Assembly (NCBI GenBank): GCA_000161775.1
Contig: GG704596.1
Location: forward strand, 3,022,115 to 3,086,114
Direction of reading: 5' to 3'
Length of the DNA: 64,000 bases
Source: Ruegeria lacuscaerulensis ITI-1157
Lineage (GTDB): Bacteria > Pseudomonadota > Alphaproteobacteria > Rhodobacterales > Rhodobacteraceae
Below the pieces are notes generated by a model that made no database searches, had not been told where the DNA came from, and worked only from the letters and a program-made list of their open reading frames with translations. The translations under genes were made by a program, and so were the position numbers. Positions 1 through 64,000 of this stretch are shown here, in pieces. Positions within the stretch are counted from its first letter, which is position 1, and every line of letters begins with the position of its first letter.

Positions 1-177
1 GAAACGTTGCAAGGGTCTGATATCATTTGGAACGAACAGACGATAAACGCTCTTTTCGATCAGGGACCGGACCACTACATTCCGGGGTCGAAGATGCCGA
101 TGCAGCGGATCGCGCAGGCGCAGGACCGCACCGACCTGATCGAATTCCTGCGCAGCGCAACAGCGCCCGCGGACTAA
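1..177 (+). CDS. Cytochrome c, C-terminal fragment
   Basis: The reading frame is open from the first base and ends with TAA. The 58 visible residues contain YIPGSKMPMQRI, which looks like the C-terminal haem-ligand segment of class I cytochromes c2 (the Met after PGSK is the axial ligand). It is followed by a helix rich in Gln, Ala and Arg that ends in LIEFLRSATAPAD. The CXXCH motif and signal peptide would lie before the window. The usual role is periplasmic electron transfer. I cannot say which cytochrome c this is. A small membrane-peptide gene follows after 13 bases, probably in the same operon. Confidence 0.8.
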   Translation, partial: ETLQGSDIIWNEQTINALFDQGPDHYIPGSKMPMQRIAQAQDRTDLIEFLRSATAPAD

Positions 178-190
178 GCCGGAGGATAAG

Positions 191-310
191 ATGAAAGCCT
201 TTCTTGCCGCTGTTGCCACGATGGCCGTCGTGACGGTCGCCGCTCCGTTCGTGTTGACCCAGATGGGCCTGTCCTCGGCCGAACGCGGCGCGGCCGTGCG
301 GCTGGACTGA
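191..310 (+). CDS. Small membrane peptide, 39 aa
   Basis: A short ORF with a good Shine-Dalgarno (GGAGGATAAG just before the ATG) lies 13 bases after the cytochrome c stop. The peptide is one hydrophobic segment (about residues 3-25, MKAFLAAVATMAVVTVAAPF at the start) with a short polar tail ending AAVRLD. Its TGA stop abuts the ATG of the next gene with no spacing, so it sits in a cytochrome-to-regulator operon. I do not recognise a family. It could be a cytochrome accessory peptide or an uncleaved signal-like anchor. The ribosome binding site and position are what support it. Confidence 0.55.
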   Translation: MKAFLAAVATMAVVTVAAPFVLTQMGLSSAERGAAVRLD

Positions 311-1183
311 ATGCCCGACTTCCTGACCACGCGCGAACTGGCCGACCTGCTGCGCATCGGCGAGCGCAAGGCCTATGATCTTGCCGCATCCGGCGAGGTG
401 CCCTGCGTACGGGCCATGGGCAAGCTGCTGTTTCCTCGGGCCGAGGTGCTGGCCTGGTTGAATGCGTCGCGCTCGGGTCCGCAAACGGCCGAGCCGCCGC
501 TGCCCCCGATCGTCGCCGGCAGCCACGATCCGCTGCTGGACTGGGCGTTGCGCGAAAGCGGATCGGGGCTGGCCACCTATTATGACGGATCGTTCGACGG
601 GCTGCGGCGGCTGGCCGAGCGCGCGGCGCAGGCCGCGGTTCTGCATATTCACGAACCCGGCGGGTTCAACACCGGCGCGCTGCGCGACACGCTGGGCGAA
701 GCGCCCGTGGTTCTGGTCCAGATCACCCATCGCCAGCGCGGCCTGCTGCTGGCCCCGAACACGCAAGGCATCGGCGGGTTTGCCGACCTTAAGGGCCGCC
801 GTGTTCTGCTGCGACAGGACAGCGCCGCCAGCCAACATCTGTTCGACCGGCAACTGGCCGAACACGGCCTGAGCCGCGATGACCTGAACACCCTGCCCAA
901 TTGCGCCCGCACCGAAGAAGAGCTGGCCATCGCCCTGCACGACGGCAAGGCCGAGGCCGGGTTCGGGCTGGGGGCGCTGGCCCGTCTCTATGGGCTGGGC
1001 TTCGTGCCAACCCATTCCGAACGACTGGATCTGGCGATCTGGCGTCGGGCGTATTTCGAACCGCCCTTGCAAAAGCTGCTGTCCTTTCTGCGCTCGGACG
1101 GGTTTGCCGCCCGCGCGGCCGAGATGGGCGGCTATGACCTGACCGATCTGGGCGCGATCCACCACAACGGCGCCAGCGGCTGA
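311..1183 (+). CDS. HTH regulator with PBP-like sensor domain (probable tungstate/molybdate regulator)
   Basis: The protein has 290 residues. Residues 1-52 (MPDFLTTRELADLLRIGERK at the start) form an excisionase/MerR-like helix-turn-helix. Residues from about 70 to 275 resemble the substrate-binding-protein-like domain (PBP_like family) found in one-component regulators of oxyanion uptake, with segments such as GLATYYDGSFDGLRRL and LLLAPNTQGIGGFADLKGRR. The gene is convergent with tupA, with only 6 bases between their stops, so it probably senses tungstate or molybdate and controls the tup operon. That role is inferred from architecture and location. No signal peptide is visible, consistent with a cytoplasmic DNA-binding protein. 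Confidence 0.75.
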   Translation: MPDFLTTRELADLLRIGERKAYDLAASGEVPCVRAMGKLLFPRAEVLAWLNASRSGPQTAEPPLPPIVAGSHDPLLDWALRESGSGLATYYDGSFDGLRRLAERAAQAAVLHIHEPGGFNTGALRDTLGEAPVVLVQITHRQRGLLLAPNTQGIGGFADLKGRRVLLRQDSAASQHLFDRQLAEHGLSRDDLNTLPNCARTEEELAIALHDGKAEAGFGLGALARLYGLGFVPTHSERLDLAIWRRAYFEPPLQKLLSFLRSDGFAARAAEMGGYDLTDLGAIHHNGASG

Positions 1184-1189
1184 GGCTGG

Positions 1190-2005
1190 TCACCTGGCGT
1201 TGGGAAAGAACAGCTGTTCCCCTTCCAACCGGTAGGACGCGATGGCCGCCTGACCATCCGGTCCGGTGAGCCAGTCGATGAACCTCTGGCCCGCTGCCGC
1301 ACGAACGCCGGGATGTTTTTCGGGGTTCACGAGGATCACGCCATATTGGTTGAACAGACGCGGATCGCCCTCGACCAGAACCGCAAGGTCGCCCTTGTTG
1401 GCAAAGGCCAGCCATGTCGCCCGGTCAGTCAGCGCATAGGCCCCCATCCCCGCCGCCAGGTTCAGCGTGGCGCCCATGCCCGAGCCAGTCTCGCGGTACC
1501 AGGTGCCCGAGGCGGCGGTCGGGTCGATGCCGGCGTTTTGCCACAGGCGCATCTCGGCCTGATGCGTGCCGCTGTCATCCGCGCGCGAGGCGAAGGTCGC
1601 CCCGACATTCGCGATGGCGGTCAGGGCCGCGGCGGCATCGGTCATTCCCTTGATGTGCGCCCGGTCGGACCTGGGCCCGACGATGACGAAATCGTTGTAC
1701 ATCACGTCGCGCCGCTCGATGCCCCAGCCCTCGGCCACGAACGCCTCCTCGGCCGGTTTGGCATGCACCAGCAGAACGTCGCCATCGCCGTTCCTGGCAT
1801 TGCGGATCGCCTGCCCCGTTCCCACGGCCACCACGCGCACTTCGATTCCGGTTTCGGCCTCGAACCCCGGCAGGATGAACTCCAGCAGGCCCGAGTTCTG
1901 CGTCGAGGTCGTGGATTGCACGATGATGAACGCCTCCTCGGCCGCCGCCGGGTTGGCGACGATTCCGAACAGGACCAGGGCGCTTGTGAATACTGCGCGA
2001 AACAT
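1190..2005 (-). CDS. tupA: Tungstate-type ABC transporter substrate-binding protein
   Basis: Periplasmic solute-binding protein of 271 residues. The ATG at 2005 is chosen because GGAGG precedes it at good spacing and a clean signal peptide follows (cleavage after about residue 22, NPAAA-EE); the longer frame to 2071 adds unrelated residues. The mature protein begins with the TTSTQNSGLLEFILPGFEAE segment typical of the TupA/WtpA-like oxyanion binders. VGTGQAIRNARNGDGDVLLV and MYNDFVIVGP are further family-like stretches. It is the last gene of a permease-ATPase-binding protein operon. Tungstate is the usual TupA ligand; molybdate cannot be excluded from sequence alone. Confidence 0.85.
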   Translation of the reverse strand: MFRAVFTSALVLFGIVANPAAAEEAFIIVQSTTSTQNSGLLEFILPGFEAETGIEVRVVAVGTGQAIRNARNGDGDVLLVHAKPAEEAFVAEGWGIERRDVMYNDFVIVGPRSDRAHIKGMTDAAAALTAIANVGATFASRADDSGTHQAEMRLWQNAGIDPTAASGTWYRETGSGMGATLNLAAGMGAYALTDRATWLAFANKGDLAVLVEGDPRLFNQYGVILVNPEKHPGVRAAAGQRFIDWLTGPDGQAAIASYRLEGEQLFFPNAR

Positions 2006-2025
2006 GGATTGCCTCCGATTTTTTG

Positions 2026-2760
2026 TTATGTGACCAGCCAGCCTGCCAGATACTGGCGCGAGGCCTGGCATTTCGGCGCCTCAAGCACCTGTCTGGCGGT
2101 GCCGTGTTCGACGACGCGCCCGCCTTGCATCATCACGATGTCCGCCGCCAGACGCCGGGCCTGCCCGACGTCGTGCGTGACCATCACGATCCGCACCCCG
2201 CGGGCCGACGCGCGCAGGATCATCGCCTCGATCGCCTGCGTGGCGGTGGGGTCCAGCGCGCTGGTGGGTTCGTCCAGAAACAGCGTCTCGGGGTCCAGCG
2301 CCAGCGCGCGCAGGATGGCCAGGCGCTGCGCCTCGCCGCCCGACAGAGACCGCGCCGATTGCCGGGCCTTGCCGTCCAGCCCACCTTCGGCCAGCAGGTC
2401 GGCAATCCGCGCCTTGCGCGCAGCACGGCCCAGCCGCTTGCGTTTCAAAACGAAATCCAGATTGGCCGCCACCGACCGGCGCAGCAGCACCGGCTGCTGA
2501 AACACCATGGCCTGCCGGGCCTTGTGATCGGCGGTCAGGTCCAGACCATCCTGCAGGACCCGCCCCCTGTCGGCCTGGATCAGCCCATGCAGACAGCGCA
2601 ATAGCAGGCTTTTGCCCGCGCCATTGGGCCCCAGGATCAGCGTCGGCCCCGGCCCGTCCAGCGACAGCCGGGGAACATCCAGCAGGACCCGCCCCTTGCG
2701 TTCGATGGCAAGGTCCGAAATTTCCAGCCGGCTCGGCATGTCGGGCATCAGGTCACGCAT
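2026..2760 (-). CDS. tupC: Tungstate-type ABC transporter ATP-binding protein
   Basis: ABC ATPase of 244 residues with Walker A GPNGAGKS (44-51), signature LSGGEAQR (139-146) and Walker B TLFLDEP (about 159-165) followed by the D-loop SALD. It overlaps the permease gene by a few bases at its 5' end and is followed after 20 bases by tupA, so the order is tupB-tupC-tupA on the minus strand. An alternative start at the Met of MPDMPSR would remove five residues. It would energise oxyanion import through TupB at the inner membrane. Confidence 0.85.
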   Translation of the reverse strand: MRDLMPDMPSRLEISDLAIERKGRVLLDVPRLSLDGPGPTLILGPNGAGKSLLLRCLHGLIQADRGRVLQDGLDLTADHKARQAMVFQQPVLLRRSVAANLDFVLKRKRLGRAARKARIADLLAEGGLDGKARQSARSLSGGEAQRLAILRALALDPETLFLDEPTSALDPTATQAIEAMILRASARGVRIVMVTHDVGQARRLAADIVMMQGGRVVEHGTARQVLEAPKCQASRQYLAGWLVT

Positions 2761-3466
2761 GGCGCAGCCCCTCCTGCTCGGCCCGCAGGGTCAGGGCGCT
2801 GACCATGGCATTCACGGCCACTGCAATCCCGATCAGGATCGCACCAAGCGCCAGCGCCAGGGCCAGATTGCCCTTCGAGGTCTCGAGCGCGATCGTCGTC
2901 GTCATCACACGGGTCACGTGATTGATGTTGCCACCCACGATGATCACCGCACCGACCTCGGCAATCGCTCGACCGAACCCGGCCAGCAGCGCGGTGACCA
3001 GCGCCAGCCGCGCGTCCCACAACAGGGTCGGCACCGACGCCAGCCGCGACACGCCCAGCGAGCGGAGCTGTTCCGAATACTCCTCGGCCAGCAACTCCAC
3101 CACCTGCCGCGTCAGCGCCGCGATGATCGGCGTGACCAGCACGGTCTGGGCAATGATCATGGCGGTCGGCGTGTACAAAAGCTCGAGCACGCCGAGCGGG
3201 CCGGACCGTGACAGCATCAGATAGACCAGCAGACCGACGACGACGGGCGGAAACCCCATCAGCGCGTTCATCAGGATGATCAGCGCCCGTCGCCCGGGAA
3301 ACCGCGCCACGGCCAGAGCGGCCCCGACCGGCATCCCGATCACGGCCGAAATCAGCACCGCACAGACCGACACCTGCAGCGACAAGACCACGATCGCCCA
3401 CAGGTCGGGGTCTCCTGTCAGGACAAGCTGCGTCGCGCGACTGAATTCTGATGCAAAATTTTGCAC
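2753..3466 (-). CDS. tupB: Tungstate-type ABC transporter permease
   Basis: Integral membrane protein of 237 residues with about five hydrophobic helices. The binding-protein-dependent transport signature lies in the region around EQLRSLGVSRLASVPTLLWD and AIAEVGAVIIVGGNINHVTR. The start is a GTG at 3466, preceded by GGAGAAA; no upstream ATG is in frame. The first four codons after GTG coincide with a perfect palindrome (TGCAAAATTTTGCA). First gene of the tup operon. It should form the channel subunit together with TupC and TupA. Confidence 0.85.
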   Translation of the reverse strand: MQNFASEFSRATQLVLTGDPDLWAIVVLSLQVSVCAVLISAVIGMPVGAALAVARFPGRRALIILMNALMGFPPVVVGLLVYLMLSRSGPLGVLELLYTPTAMIIAQTVLVTPIIAALTRQVVELLAEEYSEQLRSLGVSRLASVPTLLWDARLALVTALLAGFGRAIAEVGAVIIVGGNINHVTRVMTTTIALETSKGNLALALALGAILIGIAVAVNAMVSALTLRAEQEGLRHA

Positions 3467-3501
3467 TTTCTCCGACCCGATCTGAGTTTCGTAGAAAACT
3501 C
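3452..3501. promoter_or_regulatory. Inverted repeats at the tupB start (candidate operator)
   Basis: Two dyads are visible. TGCAAAATTTTGCA at 3452-3465 is a perfect 14-bp palindrome that includes the first tupB codons. GAGTTT-cgtaga-AAACTC at 3484-3501 lies 18 bases upstream of the start. Either could be the operator of the regulator encoded at 311-1183. Nothing beyond symmetry and position supports this. Confidence 0.35.
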
Positions 3502-3570
3502 GGGGAATTACCGGAGAATACTAGCGCAAATGGCGCTTCGGCCCCACAGAAATCCGACATTCACAACGAC

Positions 3571-3598
3571 AAACGCGGCCCCGCCAAGGGCCGCGTTT
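3571..3598 (-). terminator. Rho-independent terminator, bidirectional
   Basis: An 11-bp perfect stem AAACGCGGCCC / GGGCCGCGTTT with a 6-nt loop lies 22 bases downstream of the stop of the substrate-binding protein gene that ends at 3620. It closes the pyrimidine transporter operon and separates it from tupB. Confidence 0.8.
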
Positions 3599-3619
3599 TC
3601 ATCCCGAGCGTTCGGCGGA

Positions 3620-4609
3620 TCAGTTCAGAGCCGCATCCGTGATCTGGTGGGTCCAGGCACCTTCGGGCTTTTTGGTGATCACCGGATCCGAGCCGCCGGC
3701 CAGAAGCGTGTTCACCGTGCGTTCGAAATCGGCCGGGTCCAGCGCCCCGTTCGAGCCCGCGGTCAGCTTGGCGATCTCGCGCATCATGCGCTTCTGGTGT
3801 TCCTCGGTCTGGGCACCGGTCGCATCGTTCTCCAGCACGATTTCGGCGGCCTCGTCCGGGTTCTCCTCGGCGTATTTCCAGCCCTTCATCGAGGCGCGCA
3901 CGAAGCGGACCATCTTGTCGACGAAGGCCGGGTCACTGAGGTTTTCTTCAAGCACGTAAAGGCCATCTTCCAGCGTGGCTACGCCCTGATCTTCATACTT
4001 GAAGGTCACCAGTTCGTCGGGGCTGACGCCGGCATCGATCACCTGCCAGTATTCATTGTAGGTCATGGTGCTGATGCAATCGGCTTGGCGCTGCAGCAGC
4101 GGGTCGACGTTGAAGCCCTGCTTCAGAACCTCGACGCCGTTCTCGCTCTTGCCGCTGGTGTCGATGCCCAGCTGGCTCATCCAGCTCATGAACGGGAATT
4201 CATTGCCGAAGAACCAGACGCCCAGCGTGCGGTTTTTCAGATCTTCAGGCGAGGAAATGCCCGCGTCCTTCCAGCAGGTCAGCATCATGCCCGAGCGTTT
4301 GAATGGCTGCGCGATGTTGACCAGCGGCAGGCCTTTTTCGCGCGCGGCCAGCGCGGCGGGCATCCATTCGACGGTCACATCGGCGCCTCCGCCCGCGATC
4401 ACCTGCGTGGGCGCGATGTCGGGGCCGCCGGGCAGGATGGTGACGTCCAGCCCCTCTTCTTCGTAGAACCCCTTGTCCTTGGCGACGTAGTAGCCCGCGA
4501 ACTGGGCCTGGGTGACCCATTTCAATTGCAGCGTCACCTCGTCCGCCGCAAAGGCCGTTCCGGCCGTCATGGCAAGGGCCGTGATTGCCCCGCTGATCAA
4601 CTTTTTCAT
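3620..4609 (-). CDS. NMT1/ThiY-type ABC transporter substrate-binding protein (probable pyrimidine-related ligand)
   Basis: About 329 residues. The start at 4609 is preferred over the ATG two codons upstream (4615) because AGGAG then has proper spacing. A signal peptide of about 20 residues ends AGTAFA-AD. The mature N-terminus (VTLQLKWVTQAQFAGYYVAK) is the NMT1/THI5-like fold used by ThiY and related pyrimidine or sulfonate binders. It is the last gene of an operon that starts with pyrimidine-degrading enzymes, so a pyrimidine, dihydropyrimidine or hydantoin ligand is inferred. A thiamine-precursor ligand such as HMP is the main alternative. Confidence 0.8.
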   Translation of the reverse strand: MKKLISGAITALAMTAGTAFAADEVTLQLKWVTQAQFAGYYVAKDKGFYEEEGLDVTILPGGPDIAPTQVIAGGGADVTVEWMPAALAAREKGLPLVNIAQPFKRSGMMLTCWKDAGISSPEDLKNRTLGVWFFGNEFPFMSWMSQLGIDTSGKSENGVEVLKQGFNVDPLLQRQADCISTMTYNEYWQVIDAGVSPDELVTFKYEDQGVATLEDGLYVLEENLSDPAFVDKMVRFVRASMKGWKYAEENPDEAAEIVLENDATGAQTEEHQKRMMREIAKLTAGSNGALDPADFERTVNTLLAGGSDPVITKKPEGAWTHQITDAALN

Positions 4610-4662
4610 CTTCATTTCTCCTAGTTGTTGTTGCGCCCCGTTATCGGGGTCTTTTGAATGAT

Positions 4663-5508
4663 TTATCCCCGCTGCGAGGGGTGCCAGAACGTGACCATTT
4701 TCTCGATCATGGCGACCAGACCGTAAAACGCGGTTCCGGCCAGCGCCGCGACCACGATTTCCGCCCAGACCATGTCCAGCGACAATTGCCCGACACTGGT
4801 CGAAATCCGGAACCCCATGCCCAAAGTGGGCGAGCCGAAGAATTCTGCCACGATAGCGCCGATCAGGGCCAGCGTGGTGGAAATTTTCAACCCGTTGAAA
4901 ATGAACGGCATGGCCGCAGGCAGCCGCAGCTTCAGAAAGCTTTGCCAATAGGTTGCGGCATAGGTCTCCATCAGGTCGCGCTGCATGGCGGTGGCCTCGC
5001 GCAGGCCGGCCACCGTGTTCACCAGCATCGGGAAAAAGACCATCACCACGACCACGGCCGCCTTCGAATGCCAGTCGAAACCGAACCACATCACCAGGAT
5101 CGGCGCGGTGCCCACGATCGGCAGCGCGGCCACGAAATTGCCCACCGGCAGCAGGCCCAGCCGCAGGAAGTCCCACCGGTCCACGGCGATTGCCATCAGG
5201 AAAGCGGCGCCGCATCCGATGACATAGCCGCTGAGCGCGCCCTTGATGATGGTCTGCACAAAATCGGCCCACAGGATCGGCAGGCTGTCCCAGAACCGGT
5301 CCCAGATCACCGAAGGCGCGGGCAGGATGACCAGAGGCACCTCGAGCCCGCGAACGAGCAATTCCCACACCCCGATGACGGTCAGGCCGAAGATCAGCGG
5401 CGCAAGAATGCGCACCGCCCGCGTGTCGGCATAAGGTCCGCTGGCCAAGCGGGAGTTCAGCCACCAACCGGCCAGCCACAAAAGGATTGCAAGACCGACC
5501 ATCATCAT
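4663..5508 (-). CDS. ABC transporter permease (pyrimidine locus)
   Basis: Inner-membrane protein of 281 residues and about six helices, of the SsuC/ThiX-like permease family. The EAA loop region is near YAATYWQSFLKLRLPAAMPF. Its start overlaps the stop of the preceding permease gene by 4 bases (ATGA), so translation is probably coupled. Three Met codons open the frame and the exact one used is uncertain. Together with the permease at 5505-6422 it would form a heterodimeric channel, whereas many members of the family are homodimers. Confidence 0.85.
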   Translation of the reverse strand: MMMVGLAILLWLAGWWLNSRLASGPYADTRAVRILAPLIFGLTVIGVWELLVRGLEVPLVILPAPSVIWDRFWDSLPILWADFVQTIIKGALSGYVIGCGAAFLMAIAVDRWDFLRLGLLPVGNFVAALPIVGTAPILVMWFGFDWHSKAAVVVVMVFFPMLVNTVAGLREATAMQRDLMETYAATYWQSFLKLRLPAAMPFIFNGLKISTTLALIGAIVAEFFGSPTLGMGFRISTSVGQLSLDMVWAEIVVAALAGTAFYGLVAMIEKMVTFWHPSQRG

Positions 5509-6422
5509 TGCGCCATCCCCATGCGTTTCAACACCGCGCGTTCGACCAGGCCCAACAGGCCCACCAGGCAGGCCGCCAGAATGGCCGCGGCAAACAGCGC
5601 CGACCAGATCTGCACCGTCTGGCCATAATAGCTGCCGGCCAGCAGCCGTGCGCCCAGCCCCGCCACGGCGCCGGTCGGCAATTCGCCGACGATGGCCCCC
5701 ACCAGTGACGCGGCGATCCCGATCTTGAGCGAGGCGAACAAATAGGGCATCGAGGCCGGCAGGCGCAGTTTCCAGAACACCTGGCTGTTGCTGGCATTGT
5801 AGGTGCGCAGCAGGTCCAGCTGCATCGCGTCAGGGCTGCGCAGGCCCTTGACCATGCCCACGACCACCGGGAAGAAACTCAGATAGGCCGAGATCACCGC
5901 CTTGGGGATGATCCCCTGAATGCCGATCGAATACAGCACCACGATGATCATCGGCGCCAGCGCGATGATGGGGATGGTCTGGCTGACGATGGCCCAGGGC
6001 ATGACCGACAGGTCCATCACCCGGCTATGCACGATCCCCACTGCCAGCAGGATGCCCAGCCCCGTGCCGATGGCAAAGCCCAGGATCGTCGCGCTGAGCG
6101 TCACCCAGCCGTGATAGACCAATGACCGTTTCGAGGTGATCTTCTTCTGAACCGTGGTCTCCCACAGCTCGATCGCGACCTGATGCGGCGCGGGCAGACG
6201 CGGCCGGTCCTGTGCCCAGGTCGCCGGAATGGCAAAGCTGTTGCGCAGCGCCAGACCGATTTCCCCCATGTCGCGGCGGTCTTTGGCCGAGGGCGGAACC
6301 ACTTCGGCCCCGGCCCGTTCCTGTTCGGTCAGAACGCCCTTGATGTTCATCGGAATGCAGGCCGCGTACCAGATGACGACGATGGCCAGCAGAACGGTCA
6401 GAACGGCAACAAGCTGCTTCAT
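5505..6422 (-). CDS. ABC transporter permease (pyrimidine locus)
   Basis: Start at 6422 (MKQLVAVLTVLLAIVVIWYA), where the ATG overlaps the TGA of the GNAT gene. The longer open frame only adds out-of-family residues. About 305 residues: one N-terminal anchor, a periplasmic loop containing the stretch TSKRSLVYHGWVTLSATILG, then the usual permease core with its EAA segment (about YNASNSQVFWKLRLPASMPY). It is paralogous to the downstream permease. Part of the RutR-controlled operon by position. Confidence 0.85.
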   Translation of the reverse strand: MKQLVAVLTVLLAIVVIWYAACIPMNIKGVLTEQERAGAEVVPPSAKDRRDMGEIGLALRNSFAIPATWAQDRPRLPAPHQVAIELWETTVQKKITSKRSLVYHGWVTLSATILGFAIGTGLGILLAVGIVHSRVMDLSVMPWAIVSQTIPIIALAPMIIVVLYSIGIQGIIPKAVISAYLSFFPVVVGMVKGLRSPDAMQLDLLRTYNASNSQVFWKLRLPASMPYLFASLKIGIAASLVGAIVGELPTGAVAGLGARLLAGSYYGQTVQIWSALFAAAILAACLVGLLGLVERAVLKRMGMAQ

Positions 6423-6850
6423 GCGTGCCACTCCATCCGCACCACGGGGACGGTCTCGGGCGGCGTTGCGGCCTCGGTCCCGGTTACGACAAAACCCTCG
6501 CGGCGATAGAACCGTTGCGCGGCGGCATTCGGTTGATGGGCCGTCAGCCACAGAAAGCTGCGCCCCTGTTTTGCCCGATCCAGCAGGCGCTTGCCGATGC
6601 GCTGCCCGGTTCGCAGGCAATACAGCGCGCCGACCTTCTGCGCCGCGGGATCAACCGACATGTAGCAATCGACGGGTTCGCCCACGACCCACATCTCGCG
6701 GTCCGGGAAGGCCTGCGCGATCAGAGCCTCCAACTCCTGCTGGGGCAGTTCATCCGTCATCCACTCGGTCTGGCGGACCCAAGAGGAAACCACCGCCGCG
6801 CAGGCCGGCACATCCGCCGCGGTCGCGCGTCTGATGTCATCCCCGCCCAT
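6419..6850 (-). CDS. GNAT family N-acetyltransferase inside the pyrimidine transporter operon
   Basis: A 143-residue single-domain acetyltransferase. The start at 6850 overlaps the ATPase stop by one base (TGATG), and its own stop overlaps the permease start (ATGA), so it is coupled on both sides. The acetyl-CoA loop region is about RTGQRIGKRLLDRAKQ, followed by HQPNAAAQRFYRREGFVVTG, the classic C-terminal GNAT motif. The substrate is unknown. Because the operon produces beta-alanine and handles pyrimidines, an amine or amino acid from that pathway is possible, but this is inference from position only. Confidence 0.8.
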   Translation of the reverse strand: MGGDDIRRATAADVPACAAVVSSWVRQTEWMTDELPQQELEALIAQAFPDREMWVVGEPVDCYMSVDPAAQKVGALYCLRTGQRIGKRLLDRAKQGRSFLWLTAHQPNAAAQRFYRREGFVVTGTEAATPPETVPVVRMEWHA

Positions 6851-7647
6851 CACACATCGTCCCCGTGCCCGGCGCGCAGCCCTTCGCGCACGCGGTGCGC
6901 GACCTCGATGAATTCGGGCGTGTCGCGGATATCCAGCGGCCGTTCCTTGGGCAGAGGGCTGTCGATCACATCGGTGATCCGCCCGGGGCGCGGGCTCATC
7001 ACGACGATCTTGGTGCTCAGATACACCGCCTCGGGGATCGAGTGGGTGACGAAGCCGATCGTCTTGCCGGTGCGCGCCCACAGAGCCAGAAGCTGTTCGT
7101 TCAAGTGATCGCGCACGATCTCGTCCAGTGCGCCGAAAGGCTCGTCCATCAACAGGATATCGGCGTCAAAGGCCAGCGCCCGGGCGATGCTGGCCCGTTG
7201 CTGCATCCCACCCGACAGCTGCCAAGGGAATTTTTCACCAAACCCTGCAAGATCAACAAGTTCCAGAACGTTTCTCGCACGTTCTTCCTGCTCCTGCGCC
7301 GAGTATCCCATGATCTCGAGCGGCAGCTTGATGTTCTTGGCGATGGTCCGCCACGGGTACAGGCCCGCCGCCTGGAACACATAGCCATAGGCCCGGTTCC
7401 GGCGGGCCTCGTCCGGGGTCATTCCGTTGACGGACAGCGTGCCGCCCGTAGGTGTTTCCAGCGCAGCGACACAGCGCAGAAAGGTGGTTTTGCCGCAGCC
7501 CGAAGGGCCGATGAAACTGACGAATTCGCCTTTGTCGATGGCCAGGTTCACGTCCTTGAGGGCGTGAACGGGTCCGTCATTGGTTTGGAAGGTCAGGTCG
7601 AGGTTCTTTGCCTCGATCACGGGCTGGGTATCGCTTTCAGATGTCAT
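6850..7647 (-). CDS. ABC transporter ATP-binding protein (pyrimidine locus)
   Basis: ABC ATPase of the SsuB/TauB/ThiZ class, about 265 residues from the Met of MTSESDTQ. A start 12 codons upstream (7683) also has a plausible ribosome binding site (GAAGG). Walker A is GPSGCGKT, the signature LSGGMQQR and Walker B ILLMDEPFGALD. The C-terminal part (VIDSPLPKERPLDIRDTPEF) is typical of this class. It lies 51 bases after the hydA stop and leads the transporter cistrons. Confidence 0.88.
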   Translation of the reverse strand: MTSESDTQPVIEAKNLDLTFQTNDGPVHALKDVNLAIDKGEFVSFIGPSGCGKTTFLRCVAALETPTGGTLSVNGMTPDEARRNRAYGYVFQAAGLYPWRTIAKNIKLPLEIMGYSAQEQEERARNVLELVDLAGFGEKFPWQLSGGMQQRASIARALAFDADILLMDEPFGALDEIVRDHLNEQLLALWARTGKTIGFVTHSIPEAVYLSTKIVVMSPRPGRITDVIDSPLPKERPLDIRDTPEFIEVAHRVREGLRAGHGDDV

Positions 7648-7698
7648 CCTACTGCCTTGAAGTTTTGGCTTTTTTGCCCGCATTGCAACCTTCGCGCA

Positions 7699-9153
7699 TC
7701 ACACCCCCGTCGCCGGGATGCCCGACCGCTCTATCGGGCGCGGAGCGGTCAGCTCTTTCCAGGTGCTCAGCGCCTTGTTCACGGTGGTGTTGGCCTCGCG
7801 CGCGACGAATTTGCCGTGGCCTTCCTGCGTTCGGATCTCGCCATCGTGCACCGCGACCTGTCCACGGGTCAGGGTAAAGCGCGGCAGGCCCTTGACCTCG
7901 TGCCCCTCGAAGACGTTGTAGTCGATCGCCGACTGCTGCGTCGCCGCGCTGATGGTCTTGGTCTTGTCCGGGTCCCACACCACCAGATCGGCATCTGCGC
8001 CCACCAGAACGGCGCCCTTTTTCGGATAGCAATTCAATATCTTGGCGATGTTTGTTGACGTCACGGCCACGAATTCGTTCGGCGTCAGCCGCCCGGTCGC
8101 GACGCCGTGGGTCCACAGCATCGGCATCCGATCCTCAAGACCGCCCGTCCCGTTCGGAATCTTGGTGAAATCGCCCACGCCGAACCGCTTCTGCTCGGTC
8201 GTGAAGGCGCAGTGATCGGTGGCCACCACACTCAGCGAGCCCGACTGAAGCCCCGCCCACAGGCTGTCCTGATGTTGCTTGTTGCGGAACGGCGGGCTCA
8301 TCACCCGGCGCGCGGCGTGGTCCCAATCGGGATGCGCATATTCGCTATCGTCCAGCGTCAGGTGCTGGATCAGCGGCTCGCCCCAGACGCGCTTGCCCTG
8401 CATCCGGGCCCGGCGGATGGCCTCATGCGCCTCTTCGCACGAGGTGTGCACCACATAGAGCGGCACCCCGGCCATGTCGGCGATCATGATGGCGCGGTTG
8501 GTGGCCTCGCCCTCGACCTGCGGCGGGCGCGAATAGGCATGGGCCTCGGGGCCGGTATTGCCTTCGGCCAGCAGCTTGGCCTGCAACTCGGCCACCACGT
8601 CACCGTTCTCGGCATGGACCATCGCGATTCCGCCCAGCTCGGCCAGCCGCTTGAACGAGGCAAACAGCTCGTCGTCATTGACCATCAGGGCGCCTTTGTA
8701 GGCCATGAAATGCTTGAACGTGTTGATGCCCCGCTGCTCGATCACGGTTTTCAGATCGTCGAACACCTGTTCGCCCCACCACGTCACGGCCATGTGGAAG
8801 GAGTAGTCGCAATTGGCGCGGGTCGATTTGTTGTCCCAGCGTTTGAGCGCATCCAGCAGGCTTTCGCCCGGGTTCGGCAGCGCGAAATCCACCACCATGG
8901 TCGTGCCGCCGGCCAGCGCCGCGCGGGTGCCGCTTTCGAAGTCATCGCTGGAATAGGTTCCCATGAACGGCATTTCCAGATGCGTGTGCGGGTCGATCCC
9001 GCCGGGCATGACGTAGCAGCCGGTCGCGTCCAGTTGCTCGTCCCCTTTCAGATCCGGCCCGATCTCGGTGATCACGCCGCCCTCGATCAGCACATCCGCC
9101 TTGTACGTCAGGTCGGCGGTCACGATGGTTCCGTTCTTGATGACTGTGCTCAT
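7699..9153 (-). CDS. hydA: Dihydropyrimidinase
   Basis: Cyclic amidohydrolase of 484 residues that opens dihydrouracil and dihydrothymine to N-carbamoyl-beta-amino acids, the second step of reductive pyrimidine catabolism. The binuclear metal centre is complete: H56 and H58 (DPHTHLE), the carbamylated K153 (FMAYKG), H180 (VHAEN), H236 (HTSC) and D313 (ATDH). The start at 9153 has GGGAG at 6-nt spacing; the TTG two codons earlier lacks this. It sits between the amidohydrolase gene and the ABC transporter, in the RutR-controlled operon. Hydantoinase activity is a common side activity of the family. Confidence 0.95.
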   Translation of the reverse strand: MSTVIKNGTIVTADLTYKADVLIEGGVITEIGPDLKGDEQLDATGCYVMPGGIDPHTHLEMPFMGTYSSDDFESGTRAALAGGTTMVVDFALPNPGESLLDALKRWDNKSTRANCDYSFHMAVTWWGEQVFDDLKTVIEQRGINTFKHFMAYKGALMVNDDELFASFKRLAELGGIAMVHAENGDVVAELQAKLLAEGNTGPEAHAYSRPPQVEGEATNRAIMIADMAGVPLYVVHTSCEEAHEAIRRARMQGKRVWGEPLIQHLTLDDSEYAHPDWDHAARRVMSPPFRNKQHQDSLWAGLQSGSLSVVATDHCAFTTEQKRFGVGDFTKIPNGTGGLEDRMPMLWTHGVATGRLTPNEFVAVTSTNIAKILNCYPKKGAVLVGADADLVVWDPDKTKTISAATQQSAIDYNVFEGHEVKGLPRFTLTRGQVAVHDGEIRTQEGHGKFVAREANTTVNKALSTWKELTAPRPIERSGIPATGV

Positions 9154-9225
9154 GTTCAACTCCCTGCGGGCGCGTCTGTTGCGCCTCTGTTGGTTTTCCG
9201 GTGGATTGGGGGCGCGCGGCCCCGG

Positions 9226-10476
9226 CTATTCCACGATCTCGGCGGTTTCGACGACCGCGTGAAACAGAACGTCCGCCCCGGCGGTTGCCCATTCCTTGCT
9301 GATTTCCTCGGCCTCGTTATGGCTCAGGCCATCCACGCAGGGGCACATCACCATCGCGGTCGGCGCCACGCGGTTGATCCAGCAGGCATCGTGCCCCGCG
9401 CCCGAGATGATGTTGGTGTGCGAATAGCCCAGCCGCTCGGCCGCGTTGCGCACGGCGGCGACGCAGGTTTCGTCGAATTTCACCGGGTCGAACCCGCCGA
9501 CCTTCTCGAACTCGACCTGCAGGCCCATCTCATCCACGATGTCCTCGGCGGCGACGCGCAGACGGTTTTCCATGTCCTGGATCACCTCCAACTCGGGCGA
9601 GCGGAAATCGACCGTGAACACCACCTTGCCCGGGATCACGTTGCGCGAGTTCGGATAGACGTCGATATGCCCAGCAGCCCCCACGGCATGGGGCGCGTGC
9701 GACCAGGCGATCTCGTCCACTTTTTCAAGAATGCGCGCCATCGCCAGCCCGGCGTTCTTGCGCATCGGCATCGGGGTCGAGCCGGTATGCGCGTCCTTGC
9801 CGGTCACGGTCACCTGGGTCCAGCTGAGGCCCTGCCCATGGGTGACGACGCCAATATCCTTGCCCTCGGCCTCGAGGATCGGGCCCTGTTCGATATGCAG
9901 CTCAAAGAACGCATGCATCTTGCGGGCCCCGACCTCTTCGTCGCCGCGCCAGCCGATGCGTTGCAGCTCGTCGCCGAATTTCTTGCCCTCGGCATCTTCG
10001 CGCGCGTAAGCCCAATCCTGCGTGTGCATGCCTGCAAAAACGCCCGAGGCCAGCATGGCCGGGGCGAAGCGCGTGCCCTCCTCATTTGTCCAGTTGGTGG
10101 CCACGATCGGGTGTTTGGTCTTGATGCCCAGATCGTTCAGGGTGCGGATGATCTCGAGCGCGCCCAGAACCCCCAGCACCCCGTCATACTTGCCGCCGGT
10201 CGGCTGCGTATCGAGGTGCGAGCCGACATAGACCGGCAGCGCATCGGGGTCGGTACCCGGGCGCATGGCGAACATGTTGCCCATCTGGTCAAGGCCCATG
10301 GTGCACCCGGCATCTTCGCACCATTTCTGGAACAGCGCGCGGCCCTCGGCATCTTCGTCGGTCAGGGTCTGGCGGTTGTTGCCGCCGGCAACGCCCGGGC
10401 CGATCTTGGCCATCTCCATCAGACTGTCCCACAACCTGTCGCCGTTGATCCTGAGATTCTGCGCCGGAGCTGCCAT
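9226..10476 (-). CDS. Zn-dependent N-carbamoyl-beta-alanine amidohydrolase (beta-ureidopropionase type)
   Basis: M20/HyuC-AllC family hydrolase of 416 residues. Metal ligands are visible: H87 (GSHLDT), D98 (KYDG), E132/E133 (NEEG), H194 (ELHIEQG) and the C-terminal His of GLSHNEAE. The start at 10476 (MAAPAQN) is preceded by AGGGAAG; the longer frame to 10533 would run into the RutR operator. The family includes allantoate and L-carbamoyl amidohydrolases, but adjacency to hydA, preT and preA points to N-carbamoyl-beta-alanine as substrate, giving beta-alanine, CO2 and ammonia. First gene of the minus-strand catabolic operon. Confidence 0.9.
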   Translation of the reverse strand: MAAPAQNLRINGDRLWDSLMEMAKIGPGVAGGNNRQTLTDEDAEGRALFQKWCEDAGCTMGLDQMGNMFAMRPGTDPDALPVYVGSHLDTQPTGGKYDGVLGVLGALEIIRTLNDLGIKTKHPIVATNWTNEEGTRFAPAMLASGVFAGMHTQDWAYAREDAEGKKFGDELQRIGWRGDEEVGARKMHAFFELHIEQGPILEAEGKDIGVVTHGQGLSWTQVTVTGKDAHTGSTPMPMRKNAGLAMARILEKVDEIAWSHAPHAVGAAGHIDVYPNSRNVIPGKVVFTVDFRSPELEVIQDMENRLRVAAEDIVDEMGLQVEFEKVGGFDPVKFDETCVAAVRNAAERLGYSHTNIISGAGHDACWINRVAPTAMVMCPCVDGLSHNEAEEISKEWATAGADVLFHAVVETAEIVE

Positions 10477-10525
10477 GTTCGTCTTCCCTGTTGCTTGCGA
10501 TTTGGCTCGCTTTTGGTGTCTTGAT

Positions 10526-10541
10526 TTGACCATCTGGTCAA
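10526..10541. promoter_or_regulatory. RutR operator (perfect palindrome)
   Basis: TTGACCA-TC-TGGTCAA is identical in both arms to the known E. coli RutR recognition site (TTGACCA-N2-TGGTCAA). It lies in the 171-bp gap between the divergent regulator gene (start 10648) and the amidohydrolase gene (start 10476), about 50 bp upstream of the latter, where it can control one or both promoters. Confidence 0.85.
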
Positions 10542-10647
10542 ACTCACGCTATCACGGGTTCGACATCAGTCAAGAAATTGCATCGCACCGATGCAGAAAT
10601 CGGCATATTCAACACCTGCTTGTTCGAAAAAGAGACGTTCTGCATAC

Positions 10648-11256
10648 ATGCCCAAAGACCGCGCCCCGACCCGAATTCAGAAAAAGAACCGCGCCGCGAT
10701 TCTCGAGGCCGCGCTGAACGTGTTTTCGGCCCACGGCTTTCGCGGGGCGACCGTCGATCAGATCGCGGCCGAGGCCGGGCTGAGCAAGCCGAACCTTCTG
10801 TATTATTTCCCGTCCAAAGAGGCGATCCACACCGCGCTTCTGTCCGGCCTGCTGGATACCTGGCTGGCGCCGCTGCACGATCTTGACGAAAACGGCGAGC
10901 CGATGGAGGAGATCCTCTCGTACATCAAGCGCAAGCTGCAGATGAGCCGCGAGTTGCCGCGTGAAAGCCGCCTGTTCGCGAATGAACTGGTGCAGGGCGC
11001 GCCCCGCATCCATGACGCCCTGTCGAACGATCTGAAGGCGCTGGTCGATCAGAAGGCGGCCGTTCTGACGCACTGGATGAACCAGGGCAAAATCGCCCGC
11101 CTGCACCCGCATCACCTGATCTTTTCGATCTGGGCGCTGACCCAGCATTATGCGGATTTCGAAGTTCAGGTGCGCGCGATCCTGGACGACGAAGACCCGT
11201 TCGAGGGGGCTGCGCCCTTCATCGACACCCTGTACCGCAAATTGCTGACCCCATGA
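10648..11256 (+). CDS. rutR: RutR-type TetR family regulator of pyrimidine catabolism
   Basis: TetR regulator of 202 residues. The HTH covers about residues 35-57 (GATVDQIAAEAGLSKPNLLY) and is followed by FPSKEAI. The ligand domain carries RutR-like blocks (SRLFANELVQGAP, HHLIFSIWALTQHYADFEVQ). E. coli RutR is released from DNA by uracil or thymine, and a perfect RutR site lies upstream of this gene. The start at 10648 (MPKDRAPTRI) matches the family N-terminus better than the upstream in-frame Met. Divergent from the hydrolase operon and convergent with preA. Confidence 0.9.
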   Translation: MPKDRAPTRIQKKNRAAILEAALNVFSAHGFRGATVDQIAAEAGLSKPNLLYYFPSKEAIHTALLSGLLDTWLAPLHDLDENGEPMEEILSYIKRKLQMSRELPRESRLFANELVQGAPRIHDALSNDLKALVDQKAAVLTHWMNQGKIARLHPHHLIFSIWALTQHYADFEVQVRAILDDEDPFEGAAPFIDTLYRKLLTP

Positions 11257-11284
11257 AAAAAAGGGCCGCAGCGCGGCCCCTTTT
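11257..11284. terminator. Terminator shared by rutR and preA
   Basis: Stem GGGCCGC / GCGGCCC with a 3-nt loop, flanked by A7 on one side and CTTTT on the other, so it can act on both strands. It sits between the convergent stops of rutR (11256) and preA (11301). Confidence 0.8.
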
Positions 11285-11300
11285 GGTGATCTGACGCCGG

Positions 11301-12605
11301 TCACTCGGCGGCCTTGGCCATCGGGTTGTTCGGGTGGGTCGTCCAATTGGCATAATCCGGCTGTACCACCTTGCCAGTGCGCGGATCGACCTCGCCCGCC
11401 GCCATCGGCACCATCGAGATGCAGCCCTCGACCGGGCAGACATCCACGCACAGGTTGCAGGCCACGCATTCCTCGTCGATCACCTCGAACACGCGGTCGG
11501 GCGACATCGAAATGGCCTGATGGCTGGTGTCCTCGCAAGCCGCATAGCAGCGGCCGCACTTGATGCACTGATCCTGATCGATCTTGGCCTTGGCGACGTA
11601 ATTCAGGTTCAGATACTGCCAGTCGGTCACGTTCGGGACGGCCCGCCCGACGATTTCCGGGACGTTGGAATATCCCTTTTCGTCCATCCACTGCGACAGG
11701 CCCGCCGTCAGTTCGTCGATGATCTTGAAGCCATAGGTCATCGCCGCAGTGCACACCTGCACCGTGCCACAGCCCAGCGCCATGAATTCGGCCGCGTCGC
11801 GCCATGTGGTCACCCCGCCGATGCCCGAGATTGGCAGACCTTGGGTCGCCTCGGCGCGGGCGATCTCGGAGACCATCGACAGGGCGATCGGCTTGACCGC
11901 CGGGCCGCAATAACCACCATGGCTGCCCTTGCCGTCGATCGAGGGCTCGGGGCTGAACGTGTCCAGATTGACGCTGGTGATCGAGTTGATCGTGTTGATC
12001 AGCGACACCGCATCGGCCCCGCCATTCCGCGCCGCAGCCGCCGGCTTGCGAATGTCGGTGATGTTGGGCGTCAGCTTCACGATCACCGGGCGGTCATAGT
12101 ATTTCTTGCACCAGCGGGTGACCATTTCGATGTAATCGGGCACCTGCCCCACGGCCGAACCCATGCCGCGCTCGCTCATCCCGTGCGGGCAGCCGAAGTT
12201 CAGCTCGATCCCGTCGGCGCCGGTTTCGGCCACGCGCGGCAGGATGGCTTTCCAGGCCTCCTCCTCGCACGGCACCATGATCGAGGCGATCAGGGCGCGG
12301 TCCGGGTAATCCGCCTTGACGCGGGCCATCTCCTCGAGGTTCACCTCGAGCGGCCGGTCGGTGATCAGTTCGATGTTGTTGAGGCCCACCAGACGCCGGT
12401 CGGCCCCGTAGATCGCCCCGTACCGGGGGCCGTTCACGTTGACCACCGGCGGCCCTTCGGACCCCAGCGTTTTCCACACGACGCCACCCCATCCGGCCTC
12501 GAAGGCGCGGCGGACGTTGTATTCCTTGTCGGTCGGCGGCGCCGAGGCCAGCCAATAGGGGTTGGGGCTTTCGATGCCCAGAAAGTTCGTTTTCAAATCA
12601 GCCAT
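11301..12605 (-). CDS. preA: NAD-dependent dihydropyrimidine dehydrogenase subunit PreA
   Basis: 434 residues. Residues 1 to about 300 form a dihydroorotate-dehydrogenase-like FMN barrel (IELNFGCPHGMSERGMGSAV; CGTVQVCTAAM). Two [4Fe-4S] ferredoxin motifs follow: C347, C350, C353, C357 and C380, C383, C386, C390. With PreT it catalyses NADH-dependent reduction of uracil and thymine, the first step of the reductive pathway. GGGAGG precedes the ATG at 8-nt spacing. It lies 69 bp downstream of preT in the same orientation, with a palindrome in the gap. Confidence 0.95.
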   Translation of the reverse strand: MADLKTNFLGIESPNPYWLASAPPTDKEYNVRRAFEAGWGGVVWKTLGSEGPPVVNVNGPRYGAIYGADRRLVGLNNIELITDRPLEVNLEEMARVKADYPDRALIASIMVPCEEEAWKAILPRVAETGADGIELNFGCPHGMSERGMGSAVGQVPDYIEMVTRWCKKYYDRPVIVKLTPNITDIRKPAAAARNGGADAVSLINTINSITSVNLDTFSPEPSIDGKGSHGGYCGPAVKPIALSMVSEIARAEATQGLPISGIGGVTTWRDAAEFMALGCGTVQVCTAAMTYGFKIIDELTAGLSQWMDEKGYSNVPEIVGRAVPNVTDWQYLNLNYVAKAKIDQDQCIKCGRCYAACEDTSHQAISMSPDRVFEVIDEECVACNLCVDVCPVEGCISMVPMAAGEVDPRTGKVVQPDYANWTTHPNNPMAKAAE

Positions 12606-12624
12606 TTATCCGGCCTCCCTGATG

Positions 12625-12640
12625 CGAAGATGCATCTTCG
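12625..12640. repeat. Perfect 16-bp palindrome between preT and preA
   Basis: CGAAGATGCATCTTCG is perfectly self-complementary and lies 20 bp before the preA start. As RNA it would form a 6-bp stem with a UGCA loop; as DNA it could be an operator or internal promoter element. It is unlike the RutR site. Confidence 0.5.
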
Positions 12641-12674
12641 TCCTGTCACATATATTCACGCGCCGACGCCTCGC

Positions 12675-14009
12675 TCAGGCGCTCAGGCTGGCGTGAATGT
12701 CCATCGCGGCATCGCGGCCCTCGGCCACGGCGGTCACGGTCAGATCTTCTCCACCCGCAGCACAGTCTCCGCCGGCCCAGACCCCCGGAACCGAGGTGCG
12801 CCCGGTTGCGTCAACGGCGATCTTGTTGCCGTCCAGCGCCAGCCCCTCGGGCGCGCCGTTCAGCGTCTGGCCGATGGCCTTCAGCACCTGATCCGCAGGC
12901 AGGCGAATGGTTTCGCCGGTGCCGGTCAGCTTGCCGTCCACGGTGGCAGTATACTCCAATTCGATCTCGGCCGCTGCCCCGTTGCCGTGAATGGCGACGG
13001 GCTGGACGTTGCACAGGATGCACACCCCTTTCGATGCCGCCAGATCCTGCTCGTATTTACTGGCGCTCATCGCCGCGCGCCCGCGCCGATAGGCGATGGT
13101 CACCTTTTCGGCGCCCAGCAGCTTGCACTTGACCGCGGCATCTACGGCCGTCATCCCGCCGCCGATCACCACCACGTTCCGACCGACCGGAACCTGCGCC
13201 AGATCGTCGGCCTGCCGGACCTCGGCGATGAAATCGACCGCGTCGCGCACGCCCGGCAGGTCTTCGCCCTGGGCCCGCAGCGCGTTCACACCGGTCAGAC
13301 CGATCGACAGGAACACCGCGTCATAGTCGTTGCGCAGACTGTCCAGCGTGACCGTCCGGCCCAGCGCCTCGCCGGTTCGGATGGTGATGCCGCCGATCTT
13401 CAGCAGCCAGTCCACCTCGGCCTGGGCAAAGTCATTGGTCGCCTTGTAGGCGGCGATCCCGTATTCGTTCAGCCCGCCGGGTTTGGGCTTGGCCTCAAAG
13501 ATCACCACGTCATGGCCCAGCATCGCCAGCCGATGCGCACAGGCCAGCCCCGCCGGCCCTGCCCCGATCACGGCCACGGTCTTGCCGGTGGGGGCCGCGC
13601 GCGTGAACGGATGCACACCAGCCTGCATCAGTGTGTCGGTCGCGTACCGCTGCAAGCGCCCGATCTCGACCGGCTTGCCTTCGGCCGTTTCGCGCACGCA
13701 GGCTTCCTCGCACAGCGTTTCGGTCGGGCACACACGGGCGCACATGCCGCCCAGGATGTTCTGATCGAAAATCGTCTTCGCCGCCGATTCCGGTTGCCCG
13801 GCCTGAATCTGCCGGATGAACAGCGGAATATCGATGTCGGTCGGACAGGCCGTCACGCACGGCGCGTCATAGCAGAAATAACACCGATCGGCGGCCACGG
13901 CGGCCTCGTGCGGCGCCAGAGGCGGATGCAGATCGGTGAAATTCGAGGTCAGCTCATCGCTGGAAAGCCGCCCGGCGACGATGCCGGGTGCCATCTGGCC
14001 CTGTGCCAT
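12675..14009 (-). CDS. preT: NAD-dependent dihydropyrimidine dehydrogenase subunit PreT
   Basis: 444 residues from the ATG at 14009, which has GGGAG at 7-nt spacing. The N-terminal glutamate-synthase-small-subunit-like domain carries two Fe-S motifs (C43, C46, C51, C55 and C90, C94, C100, C104). FAD- and NAD-binding domains follow, with dinucleotide motifs VAVIGAGPAGLACA near 147-160 and VVVIGGGMTAVDAAVK, and the C-terminal GVWAGGDCAAGGEDLTVTAV that closes the FAD site. It passes electrons from NADH to PreA. The longer open frame towards 14099 overlaps the operator region and is not used. Confidence 0.95.
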   Translation of the reverse strand: MAQGQMAPGIVAGRLSSDELTSNFTDLHPPLAPHEAAVAADRCYFCYDAPCVTACPTDIDIPLFIRQIQAGQPESAAKTIFDQNILGGMCARVCPTETLCEEACVRETAEGKPVEIGRLQRYATDTLMQAGVHPFTRAAPTGKTVAVIGAGPAGLACAHRLAMLGHDVVIFEAKPKPGGLNEYGIAAYKATNDFAQAEVDWLLKIGGITIRTGEALGRTVTLDSLRNDYDAVFLSIGLTGVNALRAQGEDLPGVRDAVDFIAEVRQADDLAQVPVGRNVVVIGGGMTAVDAAVKCKLLGAEKVTIAYRRGRAAMSASKYEQDLAASKGVCILCNVQPVAIHGNGAAAEIELEYTATVDGKLTGTGETIRLPADQVLKAIGQTLNGAPEGLALDGNKIAVDATGRTSVPGVWAGGDCAAGGEDLTVTAVAEGRDAAMDIHASLSA

Positions 14010-14064
14010 CACTCTACTCCCTGTAGATATGTTTGTTATTGAGACCAGCTTGCCACAAACAAAA

Positions 14065-14099
14065 ATTTTATCAATTGGTAAAATTTGCCAAATGGTCAA
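14065..14099. promoter_or_regulatory. Degenerate RutR-like operators upstream of preT
   Basis: TTTGCCA-AA-TGGTCAA (14084-14099) keeps one perfect RutR half-site and five of seven bases of the other. ATTTTATCAATTGGTAAAAT (14065-14084) is an 18-of-20 palindrome abutting it, with the same CCA/TGG spacing in a weaker form. Both lie 55-90 bp upstream of preT, so RutR probably also controls preTA. Confidence 0.6.
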
Positions 14100-14106
14100 A
14101 AAAGCG

Positions 14107-14132
14107 AAAACCGGGCCGAATGACCCGGTTTT
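14107..14132 (-). terminator. Terminator after the cupin gene
   Basis: Perfect 9-bp stem AAAACCGGG / CCCGGTTTT with an 8-nt loop, 37 bases beyond the cupin stop at 14170. It insulates the preT promoter from upstream transcription. The T-run on the plus strand makes it potentially bidirectional. Confidence 0.75.
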
Positions 14133-14169
14133 TTGGTGGCATTTGCCCGTTTTTCAGGCGAAACCGGCC

Positions 14170-14802
14170 TCAGACCATGCCGGACAGGTGGCCTGACTTC
14201 ATCCAGACGCGGGCGCCATCCGGTCCTGCCCGCAATTCAGTGCGCGTTCCGGGCGGCAGCCGCAGCCAGTCCCATCGCGCGAATTCCTCGCCTTGTTCGG
14301 TGAAGCCACCGTCGATCACGAAGACCTCGGCCCCGCCGGGTGCGTCAATCGGTATGACCTGACCGGGCGGCCAACTGCGCATTTCGACCGTTTCATGGTC
14401 GTCTTTGAACAGCGGCACGTGGTCCGCACCGTTGATCGAGCGGCGCACGGTGGTGCGGTCGTTTGGGTCGAATTGGTGCAGTTTGACCAGGATCGTCGCG
14501 CCCTGGCTGGCCGATGGCGTATGCGACGAGGTCGGCGGGTTGCGGACATAGCTGCCCACCGGGAAATCTCCGGTCTCGTCCTGGAACACGCCGTCCAGAA
14601 CCAGGTATTCCTCGCCCCCGTCATGGGTGTGTGCGGCAAACGCGCTCCCGGGGGCAAAGCGCACGATGGTGGTGGCGCGCGCCACCTCGTCGCCGATCCG
14701 GTCCAGCATCTTGCGCTCGACCCCGGCGGCGGGAGACGCCACCCACTCGGTCTGGTCGAAGTGAACCGCCACCCGCTGGGTGAAATCCGCATTGATCCGC
14801 AT
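14170..14802 (-). CDS. ChrR-like double cupin protein
   Basis: About 210 residues. The first cupin has the metal-binding pattern HTHDGGEEYLVLDGVFQDE and then HTPSASQG, as in the cupin domain of ChrR-family anti-sigma factors; the second half (EVFVIDGGFTEQGEEFARWD) is a second cupin repeat. The N-terminal zinc-binding anti-sigma domain of true ChrR is absent and no ECF sigma gene is adjacent, so an anti-sigma role is not supported. The start at 14802 has AGGAG before it. Likely a cytoplasmic metalloprotein related to oxidative or aldehyde stress, by family only. Confidence 0.75.
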   Translation of the reverse strand: MRINADFTQRVAVHFDQTEWVASPAAGVERKMLDRIGDEVARATTIVRFAPGSAFAAHTHDGGEEYLVLDGVFQDETGDFPVGSYVRNPPTSSHTPSASQGATILVKLHQFDPNDRTTVRRSINGADHVPLFKDDHETVEMRSWPPGQVIPIDAPGGAEVFVIDGGFTEQGEEFARWDWLRLPPGTRTELRAGPDGARVWMKSGHLSGMV

Positions 14803-14953
14803 GTCGCGCTCCTGTCTGGTCTCCTCCATCAACATGGGCGCGCCGGGCCCGATTTCAAACACGCGGCGTCAACGGTTTTGACGCAGGCTCAGCGATGCTG
14901 TAGGTCGAAACCAACGGCAAGGGGCGGGCAAAGGCCCCGAACGGAAGGCGCAG

Positions 14954-15949
14954 ATGCAGGCAGACCCGCAGAAATTCAACATCCTGATCATCGGGCAGAA
15001 CAACCGACTGCAATACGAAGCCGTCCTGTTCGCCGCCTCGCTGCGCCACTCGGCGCCGGGATTTTCGGGCCGCCTGTTCGTGGGCGTTCCGCAACCCGGC
15101 CCGCGCTGGAGCCAGGACCCGAGCATCCGCAACGAGGATGTTCTGAAGGCGCTGAAACAGCTCGATGCCGAGATCCTGCCCTTTTCGTCCGAGGTGTTCG
15201 GCGAAAGCTATCCCTACGGCAACAAGATCGAGGCGCTGGCCGCCCTGCCCGAGGGTGAGCCCTTCGTGTTCTTCGACACCGACACGCTGATCACCGGCGA
15301 CCTGGCCGCGGTGCCGTTCGATTTCGACCGGCCCGGCGCGTCGCAGAAGGTCGAGGGCACCTGGCCCAAGCCGACCCTGTACGGGCCGGGCTTCGACGGC
15401 ATCTGGCGGGCGCTCTATGACCGGTTCGGGCTGGATTTCCAAAGTTCGATCGACCCGACCCAACCGGCGGAATACTGGCGGCGGTATCTGTATTTCAATG
15501 CGGGCTATTTCTTCTACAAATGCCCCCGCCAATTCGGCGCACGGTTTCTGGACTATGCCCGCACCATCCGGGATGAAGAGATCCCCGCCCTGACCGGCCA
15601 GAACCTGGACCCGTGGCTGGATCAGGCGGCGCTGCCGCTGGTCATCCACGCGCTTGGCGGCGGGCGCGATGTTCTGCCCGCGGGCCTGCTGGATGGCTCG
15701 GTCAGCTGCCACTATCGCCTGTTCCCGCTGCTTTACGCACGCGAAAGCGACCGGGTGGTCGAGGTGCTGGAAACCGTTTCCGCGCCCAACAAGGTCAAGA
15801 AGGTGCTCAAGAACTATGATCCGCTGAAACGGCTGGTCTATCAGGGCAAGGGCGCCAAGATCCGCGCCATGTTCGACCGGGACAACCTGCCCCAACGCGA
15901 GCAGGCCATCCGCAAGGTCATCAAGAACAAGGGGCTGTGGCTGCGCTGA
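14954..15949 (+). CDS. Putative GT-A fold glycosyltransferase-like protein
   Basis: 331 residues, no signal peptide. The N-terminus (FNILIIGQNNRLQYEAVLFA) begins like a Rossmann-type strand, and FVFFDTDTLITGDL contains the DXD-like motif DTD used by GT-A glycosyltransferases to bind metal and nucleotide sugar. YLYFNAGYFFYKCPRQFG and LDPWLDQAALPLVI are further blocks typical of GT8-like enzymes. I do not recognise a named family. GGAAGG precedes the ATG. It stands alone between the divergent cupin gene and metY. Substrate unknown. Confidence 0.6.
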   Translation: MQADPQKFNILIIGQNNRLQYEAVLFAASLRHSAPGFSGRLFVGVPQPGPRWSQDPSIRNEDVLKALKQLDAEILPFSSEVFGESYPYGNKIEALAALPEGEPFVFFDTDTLITGDLAAVPFDFDRPGASQKVEGTWPKPTLYGPGFDGIWRALYDRFGLDFQSSIDPTQPAEYWRRYLYFNAGYFFYKCPRQFGARFLDYARTIRDEEIPALTGQNLDPWLDQAALPLVIHALGGGRDVLPAGLLDGSVSCHYRLFPLLYARESDRVVEVLETVSAPNKVKKVLKNYDPLKRLVYQGKGAKIRAMFDRDNLPQREQAIRKVIKNKGLWLR

Positions 15950-16021
15950 CGCGGACATTGTGCCGAGCCCGGCAATCGCCTAGAGATTCTGCCACGCATA
16001 TTCCCAACAGGAGAGTGATGG

Positions 16022-17314
16022 ATGTCCGACGGCCCCACCTATGGTTTTGATACGCTGCAAATTCACGCGGGCGCCCGCCCCGATCCGGCGACCGGCGCGC
16101 GCCAGACCCCGATCTATCAGACCACGGCCTATGTGTTCCGCGATGCCGATCACGCGGCCGCTTTGTTCAACCTGCAAGAGGTTGGCTATATCTACTCGCG
16201 CTTGACCAACCCCACGGTGGCCGTTCTGCAAGAGCGGGTGGCGACGCTGGAAGGTGGCGTTGGCGCGGTGTGCTGCTCTTCGGGTCACGCGGCGCAGATC
16301 ATGGCGCTGTTCCCGCTGATGGGGCCGGGCTGCAACGTGGTCGCCTCGACCCGGCTGTATGGTGGCACGGTCACGCAGTTCAGCCAGACCATCAAGCGCT
16401 TTGGCTGGTCGGCCAAGTTCGTGGATACCGATGATCTGGATGCGGTGAAGGCCGCCATCGACGACAACACCCGCGCGGTGTTCTGCGAATCCATCGCCAA
16501 TCCGGGCGGCTATGTCACCGACATCCGTGCGCTGGCCGATGTGGCCGACGCCGCCGGCATTCCGCTGATCGTCGACAACACCTCGGCCACGCCCTATCTG
16601 TGCCGCCCGATCGAGCATGGCGCCACGCTGGTGGTGCATTCGACCACCAAGTACCTGACCGGAAACGGCACCGTCACCGGCGGCTGCATCGTGGATTCGG
16701 GCAAGTTCGACTGGTCCGCCAATGACAAGTTCCCCTCGCTCAGCGCGCCCGAGCCCGCCTATCACGGCCTGAAGTTCCACGAAACCTTCGGCCCGCTGGC
16801 CTTCACCTTCCACGGTATCGCCGTGGGCCTGCGCGACCTGGGCATGACGATGAACCCGCAGGCGGCGCATTACACGCTGATGGGGATCGAGACGCTGAGC
16901 CTGCGCATGCAGCGCCATGTCGAAAACGCCGAGAAGATCGCCGCCTGGCTCGAGAAAGACGACCGCGTGGACTATGTGACCTATGCGGGCCTGCCCTCGT
17001 CGCCCTATTACGAGCGGGTCAAGAAATATTACCCCAAGGGCGCCGGGGCCCTGTTCACCTTTGCGGTCAAGGGCGGCTATGACGCCTGCGTCAAGCTGGT
17101 AAACGCGCTGGAAATCTTCAGCCACGTCGCCAACCTGGGCGATGCGCGGTCGCTGATCATCCATTCGGCCTCGACCACGCACAGGCAGCTGACCCCCGAA
17201 CAGCAAGAAGCCGCCGGCGCCGGGCCGAACGTGGTGCGGGTGTCGATCGGGATCGAGGATGCCGACGACCTGATCGCCGATCTCGATCAGGCGCTGTCCA
17301 AAGCCTGCGCCTGA
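16022..17314 (+). CDS. metY: O-acetylhomoserine sulfhydrylase (cystathionine gamma-synthase family)
   Basis: PLP enzyme of 430 residues, the usual length for MetY. The Schiff-base lysine is K210 in HSTTKYLTG. Other family blocks are YSRLTNPTVAVLQERVATLE, SSGHAAQIMALFPL, and IFSHVANLGDARSLIIHSAS near the C-terminus. It makes homocysteine (or methionine, with methanethiol) from O-acetylhomoserine. AGGAG lies before the ATG. A GNAT gene follows after 6 bases, so the two are co-transcribed. Confidence 0.92.
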   Translation: MSDGPTYGFDTLQIHAGARPDPATGARQTPIYQTTAYVFRDADHAAALFNLQEVGYIYSRLTNPTVAVLQERVATLEGGVGAVCCSSGHAAQIMALFPLMGPGCNVVASTRLYGGTVTQFSQTIKRFGWSAKFVDTDDLDAVKAAIDDNTRAVFCESIANPGGYVTDIRALADVADAAGIPLIVDNTSATPYLCRPIEHGATLVVHSTTKYLTGNGTVTGGCIVDSGKFDWSANDKFPSLSAPEPAYHGLKFHETFGPLAFTFHGIAVGLRDLGMTMNPQAAHYTLMGIETLSLRMQRHVENAEKIAAWLEKDDRVDYVTYAGLPSSPYYERVKKYYPKGAGALFTFAVKGGYDACVKLVNALEIFSHVANLGDARSLIIHSASTTHRQLTPEQQEAAGAGPNVVRVSIGIEDADDLIADLDQALSKACA

Positions 17315-17320
17315 GCCGAA

Positions 17321-18031
17321 ATGCCGGGGCACCGGATCAATGCATTGGGCCAACCCGTGGGCCTGCCGGTTGCGGGGGAGTTCCCCCGCCCGGCCCCACC
17401 GCGCGCGCCCATGCAGGGGCGGTTCTGCCGCGTGGTGCCCTTGGATGTGAATGCGCATGCGCCCGGACTGTTCCGGGCGTTTGCCGCCGATACCGACGGC
17501 CGCAACTGGACCTACCTGCCCTACGGCCCGTTCGACTCGCAGGGTGAGTTTGCCGAATGGCTGGCCCGGACCTGCACGGGGAACGATCCGCTGTTCCACA
17601 CGGTTCTGGACCAGGGCGGACAGCCCGTCGGGATGGCGTCCTACCTGCGTATCGATGGCAGTGCCGGCGCAATCGAGGTGGGGCACATCCATTTCTCGCC
17701 GTTGATGCAGCGCACTCCGGTCGCGACCGAAACGATGTTCCTGATGATGCGCCGCGTGTTCGATGAGTTGGGCTATCGCCGCTACGAATGGAAATGCGAT
17801 GCGCTGAATGCCCCGTCGCGCCGGGCCGCCGAACGGCTGGGGTTTACGTTCGAAGGAGTGTTTCGCCAGGCCACGCACTACAAGGGGCGCAATCGCGACA
17901 CGGCCTGGTTCTCGATCATCGATACGGACTGGCCACGCATCCGGCAGGCATTCGAAACCTGGCTGTCACCTAAGAATTTCGATGCCACGGGCCAACAGCG
18001 GAAGCCGCTGATGGCCCGCAGCGAAAGCTGA
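17321..18031 (+). CDS. GNAT family acetyltransferase (RimJ/RimL-like)
   Basis: 236 residues. The core has the RimL-type pattern: GRNWTYLPYGPFDSQGEFAE, GMASYLRIDGSAGAIEVGHI, then RRYEWKCDALNAPSRRAAER and LGFTFEGVFRQATHYKGRNR, where the last part is the acetyl-CoA-facing strand and product loop of this subfamily. The N-terminal 30 residues (Pro and Gly rich) are unusual, and a later start at the Met of MQGRFCRVVP is possible. Translationally linked to metY by position. Substrate unknown. Confidence 0.8.
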   Translation: MPGHRINALGQPVGLPVAGEFPRPAPPRAPMQGRFCRVVPLDVNAHAPGLFRAFAADTDGRNWTYLPYGPFDSQGEFAEWLARTCTGNDPLFHTVLDQGGQPVGMASYLRIDGSAGAIEVGHIHFSPLMQRTPVATETMFLMMRRVFDELGYRRYEWKCDALNAPSRRAAERLGFTFEGVFRQATHYKGRNRDTAWFSIIDTDWPRIRQAFETWLSPKNFDATGQQRKPLMARSES

Positions 18032-18033
18032 CG

Positions 18034-18729
18034 TCACTCGGAAATGTCGAACTCCATCGACACGGTGACCGACACCGAAACCTCGCCCCCGGCGACCGGA
18101 ACCCCGCCCGAATCGGCCATGGCCATCTCGCGCATTTGCATCACCGGCCGAACGCCGCCGCTCTGCTCGTCGATCGACTGAACCGGCCCCAGTGTAACGC
18201 CGGCGGCCTGCGCCAGTTGCCGGGCTTTCTCGATCGCGTCAGCCACGGCCTCGGCCCGCGCTTCGGCCTGCAGCGGTTCAGGCTCCTGCAGGCCAAAGCT
18301 CAGGCCGCCGAAATCATTTGCACCATCTTCCATGACCCCATCCAGAATCGCGCCCAACGCGCCCAGATCGCGCACCCGCACAACCACCCGGTTCGAGGCC
18401 ACGAAGCCGGTGATCCGTGGGGTGCCGTCGCCCGAATAGCCTCGCCCGCTCCAGACCGGCGACACGGACAGGTCGCGCGTCTGCACGTCACGCGGGGCGA
18501 TGCCCATGTCGTCCAGCCGGGCGAGAACCTTCGTAACGGCAGCGGATGTCGCGCGCATCGCGGCCGAGGCCGCCTTGTCCTCGTTCGTGACCCCCAGCAT
18601 GATGGTGGCCATGTCGGGCGCGGCCTCGGCCGTTCCGGTTGCGGACACACGGATGCGACGTTCTTCCGCATGCGCGGCGCCGGCCGCGGTCGCCGCCAGC
18701 ATTGCTGCCAAAAAAGCAAGTGTCTTCAA
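18034..18729 (-). CDS. SIMPL (DUF541) domain periplasmic protein
   Basis: 231 residues starting at a TTG (18729) with GGAGG at 7-nt spacing. A signal peptide follows at once (LKTLAFLAAMLAATAAGAAH, cleaved near HA-EE). The remainder is one SIMPL domain: RRIRVSATGTAEAAPDMATI, then RDVQTRDLSVSPVW and the C-terminal VSVSVTVSMEFDI. The longer frame to 18786 has no ribosome binding site and hides the signal peptide. Family members are periplasmic and linked to oxidative stress or kinase signalling; the exact role is unknown. Convergent with the GNAT gene, 2 bases apart. Confidence 0.85.
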   Translation of the reverse strand: MKTLAFLAAMLAATAAGAAHAEERRIRVSATGTAEAAPDMATIMLGVTNEDKAASAAMRATSAAVTKVLARLDDMGIAPRDVQTRDLSVSPVWSGRGYSGDGTPRITGFVASNRVVVRVRDLGALGAILDGVMEDGANDFGGLSFGLQEPEPLQAEARAEAVADAIEKARQLAQAAGVTLGPVQSIDEQSGGVRPVMQMREMAMADSGGVPVAGGEVSVSVTVSMEFDISE

Positions 18730-18893
18730 GGTGATCCCTCCGATTGTCTCATGCCAAGCATGGGTCGGCAGGCCGTCGCCGAGCAAGGGGAGAATCCGGC
18801 TTTGTCTTTCCCTCGGCGGGTTCCTGCTTTAACCTCGGTGGGCGGACGCATGGGCGTTTGCTTTGGTTCTGGCAATTACGGCATCTTCGGATC

Positions 18894-20972
18894 ATGACAC
18901 CCGCCTTCGCGTTGTCCCTTTCGGAAAACGGCATCACGCTTCTGCACCGGTCCGACGGCGAGTGGTTCGGGATCGGATCGGTTACGCTGGACGATCCGGA
19001 TTTCTCGGAAAACCTGACCGAGCTGCGCAAACAGGCCTTTGCCCTGGCCAATGACCTGAGCTGCACCGTCGTGATCCCGGCCGAGCATGTTCGCTATCTG
19101 GTCATCCCCGCGGACGCGTCTGACGAGGGCGATTCAACCGCGCGGATCGAGGCCGCGCTGGTCGCGGCGACGCCTTACGCGGCAGAGGAACTGGCCTTCG
19201 ATTCGCACCGCAGAGGATCGGATCTGCACGTGGCCGCAATCGCCCGCGAAACTTTGGACGAGGCCCGACGGTTCACCGTGCAGTACGGGTTCGTGCCGAT
19301 CCGTTTCGTGGCCCCGCTCCAGGATCAGACATGGCCTGGACCGGCAGAGTTCACCTTTGACCCCTCGCCCACGCTGGCGCCCCCCGACACCGCACCAGGG
19401 CCAAAACCGACACTCGACGCGCCTGCAGATCACGGTGCCGTGGATCAAGCTGACGCCTCACCGGCGAAACCAGAACCCGGCCCAGAGGCTGATGGCGCAG
19501 CGACATCAACCGCCCATCCCATCGCAGAGCCCGCCGATCCCGCGGCCTTTCGGTCGTTTGATGTTCAAGAAAAACCAACACTGATCCCTGCACAGGTCGG
19601 GTCGGGAAATCGGATATGGCGTTATGGCATTCCGGCGATCGCTGCTGCAGTCGTCTTTGGCGTGGTCATCGGCGCCCTGTCCTTGGACAGCGACGAGACA
19701 ACTCCCGTAGCGGTCATGCCCGAACCGCGCACGGCCGAGCCACCGACCTTCGACGAGCCGAACGCTGACATCGCGCAGACCGGATCGGAGCAACCCGAGG
19801 AGGCCCTTGCCAGATCCGGCACTCTGGCCCCGACGAATCTCTCCGACGAACCGGACGCATCTGCGCCGGACCCCGAGGCATTGGCTGATCTGGCCGAACC
19901 GTCCGACTCCGAACCTCAGGACAAGCCGGCAACAGCGCCGGATCTGACACCGACTGACACAGCTATTCTGGAGGCGCTGAAAGTCGCGCCCGCACCCGTA
20001 GACCAAATCCAACGCGACCCGGAAAGCGAAGAGGTATTTCGCGAGGTCACAGGGCTGAGCACCACGCCGCCCGAGGCGCCGCCCGTTCCTCCGCAGGAGG
20101 CGTTGGACGAGACCTACCTCTCCTCGATCGATCCGGTGGGCTTTTCTCAGGACGCGGTTGCGCTGCCGGATTCGCAAAGCTTTGACACGGACGACCCCGT
20201 GGCGCAGGTCAGCTTGCCCAACGCGCCTGGCAGCCGGTTCGACCTGGGCGCGCGCGGCCTCGTTGTTCCAACTCCCGAGGGAAGTCTGAACCCCGATGGC
20301 GTGATCGTGTATCTTGGCCGACCACCTTCCGTTCCACCCGAGGTGCCCGTCCGCTTCGAAACCACACCCTCGGATTCAGGGCTTGACGACCGCCTGGCCG
20401 AGTTGCGCCCCAAAGCGCGCCCATCGGATCTTGTCGAGGGCTTCGAACGCAATCGCCTCGGTGGACGTTCGTTGAACGAGCTGGCGCGCATTCGTCCCAA
20501 ACTGCGGCCGAAATCACTGCAGGACCAGCCCCAGGCAGATCAAACACCGACCGCCCTGGCGGTTGTGCGGGCCCCCCGCCCACGGGTTCGCCCTTCGACC
20601 GTTGCCGCGCTGGCAGCCACGAAGTCAAACACCGGAAGCGCAGCTCTGGCTTCGACCGCCGCAGTGCCCAACGCCGACGACGACGAGGGCGCGTTTCAAC
20701 CAAAAACCGTGGCCCCGAAGATCCCAAGTTCTGCGTCGGTTGCGCGCCGGGCCACGATGGACAACGCAATCAACCTGAGGCGCCTGAACCTGATCGGCGT
20801 CTACGGCACGCCAGCAAACCGGCGAGCTTTGGTCCGTCTGCCCAGTGGCCGATACAAGAAACTGAAAGTGGGCGACAGGATCGACGGCGGCAACGTGATC
20901 GCAATCGGTGACAGCGAATTGCGCTACCAGAAAAGGGGCCAAAATATCACCTTGAAAATGCCGCGCGGGTAG
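18894..20972 (+). CDS. Bitopic protein: GspL/PilM-like N-domain, Pro-rich linker, PilP/GspC-like C-domain
   Basis: 692 residues from the ATG at 18894. Residues 1 to about 140 (FALSLSENGITLLHRSDGEW and CTVVIPAEHVRYLVIPADAS) look like the actin-like fold of PilM, HofM or GspL. A Pro/Ala/Asp-rich stretch leads to one membrane helix at about 241-262 (IPAIAAAVVFGVVIGALSLD). A long disordered Pro-rich region follows (about 265-620) with repeated LRPK and RPKAR basic motifs. The last 70 residues (RRLNLIGVYGTPANRRALVR, KLKVGDRIDGGNVIAIGD) resemble the homology region of GspC or PilP. No other secretion genes are nearby. Domain assignment is by pattern only. Confidence 0.6.
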   Translation: MTPAFALSLSENGITLLHRSDGEWFGIGSVTLDDPDFSENLTELRKQAFALANDLSCTVVIPAEHVRYLVIPADASDEGDSTARIEAALVAATPYAAEELAFDSHRRGSDLHVAAIARETLDEARRFTVQYGFVPIRFVAPLQDQTWPGPAEFTFDPSPTLAPPDTAPGPKPTLDAPADHGAVDQADASPAKPEPGPEADGAATSTAHPIAEPADPAAFRSFDVQEKPTLIPAQVGSGNRIWRYGIPAIAAAVVFGVVIGALSLDSDETTPVAVMPEPRTAEPPTFDEPNADIAQTGSEQPEEALARSGTLAPTNLSDEPDASAPDPEALADLAEPSDSEPQDKPATAPDLTPTDTAILEALKVAPAPVDQIQRDPESEEVFREVTGLSTTPPEAPPVPPQEALDETYLSSIDPVGFSQDAVALPDSQSFDTDDPVAQVSLPNAPGSRFDLGARGLVVPTPEGSLNPDGVIVYLGRPPSVPPEVPVRFETTPSDSGLDDRLAELRPKARPSDLVEGFERNRLGGRSLNELARIRPKLRPKSLQDQPQADQTPTALAVVRAPRPRVRPSTVAALAATKSNTGSAALASTAAVPNADDDEGAFQPKTVAPKIPSSASVARRATMDNAINLRRLNLIGVYGTPANRRALVRLPSGRYKKLKVGDRIDGGNVIAIGDSELRYQKRGQNITLKMPRG

Positions 20973-21019
20973 CGCCGCCTCGGACTGGGCCGCATGAAAC
21001 AACGTGCTGCAAAGAGATG

Positions 21020-21049
21020 AAAACCCCGGAACCCGCCTGCGCGAGTTCC
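21020..21049 (-). terminator. Terminator of hpd
   Basis: On the minus strand GGAACTCGC-GCAG-GCGGGTTCC forms a 9-bp stem with one mismatch, followed by GGGGTTTTC, 20 bases after the hpd stop at 21070. Confidence 0.65.
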
Positions 21050-21069
21050 AGAGGATTGTGCAAGAACGG

Positions 21070-22167
21070 CTATGCGGCCGAGATTTCGCCCGCTTCGATC
21101 TGCTCGCGCTCGATCGACTCGAACAGGGCCTTGAAGTTGCCCTCACCGAACCCGTCGTCGCCCTTGCGCTGGATGAACTCGAAGAAGATCGGGCCGATCA
21201 CGGTTTTCGAGAAGATCTGCAGCAGGATCTTGGTCTCGCCGCCATCAACCACGCCTTCGCCGTCGATCAGGATGCCGTGCTTTTTCATCCGGTCCACCGG
21301 CTCGTCATGGCCCTTCACGCGGTCGAAGGACATCTGGTAGTAGGCATCGTTGGGGCCGGGCATGAACTTCAGGCCCCGCTCGGCGATCGCATCGGTCGAG
21401 TCATAGATGTTCTCGGTGCCGACGGCGATGTGCTGGATGCCCTCGCCCTTGTATTTCTTGAGGTAGGACACGATCTGTCCGGTCTCGCCCCGGTCTTCGT
21501 TGATCGGAATGCGAATGCGGCCGCAGGGCGAGGTCAGCGCACGGCTGAACAGACCGGTGTATTTCCCTTCGATGTCGAAGAACCGGATTTCACGGAAGTT
21601 GAACAGATCGCGGTAGAACGCGAACCACTTGTCCATGTTGCCCTTGTAGACATTGTGGGTCAGGTGATCGAGGTAATAGAAGCCCACGCCGCGCGGCTTG
21701 GACTGCTTCAGCCACTCGAATTCCTGGTTGTAGGGCGAGGTCTCGTAATATTGGTCGATAAAATAGATCAGCGATCCACCGATACCCTTGATCGCGGGCA
21801 CATCCATGGTCTTGTCGGCGGCGTCATAGGGCTCGGCCCCTTTCGAAACCGCGTGTTCATAAGCCTTTTGGGCATCCACCACGCGCCACCCCATCGACGG
21901 CGCACAGGGGCCATGTTCGTCCACGAATTTTGCGGCAAAGCTTTCGGGATGGGCGTTCAGAATGTAGGTGATATCGCCTTGCTGCCACAGCTCGATCCCG
22001 GGCTTGCTTTTGTGCCGGGCGACCATTTCGAAACCCATCTTGGCGAAAAGGTCCCGCAGCTCCTGCGGGTCGGGATGGGCAAATTCAACGAATTCGAACC
22101 CATCGGTACCGGCTGGATTCTGGGCGCTGATGACAGATTTCGGGGCATTGTGAGGGAACGGTCCCAT
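21070..22167 (-). CDS. hppD: 4-hydroxyphenylpyruvate dioxygenase
   Basis: 365 residues from the ATG at 22167 (GGAG, 7-nt spacing). The three iron ligands are present: H168 (YYLDHLTHNV), H246 (GIQHIAVG) and E330 (IFFEFIQRKG). The C-terminal helix with GDDGFGEGNFKALFESIERE is also typical. It converts 4-hydroxyphenylpyruvate to homogentisate in tyrosine catabolism. The frame upstream to 22218 is not used. It is divergent from an Lrp-family regulator, a common arrangement for this gene. The next steps of the pathway (hmgA and others) are not in this window. Confidence 0.95.
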   Translation of the reverse strand: MGPFPHNAPKSVISAQNPAGTDGFEFVEFAHPDPQELRDLFAKMGFEMVARHKSKPGIELWQQGDITYILNAHPESFAAKFVDEHGPCAPSMGWRVVDAQKAYEHAVSKGAEPYDAADKTMDVPAIKGIGGSLIYFIDQYYETSPYNQEFEWLKQSKPRGVGFYYLDHLTHNVYKGNMDKWFAFYRDLFNFREIRFFDIEGKYTGLFSRALTSPCGRIRIPINEDRGETGQIVSYLKKYKGEGIQHIAVGTENIYDSTDAIAERGLKFMPGPNDAYYQMSFDRVKGHDEPVDRMKKHGILIDGEGVVDGGETKILLQIFSKTVIGPIFFEFIQRKGDDGFGEGNFKALFESIEREQIEAGEISAA

Positions 22168-22313
22168 GGCGTATCTCCAATCAGGCAGGAATGTCTTTGT
22201 TGAGCCAAGAATACCCATTTATTCACGCTATTTTTGCGCATTCTTTTCATGTAAACTACAATCACATGCGCAACTTGCGCGCGGAAACGGCCATAGCAAG
22301 AGAATCTCCGCAC
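22168..22313. promoter_or_regulatory. hpd/Lrp divergent regulatory region
   Basis: This 146-bp gap must hold both promoters. It contains an A/T-rich core and the dyad GCGCAA-C-TTGCGC (22268-22280), plus another TGCGCA at about 22236. These are candidate sites for the adjacent Lrp-type regulator. No binding data support them. Confidence 0.4.
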
Positions 22314-22769
22314 ATGCTGGACGCAACCGACACACGCCTGCTGGCGGCTTTGCAAAAAAACGCCCACCTGACCGCGCACCAATTGGGCGAGTTGCTGAAT
22401 TTGTCGCCCAGCCAGGCCGGACGCCGCCGCCAGAGGCTGGAGGCCGAGGGATACATCACCGGATACGCCGCAAGACTGGACCCGACGAAGCTTGGCCTGC
22501 ACGTCCAAGGGTTCATACAGGTGCATCTGAGCACGCATGGCCCCGAGCAATCGGCCAGTTTTGCGCGGATGGTCGATGCCCGACCCGAAATAATCAGCGC
22601 GTGGACGATGACCGGAGAGGCCGACTATCTGTTGCATGTCTATTGCGCCGATCTTTCCGCGCTCAACGCCTTGCTTCACGAGGTGATACTGCCCCATCCT
22701 GCCGTGGCACGGGTGCAAAGCCAGATCGTGATGGACCAGCTGAAACGCGACGCTCCGCTGCCGACTTGA
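22314..22769 (+). CDS. Lrp/AsnC family regulator, probably of hpd
   Basis: 151 residues from the ATG at 22314; upstream in-frame Mets at 22266 and 22191 would add a tail foreign to the family. N-terminal HTH: LDATDTRLLAALQKNAHLTA, HQLGELLNLSPSQAGRRRQR. The RAM ligand domain follows (ISAWTMTGEADYLLHVYC). Divergent transcription from hpd suggests control of tyrosine degradation in response to an aromatic amino acid. The antiporter gene follows after 19 bases and may be co-transcribed. Confidence 0.85.
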   Translation: MLDATDTRLLAALQKNAHLTAHQLGELLNLSPSQAGRRRQRLEAEGYITGYAARLDPTKLGLHVQGFIQVHLSTHGPEQSASFARMVDARPEIISAWTMTGEADYLLHVYCADLSALNALLHEVILPHPAVARVQSQIVMDQLKRDAPLPT

Positions 22770-22788
22770 CGGCAAGGAAGGGAAAAAG

Positions 22789-24666
22789 ATGAACGAGTTC
22801 CTGTATCAGGCTTCGATCTACCTTGCGGCGGCTGTGATCGCGGTCCCGTTGTCCGCTCGGCTGGGGCTGGGCTCGGTCCTTGGCTACCTGGCGGCGGGCA
22901 TCGCCATCGGGCCCGTTCTTGGACTGGTCGGGGCAGAAACCAAGGACCTTCAACATGTCGCCGAATTCGGCGTGGTCATGATGCTGTTCCTGATCGGACT
23001 CGAACTGGAGCCCCGCGCACTGTGGGACATGCGACACAGGTTGTTGGGGCTGGGAGGCCTGCAGGTTACGGCCTCTACCGCTGTCATAGCGGCGGTAACA
23101 TATTATGCGGGGCAGCCTTGGTCAGTGGCCGTGGCCGTCGGACTGACACTTTCCCTTTCATCAACGGCGATCGTGCTGCAAACCCTGTCCGAAAAAGGGC
23201 CGATGCGCACAAATGGAGGACGGGCCACCTTTTCGGTTCTGTTGACGCAGGACATCGCGGTCATCCCCATTCTGGCCTTCCTTCCGCTGCTGGCCATGCC
23301 GGCGAGCATCTTCATCGAGGATGACGGATCGATCACGCGAGGCGACGGTGGCCACGCCGATCCGCACACGGCCCTGTCGCTGGTCGATGGGCTGCCCGGC
23401 TGGGCGGTGACGCTGGTGACATTGGGCGCAATCGCGCTTGTGATCGTCATCGGCGTCTATCTGACCCGGCCATTGTTTCGCTTCATCCACACCACGCGCC
23501 TGCGTGAAATGTACACCGCACTGGCCTTGCTGATCGTCGTTGGAATTTCGTTCCTGATGACATTGGTCGGCCTGTCGCCTGCTCTGGGCGCTTTTCTGGC
23601 CGGCGTCGTTCTGGCCAGTTCCGAGTTCCGCCACGAGATGGAAAGCGACCTCGAGCCGTTCAAGGGCCTGCTACTGGGTCTGTTCTTCATCACGGTCGGA
23701 GCGGGAATCGACTTCGGCTATTTCTTCAATGACCCGTTCGACCTGATCGGTTTGGCAATGCTGGTGATCCTGGTGAAGGGCCTTGTACTTTGGGTCGTCG
23801 GGCGCGCCTTTCAACTGCGTGGGCGCGACCATTGGCTGTTTACCCTGGGTCTGGCCCAGGCCGGCGAATTCGGGTTCGTTCTGCTGGCTTTCTCGACCAA
23901 GCAGAACGTGATCCCGCCAGCCCTGTCGCAGAAACTGCTGATGATCATCGCATTGACGATGCTGATTACGCCGCTGCTGTTCATCATCTACGACTATCTG
24001 TCGCGCCGCATCCGCGACAAGTCCCCCCAGGTCGCGCCCGAGGAGATCGATGAGCAAGGCCCGGTCATCATCGCCGGGATCGGCCGCTTCGGACAGATCG
24101 TCAATCGCCTGGTCCGCGCCAGCGGCTTCAAGACGGTGGTGCTGGACCACAACATTGAAACCATCCAGCTGATGCGGCGGTTCGGCGTGAAGGGATTTCT
24201 GGGCGATCCGACACGGCCCGAGTTGCTGCGGGCTGCGGGGCTTGAAAAGGCGTCTGTCCTGGTGGCCGCGATGGACAATCCCAAAGAGGTCACAAAGCTG
24301 GTCGCCTATGCCCGGCGACAGCGGCCCGATCTGCACATCGTCGCGCGCGCACATGACCGCCCGCATGTCTATGAACTGTATCAGGCCGGCGCAAACGACA
24401 TCGTGCGCGAACTCTTCGACAGCTCGTTGCGGGCCGGCCGATATGTGCTCGAGAACATCGGTCTCAGTGAATACGAGGCCGCGCAGGCCCAGCAAACCTT
24501 CTATCACCATGACCGGCAGACGGTCCGCGAACTGGCCGAGCTTTGGGTGCCCGGTCAGCCATTGGCGGAAAACAGGAAATACATAGAACGGTCGCGCGAA
24601 CTGGAAAAGGAACTTGAGGCCGCGCTTCTGGAACTGGCCGAAAAGAACAAAAAGAAGTCGGCCTGA
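22789..24666 (+). CDS. CPA2 family monovalent cation:proton antiporter with TrkA-N domain (KefC-like)
   Basis: 625 residues. About 12 membrane helices to residue 405 (family blocks LGSVLGYLAAGIAIGPVLGL, VVMMLFLIGLELEPRALW, SPALGAFLAGVVLASSEFRH), then a cytoplasmic TrkA-N/RCK domain starting near 420 with the dinucleotide motif AGIGRFGQIVNRLV. The tail has Glu/Lys-rich coiled-coil character (SRELEKELEAALLELAEKNK). It resembles KefB, KefC and YbaL glutathione- or nucleotide-gated K+/H+ antiporters. There is no KefF/KefG-type ancillary gene nearby. AAGGGA precedes the ATG. Confidence 0.88.
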   Translation: MNEFLYQASIYLAAAVIAVPLSARLGLGSVLGYLAAGIAIGPVLGLVGAETKDLQHVAEFGVVMMLFLIGLELEPRALWDMRHRLLGLGGLQVTASTAVIAAVTYYAGQPWSVAVAVGLTLSLSSTAIVLQTLSEKGPMRTNGGRATFSVLLTQDIAVIPILAFLPLLAMPASIFIEDDGSITRGDGGHADPHTALSLVDGLPGWAVTLVTLGAIALVIVIGVYLTRPLFRFIHTTRLREMYTALALLIVVGISFLMTLVGLSPALGAFLAGVVLASSEFRHEMESDLEPFKGLLLGLFFITVGAGIDFGYFFNDPFDLIGLAMLVILVKGLVLWVVGRAFQLRGRDHWLFTLGLAQAGEFGFVLLAFSTKQNVIPPALSQKLLMIIALTMLITPLLFIIYDYLSRRIRDKSPQVAPEEIDEQGPVIIAGIGRFGQIVNRLVRASGFKTVVLDHNIETIQLMRRFGVKGFLGDPTRPELLRAAGLEKASVLVAAMDNPKEVTKLVAYARRQRPDLHIVARAHDRPHVYELYQAGANDIVRELFDSSLRAGRYVLENIGLSEYEAAQAQQTFYHHDRQTVRELAELWVPGQPLAENRKYIERSRELEKELEAALLELAEKNKKKSA

Positions 24667-24693
24667 CCCGGACCTGACCCGGATCAGCCGGTT

Positions 24694-25707
24694 TCAGCCA
24701 TCCGACACGCCGGCCTCGGCAAAGGTTGCCATGCCCGAATGGCAGGCCACGGCGCTTTTGAGGATGTTGATCGCCAACGCCGCGCCCGAACCTTCGCCCA
24801 GCCGCAGGCCAAGCGTCAGCAGGGGCTCTTTTCCCAGCCGGGACAGCATGTCGGCATGCGCCCCTTCGGCGCTTTGGTGGCCCGCAACTGCATGATCCAG
24901 CGCGCAGGGATCAAGACGGTTCAGGCAAGCCGCGGCCGCAGTGCAGATGAACCCGTCCAGAATGACCGGTATCCGCAGCAGCCGCGCAGCGGCGATGGCC
25001 CCCGCCATGGCCGCAATCTCGCGCCCACCGAGGCACCGCAGGATGTCCAGCCCATCGTCCGAGCCCCCATGCAGGGCCACGCCTTCGGCGACGACACGCG
25101 TCTTGTTGGCAAGACCCGCATCATCCACCCCGGTGCCGCGCCCGGTCCAGTCTGCGGCATCGCCGCCGAACAGCGCGCAGGCAATCGCCGCTGCGGGTGT
25201 GGTGTTGCCGATGCCCATTTCCCCGACAACCAGTAGGTCGGCGCCCGGATCAACGGCGTTCCAGCCGGTTTGCAGAGCGGCCAGGAGCTCGTCCTCGGAC
25301 ATCGCCGGGGCCTTGGTGAAGTCGGCCGTCGGCTGATCCAGGTCGAGCGCGTGCACATTCATCCTGGCCCCTGCGGCCTTGGCCAACTGGTTGATGGCGG
25401 CACCGCCATGCTCGAAATTCATGACCATCTGGACGGTGACCTCGGACGGAAACGCCGAAACCCCCTGCGCCGTAACGCCATGATTGCCCGCGAACACGAT
25501 TACCTGGGGCGCTTCAATCCGCGGCCGCGCATCCCCGCGCCAACCTGCGTACCAGATCGCCAAGTCCTCGAGCCGACCCAGCGCGCCCGGCGGCTTGGTC
25601 AGCTGTCCGTTGCGTTCGGCAGCCCCTTGCCTTGCAGCCTCATCCGGCCCCGGGGCATTGCGCAGGGCGTCTCGGAAAGTATCCAGATCAATGAGTTCGG
25701 GCAGCAT
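24694..25707 (-). CDS. cobT: Nicotinate-nucleotide--dimethylbenzimidazole phosphoribosyltransferase
   Basis: 337 residues, normal length. Recognisable blocks: [60 protein letters not shown] and the C-terminal [20 protein letters not shown] with the catalytic Glu region. It activates dimethylbenzimidazole as alpha-ribazole phosphate for the lower ligand of cobalamin. It is divergent from cobS with an 80-bp gap in which I see no cobalamin riboswitch. Confidence 0.94.
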
Positions 25708-25786
25708 TCAAAGCCTCGTTGCATCACAGTGGTCCTGCGTGTTTAACCGAAGACGAGGCTCCAACAACCCCTTGAAAGGCGCGCAG

Positions 25787-26548
25787 GTGCACAAAAACGA
25801 CACACGGCTGTTTTCGCCCTGGGACATACCGCTGGCGCTGGTACTTCTGACGCGGTTGCCCCTGCCGGCTTTGCCGCAACCCGTGTTCAGACGGCAAGCC
25901 CGGGCGGTCTGGGCTTTTCCGGTGGCTGGGTTGGCTGTTGGCGGCGCGGCCTGCCTGATCGGCTGGGGGTTGATGGCACTGGGCCTGCCCCCTTTGGCCT
26001 GCGCGGCATTGCTGGTTGCCACGTCGACCATCCTGACGGGCGCCATGCACGAGGACGGTCTGGCCGACACGGCGGACGGGCTGTGGGGGGGCTTCACGAT
26101 CGAACGCCGGCTGGACATCATGAAGGACAGCCATATCGGCACCTACGGTGTACTGGCGCTGATTTTGTCCCAACTGCTTCGGGTGACTGCGATCGCGGCC
26201 GTCATTTCGGGTGGAACCCTTGCTGGCGTCATTTCAGCAGCAGTGGTTTCACGCGGGCTGATGCCGTTTCTAATGCGATGGTTGCCCAACGCACGCGGCG
26301 CGGGCCTCAGCCACAGCGTAGGCAAACCACCTGCGGCAGCGGTCGTCGGCGGAGCGAATCTGGCCGTAATTCTGGGGGCATTGTTTGCTGGATGGTCCAT
26401 CGTGATACCGATGGCTTGCGCTGCGGTGGCAGCCGCGGTGATCGCGCTCATCGCCCGATCCAAAATCGGCGGGCAGACGGGTGACATCCTCGGCGCAGCG
26501 CAGCAAATATCCGAAGTCGTGTTCCTCCTGGCGTTGGCTGCCGCCTAA
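25787..26548 (+). CDS. cobS: Adenosylcobinamide-GDP ribazoletransferase (cobalamin synthase)
   Basis: 253 residues from the GTG at 25787, which has AAAGG at 7-nt spacing; the longer frame to 25484 runs antisense through cobT and is rejected. Several membrane helices are present, and the family motif GAMHEDGLADTADGLWGGFT supplies the acidic Mg-binding residues, followed by RRLDIMKDSHIGTYGVLALI. It joins adenosylcobinamide-GDP to alpha-ribazole in the inner membrane. Its TAA stop (26546-26548) contains the TA target of an IS630 insertion, so the IS starts inside the stop codon while keeping it intact. Confidence 0.93.
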   Translation: MHKNDTRLFSPWDIPLALVLLTRLPLPALPQPVFRRQARAVWAFPVAGLAVGGAACLIGWGLMALGLPPLACAALLVATSTILTGAMHEDGLADTADGLWGGFTIERRLDIMKDSHIGTYGVLALILSQLLRVTAIAAVISGGTLAGVISAAVVSRGLMPFLMRWLPNARGAGLSHSVGKPPAAAVVGGANLAVILGALFAGWSIVIPMACAAVAAAVIALIARSKIGGQTGDILGAAQQISEVVFLLALAAA

Positions 26549-26569
26549 AGCATCCGACCCGAAACCTGA
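26548..26569 (+). repeat. IS630 left inverted repeat
   Basis: 22 bp starting AAGCATCCGAC and ending ACCTGA. It matches the right end at 16 of 22 positions, with mismatches at position 6 and at positions 12-16. The TA just outside is the target duplication. Confidence 0.8.
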
Positions 26570-26626
26570 ATCGTGGGATTCCCTTGAGTGCTGATCTGTG
26601 ATTCATCCTGTTTGGGAGGAAGGATC

Positions 26627-27559
26627 ATGTCAGCACCTTTGCCGGATGCGCTGCGGGCGCGCGGCGGCGTTGCGGCTGAAGCTTTCGCCCGCCACCGGGG
26701 CGCGCTGGGGCCTTGCGATCCGGCGCACCGGACAGGCCAGGGCCGCGCCCCAAGGCCGTCCGCGCGGCAAGGGCAAGCTCGACCCACATCGCTCCTTTCT
26801 GATCGAACTGATTGATCAGGACGGCGACATGACCATGCCCGAACTGGCTGGTGCTCTGGTGGATGCGACCGGCGTTCAGGCGCACCCGGATGCGATTGGT
26901 CGGATCCTCCGCAAGCTTGGCTTCACGTACAAAAAAGACGGTGGTCGCAACCGAGCGACGCCACGCAAAGGTAAGGAAACAGCGTGACGCCTGGATCAAG
27001 CATCGCCTGCCCGCCGTGTCAGCACAGCCCGAACGCGTGGTCTTTATTGATGAAACCTCCGTCAAAACCAATCTGACCCGCCAGCGTGGATGGTCTCAGC
27101 GAGGTGAGCGGTTGGTCATGCATGCGCCCTTTGGATCATGGGGAACGCAGACTTTTATCGCGGGCCTGAGTTCGGATGCCTTGATCGCACCATGGGTCAT
27201 CAAAGGTGCGATGGCTGGCGAAGCCTTTGCGGCCTATATCGAACACGTGCTGGTGCCAGAGCTGGAGCCCGGAACGGTCGTGATCCTGGACAACCTCGCC
27301 ACGCACAAGAACGCCGCTGCGGCTAAAGTCATGCGAGACGCCGGATGCTGGTTCCTGTTCTTGCCGCCCGACAGCCCAGACCTCAATCCAATTGAGATGG
27401 CCTTCTCGAAGCTCAAAGCACAACTGCGCAGGATCGGTGCCCGAACACTCACTGACATGTTCCATGCTCTCGCCGAAATCTGTGGCCTCTTCTCGCAGGA
27501 AGAGTGCTGGAACTACTTCAAGGCTGCCGGGTATGTCTCAGGTCAAAAGTCGGGTGCTT
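26627..27559 (+). pseudogene. IS630 transposase, frame-disrupted
   Basis: The family start MSAPLPDALRAR (ATG at 26627, GGAGGAAGG before it) is in one frame; GRAAALRLKLSPATGARWGL to LGFTYKK is in a second; KTVVATERRHAKV through the DDE domain is in a third. Catalytic acidic residues are visible: FIDETSVKTN, VVILDNLATHKN and LNPIEMAFSKLKA. The first switch looks like a small deletion near 26660. The second is at a run of six A (26931-26936), where programmed slippage or an indel could restore the frame. The last frame has no stop inside the IS and runs on to 27795. Probably inactive. Confidence 0.8.
27538..27559 (-). repeat. IS630 right inverted repeat
   Basis: Read outward-in on the minus strand it starts AAGCACCCGAC and ends ACCTGA, the mirror of the left end. 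TA at 27560-27561 is the second copy of the target duplication. Confidence 0.8.
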
Positions 27560-28320
27560 TAAGCGACGCCACCTGTTTCGATCCTCAGCGTCTCGCCGCA
27601 GTGCTTGCAGTGAACCGCATCGGGATCATGCCGGAACAATCCGCAGTTGGAGCATTTGTACCGTACCTTCTGCGGCATGAAAATTGCCTGGGCCAACCGC
27701 ACGAACAGCGCCACCCCGACAACCATGATGAATACGGAAAACAGTTTGCCCCCCCGCGTCGGCAGGGTGATGTCGCCAAAACCGGTCGTCGTTAGTGTGG
27801 CCATCGTAAAATACAGCGCATCGACATAGGGCATCTGGCTGGTGTCCGGGATGTAGAACACCAATACCGCCGTCGAGGTCGCCAGGACGAACACCACGAG
27901 GTTCACCGCCGCGATCACCGCATCTTCATGGGTGCGGAAGAATGTGCTGTCACGCCGCAGATCGTGAAGCAGATGATAGGAATGGATCAGCCGCAGGGCT
28001 CTCAGGACACGCAAAAAGGCCAGGCTTCCGCTCAGAAACGGATCGAGCACGATCGAGACGATCACCACGAGGTCTGCCAGTGTATAAATCTTGAACAACA
28101 GCTTTCGCCTGTCCTTTGCGATCCAGATCCGGGCAGAGAAATCCAGCAGTATCACCAGCCCGGCCGCCCAGCTTGCCGCGATCAGCCCCGGGCCATGCGG
28201 AATATTGGCGGTGGCAACAAAAAACACGATCGAGGCAAAGTCGAAGACGACCAGAAAATACCGAAACCAGACCGAAACCGGGCCACGGCCGATGTACAGA
28301 CTCTTGACTTGCTTTTTCAT
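27559..28320 (-). CDS. Voltage-gated-like K+ channel with C-terminal zinc ribbon
   Basis: 253 residues from the ATG at 28320 (AGGGG upstream). About six membrane helices, an Arg-rich S4-like segment (RVLRALRLIH, 104-113) and the K+ selectivity filter TTTGFGD (177-183) between pore helices. After the last helix comes a short cytoplasmic zinc ribbon with C223, C226, C238 and C241. The TAA stop at 27559-27561 includes the TA duplicated by the IS630 insertion; before insertion it would have been TAG, so the protein end is unchanged. Probably a tetrameric inner-membrane K+ channel. Confidence 0.85.
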   Translation of the reverse strand: MKKQVKSLYIGRGPVSVWFRYFLVVFDFASIVFFVATANIPHGPGLIAASWAAGLVILLDFSARIWIAKDRRKLLFKIYTLADLVVIVSIVLDPFLSGSLAFLRVLRALRLIHSYHLLHDLRRDSTFFRTHEDAVIAAVNLVVFVLATSTAVLVFYIPDTSQMPYVDALYFTMATLTTTGFGDITLPTRGGKLFSVFIMVVGVALFVRLAQAIFMPQKVRYKCSNCGLFRHDPDAVHCKHCGETLRIETGGVA

Positions 28321-28390
28321 TCCCACCCCTAACCGGCTCGCCTGCAACGGAAACTACCGGCTATCCGACCATCGACCAAGCGACCGTCAC

Positions 28391-28422
28391 GAAAAAGGGC
28401 CGCTCTGGAAACAGAGCGACCC
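28391..28422 (-). terminator. Terminator of carD
   Basis: On the minus strand GGGTCGCTCTG-TTTC-CAGAGCGGCCC forms an 11-bp stem with one G-U or mismatch position, followed by TTTTTC. It starts 31 bases after the carD stop. Confidence 0.85.
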
Positions 28423-28452
28423 GAACACTTGAAACCAGCGCCCAATCGGAGA

Positions 28453-28962
28453 TCAAGCTGCGCGCGAGGTCAAAACTTCGTCAACCTGCTTGGCGGCGGC
28501 AATCTCGTCCGCCCCGGAGACTGCCGCGACTTCGCGGGTCAGGCGATCCAGAGCCGCTTCATACAGCTGCCGCTCGGAATAGCTCTGCTCGCGCTGATCA
28601 TCGGTGCGGTGCAGGTCGCGAACGACCTCGGCGATCGAAATCAAGTCGCCGGAATTGATTTTCTGTTCATATTCCTGCGCCCGGCGCGACCACATCGCCC
28701 GTTTCACCTTGGCCTTGCCCCTGAGGGTCTTCATCGCCTGGTCGATCACATCCGGCGTGCTCAGCGAACGCAGACCGGATTCGGTCGCCTTGTTGGTCGG
28801 GACCCGCAGGGTCATCTTGTCCTTTTCGAACGAGATGACAAATAGCTCAAGCTTGAACCCCGCGACTTCCTGTTCTTCGATAGATATGATCTTCCCCACC
28901 CCGTGGGCCGGGTAGACAACAAAATCGTTCGGGCGAAACTCGAGCTTCTTCGATTTTGACAT
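28453..28962 (-). CDS. carD: CarD family transcriptional regulator
   Basis: 169 residues from the ATG at 28962 (AAGGAAG, 7-nt spacing). The N-terminal RNA-polymerase-interacting domain is clear (FRPNDFVVYPAHGVGKIISI, then EKDKMTLRVPTNKATESGLR), followed by the helical DNA-binding part (KVKRAMWSRRAQEYEQKINS). CarD binds the RNA polymerase beta subunit and stabilises open complexes, notably at rRNA promoters. A terminator-like hairpin lies only 39 bp upstream of its start. Confidence 0.93.
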   Translation of the reverse strand: MSKSKKLEFRPNDFVVYPAHGVGKIISIEEQEVAGFKLELFVISFEKDKMTLRVPTNKATESGLRSLSTPDVIDQAMKTLRGKAKVKRAMWSRRAQEYEQKINSGDLISIAEVVRDLHRTDDQREQSYSERQLYEAALDRLTREVAAVSGADEIAAAKQVDEVLTSRAA

Positions 28963-29000
28963 GTACATGCTTCCTTGGTTGCAGAGCGGGAACACGCGAC

Positions 29001-29040
29001 AAAAAACCCTACCGGGGTCCGGAGTGACCCCTGTCGGGTT
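29001..29040 (-). terminator. Strong hairpin plus T-run upstream of carD
   Basis: On the minus strand, 15-nt arms starting AACCCGACAGGGGTC pair with 13 of 15 matches across a 6-nt loop and are followed by TTTTTT. It lies 190 bases after the fdxA stop (29231) and 39 bases before the carD start, so it ends either the fdxA transcript, a small RNA, or a carD leader. Confidence 0.75.
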
Positions 29041-29230
29041 GTCGGCTTTACTGATTTCAGTACTCCAAAGCGAACATACTTACGGAGTCATCCCCATCTC
29101 GGTCGATTTCTGAGTATGATCATATCACAAAGATACGACATCTGAAAGTCGATGCTGACAGATCGCAGAGGTTTTCGTGCCTTTTCAGGGCCTTGATGCC
29201 GCATCACCCCCAGTGGAGCAAACGAATCAC
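29041..29230. other. 190-bp non-coding gap between fdxA and the carD-proximal terminator
   Basis: No ORF with a ribosome binding site is visible. It is markedly more A/T-rich than its neighbours and contains the palindrome TATGATCATA (29115-29124). It may be a long fdxA 3' UTR, hold the carD promoter, or encode a small RNA on the minus strand ending at the 29001-29040 hairpin. Confidence 0.4.
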
Positions 29231-29569
29231 CTAGCCGCCTTCGCCGGGGGCTTCCGAGAAGTACTTCTCCATCTTGCCCTCCTCGCCGTCATGTTTTTCG
29301 GCATCGGGCAGCGGATCCTTTTTGGATACGATCACCGGCCAGATCTCGGCATATTTCCGGTTGAATTCGACCCACTGCTCCATGCCCGGCTCGGTATCGG
29401 GGCGGATCGCGTCAGCGGGGCATTCCGGCTCGCACACGCCGCAGTCGATGCATTCGTCGGGATGGATGACCAGCGTGTTCTCGCCCTCGTAGAAGCAATC
29501 GACCGGACAAACCTCGACGCAGTCGGTGTATTTGCAGGCAATGCAGTTCTCGGTGACAACATAGGTCAT
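29231..29569 (-). CDS. fdxA: Ferredoxin FdxA (7Fe type)
   Basis: 112 residues. It starts [20 protein letters not shown], with Cys spacing typical of the [3Fe-4S]/[4Fe-4S] ferredoxins (C-x2-C-x4-C-x3-CP), and a second site [16 protein letters not shown]. The C-terminal extension ([20 protein letters not shown]) is characteristic of the FdxA/FdII group. GGGAA precedes the ATG. A cytoplasmic low-potential electron carrier. Confidence 0.93.
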
Positions 29570-29634
29570 GGTCGAATTCCCATATCGGTTTCGGCGTCTA
29601 GCTAATTCAACCCGCCCCTGTCTTCAAGAGAAGA

Positions 29635-30006
29635 TCACCCCCTTGGGGTACGAGAAAGATCAAAGGCCCGCCGATCCTTCTTGGTCGGACGACCTTTTCC
29701 CTCGAAACCCGGATTTCCGGGCGGAGTGTTCTGCGCGGGCGTCAGATCGGTGTACAGCGTCTGCGCCTCGGGCGCGGGGCCGCGACGCTCGCCCAGAATT
29801 TCGACGCGGACGACCCGGACCACCCGCTCCTGCGCAAAGGTCAGGACGTCGCCGGGCCCGACGGTCTGCGCCGGCTTCTGGGCCCGGTCTCCGTTCACGC
29901 GCACATGACCGGCGCTGACCTGCCTGGCGGCCAGGCTGCGGGTCTTGAAGAACCGAGCCTGCCACAGCCACTTGTCGATGCGCAGCTTGGCCAGCGCCTC
30001 GGCCAT
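29635..30006 (-). CDS. S4 domain RNA-binding protein (HslR-like)
   Basis: 123 residues. The S4 domain covers about residues 8-55 (LRIDKWLWQARFFKTRSLAA, RQVSAGHVRVNGDRAQKPAQ), as in Hsp15/HslR, which recycles 50S subunits carrying nascent chains. A basic, Pro-rich tail follows (NPGFEGKGRPTKKDRRAFDL). It starts 6 bases after the helicase stop, so the pair forms one RNA-handling operon. Confidence 0.85.
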   Translation of the reverse strand: MAEALAKLRIDKWLWQARFFKTRSLAARQVSAGHVRVNGDRAQKPAQTVGPGDVLTFAQERVVRVVRVEILGERRGPAPEAQTLYTDLTPAQNTPPGNPGFEGKGRPTKKDRRAFDLSRTPRG

Positions 30007-30012
30007 CGGCGA

Positions 30013-32823
30013 TCAGTTGCCTTCCTTCAGACCCATCAGCGCAGCGGCGAAGGGGTTGTCGGGATCGATCGCCTTTTCCTTCTTGGGCGGACGAGACGAG
30101 AACGTCTTGGTCCCCTGCGGCTTGCCACCCTTCTTGCCCTGCGGCTTGCCACGGCCCTCGCGCGGCTGGCCGCCCGGTTTGCCTTTGCCCTGACGCGGCT
30201 CGCGGCGTGGGCCCCGGCTGGCCTGACGCCCCCAGGTGAAGGTGTAGAACACCTCGATCTCGGGCTCGTCCGATGCCGGTTCGGCGGCCGGGGCCTCGGC
30301 GGGCGCCTCGGCGCTTTCGGTGGCCTCGGCTGACGCCTCGGCGGCGGCGACGGCCTCGTCCGGTTGCGCGTCCGCTTCGGCGGTTTCAGGTTCGACCGGC
30401 GCGTCTGTGGTTGCCGCCGGCGATTGCTCGGACGACTGTGCCGGTTTGATCTTGGGCCGCTCGCCCCGCTCGGCCTTGTAGCCCAGCCCCTGCATCAGGT
30501 CGGCGAACTGTTCCAATGTCATGCCGGTGATCGACAGCATATCGGGCTTGGCTTCAAACCCGCCCCGGCTGTCTTCGGCGCGCAGCATGTCGGCCAGACG
30601 CTCCAGCATGTCGATGCGGATGGCCCGCTCGCCCGCGTTGCGGTAGCCGCACATGGTGTCATAGCCTTCGGGCGCATCCTTGGCGACGGGCACCGTCACC
30701 AGGCCCGGCGGCGGAGCCTCGGGGAACTCCTGCAGGCCGTTGGCCAGAGCCCACAGCACCAGACGCAGGCGCGTCGGCGCGGGCTTCAGCAACAGCGGCA
30801 TGAAGATGGTGAACTGGCCAAACCGGATGCCGTGCTTGCGCAGAGCGCCGCGGGCGTCCTGGTCCAGATCCTTGACCTCTTGCGCGACGCCGGCGCGCGG
30901 CAGGATGCCCAGCGCCTCGACCATGCGGAAGGCAAAACCCCGGGCAAGGCCCGTCAGCTCTTCGTCGCGCGACAGGTTCAGCAGCGGTTCGAACAGCGCC
31001 GCAATCTTGCGGTCGATGAAGTGTTGCAGGCGGCGTTGAACCTTCTGTTCAACGTCCGGGCCTGCGGCCTCGTCCACGAACACTTCGACCATCGGCTTGA
31101 GCGGTTCGGCCCCGGCAACCAGCTTGCCGACGGCATATTCGCCCCACATCAGGCCGCCCTGTTCGGTAAAATCAATTTCGGTATCGGGCGCGTTGTAGAA
31201 GCGATCGGCACGCAGATGGAATTGCGGCGCGAGTGCTTGCAGCGAGGCCGATTTGAGCGCTTTCGCCTCGGTTCCCTGCGCGCTTTTGTCCGGGATGAAC
31301 CGGAAACCTTCCAAACGACCGACGAATTCGCCTTCGACGGTCACTTCACCCTTGTCATTCACTTCGGCCAAAAGGGCCTCCTTCTGCTTGAGCCGGCGCA
31401 GCAGAACAGAGGTACGCCGGTCCACAAATCTTTGTGTCAGACGTTCATGCAAAGCGTCCGACACCCTGTCTTCTACAGCGCGGCTTTCCGCGCGCCAATG
31501 CGATTCGTCGCGCACCCAGCCGTTTCGCTGCGCAACATATGTCCATGTGCGGATATACGCCAACCTTTTGGACAACGCGTCGATATCGCCATCGGTTCTG
31601 TCGATCCGGCGGATCTGGCGCGCCAGGAAATCCTCGGGGATGGTGCCGCGTTCGTGCAGATGCCCGAAGATCGTTTCCAGCAGGCCCGCATGTTCGGCAT
31701 GGCTGATGCCGCGAAAATCGGGGATTCGGCAAACATCCCACAACAGGCGGATCGACGGGCCGTCACTGGCACGGGCCGCAACCTCGGGCACCTGGGCCAG
31801 CGATTTCAGCGCGTTCAGATCGTCGGCGGGCCGGGCTTTGACCAGGTGTTCGTTGTCCGGACCGGCCTCGAGCGAGTCGATCAGCGCATCGACCGAGCCG
31901 AACCGCAAGGCGGCATTCCTCCAGTTCAGCTTTTTCATCGGCGTGAAGCGGCTGTCCATGATGGCCTGCGCCACGCCCTCGTCCAGCGGCGATGCCTCAC
32001 CCGTCACGCCGAAGGTGCCATCCGACATGCCGCGCCCGGCGCGCCCGGCGATCTGGGCCAGCTCGTTCGGGGCCAGCGGCCGCATGCGCCGGCCATCGAA
32101 TTTGGACAGGGACGAAAACGCCACATGGTTCACATCGAGGTTCAGCCCCATTCCGATGGCATCGGTCGCGACCAGATAGTCGACCTCGCCATTCTGGTAC
32201 AGCGCGACCTGCGCGTTCCGCGTGCGCGGACTGAGCGCGCCCATGACCACGGCCGCCCCACCCTTCTGCCGCCGCAGAAGCTCGGCAATGGCATAGACGT
32301 TCTCGACCGAGAACCCGACGATCGCGCTGCGCGGGGGCATGCGGCTGATCTTTTTGGACCCGGTATAGACCAGTTGCGACATCCGCTCGCGCCGGGCGAA
32401 CTGCGCCTGCGGCACCAGCGCCGCGATCGGGCCGCGCATCGTGTCGGCACCCAGAAACAGCGTCTCGTGCGTCCCACGCATCCGCAGCAGTCGGTCGGTA
32501 AACACATGGCCGCGCTCGGGGTCGGTGCACAGTTGTATTTCGTCGATGGCTACGAAATCGGTGCCCATTCCCTCGGGCATCGCCTCGACCGTGCAGACCC
32601 AGTATTGCGCGCGCGGCGGCACGATGCGCTCTTCGCCCGTGACCAGCGCCACCACCGAGGGGCCACGGATGGCGACGATCTTGTCATAGACCTCGCGCGC
32701 AAGCAGCCGCAGCGGCAGGCCGATCACACCGGTCCGGTGGCCCAGCATGCGTTCGATGGCATAGTGGGTTTTGCCTGTGTTGGTCGGGCCAAGAACGGCC
32801 ACGATTCGGGATGACCCGTTCAC
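30013..32823 (-). CDS. SUV3-like ATP-dependent RNA helicase
   Basis: 936 residues from a GTG at 32823 (GGGGG upstream). Superfamily 2 motifs: Walker A GPTNTGKT (12-19), DEIQ (94-97), and the motif V/VI region YLVATDAIGMGLNLDVNHVA to QIAGRAGRGMSDGTFGVT. The central part matches the SUV3-type helicase C-terminal region. After about residue 750 there is a low-complexity Ala/Glu-rich acidic stretch, then a strongly basic Gly/Lys/Arg tail (REGRGKPQGKKGGKPQG), probably for RNA or protein contact. Roseobacter genomes usually carry it next to the S4 gene. Its RNA targets are not known. Confidence 0.85.
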   Translation of the reverse strand: MNGSSRIVAVLGPTNTGKTHYAIERMLGHRTGVIGLPLRLLAREVYDKIVAIRGPSVVALVTGEERIVPPRAQYWVCTVEAMPEGMGTDFVAIDEIQLCTDPERGHVFTDRLLRMRGTHETLFLGADTMRGPIAALVPQAQFARRERMSQLVYTGSKKISRMPPRSAIVGFSVENVYAIAELLRRQKGGAAVVMGALSPRTRNAQVALYQNGEVDYLVATDAIGMGLNLDVNHVAFSSLSKFDGRRMRPLAPNELAQIAGRAGRGMSDGTFGVTGEASPLDEGVAQAIMDSRFTPMKKLNWRNAALRFGSVDALIDSLEAGPDNEHLVKARPADDLNALKSLAQVPEVAARASDGPSIRLLWDVCRIPDFRGISHAEHAGLLETIFGHLHERGTIPEDFLARQIRRIDRTDGDIDALSKRLAYIRTWTYVAQRNGWVRDESHWRAESRAVEDRVSDALHERLTQRFVDRRTSVLLRRLKQKEALLAEVNDKGEVTVEGEFVGRLEGFRFIPDKSAQGTEAKALKSASLQALAPQFHLRADRFYNAPDTEIDFTEQGGLMWGEYAVGKLVAGAEPLKPMVEVFVDEAAGPDVEQKVQRRLQHFIDRKIAALFEPLLNLSRDEELTGLARGFAFRMVEALGILPRAGVAQEVKDLDQDARGALRKHGIRFGQFTIFMPLLLKPAPTRLRLVLWALANGLQEFPEAPPPGLVTVPVAKDAPEGYDTMCGYRNAGERAIRIDMLERLADMLRAEDSRGGFEAKPDMLSITGMTLEQFADLMQGLGYKAERGERPKIKPAQSSEQSPAATTDAPVEPETAEADAQPDEAVAAAEASAEATESAEAPAEAPAAEPASDEPEIEVFYTFTWGRQASRGPRREPRQGKGKPGGQPREGRGKPQGKKGGKPQGTKTFSSRPPKKEKAIDPDNPFAAALMGLKEGN

Positions 32824-32843
32824 CTTTGCCCCCTGCCCGGACC

Positions 32844-33413
32844 TTAGAGCGCCTTGCCCGCGATCTGCGGTTTCAGCCGATTCACGGCATTGGTTACTTC
32901 TTCGTGATGGGGATGTATAGCCAGCGCGCGGGAATAGGCCTCATAGGCCTGCTCGGGCTGACCCAGAACCTCGAAGATCAGACCCAGCCCGTAAATGGCC
33001 TGGTAATTGTTGGGGTTCAGGGTCAGGGCATGTTCCAGATCCGCCGCCGCCATGCCGAACCGTTCCAGCCCGAAAAACACCGAGGCCCGCGCGTGCCAGC
33101 CCTCGGCAAAGTGGGGCGCGTGATCGGTCAGCGCTGTCAGGTGATCCAGCGCGGCTTCGATGTCGCCCCGCTCCAGCGCTTCGCGCCCCCGCTCCAGCAG
33201 CAGATCCGCCGCAGCCGAACCGGATTGCGACCACAGCGCCTTCAACTGCCGATCCAGACCGATGGCCTGCTGCGGCGTCGCCTCGGCCAGTTGCCGCAGC
33301 AGCTCGGCCTCGTCGCGCAGGTCGGCTTGCTGCGCGACGCCACTGGTGGAAAACGTGACTAGGACCGCAAATGCCGCAACGGTACCTTTGAGATTGTTGA
33401 TTGCAATGCCCAT
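32844..33413 (-). CDS. Exported tetratricopeptide repeat protein
   Basis: 189 residues from the Met at 33413, chosen because a signal peptide follows (INNLKGTVAAFAVLVTFSTS, cleaved near GVAQQ). About three TPR units are visible: GREALERGDIEAALDHLTAL, AASVFFGLERFGMAAADLEH-like and LIFEVLGQPEQAYEAYSRAL. No clear ribosome binding site precedes either candidate start. Upstream of the helicase gene by 20 bases, so probably the first gene of that operon. A periplasmic scaffold role is likely; the partner is unknown. Confidence 0.78.
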   Translation of the reverse strand: MGIAINNLKGTVAAFAVLVTFSTSGVAQQADLRDEAELLRQLAEATPQQAIGLDRQLKALWSQSGSAAADLLLERGREALERGDIEAALDHLTALTDHAPHFAEGWHARASVFFGLERFGMAAADLEHALTLNPNNYQAIYGLGLIFEVLGQPEQAYEAYSRALAIHPHHEEVTNAVNRLKPQIAGKAL

Positions 33414-33481
33414 AACAATGTCCAGTGTAGCGTTGCGACCGCGGATGTCCATTCACGGCGCACCAACAAATGAGGAAGACC

Positions 33482-33772
33482 ATGAGCGACACTCTTGAAA
33501 AAGCCGCAGCCGCGCTGAACGAAAAACTGTCGAGCGGCGAATTCGATTCGTCGGCGAAGTTTGCCATTGCCGATCTGGGCTCGATCGTGCTGGACGCGAA
33601 TGGCGCGCGGGTCAGCGACGAAGACGCCGAAGTCACCCTGAGCGCCGACGCGGAAACGTTCGAGCAGATCCTCAGCGGCGAATTGAACCCCACGGGCGCG
33701 TTCATGTCCGGCAAGCTGAGCGTTGACGGGGATATGGGTGTCGCCATGAAACTTGCCTCGGTGCTGGCCTGA
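33482..33772 (+). CDS. SCP2 sterol-binding domain protein
   Basis: 96 residues (start MSDTLEKAAAALNEKLSSGE) preceded by GAGGAAG. It is one small SCP2 domain, with AKFAIADLGSIVLDANGARV and AETFEQILSGELNPTGAFMS, the lipid-binding tunnel half typical of stand-alone bacterial SCP2 proteins. Its TGA overlaps the ATG of the next gene by one base (TGATG), coupling it to a lipase-like hydrolase. A role in lipid binding or delivery is inferred. Confidence 0.85.
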   Translation: MSDTLEKAAAALNEKLSSGEFDSSAKFAIADLGSIVLDANGARVSDEDAEVTLSADAETFEQILSGELNPTGAFMSGKLSVDGDMGVAMKLASVLA

Positions 33773-34749
33773 TGGAACTGTCGCCGGCCCCTTTCTTTGA
33801 AGACGTGGCCGGCGGTCCCGCCGGCGGCGCCGCGCATTGGCTGACCACAAGCGACGGCACACGCATTCGCGTGGGCCACTGGCGCCCCGAGGGTGAGGCG
33901 ACCGGGACGGTGATGATCTTTCCCGGCCGCACGGAATATATCGAGAAATACGGCAATGCGGCGGGCGAGTTCGTGCGGCGCGGATTTGCCGTTCTGGCCG
34001 TGGATTGGCGCGGACAGGGTCTGGCCGACCGGCTGCTGGATGACCCGCGCATCGGCCATGTGGACAAATTCACCGACTATCAGCAGGACGTACGCGCAAC
34101 GCTGAAACTGGCTGAACAGCTGGACCTGCCGAAACCCTGGCACGTGATCGGACACTCGATGGGCGGCGCGATCGGCATGCGGGCGGTGCTGGAAACCGAC
34201 AGTTTCGCCGCTTGTGCTTTCACCGGCCCGATGTGGGGCATTTTCTTCACCCCGCTCATGAAGCCGCTCAGCCGTCTGACCGCCTATTGGGGGCCGCGGT
34301 TCGGGTTGGGTGAGAAGACGCCGCCAACCACGTCGCTGCAAAGCTATGTTTTGACCCAGCCGTTCGAAGGCAACGTTCTGACCCGCGATCCGGCAATGTA
34401 CCGGATGATGCAGGATCAGCTGAAGGCGCATCCCGAACTGGCTCTGGGCGCGCCCTCCACCATCTGGCTGCGCGAGGCGCTGGACGAATGTGAATGGCTG
34501 ATGGCGCAGACCGCGCCAGACATTCCCTGCCTGACCTATCTTGGCAGCCACGAACAGATCGTGGACCGCAAGGCGATCCGAGCACGCATGGCGAACTGGC
34601 CCAGTGGACGACTGGTCGAGATCCCCGACGGCGAACACGAGGTGATGATGGAACCGCCCGAGGTCCGCGGCCCCGTGTTCGAGGAGATGGCCGCGCATTT
34701 CTCGGCCGCCGCCAACGGACAGACACCCGAACTTGCGATGACGCGCTGA
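33772..34749 (+). CDS. Alpha/beta hydrolase, lysophospholipase/monoacylglycerol lipase-like
   Basis: 325 residues. The nucleophile elbow is GHSMGG (127-132, Ser129). The oxyanion region VMIFPGRTEYIEKYGNAAGE and the block GFAVLAVDWRGQGLADRLLD match the PldB/monoglyceride-lipase family; the catalytic His is probably in IPDGEHEVMMEP near the C-terminus. It is translationally coupled to the SCP2 gene, which suggests a lipid substrate. Confidence 0.87.
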   Translation: MELSPAPFFEDVAGGPAGGAAHWLTTSDGTRIRVGHWRPEGEATGTVMIFPGRTEYIEKYGNAAGEFVRRGFAVLAVDWRGQGLADRLLDDPRIGHVDKFTDYQQDVRATLKLAEQLDLPKPWHVIGHSMGGAIGMRAVLETDSFAACAFTGPMWGIFFTPLMKPLSRLTAYWGPRFGLGEKTPPTTSLQSYVLTQPFEGNVLTRDPAMYRMMQDQLKAHPELALGAPSTIWLREALDECEWLMAQTAPDIPCLTYLGSHEQIVDRKAIRARMANWPSGRLVEIPDGEHEVMMEPPEVRGPVFEEMAAHFSAAANGQTPELAMTR

Positions 34750-34819
34750 CACTTCGTCCGCTTGTGATCCGGGCGCCCTGCGCCTAGATGTGATCCAACG
34801 CAGACAATCGAGGTGTTTC

Positions 34820-36640
34820 ATGCACGAGCTTCCCTTCCCCGTCCGAGACGCAAATGCCGGTGGCGGCGCCGACAACCTGGGCAACCTGCCGGAATGGAAC
34901 CTGGACGACCTCTACACCGGACAGGACGCGCCGGAACTGACCCGCGATCTTGAGTGGCTGGAACAGGAATGCGCGGGTTTCGCCGCTGATTACGAAGGCA
35001 AGCTGGCCGATCTGGACGCGCAGGGGCTGCTGACCTGTGTCCAGCGCAACGAAAAGATCAACGCCGTCGCCGGGCGCATCATGTCCTTTGCCGGGCTGCG
35101 CTATTACCAGCTGACCACCGATGCCGAGCGCGCCAAGTTCCTGTCGGACATGCAGGAAAAGGTCACGCTGTTCACCACGCCGCTGGTGTTCTTCACGCTC
35201 GAGATCAACCGCATCGACGACGACGTGCTGGCCGCCCATTTCAAGGCCAACGCGGACCTGGCCCGGTACGAGCCCGTCTTCCGCCGCATCCGCGCGATGA
35301 AGCCCTACCAGTTGTCGGACGAGCTGGAGAAATTCCTGCATGATCTGGGGGTGGTCGGCGACGCGTGGGAACGGCTGTTCGACGAAACCATCGCGGGGCT
35401 GACCTTCACCGTGAACGGCGAAGAGCTGAACATCGAAGGCACCCTGAACCTGCTGACCGAACAGGACCGGTCCAAACGCGAGGCTGCGGCCCGCGAACTG
35501 GCCCGCGTGTTCCAGGACAACATCAAGATCTTTGCCCGCGTTCACAACACCCAGGCCAAGGAAAAGGAAATCATCGACCGCTGGCGCAAGATGCCAACCC
35601 CGCAGACCGCGCGGCATCTGGCGAATGATGTCGAACCCGAAGTGGTCGAAGCCCTGCGCGAAGCAGTCGTGGCCGCCTATCCCAAACTCAGCCACCGCTA
35701 TTACGAGCTCAAGCGCAAATGGCTGGGGCTGGATGTGATGCAGGTCTGGGACCGCAACGCGCCGCTGCCGATGGAGGACACCCGCACCGTGCCGTGGGAA
35801 GACGCCGAAAAGACCGTGATGGAGGCTTATGCCGCCTTCGATCCTCGCATGGCCGAGATCGCGGCGCCGTTCTTTTCGAAAGGCTGGATCGACGCTGCGG
35901 TGAAACCGGGCAAGGCCCCGGGCGCCTTCGCGCACCCCACCGTGACCGATGTGCACCCCTATGTGATGCTCAACTATCTGGGCAAACCGCGCGACGTGAT
36001 GACGCTGGCGCACGAGTTGGGCCACGGCGTGCATCAGGTGCTGGCCGCCGGTCAGGGTGAGATGCTGTCCTCGACCCCTCTGACCCTGGCCGAAACCGCC
36101 AGCGTCTTCGGCGAGATGCTGACCTTCCGCAAGATGCTGGATCAGGCCGAAACGCCCGAGCAGCGCAAGGTTTTGCTGGCCGGCAAGGTCGAGGACATGA
36201 TCAACACGGTGGTCCGCCAGATCGCCTTCTACGACTTTGAGTGCAAGCTGCACGCCGCCCGCCGCGAGGGCGAACTGACGCCGGACGACATCAACGCCCT
36301 GTGGATGAGCGTTCAGGCCGAAAGCCTTGGCCCGGCGTTTGAATTCATGGATGGGTACGAGACATTCTGGGCCTATATCCCGCACTTTGTTCACTCGCCC
36401 TTCTATGTCTATGCCTATGCTTTCGGCGACGGGTTGGTGAACGCGCTGTACTCGGTCTATGAAAGCGGCGCGGACGGGTTCGAAGACAAATATTTCGAGA
36501 TGCTGCGCGCGGGCGGTTCCAAACACCACAAGGAACTGCTGGAACCGTTTGGGCTGGATGCCAGCGACCCGAAATTCTGGGACAAGGGCCTGTCGATGAT
36601 CTCGGGCTTCATCGACGAGTTGGAGGCGATGGAAGAGTGA
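34820..36640 (+). CDS. M3 family oligoendopeptidase (PepF-like)
   Basis: 606 residues from the ATG at 34820 (GAGGTG upstream). The zinc motif HEXXH appears as MTLAHELGHGVHQ near residue 395, with the third ligand Glu downstream in LAETASVFGEMLTF. FEFMDGYETFWAYIPHFVHS and FYVYAYAFGDGLVNALYSVY are typical of the M3B/PepF clade. A cytoplasmic zinc peptidase degrading oligopeptides. The TGA stop overlaps a GTG start of the next small gene. Confidence 0.92.
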   Translation: MHELPFPVRDANAGGGADNLGNLPEWNLDDLYTGQDAPELTRDLEWLEQECAGFAADYEGKLADLDAQGLLTCVQRNEKINAVAGRIMSFAGLRYYQLTTDAERAKFLSDMQEKVTLFTTPLVFFTLEINRIDDDVLAAHFKANADLARYEPVFRRIRAMKPYQLSDELEKFLHDLGVVGDAWERLFDETIAGLTFTVNGEELNIEGTLNLLTEQDRSKREAAARELARVFQDNIKIFARVHNTQAKEKEIIDRWRKMPTPQTARHLANDVEPEVVEALREAVVAAYPKLSHRYYELKRKWLGLDVMQVWDRNAPLPMEDTRTVPWEDAEKTVMEAYAAFDPRMAEIAAPFFSKGWIDAAVKPGKAPGAFAHPTVTDVHPYVMLNYLGKPRDVMTLAHELGHGVHQVLAAGQGEMLSSTPLTLAETASVFGEMLTFRKMLDQAETPEQRKVLLAGKVEDMINTVVRQIAFYDFECKLHAARREGELTPDDINALWMSVQAESLGPAFEFMDGYETFWAYIPHFVHSPFYVYAYAFGDGLVNALYSVYESGADGFEDKYFEMLRAGGSKHHKELLEPFGLDASDPKFWDKGLSMISGFIDELEAMEE

Positions 36641-36885
36641 CACCCAAGACCGGGCGCTGGGCCGCGCTGAAGGCGCAGCTGCGCCCGGCGCTCGCCCGCA
36701 TCCGCCAGAAGGTTCCGCGTGGGTTGCGTTTCGTCGTGGGAATCCTGCTGATCATCGGCGGAATTTTCGGATTCCTGCCGGTGGTGGGGTTCTGGATGAT
36801 CCCGCTGGGGATCATGGTCGCCGCGATGGACGTGCAGCTGTTCGTCCGCTGGTTGCGAAAACGCCGGCAAGGCCCACGTCGCTGA
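36637..36885 (+). CDS. Small membrane protein, 82 aa
   Basis: Starts at a GTG that overlaps the peptidase stop (GTGA), indicating translational coupling. The N-terminal half is basic (MTPKTGRWAALKAQLRPALA). Two close hydrophobic segments follow (LRFVVGILLIIGGIFGFLPV, then GFWMIPLGIMVAAMD), ending in a basic tail (RWLRKRRQGPRR). It resembles the small PGPGW-like transmembrane proteins often annotated hypothetical. Function unknown. Confidence 0.7.
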   Translation: MTPKTGRWAALKAQLRPALARIRQKVPRGLRFVVGILLIIGGIFGFLPVVGFWMIPLGIMVAAMDVQLFVRWLRKRRQGPRR

Positions 36886-36901
36886 GCGGATCGCAACCGA
36901 C

Positions 36902-37171
36902 CTATTTCAGCTGGCTGTCCTTGGACCCGCGCCGGTTGATGCCGCCGCGGGCATTTTTCGCGCCGTCGCGCTCCTGTTGACACTCGAGGCACAGTTTGAC
37001 GCCGGGAATGGCCTGTCGCCGTTTTTCCGGGATCGGCTCCTCGCATTCCGCGCAATGGGTCAGGCTTTCGCCCACAGGGCGTTTGCGCGCCTGCATCCGG
37101 GCCAGCTCGTCGGAAATCGACGCTTCGATCTGTTCACTTACCGCGCCGTCACGCGCCCAGCCTCCGGCCAT
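36902..37171 (-). CDS. DksA/TraR family C4 zinc-finger protein
   Basis: 89 residues. The zinc finger is CAECEEPIPEKRRQAIPGVK followed by LCLECQQE, the standard CxxC-x17-CxxC DksA/TraR motif. The coiled-coil part is short (about 30 residues), as in YbiI-like proteins rather than full DksA. AGGAGACC precedes the ATG. Full DksA reaches into the RNA polymerase secondary channel; whether this short form does is uncertain. Confidence 0.87.
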   Translation of the reverse strand: MAGGWARDGAVSEQIEASISDELARMQARKRPVGESLTHCAECEEPIPEKRRQAIPGVKLCLECQQERDGAKNARGGINRRGSKDSQLK

Positions 37172-37228
37172 GGTCTCCTCCGTTTCAGCCGCCGGCCAGT
37201 CTAGGCCCGCGATGGTGCGTCGCGCAAG

Positions 37229-38203
37229 TCAGAGCGAAACCGCTCTGTCGAACACCCGGTCGATCATAGCCTGCGTCCCGCGCGAGAATTCGAGCGGACA
37301 CGGGTAGTCGTCCCCCGCGCGAATGGACCGGCAAAACGCCTCGACCTGCAACTTGTAGTGATCGTCGGCCGGGAAGCGCCGCGCCAGAACCTCAAGCCCC
37401 GGGCGATGCAACTCCACCCGGGCCTCGCCAAACACCCGCGCGTTGAACGGCGCGGTCAGGCGGATCAGGCCGCGCTCGCCGTGAAAGACCATTTCCTGAT
37501 GCGGATGCATGCGGATCGAGACATAGGCCGAATAGGTAAAGCCCGGGAATTGCGTGCGGATTTCGGTGAACGTGTCGATCCCGTCCTCCCACCGGATGGC
37601 CGATTGCACGATGTCCGGCTCCTGCCCCGTCGCAAAACGGGCCGACCCGATGACATAGACGCCGATATCGCGCAGCCCGCCGCCGCCAGTTTCGGCGCGG
37701 TTGCGGATATTTCCGGTGTCGGCGCGGTTGTCGAAGCTGAACGCGCCCGTGACATGAACCAGATCCCCGATGGCGCCGTCGGCGATCAGGTCGCGCACAT
37801 GCTGCCACTGCGGGTGGTGCACGATCATATAGGCCTCGGCCGCCAGCAACCCGGTCTGGTCGCGCTTGTGGATCAGGGCGTCGAACTCGTCGGCGCGCAT
37901 GGCCATCGGCTTTTCACACAGAACGTGCTTGCCGGCCTCAAGCGCCTTCAGGCTCCATTCCACATGCAGGTGGTTCGGCAGCGGGATATAGACCGCCTCG
38001 ATTTCGGGCGAGGCCAGCAGCGCGTCATAGTCGTCAAACACCTTCAGGTCCGGGCAGAAGTCCTGAAACGGCTCGGCCTTGGCGGGATCCGATGTCGCCA
38101 GGGCCGCCAGCCGCGCGCCCGAAGCAGCGTGGATCGCCGGACCCATGAATTGGCGTGCGAATTTCGCCGCCCCGAGAATTCCCCACTGAACCGACTTGTG
38201 CAT
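37229..38203 (-). CDS. Gfo/Idh/MocA family oxidoreductase
   Basis: 324 residues from the ATG at 38203 (GGAGG, 5-nt spacing). N-terminal NAD(P)-binding fold: VQWGILGAAKFARQFMGPAI. The conserved CEKP motif (Lys98) and AVYIPLPNHLHVEWSLKALE are present; the C-terminal substrate domain includes TGGGGLRDIGVYVIGSARFA. Sugar or inositol dehydrogenases dominate the family, but the substrate here cannot be read from the sequence. It stands alone. Confidence 0.87.
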   Translation of the reverse strand: MHKSVQWGILGAAKFARQFMGPAIHAASGARLAALATSDPAKAEPFQDFCPDLKVFDDYDALLASPEIEAVYIPLPNHLHVEWSLKALEAGKHVLCEKPMAMRADEFDALIHKRDQTGLLAAEAYMIVHHPQWQHVRDLIADGAIGDLVHVTGAFSFDNRADTGNIRNRAETGGGGLRDIGVYVIGSARFATGQEPDIVQSAIRWEDGIDTFTEIRTQFPGFTYSAYVSIRMHPHQEMVFHGERGLIRLTAPFNARVFGEARVELHRPGLEVLARRFPADDHYKLQVEAFCRSIRAGDDYPCPLEFSRGTQAMIDRVFDRAVSL

Positions 38204-38351
38204 TGTGTCCTCCGTATCTGATCGCGTTCGGCGCACCAAATATTTGCGCCAACACCCGTTGCGCCCCTAGTACCAGCCAAGCGACGCCAAGTCAGGCTTT
38301 TCTCGTCGGTTTCACCTCGTAAGCTGCGGGAAACGCTTGGGGAGGAAAGAC

Positions 38352-39525
38352 GTGAAAAGACTGCTGAAATGGCTGACAGGCCTTGTCTTGGCCGCGATCG
38401 TCATCGGGGCCGTGGTGTTCTTTGGATTCGTGCCGGCCTATGTCGAAGGCGCGCGCAACAGCGTAATCGACCACGACCCATACCCGCTGTCCGACACCGC
38501 AGCGGCCCTGCACGAAACCCTGATCGTGGGCGACCTGCATGCCGACCCGCTGCTGTGGAGCCGCGACCTGACCGAGCGCGGAACCCGCGGCCAGGTGGAT
38601 ATTCCCCGGCTGATCGAAGGCAACGTGGCGCTGCAGGTGTTCACCGCCGTGACCAAGTCGCCGGCCGGGCAGAACTACGAGGCAAACTCGGCCGAGGCAT
38701 TCGACAACATCACGCTGTTGGCCATCGGTCAGCTATGGCCGCTGCGCACCTGGGACAGTTTGAAAGAACGCGCAATCTATCAGGCCGAGAAACTGCACCG
38801 GTTCGAGGCCGCCTCGGACGGGCATCTGAAAATCATCAAGACCCGCGCGGATCTGGACGCGGTGCTTGAGGCCCGCGCGCGCGGCGAACAGGTCGTGGGC
38901 GGCATTCTGGGGATCGAAGGCGCCCATCCGCTGGAGGGCGATCTGGCGAATCTCGACCCGATTTTCGATGCCGGACACAGGGTGTTCGGGCTGCAGCATT
39001 TCTTTGACAACGAACTGGGCGGCTCGCTGCATGGCACCGCGAACACGGGTCTGACCGAATTTGACAGCAGGTAGTGCCGAACTGGCCAAGCGCCCGGTGG
39101 TGATCGACTGCCCATTCCAGCCCGCAAGTGGCGCGCGACGTGCTGGCCATGACGACGAGCCGCTGATCGTCAGCCATGGCGGTCTGCACGGGTTCTGCCC
39201 GGTCAAGCGAAACTATCCCGATGACGTGATGAAGGAAATCGCGGCGACCGGCGGTGTCATCGGGATGGGATACTGGGCGGATGTCACCTGCGGCGATATT
39301 ACCCCGGCGGGAATTGCAAAAATGATCAAGGCGGCCATCGAGACGGTCGGGGAAGACCATGTCGCGCTGGGGTCCGACTATGACGGCTCGGTCGAGACCG
39401 CGTTCGACACGTCGGAACTGGCCGCGCTGACCTCGGCCTTGTTGGACGAAGGCCTGACCGAAGCGCAGATCCGCAAGGTCATGGGCGAAAACATGGTGCG
39501 GGTATTCCGTCAACAGCTGGAGTAA
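38352..39525 (+). pseudogene. Membrane-anchored M19 (renal-type) dipeptidase, frame-disrupted
   Basis: GTG start at 38352 with GGAGG. The first frame runs to a TAG at 39072-39074: an N-terminal membrane helix (LLKWLTGLVLAAIVIGAVVF), the zinc motif GDLHADPLLW and the bridging Glu in GGILGIEGAHPL. The rest continues in a second frame (ELAKRPVVIDC, then DEPLIVSHGGLHGFCPVKRN to the end). Between 39060 and 39170 the family sequence can be followed only by changing frame several times, and the expected DxAHSS zinc-site segment is lost. Either a decayed gene or a cluster of sequencing deletions. Confidence 0.8.
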
Positions 39526-39531
39526 CGGCAC

Positions 39532-39564
39532 GAAAAAACCGGCCCAGAGAGATCAGGGCCGGTT
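39532..39564. terminator. Terminator between the M19 gene and rpoH
   Basis: Stem AACCGGCCC / GGGCCGGTT with a 10-nt loop, preceded by A-rich and followed by T-containing sequence. It lies between convergent stops, so it can serve both genes. Confidence 0.75.
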
Positions 39565-39585
39565 GTTCTGGTCGGGCCTGGCGCA

Positions 39586-40482
39586 TCAGGCCGGGGTCAG
39601 CATCCCCTTTTCCCGCGCCAGTTCCCGCATCTTTTTCTGCAGCTTTTCAAAGGCGCGCACCTCGATCTGCCGGATGCGCTCGCGGCTGACATTGTATTGC
39701 GAACTCAGCTCTTCCAGCGTGACGGGCTGATCCATCAGCCGCCGTTGGGTCAGAATGTCCTTTTCGCGGTCGTTCAACACCTCGAGCGCCTCGGCCAGCA
39801 ACTCGCGGCGCACTTCAAGCTCTTCGCGCGTTTCATAATCTCCGGCCTGGTCGGCGCTTTCGTCTTCCAACCAGTCCTGCCACTGCATGGTGCCTTCGCC
39901 TTCGGACCCGACCGTGGCGTTCAGCGAGGCATCCCCGCCCGACATGCGGCGGTTCATGCTGATGACTTCATCTTCGGTCACGCCCAGATCATGAGCGATC
40001 TGCTTGACGTTGTCGGGGTGCAGATCGCCATCTTCAAGCGCTCCGATCCGCGCCTTGGCCTTGCGCAGGTTGAAGAACAGCTTTTTCTGCGCCGACGTCG
40101 TGCCCAGTTTCACCAACGACCACGACCGCAGGATGTATTCCTGGATCGAGGCGCGGATCCACCACATCGCATAGGTCGCCAGACGGAAGCCCTTTTCCGG
40201 GTCAAACCGTTTCACGGCCTGCATCAGACCGACATTGGCCTCGGAAATCACCTCGGCCTGGGGCAGGCCATAGCCGCGATAGCCCATGGCGATCTTGGCC
40301 GCCAGCCGCAGATGCGACGTCACCAGCTTGTGCGCGGCTTCGGTGTCATGATCCTCGACCCAACGCTTGGCCAGCATGTACTCCTCTTCCGGTTCCAGCA
40401 GCGGAAACTTGCGAATCTCCTGCAGGTACCGGTTCAGCCCGCCTTCAGGCGTGGGCACGGGGAGGTTTTTGTAATTTGCCAT
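39586..40482 (-). CDS. rpoH: RNA polymerase heat-shock sigma factor RpoH
   Basis: 298 residues. The RpoH box QKKLFFNLR (132-140) distinguishes it from RpoD. Region 2 is GLMQAVKRFDPEKGFRLATY and AMWWIRASIQEYILRSWSLV; region 4 ends with the HTH in VTLEELSSQYNVSRERIRQI. It directs transcription of chaperone and protease genes. A consensus-like sigma-32 promoter lies upstream, so it probably activates itself. Roseobacters commonly have more than one rpoH; which paralogue this is cannot be told. Confidence 0.95.
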   Translation of the reverse strand: MANYKNLPVPTPEGGLNRYLQEIRKFPLLEPEEEYMLAKRWVEDHDTEAAHKLVTSHLRLAAKIAMGYRGYGLPQAEVISEANVGLMQAVKRFDPEKGFRLATYAMWWIRASIQEYILRSWSLVKLGTTSAQKKLFFNLRKAKARIGALEDGDLHPDNVKQIAHDLGVTEDEVISMNRRMSGGDASLNATVGSEGEGTMQWQDWLEDESADQAGDYETREELEVRRELLAEALEVLNDREKDILTQRRLMDQPVTLEELSSQYNVSRERIRQIEVRAFEKLQKKMRELAREKGMLTPA

Positions 40483-40524
40483 GTTTCACGTCCCTTTGGA
40501 CCAATGTTTATGTCCTTAACATGG

Positions 40525-40553
40525 ATATGGGGCCATGTTTCGGACCATTCAAG
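40525..40553 (-). promoter_or_regulatory. Sigma-32-type promoter of rpoH
   Basis: On the minus strand CTTGAA (-35) and CCCCATAT (-10) are separated by 15 nt, matching the classical heat-shock consensus (CTTGAA ... CCCCATNT). The predicted start site is about 35 bases upstream of the rpoH ATG at 40482. Confidence 0.75.
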
Positions 40554-40607
40554 GGCAGGTGTTAACAGTGTGGGATTAAAGATTGATAAAGGAAACCTAA
40601 GAATGCG

Positions 40608-41651
40608 TTAGTCACGAGACTTTGCGGGTTGTTTCAACGCCGAAATAAGGGCCTGCATGTCCTGCGGGATGGGGGCCTCGAACCGCATGCCAGCGCCGGT
40701 CACGGGGTGTTCGAACCCCAAAACCGCTGCGTGCAGCGCCTGCCGGGGAAAGCTGCGCACCGCCTCGGCCGCATCCGCGCCGAAGGACCGGGCCGACAGT
40801 TTGCGCTTGCCGCCATAGACGGGGTCGCCCACCAGACCATGCCCGGCATGAGCCATGTGCACCCGGATCTGATGGGTTCGCCCAGTTTCCAGCCAGCATT
40901 CGATCAGCGACACCGCGCCGGGCTGCCCGAACACTTCGACGACCCGGGCGCGCGTGACGGCGTGACGACCGCCGTGAAACAGCACGGCCTGTTTCTGCCG
41001 GTCGTGTTTGTGCCGCGCCAGCTGCGTGGTGATCCGCATCACGTTGCCGGGCTCGAAACTTACGCCCTTGATGCCGCGCAGCCGAGGATCGTTGGCATCG
41101 GGCACGCCATAGCACAATGCGCGGTAATACCGTTCGACGCTGTGCGCCTCGAACTGGGCCGCAAGCCCCTGATGGGCCGCATCCGATTTGGCAACCACCA
41201 GCAGCCCGCTGGTATCCTTGTCGATCCGGTGCACGATGCCCGGCCGCTTGACCCCGCCCACGCCGGACAGATCATCGCCGCAGTGATGCAGCAGCGCATT
41301 CACCAAAGTTCCGCTGGGGGACCCCGGCGCCGGATGCACGACCAGGCCCGCAGGCTTGTTGATCACGATCAGGTCGGCATCTTCGTGCACGATGTCCAGC
41401 GGAATGTCCTCGGGGCCGATATGACTTTCGTCCGCCTCGGACACGGTTATGCAGACAGCCGCTCCTTCCGCCACCTTGGCCTTGGCATCGGTCACGAGCT
41501 TGCCGTCCACCGCAACGGCGCCCTCCTCGATCAGGCGGGCCAGCCGGGTGCGCGACAGGCTTTCATCTGCTGGCACATCCCGCGAAAGCGCCTTATCAAG
41601 GCGGGGCGGCGGAGCCTCCGCGATCACGAATTCAATTGTCCGGGTGCCCAT
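40608..41651 (-). CDS. RluA/RluD family 23S rRNA pseudouridine synthase
   Basis: 347 residues. N-terminal S4 domain (about 16-75), then the catalytic motif HRIDKDTSGLLV with Asp144. GRTHQIRVHMAHAGHGLVGD and DPVYGGKRKL are the conserved C-terminal blocks. The layout is that of RluD (positions 1911/1915/1917) more than RluC, but assignment is tentative. AAGGGA lies 5-7 nt upstream of the ATG, inside the coding region of the divergent gene at 41650, with which it shares a CATG. Confidence 0.88.
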   Translation of the reverse strand: MGTRTIEFVIAEAPPPRLDKALSRDVPADESLSRTRLARLIEEGAVAVDGKLVTDAKAKVAEGAAVCITVSEADESHIGPEDIPLDIVHEDADLIVINKPAGLVVHPAPGSPSGTLVNALLHHCGDDLSGVGGVKRPGIVHRIDKDTSGLLVVAKSDAAHQGLAAQFEAHSVERYYRALCYGVPDANDPRLRGIKGVSFEPGNVMRITTQLARHKHDRQKQAVLFHGGRHAVTRARVVEVFGQPGAVSLIECWLETGRTHQIRVHMAHAGHGLVGDPVYGGKRKLSARSFGADAAEAVRSFPRQALHAAVLGFEHPVTGAGMRFEAPIPQDMQALISALKQPAKSRD

Positions 41652-41952
41652 GACTGTCCCTTCAGATCCCCAAGAACCGCAGGAAACGCCTCAGCTGCGC
41701 CTGCTGCGCCGCATGGTCATGTTGCTGACCGCGGTGATGATTGGCGGCGTTCTAGTGACATTCGCCCTGATTGTCATCCGCCTATCGGACAGAACCCCCA
41801 CCCTGCCCGATCAGATCGAACTGCCCGACGGCGCCCGCGCCCAGGCCGTTACCATCGGCAGCAACTGGTTCGCCGTGGTGACCGATGACAACCGTATCCT
41901 GATCTTCGACAAGACCACCGGACGCCAGCGGCAGGAGATTCCGCTGGATTGA
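41650..41952 (+). CDS. Small membrane protein, 100 aa (DUF6476-like)
   Basis: 100 residues. One membrane helix at about 20-45 (LLRRMVMLLTAVMIGGVLVT), then a small extracytoplasmic beta-rich domain: LPDQIELPDGARAQAVTIGS, NWFAVVTDDNRILIFDKTTG. The start ATG overlaps the start ATG of the divergent pseudouridine synthase gene (CATG). It resembles a short conserved family of Rhodobacterales. Function unknown. A start at the Met of MVMLLTAVM (41713) is possible but leaves no N-terminal tail. Confidence 0.75.
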   Translation: MTVPSDPQEPQETPQLRLLRRMVMLLTAVMIGGVLVTFALIVIRLSDRTPTLPDQIELPDGARAQAVTIGSNWFAVVTDDNRILIFDKTTGRQRQEIPLD

Positions 41953-41958
41953 AGCGCC

Positions 41959-42942
41959 TCAGACATCAAGCGCCATGCGGAACACGATTTCCGCTGCCTG
42001 CTTGAGAGCAGCGACCTCTTCGGCGCTGTCGCGGCGGAACCGCTGGTCTTCGGCACCCAGGCGGACCGGAGAGAACAAAACCTTGCGATCGGGAAAGAAT
42101 TCTTGCCGGAACCCTTCGTCAGCCTCGGCCAGAAAGTCATCCAGCCAGGCGCGCTCATCAGGTTCCAACACGTCATGTCGGCGAATCATCACCGGATCAC
42201 TCACCGCCTGACGGCGCAACTGGCGGCTGCGCTTGCGCCCGATGGCCCGGGTCACCACGCCGAAGGCCTCGCTGGCGACCCGCGACAAGGACGGGTTGGC
42301 CGGCAGGTCGGTCGAACACCCGGGTGGCGGCGCCACCCCTAGCCGTGACAGGAAATCGTCGATGACGTTGCCATTGGTCAGTTCCGCTCGCTCATACAGC
42401 AGCGGCACGATGGCGACGCCCGGAAAGGCCGCGCGGATGCGGCTGACCGCCCCGGCATAGCTGTGCCCGTCCGGGTTGGCCCGAATCGCCGCCAACCGGT
42501 CACGGACAAAGCCCGAGCCATCCGCCGGCAGCCGGCCGTTCTTGGCTCGTTGCTTGTAGTCGGCCTCGAAGAAGTCGGAATAGCGGCGGCAGTAGAATAC
42601 GATCCGAATCTCGCGCACCGGGATTTCCGAGAACACTTGCGCCAGGCGCACCAGGTCGGCGTTGTAGAACATCTCGGACGACACAAGGCATGCCTTCTCA
42701 CCGTGCTCTTCGTATTCGCGGCCCATCGCCTCGCGGAAGTCATCCATGGGTTGCGACGACTGGTTCATGTGAAAGGCCATTATGTTGTGGCTGACCTTCG
42801 GACGCTCGCCGCTGTTGGGGCGCTGGCGCCCGGCCTCCATGTATCGAAGACCGGCATCCGACAACACGGCCGCGTTATTCCGGAGAAACGACTGCAGAGC
42901 CGTTGTTCCGGTTTTCGGCATCCCCAAGTGCAACCACAGCAT
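41959..42942 (-). CDS. Sulfotransferase family protein
   Basis: 327 residues. The N-terminal PAPS-binding loop is LGMPKTGTTALQSFL (6-20), the 5'-phosphosulfate-binding motif of sulfotransferases. IRIVFYCRRYSDFFEADYKQ carries the 3'-phosphate-binding Arg region. Its start overlaps the stop of the upstream glycosyltransferase gene (TGATG). It probably sulfates a sugar or surface glycan together with its partner; the acceptor is unknown. The cytoplasmic location is assumed because no signal or membrane helix is seen. Confidence 0.78.
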   Translation of the reverse strand: MLWLHLGMPKTGTTALQSFLRNNAAVLSDAGLRYMEAGRQRPNSGERPKVSHNIMAFHMNQSSQPMDDFREAMGREYEEHGEKACLVSSEMFYNADLVRLAQVFSEIPVREIRIVFYCRRYSDFFEADYKQRAKNGRLPADGSGFVRDRLAAIRANPDGHSYAGAVSRIRAAFPGVAIVPLLYERAELTNGNVIDDFLSRLGVAPPPGCSTDLPANPSLSRVASEAFGVVTRAIGRKRSRQLRRQAVSDPVMIRRHDVLEPDERAWLDDFLAEADEGFRQEFFPDRKVLFSPVRLGAEDQRFRRDSAEEVAALKQAAEIVFRMALDV

Positions 42943-43946
42943 CAGGCGTGCTCCGGCCGTCCGGAGCCCGTATTGGCAGTCATCTGCTGCATCAAGGCCC
43001 GCATTTCTGGTGTGTCCAGAAGACTGGCGATCTGTTCGCGATGCAAGGCGCAGGACTGCCGGTGCAGCCGTGCGGTTTCGGTGTCTTTCAGCAGGTCGTC
43101 ATAGAGCGCTCGCTTGCGCTCGGCGATTGCGTCGATTGACGTGTCGACCACCGCGTTTTGGTTCATCATGTTCCAGTAATCCAGACCCAGGCTATCACCG
43201 GTGTGATGGGCACGACCGCGTACTTTCTTGACCAGATAGCTTTCACAGGACTTCAACGCATAGTGGTTTACCTGCACCAGATCATATCCGACCGAATCCC
43301 GGGCCGATCGCCAACTGCTGGTAAAGTACCGCTCGGGCATTGGCTGGCCAGAGCCGTTGTACCAATGGCAGTCTGCCATGGCTTCAACGGTCGGGCGTTT
43401 CGGCCGATGGACCCCTATCACGTTCCACAGCTCGCGCTGGAACATCGTCTTGAACCCCCAGGCCTGCGGCGGACGAGGCATGTTTTCCGGCGCTGCGCGA
43501 CGAAACTGTTCGGACAGGAAGCGGTCTTCGTACCCAACCACGCCGGCATTTCCAAACAACCGCCAGGTCATCGAGATCATGCGCGCATCCGGAATGGCAT
43601 CTACCAATGATTTCAGCGTATTGTCGCCTGTCTTTATATTGATGTGCTCATCAGCATCGATCACGATGATCCAATCCTGCGGGCGCGCAATCTGCATCTT
43701 CAGAAACCGTTTATAGGCACGTTTCTGCGGGCTGGTGGCGCGGGCCGAATTGTTGTCGACATGAGTCAGAATGCCGCGTTCGTCCAGTCGCTGAAGCAAG
43801 GCATCCGTCCCGTCTGTGCAATCATTGGTCATGACCACGATCTGATCGACGCCGATCGCCAGGTTGTGCGCAACCCATTCCAGAACGAACGGGCCCTCGT
43901 TCTTCATTGGGGTGACACTCACAAAGCGGGGCTCAGGTTGGACCAT
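42942..43946 (-). CDS. Glycosyltransferase family 2 / GT92-like protein
   Basis: 334 residues. It starts FVSVTPMKNEGPFVLEWVAH, the family block of this GT2-like group, then DQIVVMTNDCTDGTDALLQR, and the metal-binding IIVIDADEHINI with the DXD motif. The C-terminal half has the HRPKRP and HYALKSCESYLVKKVRGRAH blocks. It is clearly paralogous to the gene at 47046-48029. Translationally coupled to the sulfotransferase gene. Confidence 0.85.
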   Translation of the reverse strand: MVQPEPRFVSVTPMKNEGPFVLEWVAHNLAIGVDQIVVMTNDCTDGTDALLQRLDERGILTHVDNNSARATSPQKRAYKRFLKMQIARPQDWIIVIDADEHINIKTGDNTLKSLVDAIPDARMISMTWRLFGNAGVVGYEDRFLSEQFRRAAPENMPRPPQAWGFKTMFQRELWNVIGVHRPKRPTVEAMADCHWYNGSGQPMPERYFTSSWRSARDSVGYDLVQVNHYALKSCESYLVKKVRGRAHHTGDSLGLDYWNMMNQNAVVDTSIDAIAERKRALYDDLLKDTETARLHRQSCALHREQIASLLDTPEMRALMQQMTANTGSGRPEHA

Positions 43947-44110
43947 TCGATACTGCCTCTGATCATGCCGCCCTGCCGAAGAGTCCCGGCAAGGGCGAGC
44001 GTTTTCGTGTCAGACTATTTTCATTGCCCGCGCAGACCAAGCGCAATCTGCCCTTGCATGGCTGATACCCGCAATGCCGCGAAACTGCTCTTGGTGGTTC
44101 ACGACGCATC

Positions 44111-46105
44111 TCAACGCTGCGCCCGTTTGAGTTGGTTGGAAAAACGCTTGTAGGTGGGGGACAGTTCAACGGCGCGCTGCAGCAGTTTTTTGGCCTGGGC
44201 ATTGTTGCCGCGCTTCAACTGAATCTGGCCTGCCGCGCCCTGAATCGCCGCGGTTGCTTCGTCCAACTCAGCAGCGTGAAGTATCTGTTGCTCGCCTTGT
44301 TGGATGGCCCCAATCCGTTGCAACATCCGGCCCATGGCGAAAACCAGGAACGGGTTGTCAGGATCACAGGCCAAAGCCTCCGCCATCGACAGACGCGCTT
44401 GCCGCGTCTCTCCGGCAGCGAGAAACAGATCGGCCAGGCGTTTGTTGTAAAGCGCATTCTCAGGAGACCCCGCCACGATCTTCCGAGTGATATCGATGGC
44501 CTTGGATACCGGCAACTGGCCGGTATGGTGTTGCAAAATCGCCATCAGGCTCATGACTGCGGGATCATCGTCGGGCACATCGTCCAAAGCGCGTATTGCA
44601 GTCTCAAGCGACCCGAGCCGCGCCGGACTGTCCGGCAACCGTCGCGCCCGCTGGTCCAACGAAAGATCGGACCAGTCCAGCAAGATCATGTCAAAGTTGC
44701 AGGGCTGGCGGGCGATGACCTTGTGCTGCACCAGGTAAAGATTGTTGAACGGGGCAAAGCGGCGTTGGCGCAACCGTCTTTGCAGCCGCCAGTCCACCGG
44801 CGGAAACTGCCGGTAAGGCAACTGGTCCCGGTACAGCATACGCGATCCCAGCACCACAACATCCGGCCGTAAAGGTTTGATCCAAAAGGCCTTTGCGAAA
44901 TACCGACCGGCGGCCCAACGTTTTTTCTGAGCGCCAAGTATCGCTCCTCGCAGGGCACACAGCACCGCAAAATCCTCGGGCCACAGGTGCGGATTTTCCA
45001 AACCGGCCTGTGCCAGGCTGTCGCTGTCTTTCCAACGCCCGAGGTAGAAGGCGTTGAGCGCCTGCAGAAGCGGCAAGAAAGCATTCTCGGCACCGGCTGC
45101 AAGAATGGGCTGGCACAGGTCGAACGCCTCTTGAATGCGATCTTGCGCGCACAGGTATTGAACGGCCTTCGCGTAGACATGCGCGGCCTCTGACGGGTTC
45201 AGGAAGGCACCCGGCCCCTTGGCGACCCGCTGGATGACCCTTTCATTGGCCCGCGCGATCTCGTCCTTGGAAAGCACGTCCCGAAACACCAGGCGCTGCT
45301 GCCCGGATATGCGCGCTGCAGCCATGGAGAACGCGGAAATGAACGGGGCAATCACCTGATCGGCCCGTGACATTGCATAGAGTTCCAGAAAGTCCCGCTG
45401 CGCGCGTGTGAGCCCGGACAGATCGGCAATGTCCGACATCTGCATGAGCTGCGGATAACGCTGCCGGAACCGCGCGATCAATTCGGGTTGATCCGAAAAC
45501 ATGATGGCCGGTCGGCCCTTCATCTTGTCCAGATGGGCCTCGTAAAGCTCTTCGGGCTCTATTTTTGCGGGCCAGGTCGTGTGCTTCCAAGGCAGTCCGT
45601 TCAGGATATCTCCGCGCCGGATATGATAGGCCGAGACACCCTGCCCCGACAGCTTGGCATCGGCCAGATCCATGACCGCGCGCATCTGGTCAGTGAAGCC
45701 GATCCGACGGATGAATCCGCGATACCGCGGGCGGATCTCTTCGATGTCCTCCCAAGGGAACGCCAGAACTTCGAACCCTTCCTCGACCACGACGGATCGG
45801 CCGGATGCCAGATGCGCGTTCAGCCGTTCCGGGGATTTGTCGCCCTGAAAGGCCCAGACCGGCAAAGCATCCTTTGACAGTTCGTCATAAGCGTTCTGAT
45901 CCAGGAAATGCCCGGCCATCCAATCCGGATCAAACAATTCCTCGGGGTGGTCCAATTCGGGCGCGTCCGCTCCTTGCGGGAACCAGTTGACGCGATAGCC
46001 CGTGCCGAAATCCTCGGCCAGACGGATGCAGGTCAGCATCATCAGCAGGCGCGCGCCCATGCGGTCTTTGCGCTGACCGATGAACACACCACGTTTTGGG
46101 GTCAT
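44111..46105 (-). CDS. Fucosyltransferase-like domain fused to TPR repeats
   Basis: 664 residues. The N-terminal 280 residues start RGVFIGQRKDRMGARLLMML and contain AYHIRRGDIL (HIRRGD at 161-166) and PAIMFSDQPELIARFRQRYP. The H-x-RRGD motif binds GDP-sugar in GT11/NodZ-type fucosyltransferases, and the SD motif is found in the same fold. From about 320 to the end there are tetratricopeptide-like helices (NALYNKRLADLFLAAGETRQ, AQAKKLLQRAVELSPTYKRF). Start overlaps the stop of the upstream hydrolase gene (ATGA). Fucosyl or related transfer is inferred from the motif only. Confidence 0.6.
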   Translation of the reverse strand: MTPKRGVFIGQRKDRMGARLLMMLTCIRLAEDFGTGYRVNWFPQGADAPELDHPEELFDPDWMAGHFLDQNAYDELSKDALPVWAFQGDKSPERLNAHLASGRSVVVEEGFEVLAFPWEDIEEIRPRYRGFIRRIGFTDQMRAVMDLADAKLSGQGVSAYHIRRGDILNGLPWKHTTWPAKIEPEELYEAHLDKMKGRPAIMFSDQPELIARFRQRYPQLMQMSDIADLSGLTRAQRDFLELYAMSRADQVIAPFISAFSMAAARISGQQRLVFRDVLSKDEIARANERVIQRVAKGPGAFLNPSEAAHVYAKAVQYLCAQDRIQEAFDLCQPILAAGAENAFLPLLQALNAFYLGRWKDSDSLAQAGLENPHLWPEDFAVLCALRGAILGAQKKRWAAGRYFAKAFWIKPLRPDVVVLGSRMLYRDQLPYRQFPPVDWRLQRRLRQRRFAPFNNLYLVQHKVIARQPCNFDMILLDWSDLSLDQRARRLPDSPARLGSLETAIRALDDVPDDDPAVMSLMAILQHHTGQLPVSKAIDITRKIVAGSPENALYNKRLADLFLAAGETRQARLSMAEALACDPDNPFLVFAMGRMLQRIGAIQQGEQQILHAAELDEATAAIQGAAGQIQLKRGNNAQAKKLLQRAVELSPTYKRFSNQLKRAQR

Positions 46106-47040
46106 GATGCGTCTCCGGCAGCAGCGGCCCGCCGGCGAAGCGCCCGGAATCTCTGGCGGGCGGCCAAAACAAGCTTGGGATGCCGTTCCTCACCAACAGC
46201 TTCGATCCCGCGCATATAGATGGGCAGCCGACGGCGCGCGCGCATCCTTCGATAGAACTCGGATGGCTCAAGCGTGCCGGTCATGGCCTGCTGCATTGTC
46301 GGCTTGAGCACATCAATCTTGCGCAGCATCGGAGCTGCGAAATGGTTGGAAAACCAGGTCTTCAGCGGAACGACATTGTCCCCCTTCAGCCGCTGAACGT
46401 GACGCCGATCAGGCGCAAAGAAGGGGTCATAAAAGACATAAACTTTCCGAGCCATTCCAACGCATTCAGCCGCGTCACCCAATGGAAGATCCCAATCCTG
46501 AACACGACCAAACCGGTATCGTGTTTCCCAAGGTACCAAACGTTCATCCAACGTGGTCTGGGGGTTGAAGGCGATCACGATCGCACCGGGAACCAGCGCT
46601 GAAAAGGTCAGTGCGCCAAAGCCGCCCATGGACGCGCCGGCGAATACGACCAGATCGAACTGCTCGAAGAACCCCTCTCGCGCCTTTTCCTGAAAATAGT
46701 CGATGATCTCGGGGTCTCGGAACCACGCCTTGGTGCGCGCGAAGATGCCCAGATGTGACCAGCCCTCGTCTCGAAAGAACTTCCAGCCCCACGGCTCACG
46801 CGCAAAAGACAGATCATTGGCGTTGGCGATGTTGTCAAAGCTGACAACCAGTCGCGACGGATCCCTTTGGTGAAACAGCGCCGAATGGCGGTTCAGCTTG
46901 TGAAGGAAACCGGTGCCGTCACCACCGGGATAAATTTCGACGAACCAAGGTGGCGCGGGATCAGTCAATATCCGTTCATACCCTGTCTTGCGGTCAGGAT
47001 GTTCGGGCTTGAGCTGCTCTTTTGGCAGATCGCGGGACAT
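46102..47040 (-). CDS. Alpha/beta hydrolase-like protein
   Basis: 312 residues from the ATG at 47040, 5 bases after the stop of the upstream glycosyltransferase gene. The nucleophile elbow GASMGG (135-140, Ser137) sits in LVVFAGASMGGFGALTFSAL. The N-terminal part (WFVEIYPGGDGTGFLHKLNR) and the basic C-terminus are not from a family I can name. In this cluster it could be a carbohydrate esterase or de-acylase, which is inference. Overlaps the next gene by 4 bases. Confidence 0.6.
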   Translation of the reverse strand: MSRDLPKEQLKPEHPDRKTGYERILTDPAPPWFVEIYPGGDGTGFLHKLNRHSALFHQRDPSRLVVSFDNIANANDLSFAREPWGWKFFRDEGWSHLGIFARTKAWFRDPEIIDYFQEKAREGFFEQFDLVVFAGASMGGFGALTFSALVPGAIVIAFNPQTTLDERLVPWETRYRFGRVQDWDLPLGDAAECVGMARKVYVFYDPFFAPDRRHVQRLKGDNVVPLKTWFSNHFAAPMLRKIDVLKPTMQQAMTGTLEPSEFYRRMRARRRLPIYMRGIEAVGEERHPKLVLAARQRFRALRRRAAAAGDAS

Positions 47041-47045
47041 GGTGT

Positions 47046-48029
47046 TCACACCAAGTTGTCGGCCAGCCACGACCGGAAATCGACCCAGTCCGGTCGCATC
47101 TTGATTTCGGCAATCTTGGCACGATGCCAGTCGCAGGCTTCGGCATGAAGGCGGCTCAGTTCGGGGTCGGCCTTGAGTTCGTCAAGGATCGGCGCCGCGC
47201 GTTTGGCAATCGGCAGGATCGAGCTGTCCGGCACCTTGTTGGCATTCATGTCCAGCCAATATGCCTGCCCCTGATCCACCTTGATATGATTGGTTCTTCC
47301 GCGGTCGCGCTTGACCAGAAACCCATCCAGGGACCGTACCGAGTAGTGGTGCAATCGCCCGAACGTATGTTCGAACCCGCGCCAAGCCCGCCACCCCACC
47401 TTGTCGGCAGGGTACAGGTTTCCGCCAGCATCTGACCATGCCACCTCGTGCTCTCGCCCTTCTTCGATGCCTTTGGGACGATGGGGCCCGAACCGGCTGA
47501 ACTTGCCGTTGTTGCGAAACAGTGTCTTCAGGCCGTAGGCCCGGCCGGAATGATAGGGAAATTCATTGTCGGCCATCGTGAACCCTTCGGTCACGGGCCG
47601 GTCATCGAAGCTGATGTTGCCCGAGCTGCCGAACAGCCGCCACGCGAAAGAAATCGCATCCACCGGTTGGCCAGCCTTTTGCTCGACCGCAGCGATCAGC
47701 GCGTGGAAACTGTTGTCACCGCAACGGATGTTCCAGAATTCATCCACGTCCAGACACAGCAGCCAATCGGAAGCCTTGGTCCGTGGGTGGCGACGAGCGC
47801 GACGCAGCATCTGGTGCTGCGGGTTGCCGCCCTCGGAAACTTCGTTCGGAACATGCGTGGCCAACCCCATCTGTTGAAGTCGGCGAGCGATGTCGTCGGT
47901 CCCGTCCTCACAATCATTGGTGAAGATCAGGAAATGATCGACGCCCAACAATCGATGAAATGCGACCCACTCCAGCATATACGGGCCTTCGTTCTTCATC
48001 GTGGTGAATACGGTAATGGTCTGAGACAT
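47046..48029 (-). CDS. Glycosyltransferase family 2 / GT92-like protein
   Basis: 327 residues. It starts ITVFTTMKNEGPYMLEWVAF, followed by DHFLIFTNDCEDGTDDIARR and the DXD-bearing WLLCLDVDEFWNI. C-terminal FGPHRPKGIEEGREHEVAWS and HHYSVRSLDGFLVKRDRGRT are shared with its paralogue at 42942-43946. First gene of a three-gene coupled operon (glycosyltransferase, hydrolase, fucosyltransferase-like). Acts in the cytoplasm on nucleotide-sugar donors; the acceptor is unknown. Confidence 0.85.
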   Translation of the reverse strand: MSQTITVFTTMKNEGPYMLEWVAFHRLLGVDHFLIFTNDCEDGTDDIARRLQQMGLATHVPNEVSEGGNPQHQMLRRARRHPRTKASDWLLCLDVDEFWNIRCGDNSFHALIAAVEQKAGQPVDAISFAWRLFGSSGNISFDDRPVTEGFTMADNEFPYHSGRAYGLKTLFRNNGKFSRFGPHRPKGIEEGREHEVAWSDAGGNLYPADKVGWRAWRGFEHTFGRLHHYSVRSLDGFLVKRDRGRTNHIKVDQGQAYWLDMNANKVPDSSILPIAKRAAPILDELKADPELSRLHAEACDWHRAKIAEIKMRPDWVDFRSWLADNLV

Positions 48030-48360
48030 TTATGCCTGTTCCCGAACTGCCTTTTGCACCTTTCTTACACAACCGGAAGCGTCGCCGCGAGGAGGGAATT
48101 GTCCGCAGGCGAAACACACGCAAAAAATGATGCGAAGCTGCACCCTGACCCGAAGCGAGGTCGGCGCGCCGGCACATGGCTCAGCAACAGCACCTAAGTT
48201 CGACCAAGGCAAGCCATCGCCGTCAAGCTACCGCGATCATTTCAGATAGTTTACGAAAACTTCTAACGAAACGCTGATTCACGCAGGCCCGGGCCTGGAT
48301 TCCGTCAACTGCCCAAGGCATCAAAACCGGATCTTTGCGTGGCATTTCATAGGAGGAAGA
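48030..48360. other. 331-bp gap between the glycan genes and tRNA-His
   Basis: No convincing gene. It should hold the promoter of the minus-strand glycan operon that starts at 48029. A perfect 14-bp palindrome, CAGGCCCGGGCCTG, lies at 48284-48297, about 64 bases beyond the tRNA 3' end, and could act as a tRNA processing or termination hairpin (no T-run follows). Confidence 0.4.
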
Positions 48361-48437
48361 TGGTACCGCCTCCCTGGCTTGAACAGGGGACCTCTGGATC
48401 CACAATCCAGCGCTCTAACCAACTGAGCTAAGGCGGC
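48361..48437 (-). tRNA. tRNA-His (anticodon GTG)
   Basis: A full cloverleaf on the minus strand. Acceptor GCCGCCT pairs with AGGCGGT, the D arm starts GCTC, and the anticodon stem CTGGA / TCCAG encloses loop TTGTGGA with anticodon GTG. The T arm is CCCTG-TTCAAGC-CAGGG, then A73 and an encoded CCA. The base before position 1 is T rather than G, pair 1-72 is G-U and position 73 is A, so the usual tRNA-His G(-1):C73 identity pair is absent. Loss of this feature has been reported for a clade of alphaproteobacteria. Confidence 0.95.
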
Positions 48438-48487
48438 ACTCGTGAGGGGCGATTTAACGAAGCTGCCGGGGGATTGCAAGGGCCTTG

Positions 48488-48962
48488 GAAACGAAAATCC
48501 CAGCTTTGTTCCACCAGATCGACCCCGAAAGACCGTACCGGTTTGCCGCCAAGCAAACGCCATCCATTCGCCCTGTACAACCTGCAGGCCGCCCGGTGAC
48601 TTTCGTGGTCCACAATACTACGCGCATGTACCCGACCTTGCGAACTCCATGCATGTAAACAGAAGGTTTCTACCCAAACCCTGGCCACGGACCTTTGGCG
48701 CCAGCAGAAACAGACGCAGCTTGGCCGTACTGGCATTCTCGGCGACGCAAAAAATGTTTCCCAACCGCTCCCTACCCCGTTCGGCAATCCAGCCCCGCTC
48801 ACAGGATGGATCATGATCGCTCATGAATTCATCAAGTATGGTTGGAACCACGGTGCAAAACTGTCGTCAATTCCCTCGTCTCTGGAATAAAGTGTTCCAT
48901 GACACTCAACCACCCAATCTCGATCCCTGGGCTGATATGACCTGACCACGATACCGTTCAAC
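48488..48962 (-). pseudogene. Decayed GNAT acetyltransferase (C-terminal part of a MarR-GNAT fusion family)
   Basis: Family sequence can be followed through at least four frame segments on the minus strand: VVRSYQPRDRDWVVECHGTL, then ILDEFMSDHDPSCERGWIAE to RGQGLGRNLLFTCMEFA (acetyl-CoA loop RGQGLG), then VVLWTTK, then HRAACRLYRANGWRLLGGKP and FGVDLVEQSWDF. This order matches the acetyltransferase half of bifunctional MarR/GNAT proteins. No HTH half is found upstream. Multiple frameshifts indicate an old pseudogene. Confidence 0.7.
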
Positions 48963-49037
48963 CGCCTGCCCTCGCGACTCGGCTTGATTCCCGCCCCATT
49001 GCAGGCTAGCAGAAGCGCTCAGTCTCCGGAGGCGAAA

Positions 49038-49226
49038 ATGGGCATCAACACCGAACGCGACGTCGAAGCAAACCTGCAGATCGGCCCGACCGATCAAGGA
49101 ATGGTCCGCCTGTTCGTCGAGGCCGACAGTCTTGAAATCCCGATGGATTTCGACCCGGAGGAAGCCGAGGAGATCGCCGACGAGATCCGCGCTGCCGCGC
49201 AGGCCGCCCGGGCTCTCAAGCGCTGA
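49038..49226 (+). CDS. Small acidic protein, 62 aa
   Basis: 62 residues with a strong Shine-Dalgarno (GGAGG, 5 nt before the ATG at 49038). Contents: MGINTERDVEANLQIGPTDQ, GMVRLFVEADSLEIPMDFDP, then a helical EEAEEIADEIRAAAQAARAL tail. It resembles a conserved short family of Rhodobacterales (DUF6324-like). Convergent with mmcB, 3 bases apart. Function unknown. Confidence 0.75.
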   Translation: MGINTERDVEANLQIGPTDQGMVRLFVEADSLEIPMDFDPEEAEEIADEIRAAAQAARALKR

Positions 49227-49229
49227 GCC

Positions 49230-49661
49230 TCACAGCCGCGGGTCGCGGAGCATCTGCAGGCGTCGCGCGGCATCCATCGCAAATTTCTGGATCATCTTCT
49301 TGCGCCGGGCCGCCGCCAGCTTCGCCTCGGGTGGCATGCGGATGATCTCGGCGTCGTAAGCGTCGGCGATGATCAAACCCGTTTCCGGCGGCAACAGCTC
49401 GGTCGGAAAATCAGTATCTACGGCCCAGAAAAACCGGTCGCACCACTCCAGATAACCTTGCCACTTGGCATCCGACTGATAGTCGGCGCGGGTGGATTTG
49501 CATTCCACCACCCACAGCTCGCCCTTGGGACCCAGCCCCATGACATCGACGCGCAAACCGCGCATCGGCACGAATTCCTCAATGGTAACAAAACCATGAG
49601 TCGCCAGGTGCCGGGAGACCCCCCGCGCCAGCCGTTGTCCGGGTTGCAGATCAAGCGTCAT
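49230..49661 (-). CDS. mmcB: MmcB family DNA repair protein
   Basis: 143 residues. PD-(D/E)XK nuclease-like core: RGLRVDVMGLGPKGELWVVE followed by CKSTRADYQSDAKWQGY, giving the D...E-x-K arrangement (VDV ... VECKS). Caulobacter MmcB is an SOS-induced alphaproteobacterial protein linked to mitomycin resistance. A canonical alphaproteobacterial LexA box lies 12 bp upstream of this start, which supports the assignment. Predicted cytoplasmic. Confidence 0.88.
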   Translation of the reverse strand: MTLDLQPGQRLARGVSRHLATHGFVTIEEFVPMRGLRVDVMGLGPKGELWVVECKSTRADYQSDAKWQGYLEWCDRFFWAVDTDFPTELLPPETGLIIADAYDAEIIRMPPEAKLAAARRKKMIQKFAMDAARRLQMLRDPRL

Positions 49662-49672
49662 TCAGGAAATGT

Positions 49673-49687
49673 GAACAATAGAAGAAC
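49673..49687. promoter_or_regulatory. LexA (SOS) box of mmcB
   Basis: GAAC-AATAGAA-GAAC on the plus strand (GTTC-N7-GTTC on the coding strand), the direct-repeat LexA motif of alphaproteobacteria, placed 12-26 bases upstream of the mmcB ATG. Confidence 0.8.
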
Positions 49688-49959
49688 AAAAATCAATGGG
49701 GCAGGATCAGGACGGGCATGGAATACGCGCACTGCCAAGAGTTCGCGCCTCGCCCCTTGCGCAAACGTCCGCCGCACCCTAGTTAGGCGGTTGGCGGGTT
49801 CTGCCCTTCTCGTGACCGGTAGCATTCCGGTGGCCTTAAGCAATTCCGAGGGAGCTGGCTCTGTTCAGGTCCTGGCCTGATTACCTGGCGCCCACCTGTA
49901 CATACAGGTCCTCGGGAATCAAAACCGCACGGTTGCCTGGTGGTCCCGCCGCTTTCCGA
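49688..49959. other. 272-bp gap upstream of mmcB
   Basis: No credible ORF or known RNA. It contains a perfect inverted repeat ACCTGTA-CA-TACAGGT (49894-49909), about 50 bp beyond the stop of the minus-strand fusion gene that ends at 49960. The mmcB promoter must lie near its 49660-49720 side. Confidence 0.4.
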
Positions 49960-51342
49960 TCAGGCGAAGCCCTGCGGATCGACCCGTGCGAAGGTTTCGT
50001 CATCCAGAGCAAAATCATAAAGCCTGCGCCCATTCCACTGCGGCATATAGCAGTCATACATCCTGTTTTTCTGATCCGGCAGGCTGGGCACTGTCAGATC
50101 CGCCGCCGGCAAATTTACTCCGAACGTCAAAAGCTGCGCGTCCGCGTACCGGGCCGCAGCCTGACCGACGGCGTGATGCAGAAACACATGCTCGATATGT
50201 CCGTATTCACCGACCCGGTTGTGCGCAATGACGGTTGAGGGCGCGAACTGCTTCATCAACGCATAGGCAGATCCAGATAACAGTCCAAACAACGGATGGC
50301 GGCGCAATGGCCGGACGATTTCGGGTTCTGGCAAGCCATCGCCGGTTGGCATTCGAATGAAACGGCGCAGCCTCGGATAATCACTTTCGACCGCAAAGGG
50401 CAGTTGCACCCGGGTGGCACCAATCATGTCGCACACCTTTTGCATCGCTGCCTCGCGCGTGTCGGTGTCTCTACGGTTGGATGCAGGCCGGAAGAAGCTT
50501 GCGACGACAATTTCGGCACGCCCCTTGAGGTGCGCCAGAAGTGAGCCGGCAAACAGCGTTTCATCATCCTGATGGCACACGCACACAAGAATGCGCTGAT
50601 GGGCAAGCCCGTCCAGGCTGAGTCCGTTGCGCGCAACGCCCGGACCGGTCTCCAAAAGGCCGAAATTCGCGCTGTGCAGGGTTTCCTGCCCAATCAGGTT
50701 GACCGACCGCGCGCGCCCTTGCTCAACCAAACGGGCCGAGCTTGCCTGCACATGGCCGTTTCGGTTGTCGCCCTGAATCAAATAGCATCTTTCAGCCAGG
50801 CCAGGCCAGACCGCATCCAGCTCGGCGATCCTGCTGTTCTTCTGCGCATCCAGATGCAACAGGTCGATCGGGCCGAACGGCCGATCTTGAACCGCCTGCT
50901 CAAGCCCTTCGATCGCCGGCCTGAGGTAGAACTTTACGCGATCCGGGAATCGCTTTTCGAACCATCGGAATGCGATCGGCACGTAGATATCGACCGGCGG
51001 CCACGAGGCGCGCAAACGCTGTCCAAGGTCGATGCCGATATACTTCAAACCGGGGTTCGAATGCAGCGCCAACAGACCCGCGTGACCGCCCGCCACTCCG
51101 ACCTCGGCAAAACAATTGCTTTCCTGTGCCAGCCGGTGAAGAGCACGCCGTTTCGGCTCCATCGATGGCGCCAGATCGGATGTGTGAAAGTCTTCCTGCA
51201 TGTGTGCATAGCACACGTTTCCATTGATCGCGACTGGCTCGCCAGCTTGTTTAAGCCCGTCGGCAATCGCCTGATTCAAACTTGACAGATCATCCAGAAA
51301 CGCCGGCGAATTGATGACGTCTTCATAACTTGGCTTGGGCAA
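49960..51342 (-). CDS. Fusion: SAM methyltransferase-like domain plus PIG-L (LmbE) deacetylase domain
   Basis: 460 residues. The N-terminal 230 residues look like a Rossmann methyltransferase: NCFAEVGVAGGHAGLLALHS (SAM loop), LKYIGIDLGQRL and IDLLHLDAQKN. The C-terminal part has both PIG-L zinc motifs: HQDDE (257-261, HPDDE in the family) and GEYGHIEHVFLHH (378-390). PIG-L enzymes remove N-acetyl groups from GlcNAc-containing lipids and metabolites. The start is a TTG at 51342, the earliest possible in frame after a TGA, with only a weak ribosome binding site. Probably modifies a glycan or glycolipid; the substrate is not known. Confidence 0.7.
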   Translation of the reverse strand: MPKPSYEDVINSPAFLDDLSSLNQAIADGLKQAGEPVAINGNVCYAHMQEDFHTSDLAPSMEPKRRALHRLAQESNCFAEVGVAGGHAGLLALHSNPGLKYIGIDLGQRLRASWPPVDIYVPIAFRWFEKRFPDRVKFYLRPAIEGLEQAVQDRPFGPIDLLHLDAQKNSRIAELDAVWPGLAERCYLIQGDNRNGHVQASSARLVEQGRARSVNLIGQETLHSANFGLLETGPGVARNGLSLDGLAHQRILVCVCHQDDETLFAGSLLAHLKGRAEIVVASFFRPASNRRDTDTREAAMQKVCDMIGATRVQLPFAVESDYPRLRRFIRMPTGDGLPEPEIVRPLRRHPLFGLLSGSAYALMKQFAPSTVIAHNRVGEYGHIEHVFLHHAVGQAAARYADAQLLTFGVNLPAADLTVPSLPDQKNRMYDCYMPQWNGRRLYDFALDDETFARVDPQGFA

Positions 51343-51426
51343 GGAATCGGTCTTTCATGGACTATTCGATACGCTTGCGCATCAAATGTCAGGGGCAGAC
51401 CATTTGCAAGCGACAGGAACCACGTG

Positions 51427-51723
51427 TCACGACCGGCGCGCTTCGACGCGCACGGGTTCCAACTTGACCGCAACCGGGGTTCCTCCGCGCGGGCCTTTGG
51501 GCTTTTCGGCCATGCTCATGATCGCATAGGCGAATTGGACGCCCGCAAAGACGATCCCGTTCATGAACCAGATCATGATCAGCGCGACAAAGCCAATGTC
51601 GGACCCGGTGATTAGGTGACGCAGATTGGCCACATTCAACAGCAGCAGCACCGCGACAAATACAGCCGAGATCACGAATCCCAGTGCGACTTGGGTAATG
51701 TAAAGACGGATCAGTTTCGGCAT
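51427..51723 (-). CDS. Small membrane protein, 98 aa
   Basis: 98 residues with two hydrophobic segments (VALGFVISAVFVAVLLLLNV and FVALIMIWFMNGIVFAGVQF) and a basic, Gly/Pro-rich cytoplasmic tail (EKPKGPRGGTPVAVKLEPVR). GGAGG-like sequence precedes the ATG (the plus strand reads GAAGCACCTCCTTC). It lies between nusB and the methyltransferase/deacetylase gene in the same orientation. No family recognised with confidence. Confidence 0.75.
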   Translation of the reverse strand: MPKLIRLYITQVALGFVISAVFVAVLLLLNVANLRHLITGSDIGFVALIMIWFMNGIVFAGVQFAYAIMSMAEKPKGPRGGTPVAVKLEPVRVEARRS

Positions 51724-51790
51724 GAAGCACCTCCTTCACACGAAAGGAGTCTAGCTCAATTTCATGCCGGGTAAAATCGCCCGTGGCGCG

Positions 51791-52273
51791 TCAGAACGCC
51801 TCGGGCTTGGCCTCGCGGGCCATGTGGTCCAGAACCGCGTTGACGAATTTCGGCTCTTTCCCTTCGGGGAAGAAGGCGCGCGCCACGTCGACGAATTCGG
51901 TGATGACCACCTTGGGCGGCGTGTCGCTCTGGCTCAGCTCGGCCCCGGCCGCACGGAACAGCGCCCGCAGGGTCGGGTCGATACGCGAAATCGGCCACTT
52001 GGCCACCAGCGCACGGTCGGTCATCTGGTCGATCGGCGCCTGATAGTTCACCGCGTCATCCACCAGCTTGCGAAACAGCGCGCTGTCGCCTTCCAGCATC
52101 TCGTCGCCCTCGTAGACCGCGCCGAACCGGTGATCCAGAAACTCATTGACCACCTGCTCGGTCGTCTGGCCCGACTGCTCCATCTGGAACAGCGCCTGCA
52201 CGGCATACAGCCGCGCGGCGGATTTCATCAGGCGTTTCCGGTTTGCCGGTTTCGGCGTGTCTGTCTGGGTCAT
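51791..52273 (-). CDS. nusB: Transcription antitermination factor NusB
   Basis: 160 residues from the ATG at 52273, which overlaps the ribH stop by 4 bases (ATGA). Family blocks: SAARLYAVQALFQMEQSGQT, DRALVAKWPISRIDPTLRAL, and PPKVVITEFVDVARAFFPEG ending KFVNAVLDHMARE. It binds boxA RNA with NusE in rRNA antitermination. The ribH-nusB pair is a widespread arrangement. Confidence 0.95.
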   Translation of the reverse strand: MTQTDTPKPANRKRLMKSAARLYAVQALFQMEQSGQTTEQVVNEFLDHRFGAVYEGDEMLEGDSALFRKLVDDAVNYQAPIDQMTDRALVAKWPISRIDPTLRALFRAAGAELSQSDTPPKVVITEFVDVARAFFPEGKEPKFVNAVLDHMAREAKPEAF

Positions 52274-52821
52274 GCTGTCGTTGATCCGTTGCTGTCGCCC
52301 GCCACGAGGATGGACTCGGACGGCGGCTTGAACCCGACGCCCTTTTTCGAAGCGCCCCACTTACGTCTGAGCGCGATCAGATGCAAGGCCGCAGCCGCTG
52401 CGCCGCCGCCTTTGTTCATCTTTTCCGGATTCGCGCGCACTTCGGCCTGCGCGTCATTTTCAACCGTCAGGATGCCGTTGCCGATGCACAGCCCCTGCAG
52501 GCCCAGCAGCTGGATCGCCCGGCTGGAATCGTTGCAGACGGTTTCATAATGGGTAGTCTCGCCCCGGATCACGCAGCCCAGCGCCACATAGCCGTCGAAG
52601 TTGCACTGGCGGTCGGCCATGGCAATCGCGGTCGGAATCTCGAGCGCACCGGGCACCTCGACCACCTCGCAACTGCCGCCGGCGGCCTCGATCTCGGCCT
52701 TGGCGCCGCGAACAAGGTCGTCGGCGATGGCGCGATAGAACGGGGCCACGACGATCAGCAGCTTGACCGGGTCATCGAATTTCGGGGTCGGCAGAACGCC
52801 GTGTTTGTCTTGCTCAGCCAT
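52270..52821 (-). CDS. ribH: 6,7-dimethyl-8-ribityllumazine synthase
   Basis: 183 residues. Typical lumazine synthase blocks: VAPFYRAIADDLVRGAKAEI, VEVPGALEIPTAIAMADRQC and DGYVALGCVIRGETTHYETV, where the GETTH His is the catalytic residue. The C-terminus beyond about 155 is a short extension. It condenses the ribB product with the pyrimidine intermediate. It starts 2 bases after the ribB stop and overlaps nusB. Confidence 0.95.
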   Translation of the reverse strand: MAEQDKHGVLPTPKFDDPVKLLIVVAPFYRAIADDLVRGAKAEIEAAGGSCEVVEVPGALEIPTAIAMADRQCNFDGYVALGCVIRGETTHYETVCNDSSRAIQLLGLQGLCIGNGILTVENDAQAEVRANPEKMNKGGGAAAAALHLIALRRKWGASKKGVGFKPPSESILVAGDSNGSTTA

Positions 52822-52823
52822 GC

Positions 52824-53945
52824 TCAGTCATCCTTGAGAATCGAGCGGGTCCCGACGATGGACAGGCCAAAGGCGTCCAGACCCAGGTATTTCGTCTGCG
52901 GCGAGTCGGTCAGCAGCACCAGTTCCTTGATGCCCATCTTGGACAGGATCTGCGCGCCCAGACCGGTTTGCTTGATGGTGCGCGGGCCTTCGTCCTCGGC
53001 CGCGTACAACGAATTACGCGGGTTGCGGAACAGGCAGACCACGCCCCGCCCTTCGGCGGCGATCTTTTCCATAGCGCGCGGCAGTTCCTGCGGCGATTTC
53101 GGACCAAGGCCCAGAATATCCGAAGCCTCGTGCAGCGCATGGGTGCGGGTCAGGACGGGCTCGGGCGTGCTGATGTCGCCCTTGATCATCACCACATGTT
53201 CGATCCCGTGGGTCTGATCGGTGAAGATCCGCATCTCCCACTCGCCGCCATATTCCGACGTGACCATCCGGCGCGCGGTCTCGACCACCAGATTGTCGTG
53301 GCGCGCACGGTAAGAGATCAGGTCGCTGATGGTGCCGATCTTCAGCCCGTGCTCCTTGGCGAATTCGACCAGATCGGGCAACCGGGCCATAGTGCCGTCG
53401 GGCTTCATGATCTCGCAGATCACGCCCGAGGGGTTCAGCCCGGCCAGGCGCGAAATGTCCACGGCGGCCTCGGTGTGGCCGGCGCGGACCAGCACCCCGC
53501 CCCGCTTGGCGCGCAGCGGAAAGACATGGCCCGGCGTGGCCAGATGCGCCATGGTGTTCTGTTCGTTGATCGCGGTGGCGATGGTCAGCGCCCGGTCGGC
53601 GGCCGAGATCCCGGTGCTGACGCCTTCGCGCGCCTCGATCGAGACGGTAAAGGCGGTCTCGTGCCGCGAGGAATTGTTCACGGCCATCATCGGCAGGCCC
53701 AGACGGTCGATCCGCTCGGCCGTCATCGGCAGGCAGATCAGCCCGCGGCCATGGGTGGCCATGAAATTGATCGCCTCGGCATCGGCGAATTCCGCCGGGA
53801 TCACCAGGTCGCCTTCGTTCTCGCGGTCCTCGTGGTCGACCAGAATGTACATCCGGCCCTGGCGCGCCTCTTCGATGATCTCTTCGATCGGGCTGATCGC
53901 GTCGCGCAGCTGGGCCTCGACCGGTCCGGGTGTTTCAAAGCTCAT
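52824..53945 (-). CDS. ribB: 3,4-dihydroxy-2-butanone 4-phosphate synthase with degenerate GTP cyclohydrolase II-like domain
   Basis: 373 residues from the ATG at 53945. The N-terminal domain is intact RibB: MYILVDHEDRENEGDLVIPA, INFMATHGRGLICLPM and RAGHTEAAVDISRLAGLNPS. The C-terminal part aligns with RibA in outline, but where RibA has its zinc Cys residues (SECLTGDVF...CDCG) this protein reads TRTHALHEASDILGL, so GTP cyclohydrolase II activity is unlikely. Such RibBX forms are common in this group; a separate RibA would be needed elsewhere. Between ribE and ribH. Confidence 0.9.
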   Translation of the reverse strand: MSFETPGPVEAQLRDAISPIEEIIEEARQGRMYILVDHEDRENEGDLVIPAEFADAEAINFMATHGRGLICLPMTAERIDRLGLPMMAVNNSSRHETAFTVSIEAREGVSTGISAADRALTIATAINEQNTMAHLATPGHVFPLRAKRGGVLVRAGHTEAAVDISRLAGLNPSGVICEIMKPDGTMARLPDLVEFAKEHGLKIGTISDLISYRARHDNLVVETARRMVTSEYGGEWEMRIFTDQTHGIEHVVMIKGDISTPEPVLTRTHALHEASDILGLGPKSPQELPRAMEKIAAEGRGVVCLFRNPRNSLYAAEDEGPRTIKQTGLGAQILSKMGIKELVLLTDSPQTKYLGLDAFGLSIVGTRSILKDD

Positions 53946-54055
53946 GGGGCAGCCTTTCACAGAGCAGGTGTTGCAACGCGGGATAGACCAGCACGGGCGC
54001 AAAGGCCAGTCCGCAAACGAATCCGCACGGGTCTAACGCGGCGTTTCGTCCGGCG

Positions 54056-54643
54056 TCAGGTCATTTCCGACAGCCGCGCGACGTAACGGGCCAGCGTGTC
54101 GATCTCGAGGTTCACGCGGTCGCCCACCTTGACGTCGCCCCAGGTGGTGTTCTCTTTGGTGTGCGGGATGAAGTTGATGCCGAAATCGCAACCGTCCACG
54201 TCGTTCACGGTCAGCGAAGTGCCGTTCAGCGCGACCGAGCCCTTGGGCGCGATGAAACGGGCCAGATCCCGCGGCGCGCGCAGGGTCACCCGGGTGCTGT
54301 CGCCCTCGTCCGCCACGGCGATCACCTCGGCGACGCCGTCCACATGGCCCGAGACGATGTGCCCGCCCAGCTCGTCGCCCACCTTGAGGGCGCGTTCCAG
54401 GTTGACGCGCTTGCCCACCTGCCAGCCGTCCAGGTTGGTCTTGGAAACCGTCTCGGCGCTGATCTGCACATCATACCAGTCATCGCCCAGCGCGATCACG
54501 GTCAGGCAGACCCCGTCGCTGGCGATCGAGGCGCCGATATCGATGCCCGCGGTATCGTAGCCCGTCTTGATCCGCGCCCGCAGATCGCCCTGCTGCTCCA
54601 ACTCGATGATGGTGCCAATGTCGGTGACGATCCCTGTGAACAT
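54056..54643 (-). CDS. ribE: Riboflavin synthase, alpha subunit
   Basis: 195 residues. It starts MFTGIVTDIGTIIELEQ (the invariant MFTGIV). The two lumazine-binding repeats are seen in ISASDGVCLTVI-like (SIASDGVCLTVIALGDDWYD) and GSVALNGTSLTVNDVDGCDF, and GGHIVSGHVDGVAEVIAVAD lies between. It dismutates two lumazines to riboflavin. First gene of the ribE-ribB-ribH-nusB run; I see no FMN riboswitch upstream. Divergent from kpsS with a 148-bp gap. Confidence 0.95.
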   Translation of the reverse strand: MFTGIVTDIGTIIELEQQGDLRARIKTGYDTAGIDIGASIASDGVCLTVIALGDDWYDVQISAETVSKTNLDGWQVGKRVNLERALKVGDELGGHIVSGHVDGVAEVIAVADEGDSTRVTLRAPRDLARFIAPKGSVALNGTSLTVNDVDGCDFGINFIPHTKENTTWGDVKVGDRVNLEIDTLARYVARLSEMT

Positions 54644-54791
54644 TTGTTAATCCTCTGCGCGCAATCTGACCTTGTCATCCGCCGAGGTAAGCCCAATGAG
54701 GCGCGCGGGCAAGCCCTGCCTTGCCCGTCAGACGACAAGCAGGCATAGTTTGGGCAACGAACATGACAAGTCCGAAGATCGAGCAGCTGGC

Positions 54792-56090
54792 ATGAAGCCC
54801 CCAAATCCAGCCCCAGACGGCCGCGTTTTCCTGTTTCTGCAGGGGCCGCATGGCCCATTTTTCCATGCACTGGGCCGCATGCTGCAAGCGTCCGGGGCCA
54901 AGGTGTGGCGGGTCGGATTCAACGCCGGTGATCGCGCCTTCTGGTTCGACAAGGCCAGCTATATCCCCTATCGCGGAACCTTGCAGGGCTGGCCCACCAC
55001 CTTGCAGAAACTGATCGACCTCCATGGCGCGACCGACCTGGTGCTGTACGGAGACGTGCGACCGATCCACGCCCACGCGATCAAGATCGCCAAGGCACAA
55101 GGACTGCGCATTCACGTGTTCGAGGAGGGCTATCTGCGCCCATGGTGGGTCACATACGAGCGCGATGGATCAAACGGAAATTCGCGCCTGATGGAACTGG
55201 AGATTGCGCAGATGCAGGCTGCATTGCAGCGGTCTGCTACTCCGGCGCCACCACCGCCAGCCCATTGGGGGGACATGTACCAACATGTTTTCTATGGCGC
55301 GGTCTATCATTGGTTCGTTCTTTTCATGAATGGCCGCTACCGGAGTTTCCGCCCCCACCGCGACATCCCGGTCTCGCAGGAGTTCAGACTGTATTTCCGA
55401 CGGCTGATGCTGATGCCGTTCCACCGCGCGCTGCGGTCCTGGGCCACCACACGGGTCCGGCGGGGTGGATTTCCGTATCACCTGGTCCTGCTGCAACTGG
55501 GCCACGACAGTTCGGTTCAGGCGCACTCTGAATTCTCGAGCACGACGGAATTCTTGATACCTGTGATGGAGGGATTCGCCCGTGGAGCGCCGGCCCATCA
55601 TCACCTGGTGATCAAGGAGCACCCTCTGGAAAACCATCGCGAACCTCTGCACAAGCGCGTTCGTGAGATCGCTCGACGTCTGGGCATAGCCGATCGTGTA
55701 CACCATGTTCCCGGCGGCAAGCTTGCGCGCCTCATGGATCACGCAGATTCGGCGGTGACCATCAACTCGACGGCAGGGCAGCAGGCCCTTTGGCGCGGCA
55801 TACCCCTGCGGGTGTTCGGACGTTCGGTCTATGACAAGCCCGAGCTAGTGTCGCACCAGCCCGTCGAAGACTTCTTTGCCCACCCCAAGCCCCCGGACGC
55901 CAAGGCATATCAGGCTTTTCGGCAGTTTCTGCTGGATACCAGCCAGATACCCGGAGGCTTCTATTCAAGACGCGGCCGACGGCAAATTCTGCGTCGCGTG
56001 GTGGACCGGATGCTCAGCCCCTGCGATCCGTACCAATCCATGCTGGCCGAGAGCGCGGCCAACGCGCCACAGTTGCAGATCGTCGAATGA
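54792..56090 (+). CDS. kpsS: Capsular polysaccharide export protein, KpsS/LipB family
   Basis: 432 residues from the ATG at 54792 (MKPPNPAPDGRVFLFLQGPH). Capsule_synth family blocks: LVLYGDVRPIHAHAIKIAKA, VFEEGYLRPWWVTYERDGSN, HLVIKEHPLENHREPLHKRV and AVTINSTAGQQALWRGIPLR. KpsS and KpsC are cytoplasmic Kdo transferases that build the poly-Kdo linker of group 2 capsules. The upstream frame to 54672 is not used. Followed by an export lipoprotein gene and kpsC. Confidence 0.88.
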   Translation: MKPPNPAPDGRVFLFLQGPHGPFFHALGRMLQASGAKVWRVGFNAGDRAFWFDKASYIPYRGTLQGWPTTLQKLIDLHGATDLVLYGDVRPIHAHAIKIAKAQGLRIHVFEEGYLRPWWVTYERDGSNGNSRLMELEIAQMQAALQRSATPAPPPPAHWGDMYQHVFYGAVYHWFVLFMNGRYRSFRPHRDIPVSQEFRLYFRRLMLMPFHRALRSWATTRVRRGGFPYHLVLLQLGHDSSVQAHSEFSSTTEFLIPVMEGFARGAPAHHHLVIKEHPLENHREPLHKRVREIARRLGIADRVHHVPGGKLARLMDHADSAVTINSTAGQQALWRGIPLRVFGRSVYDKPELVSHQPVEDFFAHPKPPDAKAYQAFRQFLLDTSQIPGGFYSRRGRRQILRRVVDRMLSPCDPYQSMLAESAANAPQLQIVE

Positions 56091-56182
56091 AACCTGCCCC
56101 CGAATTCTGGAATTTGCGGCGAGGAACCGTTAGCGTCTCGGCAACCAAAACACCAACGAACAAAGATCGAGGAAATCCGACA

Positions 56183-57316
56183 GTGAATCGTTTCCCAACT
56201 CGATGGATCCGGGGATTGTCCATTATGGCAGCAATCGGCTTGCTTACAGCGTGCCAGCTTCCCAAATCCGGCCCGAACAAGTCCGAAATTCTTGCCGGAT
56301 CGGTGGAAAACGGCGGCAATGCGTTCGTTGTCGAGGTGGACGATCGGGTCGCCCAGGTTACGGCGGCGATTCCGAAATACGGATTCTCACAGGATTTCAG
56401 AAGCGCTCAGAACATCACCGCCGACACGATCCGACCGGGTGACGTTCTGGGCCTGACCATCTGGGAAAACGTCGATGACGGGTTGTTGTCAGGAGAGACG
56501 GGGCCGGCAACAAATCTCGACGAGGTGCAGGTCGACAGCGAAGGCTTCATCTTCGTTCCCTATGCCGGACGCCTGCGGGCCGCCGGCAATACGCCCGAGC
56601 AGCTTCGAACGCTGGTGGCGGACAAACTGCGGGAACAGACACCGGACCCACAGGTTCAGATCCGGCGGGTCGCCGGCGACGGGGCGACTGTCTCGCTGAC
56701 CGGCACGATCGGAGCGCCGGGCATCTATCCAATCGAACGTCCCACCCGCACTCTGTCTTCCATGTTGGCCCGCGCCGGAGGCGTTTCGGTTGCATCGGAC
56801 ATCGCGCTGATTACGGTGATCCGCGGCAATCAGCGCGGCACGGTCTGGTATGACGATCTGTTCCGAAACCCGGAGATGGATATCGCGCTGCGCGGCGGCG
56901 ACCGCATCCTGGTCGAGCAGGACAGCCGATCCTATATCGCGCTCGGCGCGACGGGCGGGCAGTCGCGGGTTGCGTTCGACAGCCAGGACCTCTCTGCACT
57001 CGAGGCCTTGGCGCAGGTGGGCGGACTGCAATCCCTGTCATCCGACCCGACAGGAATTTTCATTCTGCGCGACGAGCGCGAGGATATCGCGCGCAAAGTG
57101 ATGGGCCGGGCGGACCTCAAGGGCGAACAGCGGATGATCTATGTACTGAACCTGACGGCGCCAAACGGGCTCTTCGTTGCCCGGGACTTCGTCATCCGTG
57201 ACGACGACACGATCTATGTGACCGAAGCGCCCTATGCCCAATGGACGAAGTCCATTTCTCTGATCGCCGGCGGACTGACACCTGTTGCCAACGTCGCCAC
57301 GCTGACCGGCGGCTGA
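56183..57316 (+). CDS. Polysaccharide export outer-membrane lipoprotein (Wza/KpsD-like)
   Basis: 377 residues from the GTG at 56183 (GAGGAAA upstream). A lipoprotein signal follows, with lipobox LLTAC at about residues 20-24. Poly_export domain: GDVLGLTIWENVDDGLLSGE, VQVDSEGFIFVPYAGRLRAA. SLBB-like repeats follow: VSLTGTIGAPGIYPIERPTR and YIALGATGGQSRVAFDSQDL. An ATG at 56087 overlapping the kpsS stop is also in frame, but it would bury the lipobox 50 residues in. It should form the outer-membrane channel for capsule export. Confidence 0.88.
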   Translation: MNRFPTRWIRGLSIMAAIGLLTACQLPKSGPNKSEILAGSVENGGNAFVVEVDDRVAQVTAAIPKYGFSQDFRSAQNITADTIRPGDVLGLTIWENVDDGLLSGETGPATNLDEVQVDSEGFIFVPYAGRLRAAGNTPEQLRTLVADKLREQTPDPQVQIRRVAGDGATVSLTGTIGAPGIYPIERPTRTLSSMLARAGGVSVASDIALITVIRGNQRGTVWYDDLFRNPEMDIALRGGDRILVEQDSRSYIALGATGGQSRVAFDSQDLSALEALAQVGGLQSLSSDPTGIFILRDEREDIARKVMGRADLKGEQRMIYVLNLTAPNGLFVARDFVIRDDDTIYVTEAPYAQWTKSISLIAGGLTPVANVATLTGG

Positions 57317-57319
57317 TGG

Positions 57320-59320
57320 ATGCAACCTTGGGCCGACAGTGCCGAGTCCGACCGACGCACACGGCTGCTGGTCTACAATGGCGGTTTTCTGACTCAAGGC
57401 AGGGTTCGGCGCATTCTGTCGCTGTCGGGTTTTGATATCGCCCTCGGCCTGCCGCGCGAAGGAGACAGTGTCGGGGTCTGGGGGCAAAGCCCGACGGCCC
57501 ATCGCGGCGAGCGCGTTGCCGCCAATCGGGCTGCCCCGCTGGTGCGGATCGAAGATGCTTTCCTGAGATCGCTGCACCCAGGGCGAAAAAAAGAGCCCCC
57601 TCTGGGCCTGCTGGTGGACCGGTCCGGTGTCCATTTTGATCCGGCGCACCCCTCCGATCTGGAAACCTTGCTGGCCACACATCCGCTGGATGACACTGCG
57701 CTGCTGGATCGGGCCCGCGGCGCCATCCTGCGCATGCGCGAACTGAACTTGACCAAATACGCCGCGTTCGACCCGGATATTCCTCCGCCTGATCCCGGCT
57801 ATGTCCTGGTCGTAGATCAGACGCGGGGGGATGCCTCGGTATCCGCCAGCGGCGGCGACATGGCCCGGTTCCGCGAGATGCTGGCCATCGCACAAGAGGA
57901 AAACCCCGGCTCCAGAGTCATAATCAAAGCGCACCCCGAAACCTCGCTGGGGCACCGGCCCGGTCATTTCGGGCCCGAAGCAGAAACGGAACGCGTCACG
58001 ATTTTGCGGGATCGGGTCAATCCCTGGGACCTGATGGAAGGGGCTGTGGCGGTGTACACGCTGTCTTCGCAACTGGGGTTCGACGCCATACTCGCCGGGC
58101 ACAAACCTCGCGTTTTCGGCCAGCCCTTCTATGCCGGTTGGGGACTGACGCAAGATGATCGGCCGCCTGCACGCCGTCAGCGCAACCTTACCCGAGCACA
58201 GCTTTTTGCAGCGGCAATGATTCTGTACCCCAAATGGTACGAACCGTTCCGCGATCGCTTGTGTGAACTGGAAGACGTGCTCGACACACTCGAAGCACAA
58301 ACACGTGCCTGGCGCGAGGACCGGCTGGGTTGGACCGCATCGGGAATGCGCCTTTGGAAACGCCGCCACATGCAACGATGCTTCGGGAGTTGGCGCAAAC
58401 TCCGCTTTACCGCATCCAGACCGCCCAACCCGGATCGGCCGCACATGGTCTGGGCCAGCCGCGCTCGGGCGGCCGAAGGTGTAACGAGGATCGAAGATGG
58501 TTTCCTGCGCTCGCGTGGGCTGGGGGCAGAACTGGTGCCTCCATTGTCGCTGGTCACCGACGATCTGGGAATTTACTATGACCCGACCCGGCCCAGCCGG
58601 CTGGAGGACTGGATTGCCGCACGCGAAACCCTGCGCCCCGATCAGGAAGCGCGGGCGCGCCGTCTGGTCAAGCGCCTCGTCTCGGAGGGGTTGAGCAAAT
58701 ACAACACCGGGGGGCCCTGCCCGCCCTTGCCCGAGGGACACCGTATTCTGGTGCCCGGGCAGGTTGAAGATGATGCCTCGATCCAACTGGGGGCCGGTTC
58801 TGTCCGGACCAATATCGATCTTTTGAACGCCGTCCGTGCCGCCAATCCCGAGGCGATACTGATCTACAAGCCGCACCCGGATGTCGAGGCCGGACTGCGC
58901 GACGGTCAGGCCGACGCCAATGACGTGGCCGATGTCGTCTTGCACGATGTGGACCCGGCCCAGGTGCTTGCCCATGTGCACGAGGTCTGGACCATGACGT
59001 CGCTGCTTGGGTTCGAGGCCCTTTTGCGAGGCCTCAAGGTCACGACACTCGGCGCTCCTTTTTATGCAGGCTGGGGGCTGACGACCGATCTGGGTTCAGT
59101 TCCCGCGCGGCGCGGGGCGCGTCCTTCCATTCTTGGCCTCGTGCATGCCGCATTGATCGACTATCCGCGATACTTCGACCCGATCACCGGCGCCGCCTGC
59201 CCCGTCGAAGTTGCCATTGAGCATCTGGCCCAAAATGAGCCTGCACCCACCGGCATCGCAAACAGGCTTCTGTCGAAGCTTCAAGGAGTGTTTGCCACCT
59301 ACGCGCCGCTCTGGCGCTGA
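57320..59320 (+). CDS. kpsC: Capsular polysaccharide export protein KpsC, two-domain
   Basis: 666 residues with two repeats of the Capsule_synth domain. Repeat 1 (about 15-330) has VRIEDAFLRSLHPGRKKEPP, YVLVVDQTRGDASVSASGGD and RVFGQPFYAGWGLTQDDRPP. Repeat 2 (about 350-650) has TRIEDGFLRSRGLGAELVPP, RILVPGQVEDDASIQLGAGS and TLGAPFYAGWGLTTDLGSVP. In E. coli the two halves of KpsC add the first and further Kdo residues of the capsule linker. It ends 5 bases before the convergent ribD stop. No kpsMTE export genes are in this window. Confidence 0.93.
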   Translation: MQPWADSAESDRRTRLLVYNGGFLTQGRVRRILSLSGFDIALGLPREGDSVGVWGQSPTAHRGERVAANRAAPLVRIEDAFLRSLHPGRKKEPPLGLLVDRSGVHFDPAHPSDLETLLATHPLDDTALLDRARGAILRMRELNLTKYAAFDPDIPPPDPGYVLVVDQTRGDASVSASGGDMARFREMLAIAQEENPGSRVIIKAHPETSLGHRPGHFGPEAETERVTILRDRVNPWDLMEGAVAVYTLSSQLGFDAILAGHKPRVFGQPFYAGWGLTQDDRPPARRQRNLTRAQLFAAAMILYPKWYEPFRDRLCELEDVLDTLEAQTRAWREDRLGWTASGMRLWKRRHMQRCFGSWRKLRFTASRPPNPDRPHMVWASRARAAEGVTRIEDGFLRSRGLGAELVPPLSLVTDDLGIYYDPTRPSRLEDWIAARETLRPDQEARARRLVKRLVSEGLSKYNTGGPCPPLPEGHRILVPGQVEDDASIQLGAGSVRTNIDLLNAVRAANPEAILIYKPHPDVEAGLRDGQADANDVADVVLHDVDPAQVLAHVHEVWTMTSLLGFEALLRGLKVTTLGAPFYAGWGLTTDLGSVPARRGARPSILGLVHAALIDYPRYFDPITGAACPVEVAIEHLAQNEPAPTGIANRLLSKLQGVFATYAPLWR

Positions 59321-59325
59321 CTGAC

Positions 59326-60426
59326 CTAGCGCATCGGACGACGCCAAACCTGCAAAACGTCCGGACCAACGATCTTCGTCTCCACCAGGTCGAAGCGCGG
59401 CGCATCCGCCAGTTCACTCAGCCCCATGGCACCGATCGCCGGCAGACCTTCGGCCCCGATGGCCATCCCTGCCGTGAACCCAACCAGTTCGTCGACCAGG
59501 TCTGCGGCCAACAGCGAGGCGGCCAGAGCCGAACCGCCCTCGCAAAACACCCGGGTCAGCCCCTCTTGGCCGAGCTGCTGAAGCAGGTCGGCCGGATCGA
59601 TGTGATGATCCTGCAGCGCGCATGGAATCAACTTGGCCCCCAGCCCACGCCAGGCACGGGCGCGCTCGGGGTCAGGGGATGGTCCGTGGCAGAGCCAGAC
59701 GGGCACCTCGGAGGCCGAACGCGCCAGTTGGCCAAGCAGCGGCACATCCAGATGACGCGACACCACAACCCGAACCGGCTGCTGCGCGACACCGAGATCA
59801 CGGACCGTCAGCGAAGGATCATCCGCCCGCGCGGTCCCGGCACCGACCATCACGGCGTCGTGCCGCGCGCGCATGGCGTGGACGACCCGTCTGGATTGCG
59901 GTGATGTGATCCATTTGCTTTGCCCGGTGGACGTGGCGATGCGCCCATCGAAACTGCAGGCCAGTTTCAGGGTAACGAAGGGGCGCCCCTGCTCGGTTCT
60001 TGTCAAAAAGCCGGCGTGGTCCCGCGCGGCCTGATCGGCCAGAACACCGGTCGTCACGTCAACGCCCGCGGCTCGAAGCATTTCGAACCCCAGGCCGGCA
60101 ACACGCGGATCGCTGTCCTCGATCGCCGAAACAACCCGTGCAACGCCGGCATCGATCAGGGCCTGCGCACAGGGAGGCGTCTTGCCATGATGCGCACAGG
60201 GTTCGAGCGAAACATAGGCCGTGCTTCCCCGCGCGAGAAGACCGGCTTGTGCCAGCGCCACGGTTTCCGCGTGCGGCCGCCCGCCCGGCTGGGTCCAACC
60301 CCGCCCGACGATCCGGCCATTCTTGACGACGACGCAGCCCACCGCCGGGTTGGGCCAGCACATTCCTTGTCCGCGCCGCCCCAAGGACAGGGCCAGCGCC
60401 ATGTATCGCTTGTCAGTGTCGGTCAC
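59326..60426 (-). CDS. ribD: Bifunctional riboflavin biosynthesis deaminase/reductase RibD
   Basis: 366 residues. The zinc deaminase site is H52 and E54 (PHAET) with C77 and C86 ([12 protein letters not shown]). The reductase half begins near 150 with [20 protein letters not shown] and [20 protein letters not shown]. It deaminates and then reduces the pyrimidine intermediate of riboflavin synthesis. Start overlaps the nrdR stop by 4 bases. Separated from ribE by the three capsule genes. Confidence 0.95.
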
Positions 60427-60893
60427 TCGTCCGTCGATGGCTGCGGCGGGCGCAGTTCGTGGACAAACTCCTCGAAATCATCGGCCGCCTGGAAATTCTT
60501 GTACACGCTTGCAAAGCGAACATAGGCGACGGTGTCGATCCGCGCCAGAGCTTCCATGACGATCTCGCCGATCTTGCTGGACGGAATGTCGGTCTCGCCC
60601 ATGCTTTCCAGCCGGCGCACGATGCCCGAGATCATCTGGTCGATCCGGTCCGGATCAATCGGACGTTTCTGCATCGAGATACGGATCGAACGTTCCAGTT
60701 TGTCCCGGTCGAAATCCTCGCGCTTGCCATTCGTCTTGATGACCACGAGATCGCGCAGCTGAACCCGCTCATAGGTCGTGAAACGACCGCCGCATGCGGG
60801 GCAGAACCGACGCCTGCGGATGGCCACGTGATCTTCCGCCGGACGTGAGTCCTTGACCTGAGTATCGATATTTCCGCAAAACGGGCAGCGCAT
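60423..60893 (-). CDS. nrdR: Transcriptional repressor NrdR
   Basis: 156 residues from the ATG at 60893; the longer frame to 61085 has no family similarity. The N-terminal zinc ribbon uses C3, C6, C31 and C34, followed by the basic [20 protein letters not shown], and then the ATP-cone ([20 protein letters not shown]). NrdR represses ribonucleotide reductase genes in response to dATP/ATP. It leads the nrdR-ribD unit. A perfect DnaA-box sequence lies about 50 bp upstream. Confidence 0.95.
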
Positions 60894-60945
60894 CCGCCGT
60901 CTCCTCGTCCCTGGTTCCGCCTCTTTTGTCAGCACTGTGGCTGAC

Positions 60946-60954
60946 TTATCCACA
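60946..60954. promoter_or_regulatory. DnaA box upstream of nrdR
   Basis: TTATCCACA, an exact match to the consensus DnaA box, 53 bases upstream of the nrdR start. A single box is not an origin. It could link nrdR expression to replication, or be chance. Confidence 0.4.
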
Positions 60955-61012
60955 ACTATAGGCGAGCCGCTAGGGTTTGGGTAGTCGGAAATTTCCACCG
61001 CTAGATAATGTG

Positions 61013-61426
61013 TCACGCGAAGTGGGCTGCCACCCTTCGAATGTGCGGTGCGCTGCGGTGTTCGAAAAGGTACACGCCCTGCCATGTGCCCAAGGCCGGT
61101 TGCCCCCGACGAACGGGAACAGACAGGCTTACGGGCATCATTGCCGCCTTGATGTGGGCCGGCATGTCGTCGGGGCCCTCGTAGACATGGCGAAGATAGG
61201 ACATGGACGGATCATCCGATGGGGGAACCAGGCGCGAGAAAAACGCTTGAAGATCCGTCTGCACCTCGGGGTCAGCGTTTTCCTGGATCAGCAAGGAACA
61301 GGACGTGTGGCGGACGAACAGTGTCAGCAGCCCGTCCGCGTCGGTCGCCCGCAACCATCCCCGGACCTCGCCTGTGAACTCATAGAGACCCTGCCCCCGG
61401 GTCTGAATCGTGAACTCGGTCTGCAT
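61013..61426 (-). CDS. YjbQ family protein (secondary thiamine-phosphate synthase type)
   Basis: 137 residues from the ATG at 61426. Family motifs are [60 protein letters not shown]; the His and Glu residues in these blocks line the YjbQ active site. Some members have weak thiamine-phosphate synthase activity but the physiological role is unclear. The longer frame to 61999 is out of family. Eleven bases downstream of the small exported protein gene, so the two may be co-transcribed. Confidence 0.9.
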
Positions 61427-61437
61427 TGCGTTTGGCT

Positions 61438-61839
61438 TCACCTTGCGAAGGGGCGCACGTTGCATCGGGCGTTGGCGCCCTGCACGGACATACTGTAGCC
61501 GGGTTGGAACCCCGAAGTCACAAAGCTGTTTTGCTGCGGAACGCCGTCGGCAGGGGGCTTGATCGAAAACTGCACGGCCGTTCTGCGCCCGGTCGTCACA
61601 CTGGGGCCATAGCCCCGCAGAACATAGATGGGTTGTTGCCAGCCCGCCCCCAAGGTGCGCCGCGCAAAATCGGCGGCTGCGCACCAATAGCCATCGACAT
61701 CCTGGCGAGTACGCGGAATGACCTCGAAATCGGTGCTGTTGATCGGCTCGGTCCGGTATCCGTTCGGAGCCGCCGATACCGCCACCGGCAACACTGTTCC
61801 CGCCAGGGCCATCGACATGCAAAATAGAATTCGCTTCAT
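61438..61839 (-). CDS. Small exported protein, about 133 aa
   Basis: Start MKRILFCMSMALAGTVLPVA at 61839 gives a clear signal peptide cleaved after VSAA. The mature part (STDFEVIPRTRQDVDGYWCA, AADFARRTLGAGWQQPIYVL, ending NARCNVRPFAR) has two Cys that could form one disulfide. It resembles short hypothetical periplasmic proteins of roseobacters. Function unknown. AAAGG is about 8 nt upstream of the ATG. Confidence 0.75.
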   Translation of the reverse strand: MKRILFCMSMALAGTVLPVAVSAAPNGYRTEPINSTDFEVIPRTRQDVDGYWCAAADFARRTLGAGWQQPIYVLRGYGPSVTTGRRTAVQFSIKPPADGVPQQNSFVTSGFQPGYSMSVQGANARCNVRPFAR

Positions 61840-62267
61840 GGTGGAGACCTTTCCTGCTGCTGTGCACAACATATCCTAGTTCAACGTCAAGCCCAGCCCA
61901 CAGAGGATCACGATCAATTCGGCCGCCGGGCCTGCAGTCGGCAGCTTCGGGTCGCGGTCTGTCTGACCCGGCCCGCGCTTCACCGCAGCCCATGCCCACC
62001 AGAAAGGAGCGGTGTGCCGGGGAGCCACAGTATTCGTGGTGATCCTACCTGGCTCTGTCCTTTCCCCAAAGACGCGACCTGGCACGTCTTGAGTAGTCGT
62101 CAATTCCCTCTGCGGTTTCATGCGTTCTGCTGCCAACTTTTTGTGACCGGTCGCCAAAATCCCTCCCAAACATCGCAAGAACCCAAGGGAAAAGCCGATC
62201 CGCAAGAAGCTGGAAAACGAACGAAAGCCCGAGCATACTCGGGGAGGCTGACGAAACCGAGGCGCGC
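61840..62267. other. 428-bp intergenic region
   Basis: Divergent promoters for the small exported protein and the AraC regulator are expected here. A minus-strand open stretch at about 61876-62016 encodes FWWAWAAVKRGPGQTDRDPK and ends LIVILCGLGLTLN; it has coding-like third positions but no in-frame ATG or clear ribosome binding site. I see no RNA gene or repeat. Confidence 0.4.
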
Positions 62268-63287
62268 ATGGATGTAGACATAGCCAGAATTCAGGTGATG
62301 GCCTCGGCCCTGAAGCAGCAGACCGAAGCGCCTCAGGACGTCGCGCGCGTTTTCAGGCTCAGCGCAATTCGCCCGAGTGAAATCGCCCCGCCGGCGGAGA
62401 CGTGCAACGCTCATGTCGAGGCGCGGTTCATTCGGAATGCCTGCGACGTCCTGGGAGACATCACTTTCGCCGCCAGAACAGGGTTGCAGGTCACGTCAGC
62501 TTCTACGCTGACCGCGTATATCAGCAAGTACTCCCGCGACTTGGGCCAGGTGATGGAGAATACGACCCGGTTTCACCGATTCATTGATCCGGCCCTGGCG
62601 TTTCGGATGCGCATTTCGGGAAATTTTGCGTCACTTGAGGCGGATTGGAAGGATGCAAGCTTCTCGCGCTATCACAGGCGTACGGAATTCCTGCTGTTCG
62701 CCGCAGTGGCACGGATGCGGAACCTGACGGCCACGAGGCTTTGCCCGATCGAGATCAGGTTCCAGCACCCTGCCGGCCATCACGAGAGGGCGTTCAACCA
62801 GGTTGGCGGATTTCCGGTGGTTTTCAACGCCGAGAAGCTGGAGATCGTGTTGCCGCTGCCCGCGCTTGACACACCCGTTCCGACCTATGACCCGCGCTTG
62901 CGCGAGCACCTTTTGGAATATGGCGAACGGCTGCTGGCGGAGCATGTTGAGGCAAGACAATCACTGCGCAGCAAGATCGAGGGATTGATAACCCGCTCGC
63001 TGCCCGGGTCCATCCTCCGCGCCGAAGATGCCGCCCGTGAACTGAACATGAGCCCCCGCACCATGGCCCGCCGCCTGGGCGCCGAAGGCTGCAGCTTTCG
63101 TGAGATCGTCGATGACCTGCGCTGCGATCTGGCCCAAACATTTCTGCGCGACGGGATGACGCTGGCCGAAACTTCGTTTGCGCTTGGCTACGCCGATCAG
63201 GCCGCGTTTTCGACGGCTTTCAAACGATGGACCGGCCAGGCGCCCGGCGGCTTCAGAACCAGGATCGATCGCCAGGCCTCCAAGTAA
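62268..63287 (+). CDS. AraC family transcriptional regulator (OruR/ArgR-like N-domain)
   Basis: 339 residues with GAGG upstream of the ATG. The N-terminal domain has the block DVLGDITFAARTGLQVTSAS and SKYSRDLGQVMENTTRFHRF, as in the arabinose-binding-like N-domain of OruR-type regulators. The C-terminal HTH covers about 250-335: RAEDAARELNMSPRTMARRL and ETSFALGYADQAAFSTAFKR, then WTGQAPGGFR. It stands alone; the target and effector are not evident from the neighbours. Confidence 0.87.
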   Translation: MDVDIARIQVMASALKQQTEAPQDVARVFRLSAIRPSEIAPPAETCNAHVEARFIRNACDVLGDITFAARTGLQVTSASTLTAYISKYSRDLGQVMENTTRFHRFIDPALAFRMRISGNFASLEADWKDASFSRYHRRTEFLLFAAVARMRNLTATRLCPIEIRFQHPAGHHERAFNQVGGFPVVFNAEKLEIVLPLPALDTPVPTYDPRLREHLLEYGERLLAEHVEARQSLRSKIEGLITRSLPGSILRAEDAARELNMSPRTMARRLGAEGCSFREIVDDLRCDLAQTFLRDGMTLAETSFALGYADQAAFSTAFKRWTGQAPGGFRTRIDRQASK

Positions 63288-63457
63288 CATGGCTGCCGGA
63301 CGGGAAGTGGCCGAGGGTCATCGGCGTTGCCACCTCGCCCCGGCCTGTCCCATGAGTGGACACCAATGATATGGCGCCCCCTGCCAAAAACGGCTTGTGA
63401 TTTCATGCCAATTTGATGTTTCGTTCGGACGTCGTGATACCCGCCTTGCACAAACAG

Positions 63458-63488
63458 AAAAAGGCGCCTCGGAGAAGGCGCCTTTTTT
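63458..63488. terminator. Terminator beyond rpoD
   Basis: AAAAAGGCGCC / GGCGCCTTTTTT stem with an 8-nt loop, suited to termination on both strands. It lies 6 bases past the rpoD stop. Confidence 0.85.
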
Positions 63489-63493
63489 GAGGT

Positions 63494-64000
<507 letters not shown>

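Follow-up and report, generated by a model that had tools for sequence, protein, structure and literature searches.

A predicted RutR/PydR-type uracil switch beside the reductive pyrimidine catabolism genes of Ruegeria lacuscaerulensis ITI-1157

The window, a stretch of 64,000 nucleotides from contig GG704596.1 of Ruegeria lacuscaerulensis ITI-1157 that was analyzed as a whole, carries the genes of a reductive (Pyd) pathway of pyrimidine breakdown, a divergently placed gene for a RutR-like regulator, and two sites resembling RutR operators. We considered that these elements form a local, self-regulating switch of uracil catabolism, in which the repressor would occupy both operators and uracil would release it; judged from sequence, this reading has a probability of about 0.88. 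The arrangement read in the window is correct, well conserved, and largely known in kind.

Genes of the cluster and the divergent regulator

The structural genes of the pathway all lie on the minus strand. The two subunits of dihydropyrimidine dehydrogenase are encoded by preT (12675–14009; PF14691 and PF07992) and, directly downstream of it, preA (11301–12605; NF006183, 720 bits against a cut-off of 335). The product of hyuC (9226–10476), a beta-ureidopropionase (N-carbamoyl-beta-alanine amidohydrolase; NF006769), had among its best matches the N-carbamoyl-beta-alanine amidohydrolase of PDB 8c46 (E=3e-202), and hydA (7699–9153) encodes a dihydropyrimidinase (TIGR02033, 611.9 bits, cut-off 393). 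Genes for preT, preA, dihydropyrimidinase, and beta-ureidopropionase thus occur together, the combination that marks a Pyd cluster, and the same cluster was found in relatives. In a profile search of the whole genome, no rutA exceeded the cut-off (best score 46.9 bits versus 498). The original prediction, which had the palindrome facing the reductive pathway and not the Rut pathway, therefore agreed with the gene content.

The minus strand also carries genes for a probable pyrimidine importer: an ABC transporter ATPase (6850–7683), whose top matches were ABC import ATPases and whose gene order is kept in relatives, two permeases (5505–6437 and 4663–5508; PF00528 in both), and an NMT1/THI5-like substrate-binding protein (3620–4615; PF09084, 141.4 bits) that matched PDB 3ix1, a pyrimidine-precursor binding protein. 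The region at 311–3466 was read by eye from the list of open reading frames; it holds minus-strand ABC transporter genes (1190–3466) with the look of a tungstate-type importer, adjoined by a helix-turn-helix binding-protein-like gene (311–1183).

The gene at 10648–11256 on the plus strand encodes a protein of 202 amino acids, predicted to be a RutR/PydR-type TetR repressor from its PF08362, TIGR03613, and PDB matches and its conserved residues. Membership of the TetR_C_3/RutR-YcdC family (PF08362) was clear, with 163.5 bits against a Pfam gathering score of 25, and the top PDB matches were E. coli RutR structures (3loc/6z1b). The protein scored below both NCBI cut-offs for the RutR equivalog (231.8 of 368 bits for TIGR03613 and 207.6 of 230 bits for NF011584); it is RutR-like and lies outside NCBI's strict RutR definition. 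The nearest named locus belongs to Ruegeria intermedia, where the regulator is 98% identical.

Alignment with E. coli RutR gave 46% identity over 201 positions. The two proteins (PDB 3loc, 4jyk, and 6z1b for E. coli) share the family, the palindrome, and the residues contacting uracil and DNA, and in both cases the gene is placed divergently beside its own operon. The uracil contacts and two DNA-contact lysines of E. coli RutR have been described (PMC10891134). All five uracil-contact residues, W77, Y97, W167, Q171, and Q179, are identical in the window regulator, and these five together with K52/K62 were kept in 39/39 alphaproteobacterial Pyd-linked proteins, the window's own included. Because the uracil-contact and DNA-contact residues are identical, uracil is the likely inducer.

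A second RutR-like gene was observed nearby at four loci (L059, L060, L080, and L086), with the recognition helix PKANLHYYF in place of SKPNLLYYF and the uracil-contact residues intact; it may be one of a pair of repressors, with an operator of its own. At three Pyd-linked loci of other lineages (L137, L139, and L142), upstream CTGTCC-N4-GGACAG palindromes replace the TTGACC-type sites and the helix is of the PKANLHYYF type, a candidate specificity switch.

Operators and predicted promoters

Operator 1, TTGACCATCTGGTCAA, occupies 10526–10541, has no strand, and lies in the intergenic region from which the rutR-like gene and hyuC diverge, exactly where and as the 16-mer palindrome had been noted. 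Whole-genome operator searches were carried out by pattern matching with the reversed pattern as control. Apart from operator 1, no exact copy of TTGACCANNTGGTCAA was found in the window or in the rest of the 3.52-Mb genome, for which base composition predicts about 0.005 exact copies. Sites with at most three mismatches to TTGACCANNTGGTCAA numbered 12 in the window against 1.6 expected, a count that none of 100 shuffles reached. The site had been described as matching both arms of the E. coli RutR site. This likeness stands, except that operator 1 comes closer to a full palindrome than the two E. coli sites examined: the rutR/rutA operator of E. coli, TTGACCGTTTAGTCCA, has three mismatches to TTGACCANNTGGTCAA and the carAB operator, TTGACCATTTGGTCCA, has one, versus none for operator 1.

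A lack of conservation in relatives had been named in advance as grounds for abandoning the prediction; both the palindrome and the gene order proved to be kept. The 30 same-genus loci, of which the window's is one, all carry operator 1 without a mismatch, within a nearly invariant stretch of the intergenic region, and it occurred with zero or one mismatch in 77/80 named relatives (exact in 61, one mismatch in 16). Across 51 Pyd-linked loci, a site with at most two mismatches was located upstream of the regulator in 40, where shuffles predict 0.1.

Operator 2, TTTACCAATTGATAAA, is found on the minus strand at 14067–14082, upstream of preTA. The original operator reading was accurate for operator 1 and overlooked this site before preT. 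It places an operator in front of the dihydropyrimidine dehydrogenase genes, the position that characterizes PydR-type control. The strict degenerate motif TTKAYCANNTGRTMAA had two matches genome-wide, operators 1 and 2, both in the pyrimidine cluster, and its reversed control had none. Operator 2 was recovered upstream of preT in 67/70 named relatives. It is adjoined by a candidate accessory site, TTGACCATTTGGCAAA (14084–14099, minus strand), which has two mismatches and a center 17 bp from that of operator 2; its left arm is kept in nearby genera only, and its right arm is degenerate. A wider regulon was considered and set aside, since sites with at most two mismatches numbered 36 in the genome versus 32 for the reversed control, so that no expansion is visible.

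Two further palindromes near operator 1 were considered and rejected. An unstranded one-mismatch look-alike at 10277–10292, inside hyuC, was evaluated as a looping operator; it was a perfect palindrome in 0/30 same-genus loci, where it drifts to TGGACCAGATGGGCAA or is lost, and it is probably a by-product of Leu-Asp-Gln-Met-Gly codons in hyuC. Between operator 1 and rutR, 10579–10595 forms a perfect 7-bp inverted repeat, TGCATCG-CAC-CGATGCA. In the nearest relative, the arms of this repeat are the same and the center carries one change (TGCATCGCGCCGATGCA); as an NtrC-like site, TGCATCGCACCGATGCA was rejected, being missing from the other 28 same-genus loci.

Promoters were predicted from sequence reading and cross-genus conservation; a stricter consensus scan returned no sigma-70 promoter at operator 1. 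The promoter predicted for the hyuC-hydA-transporter operon, TTGACT-16-TAGCGT (10546–10573, minus strand), recurs in its layout across genera and stops four bases short of operator 1, so transcription would start inside the operator. For rutR, the putative promoter (10526–10555, plus strand) would consist of a TTGACC inside operator 1, an 18-bp spacer, and TATCAC, and this stretch is invariant in the 30 same-genus loci. The predicted preT promoter (14047–14074, minus strand) would combine TTGATA inside operator 2, a 16-bp spacer, and CAAGCT, and was drawn from hexamer conservation in relatives; a -10 hexamer with A at position 2 and T at position 6 was spaced at 16 in 21/30 loci and at 17 in 9/30. 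Between the minus-strand gene at 14170–14862 and preT, a terminator-like hairpin with a T run was observed on the minus strand (14107–14132).

Proposed mechanism and alternative explanations

In the proposed switch, a dimer of the TetR protein encoded at 10648–11256 would bind operator 1 and operator 2. Operator 1 would overlap the predicted start of the hyuC-hydA-transporter unit and, with its left arm, the -35 element of rutR itself, and operator 2 would overlap the -35 element of preTA. Since the operators overlap the predicted promoters, bound repressor would block all three units, and the uracil-free protein would thus silence both divergent promoters and that of preTA. Uracil, whether taken up through the neighboring ABC transporter or formed by the cell itself, would enter the ligand pocket, upon which the repressor would leave the DNA and all three units would be expressed. 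The enzymes would then reduce uracil to dihydrouracil and hydrolyze this to beta-alanine, CO2, and ammonia. In E. coli, RutR activates carAB indirectly. This precedent admits a sign of regulation other than repression, and the sign may differ here.

The evidence on the operators bears on two other explanations. The motif is short, and the one-mismatch copy inside hyuC illustrates that coding sequence is able to mimic it, so operator 1 could be a chance or unrelated sequence resembling the E. coli consensus; however, the expected genome-wide frequency of such a palindrome, its invariance across the genus, and its location in relatives beside the gene of its regulator make this extremely improbable, and a chance origin is strongly disfavored by conservation. 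Operator 2 is imperfect, with three mismatches to TTGACCANNTGGTCAA and an asymmetric right arm, TGATAAA, as would be the case if 14067–14082 were no RutR site and operator 1 governed rutR and the hyuC operon only, leaving preTA under other control. We regard this as quite improbable: operator 2 is the only other strict-motif match in the genome and is kept in nearly all of the relatives examined, and its asymmetry coincides with the predicted -35 element, the presence of TTGATA in that arm being what would explain the departure from the palindrome.

The identity of the inducer was weighed in the same way. Pathway intermediates such as dihydrouracil or N-carbamoyl-beta-alanine would make sensible inducers for a regulator whose client pathway differs from Rut, and the title of an earlier E. 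coli report, as cited in PMC10891134 and PMC6245113, names thymine too as a ligand. Any of these in the place of uracil is nevertheless unlikely, as the window regulator has every uracil-contacting residue of E. coli RutR and later work identified uracil, not thymine, as the relevant ligand in E. coli (PMC6245113). Release of E. coli RutR by uracil has been reported (PMC10891134, PMC6245113), and release of the window regulator by uracil is the reading we prefer.

Rut and Pyd linkage among relatives

Rut genes were rare in the surroundings of this regulator. The linkage to rutABCDEFG that goes with the RutR equivalog was absent, with rutA at 0/80 named relative loci, while the neighbors at these loci included hyuC in 80 and preA in 71. 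RutA exceeded its cut-off in 3/198 family genomes and PreA in 165/198; with RutA homologues in so few genomes, the idea that rut replaces pyd under the same repressor in close relatives was rejected. Neither rutB/rutC neighbors nor a RutR operator was found at the three loci with RutA homologues (L229, L231, and L232). One family member (L230, genome G102) has kept the regulator, an operator-like site, hyuC, hydA, and the transporter in a genome without preA, possibly for the use of dihydropyrimidines only.

E. coli RutR targets rutABCDEFG and carAB, whereas the window regulator faces Pyd genes, and the rut operator is the less perfect of the two. Conservation of regulator and operator with a chemistry other than Rut, as originally proposed, was upheld by the RutR-type family, the kept palindrome, and the Pyd genes. 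The element of surprise attached to a pathway that is "not Rut" is smaller: control of Pyd genes stands, but Pyd linkage is the commoner one among the loci sampled, and a RutR-like repressor of the reductive pathway, PydR of Pseudomonas putida, was published in 2012 by Hidese et al. (J Biochem 152:341-346; cited in PMC7332683). PydR belongs to another lineage than Ruegeria, and the branch of the window protein also holds E. coli RutR. In the work of Leyn et al. (2016; PMC5343134), RutR regulons for pyrimidine catabolism were reconstructed in 68 genomes from 13 proteobacterial groups, with taxon-specific changes of the motif; the window system would share RutR-type control of pyrimidine catabolism with those regulons and with the RegPrecise ones.

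In a tree of 105 relatives, a single change separates the Rut-linked from the Pyd-linked proteins. The window protein fell in a branch of 33 rows, 32 of them Pyd-linked, and Pyd-linked proteins of other lineages formed a separate branch. With the tree rooted at its midpoint, both halves contain Pyd-linked members, and control of Rut may therefore be derived; Pyd links also outnumber rut links among the sampled loci, from which the assignment of RutR to Rut in E. coli may likewise be derived. We tentatively suggest, with less than even confidence, that the RutR lineage first governed Pyd and that, in E. coli and related bacteria, Rut came under RutR through a single takeover. As the tree was a quick build, its root set at the midpoint instead of being inferred, and the relatives had been collected by searching with the window protein, this derived status of Rut is treated as a hypothesis.

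The comparison presents a sensor and operator that stay fixed while the enzymes differ, two unrelated chemistries of uracil breakdown being attached to one input module. Ruegeria is a marine genus with strains in culture, in which the two defined operators and the predicted promoters could be used directly to test uracil-controlled nitrogen scavenging.
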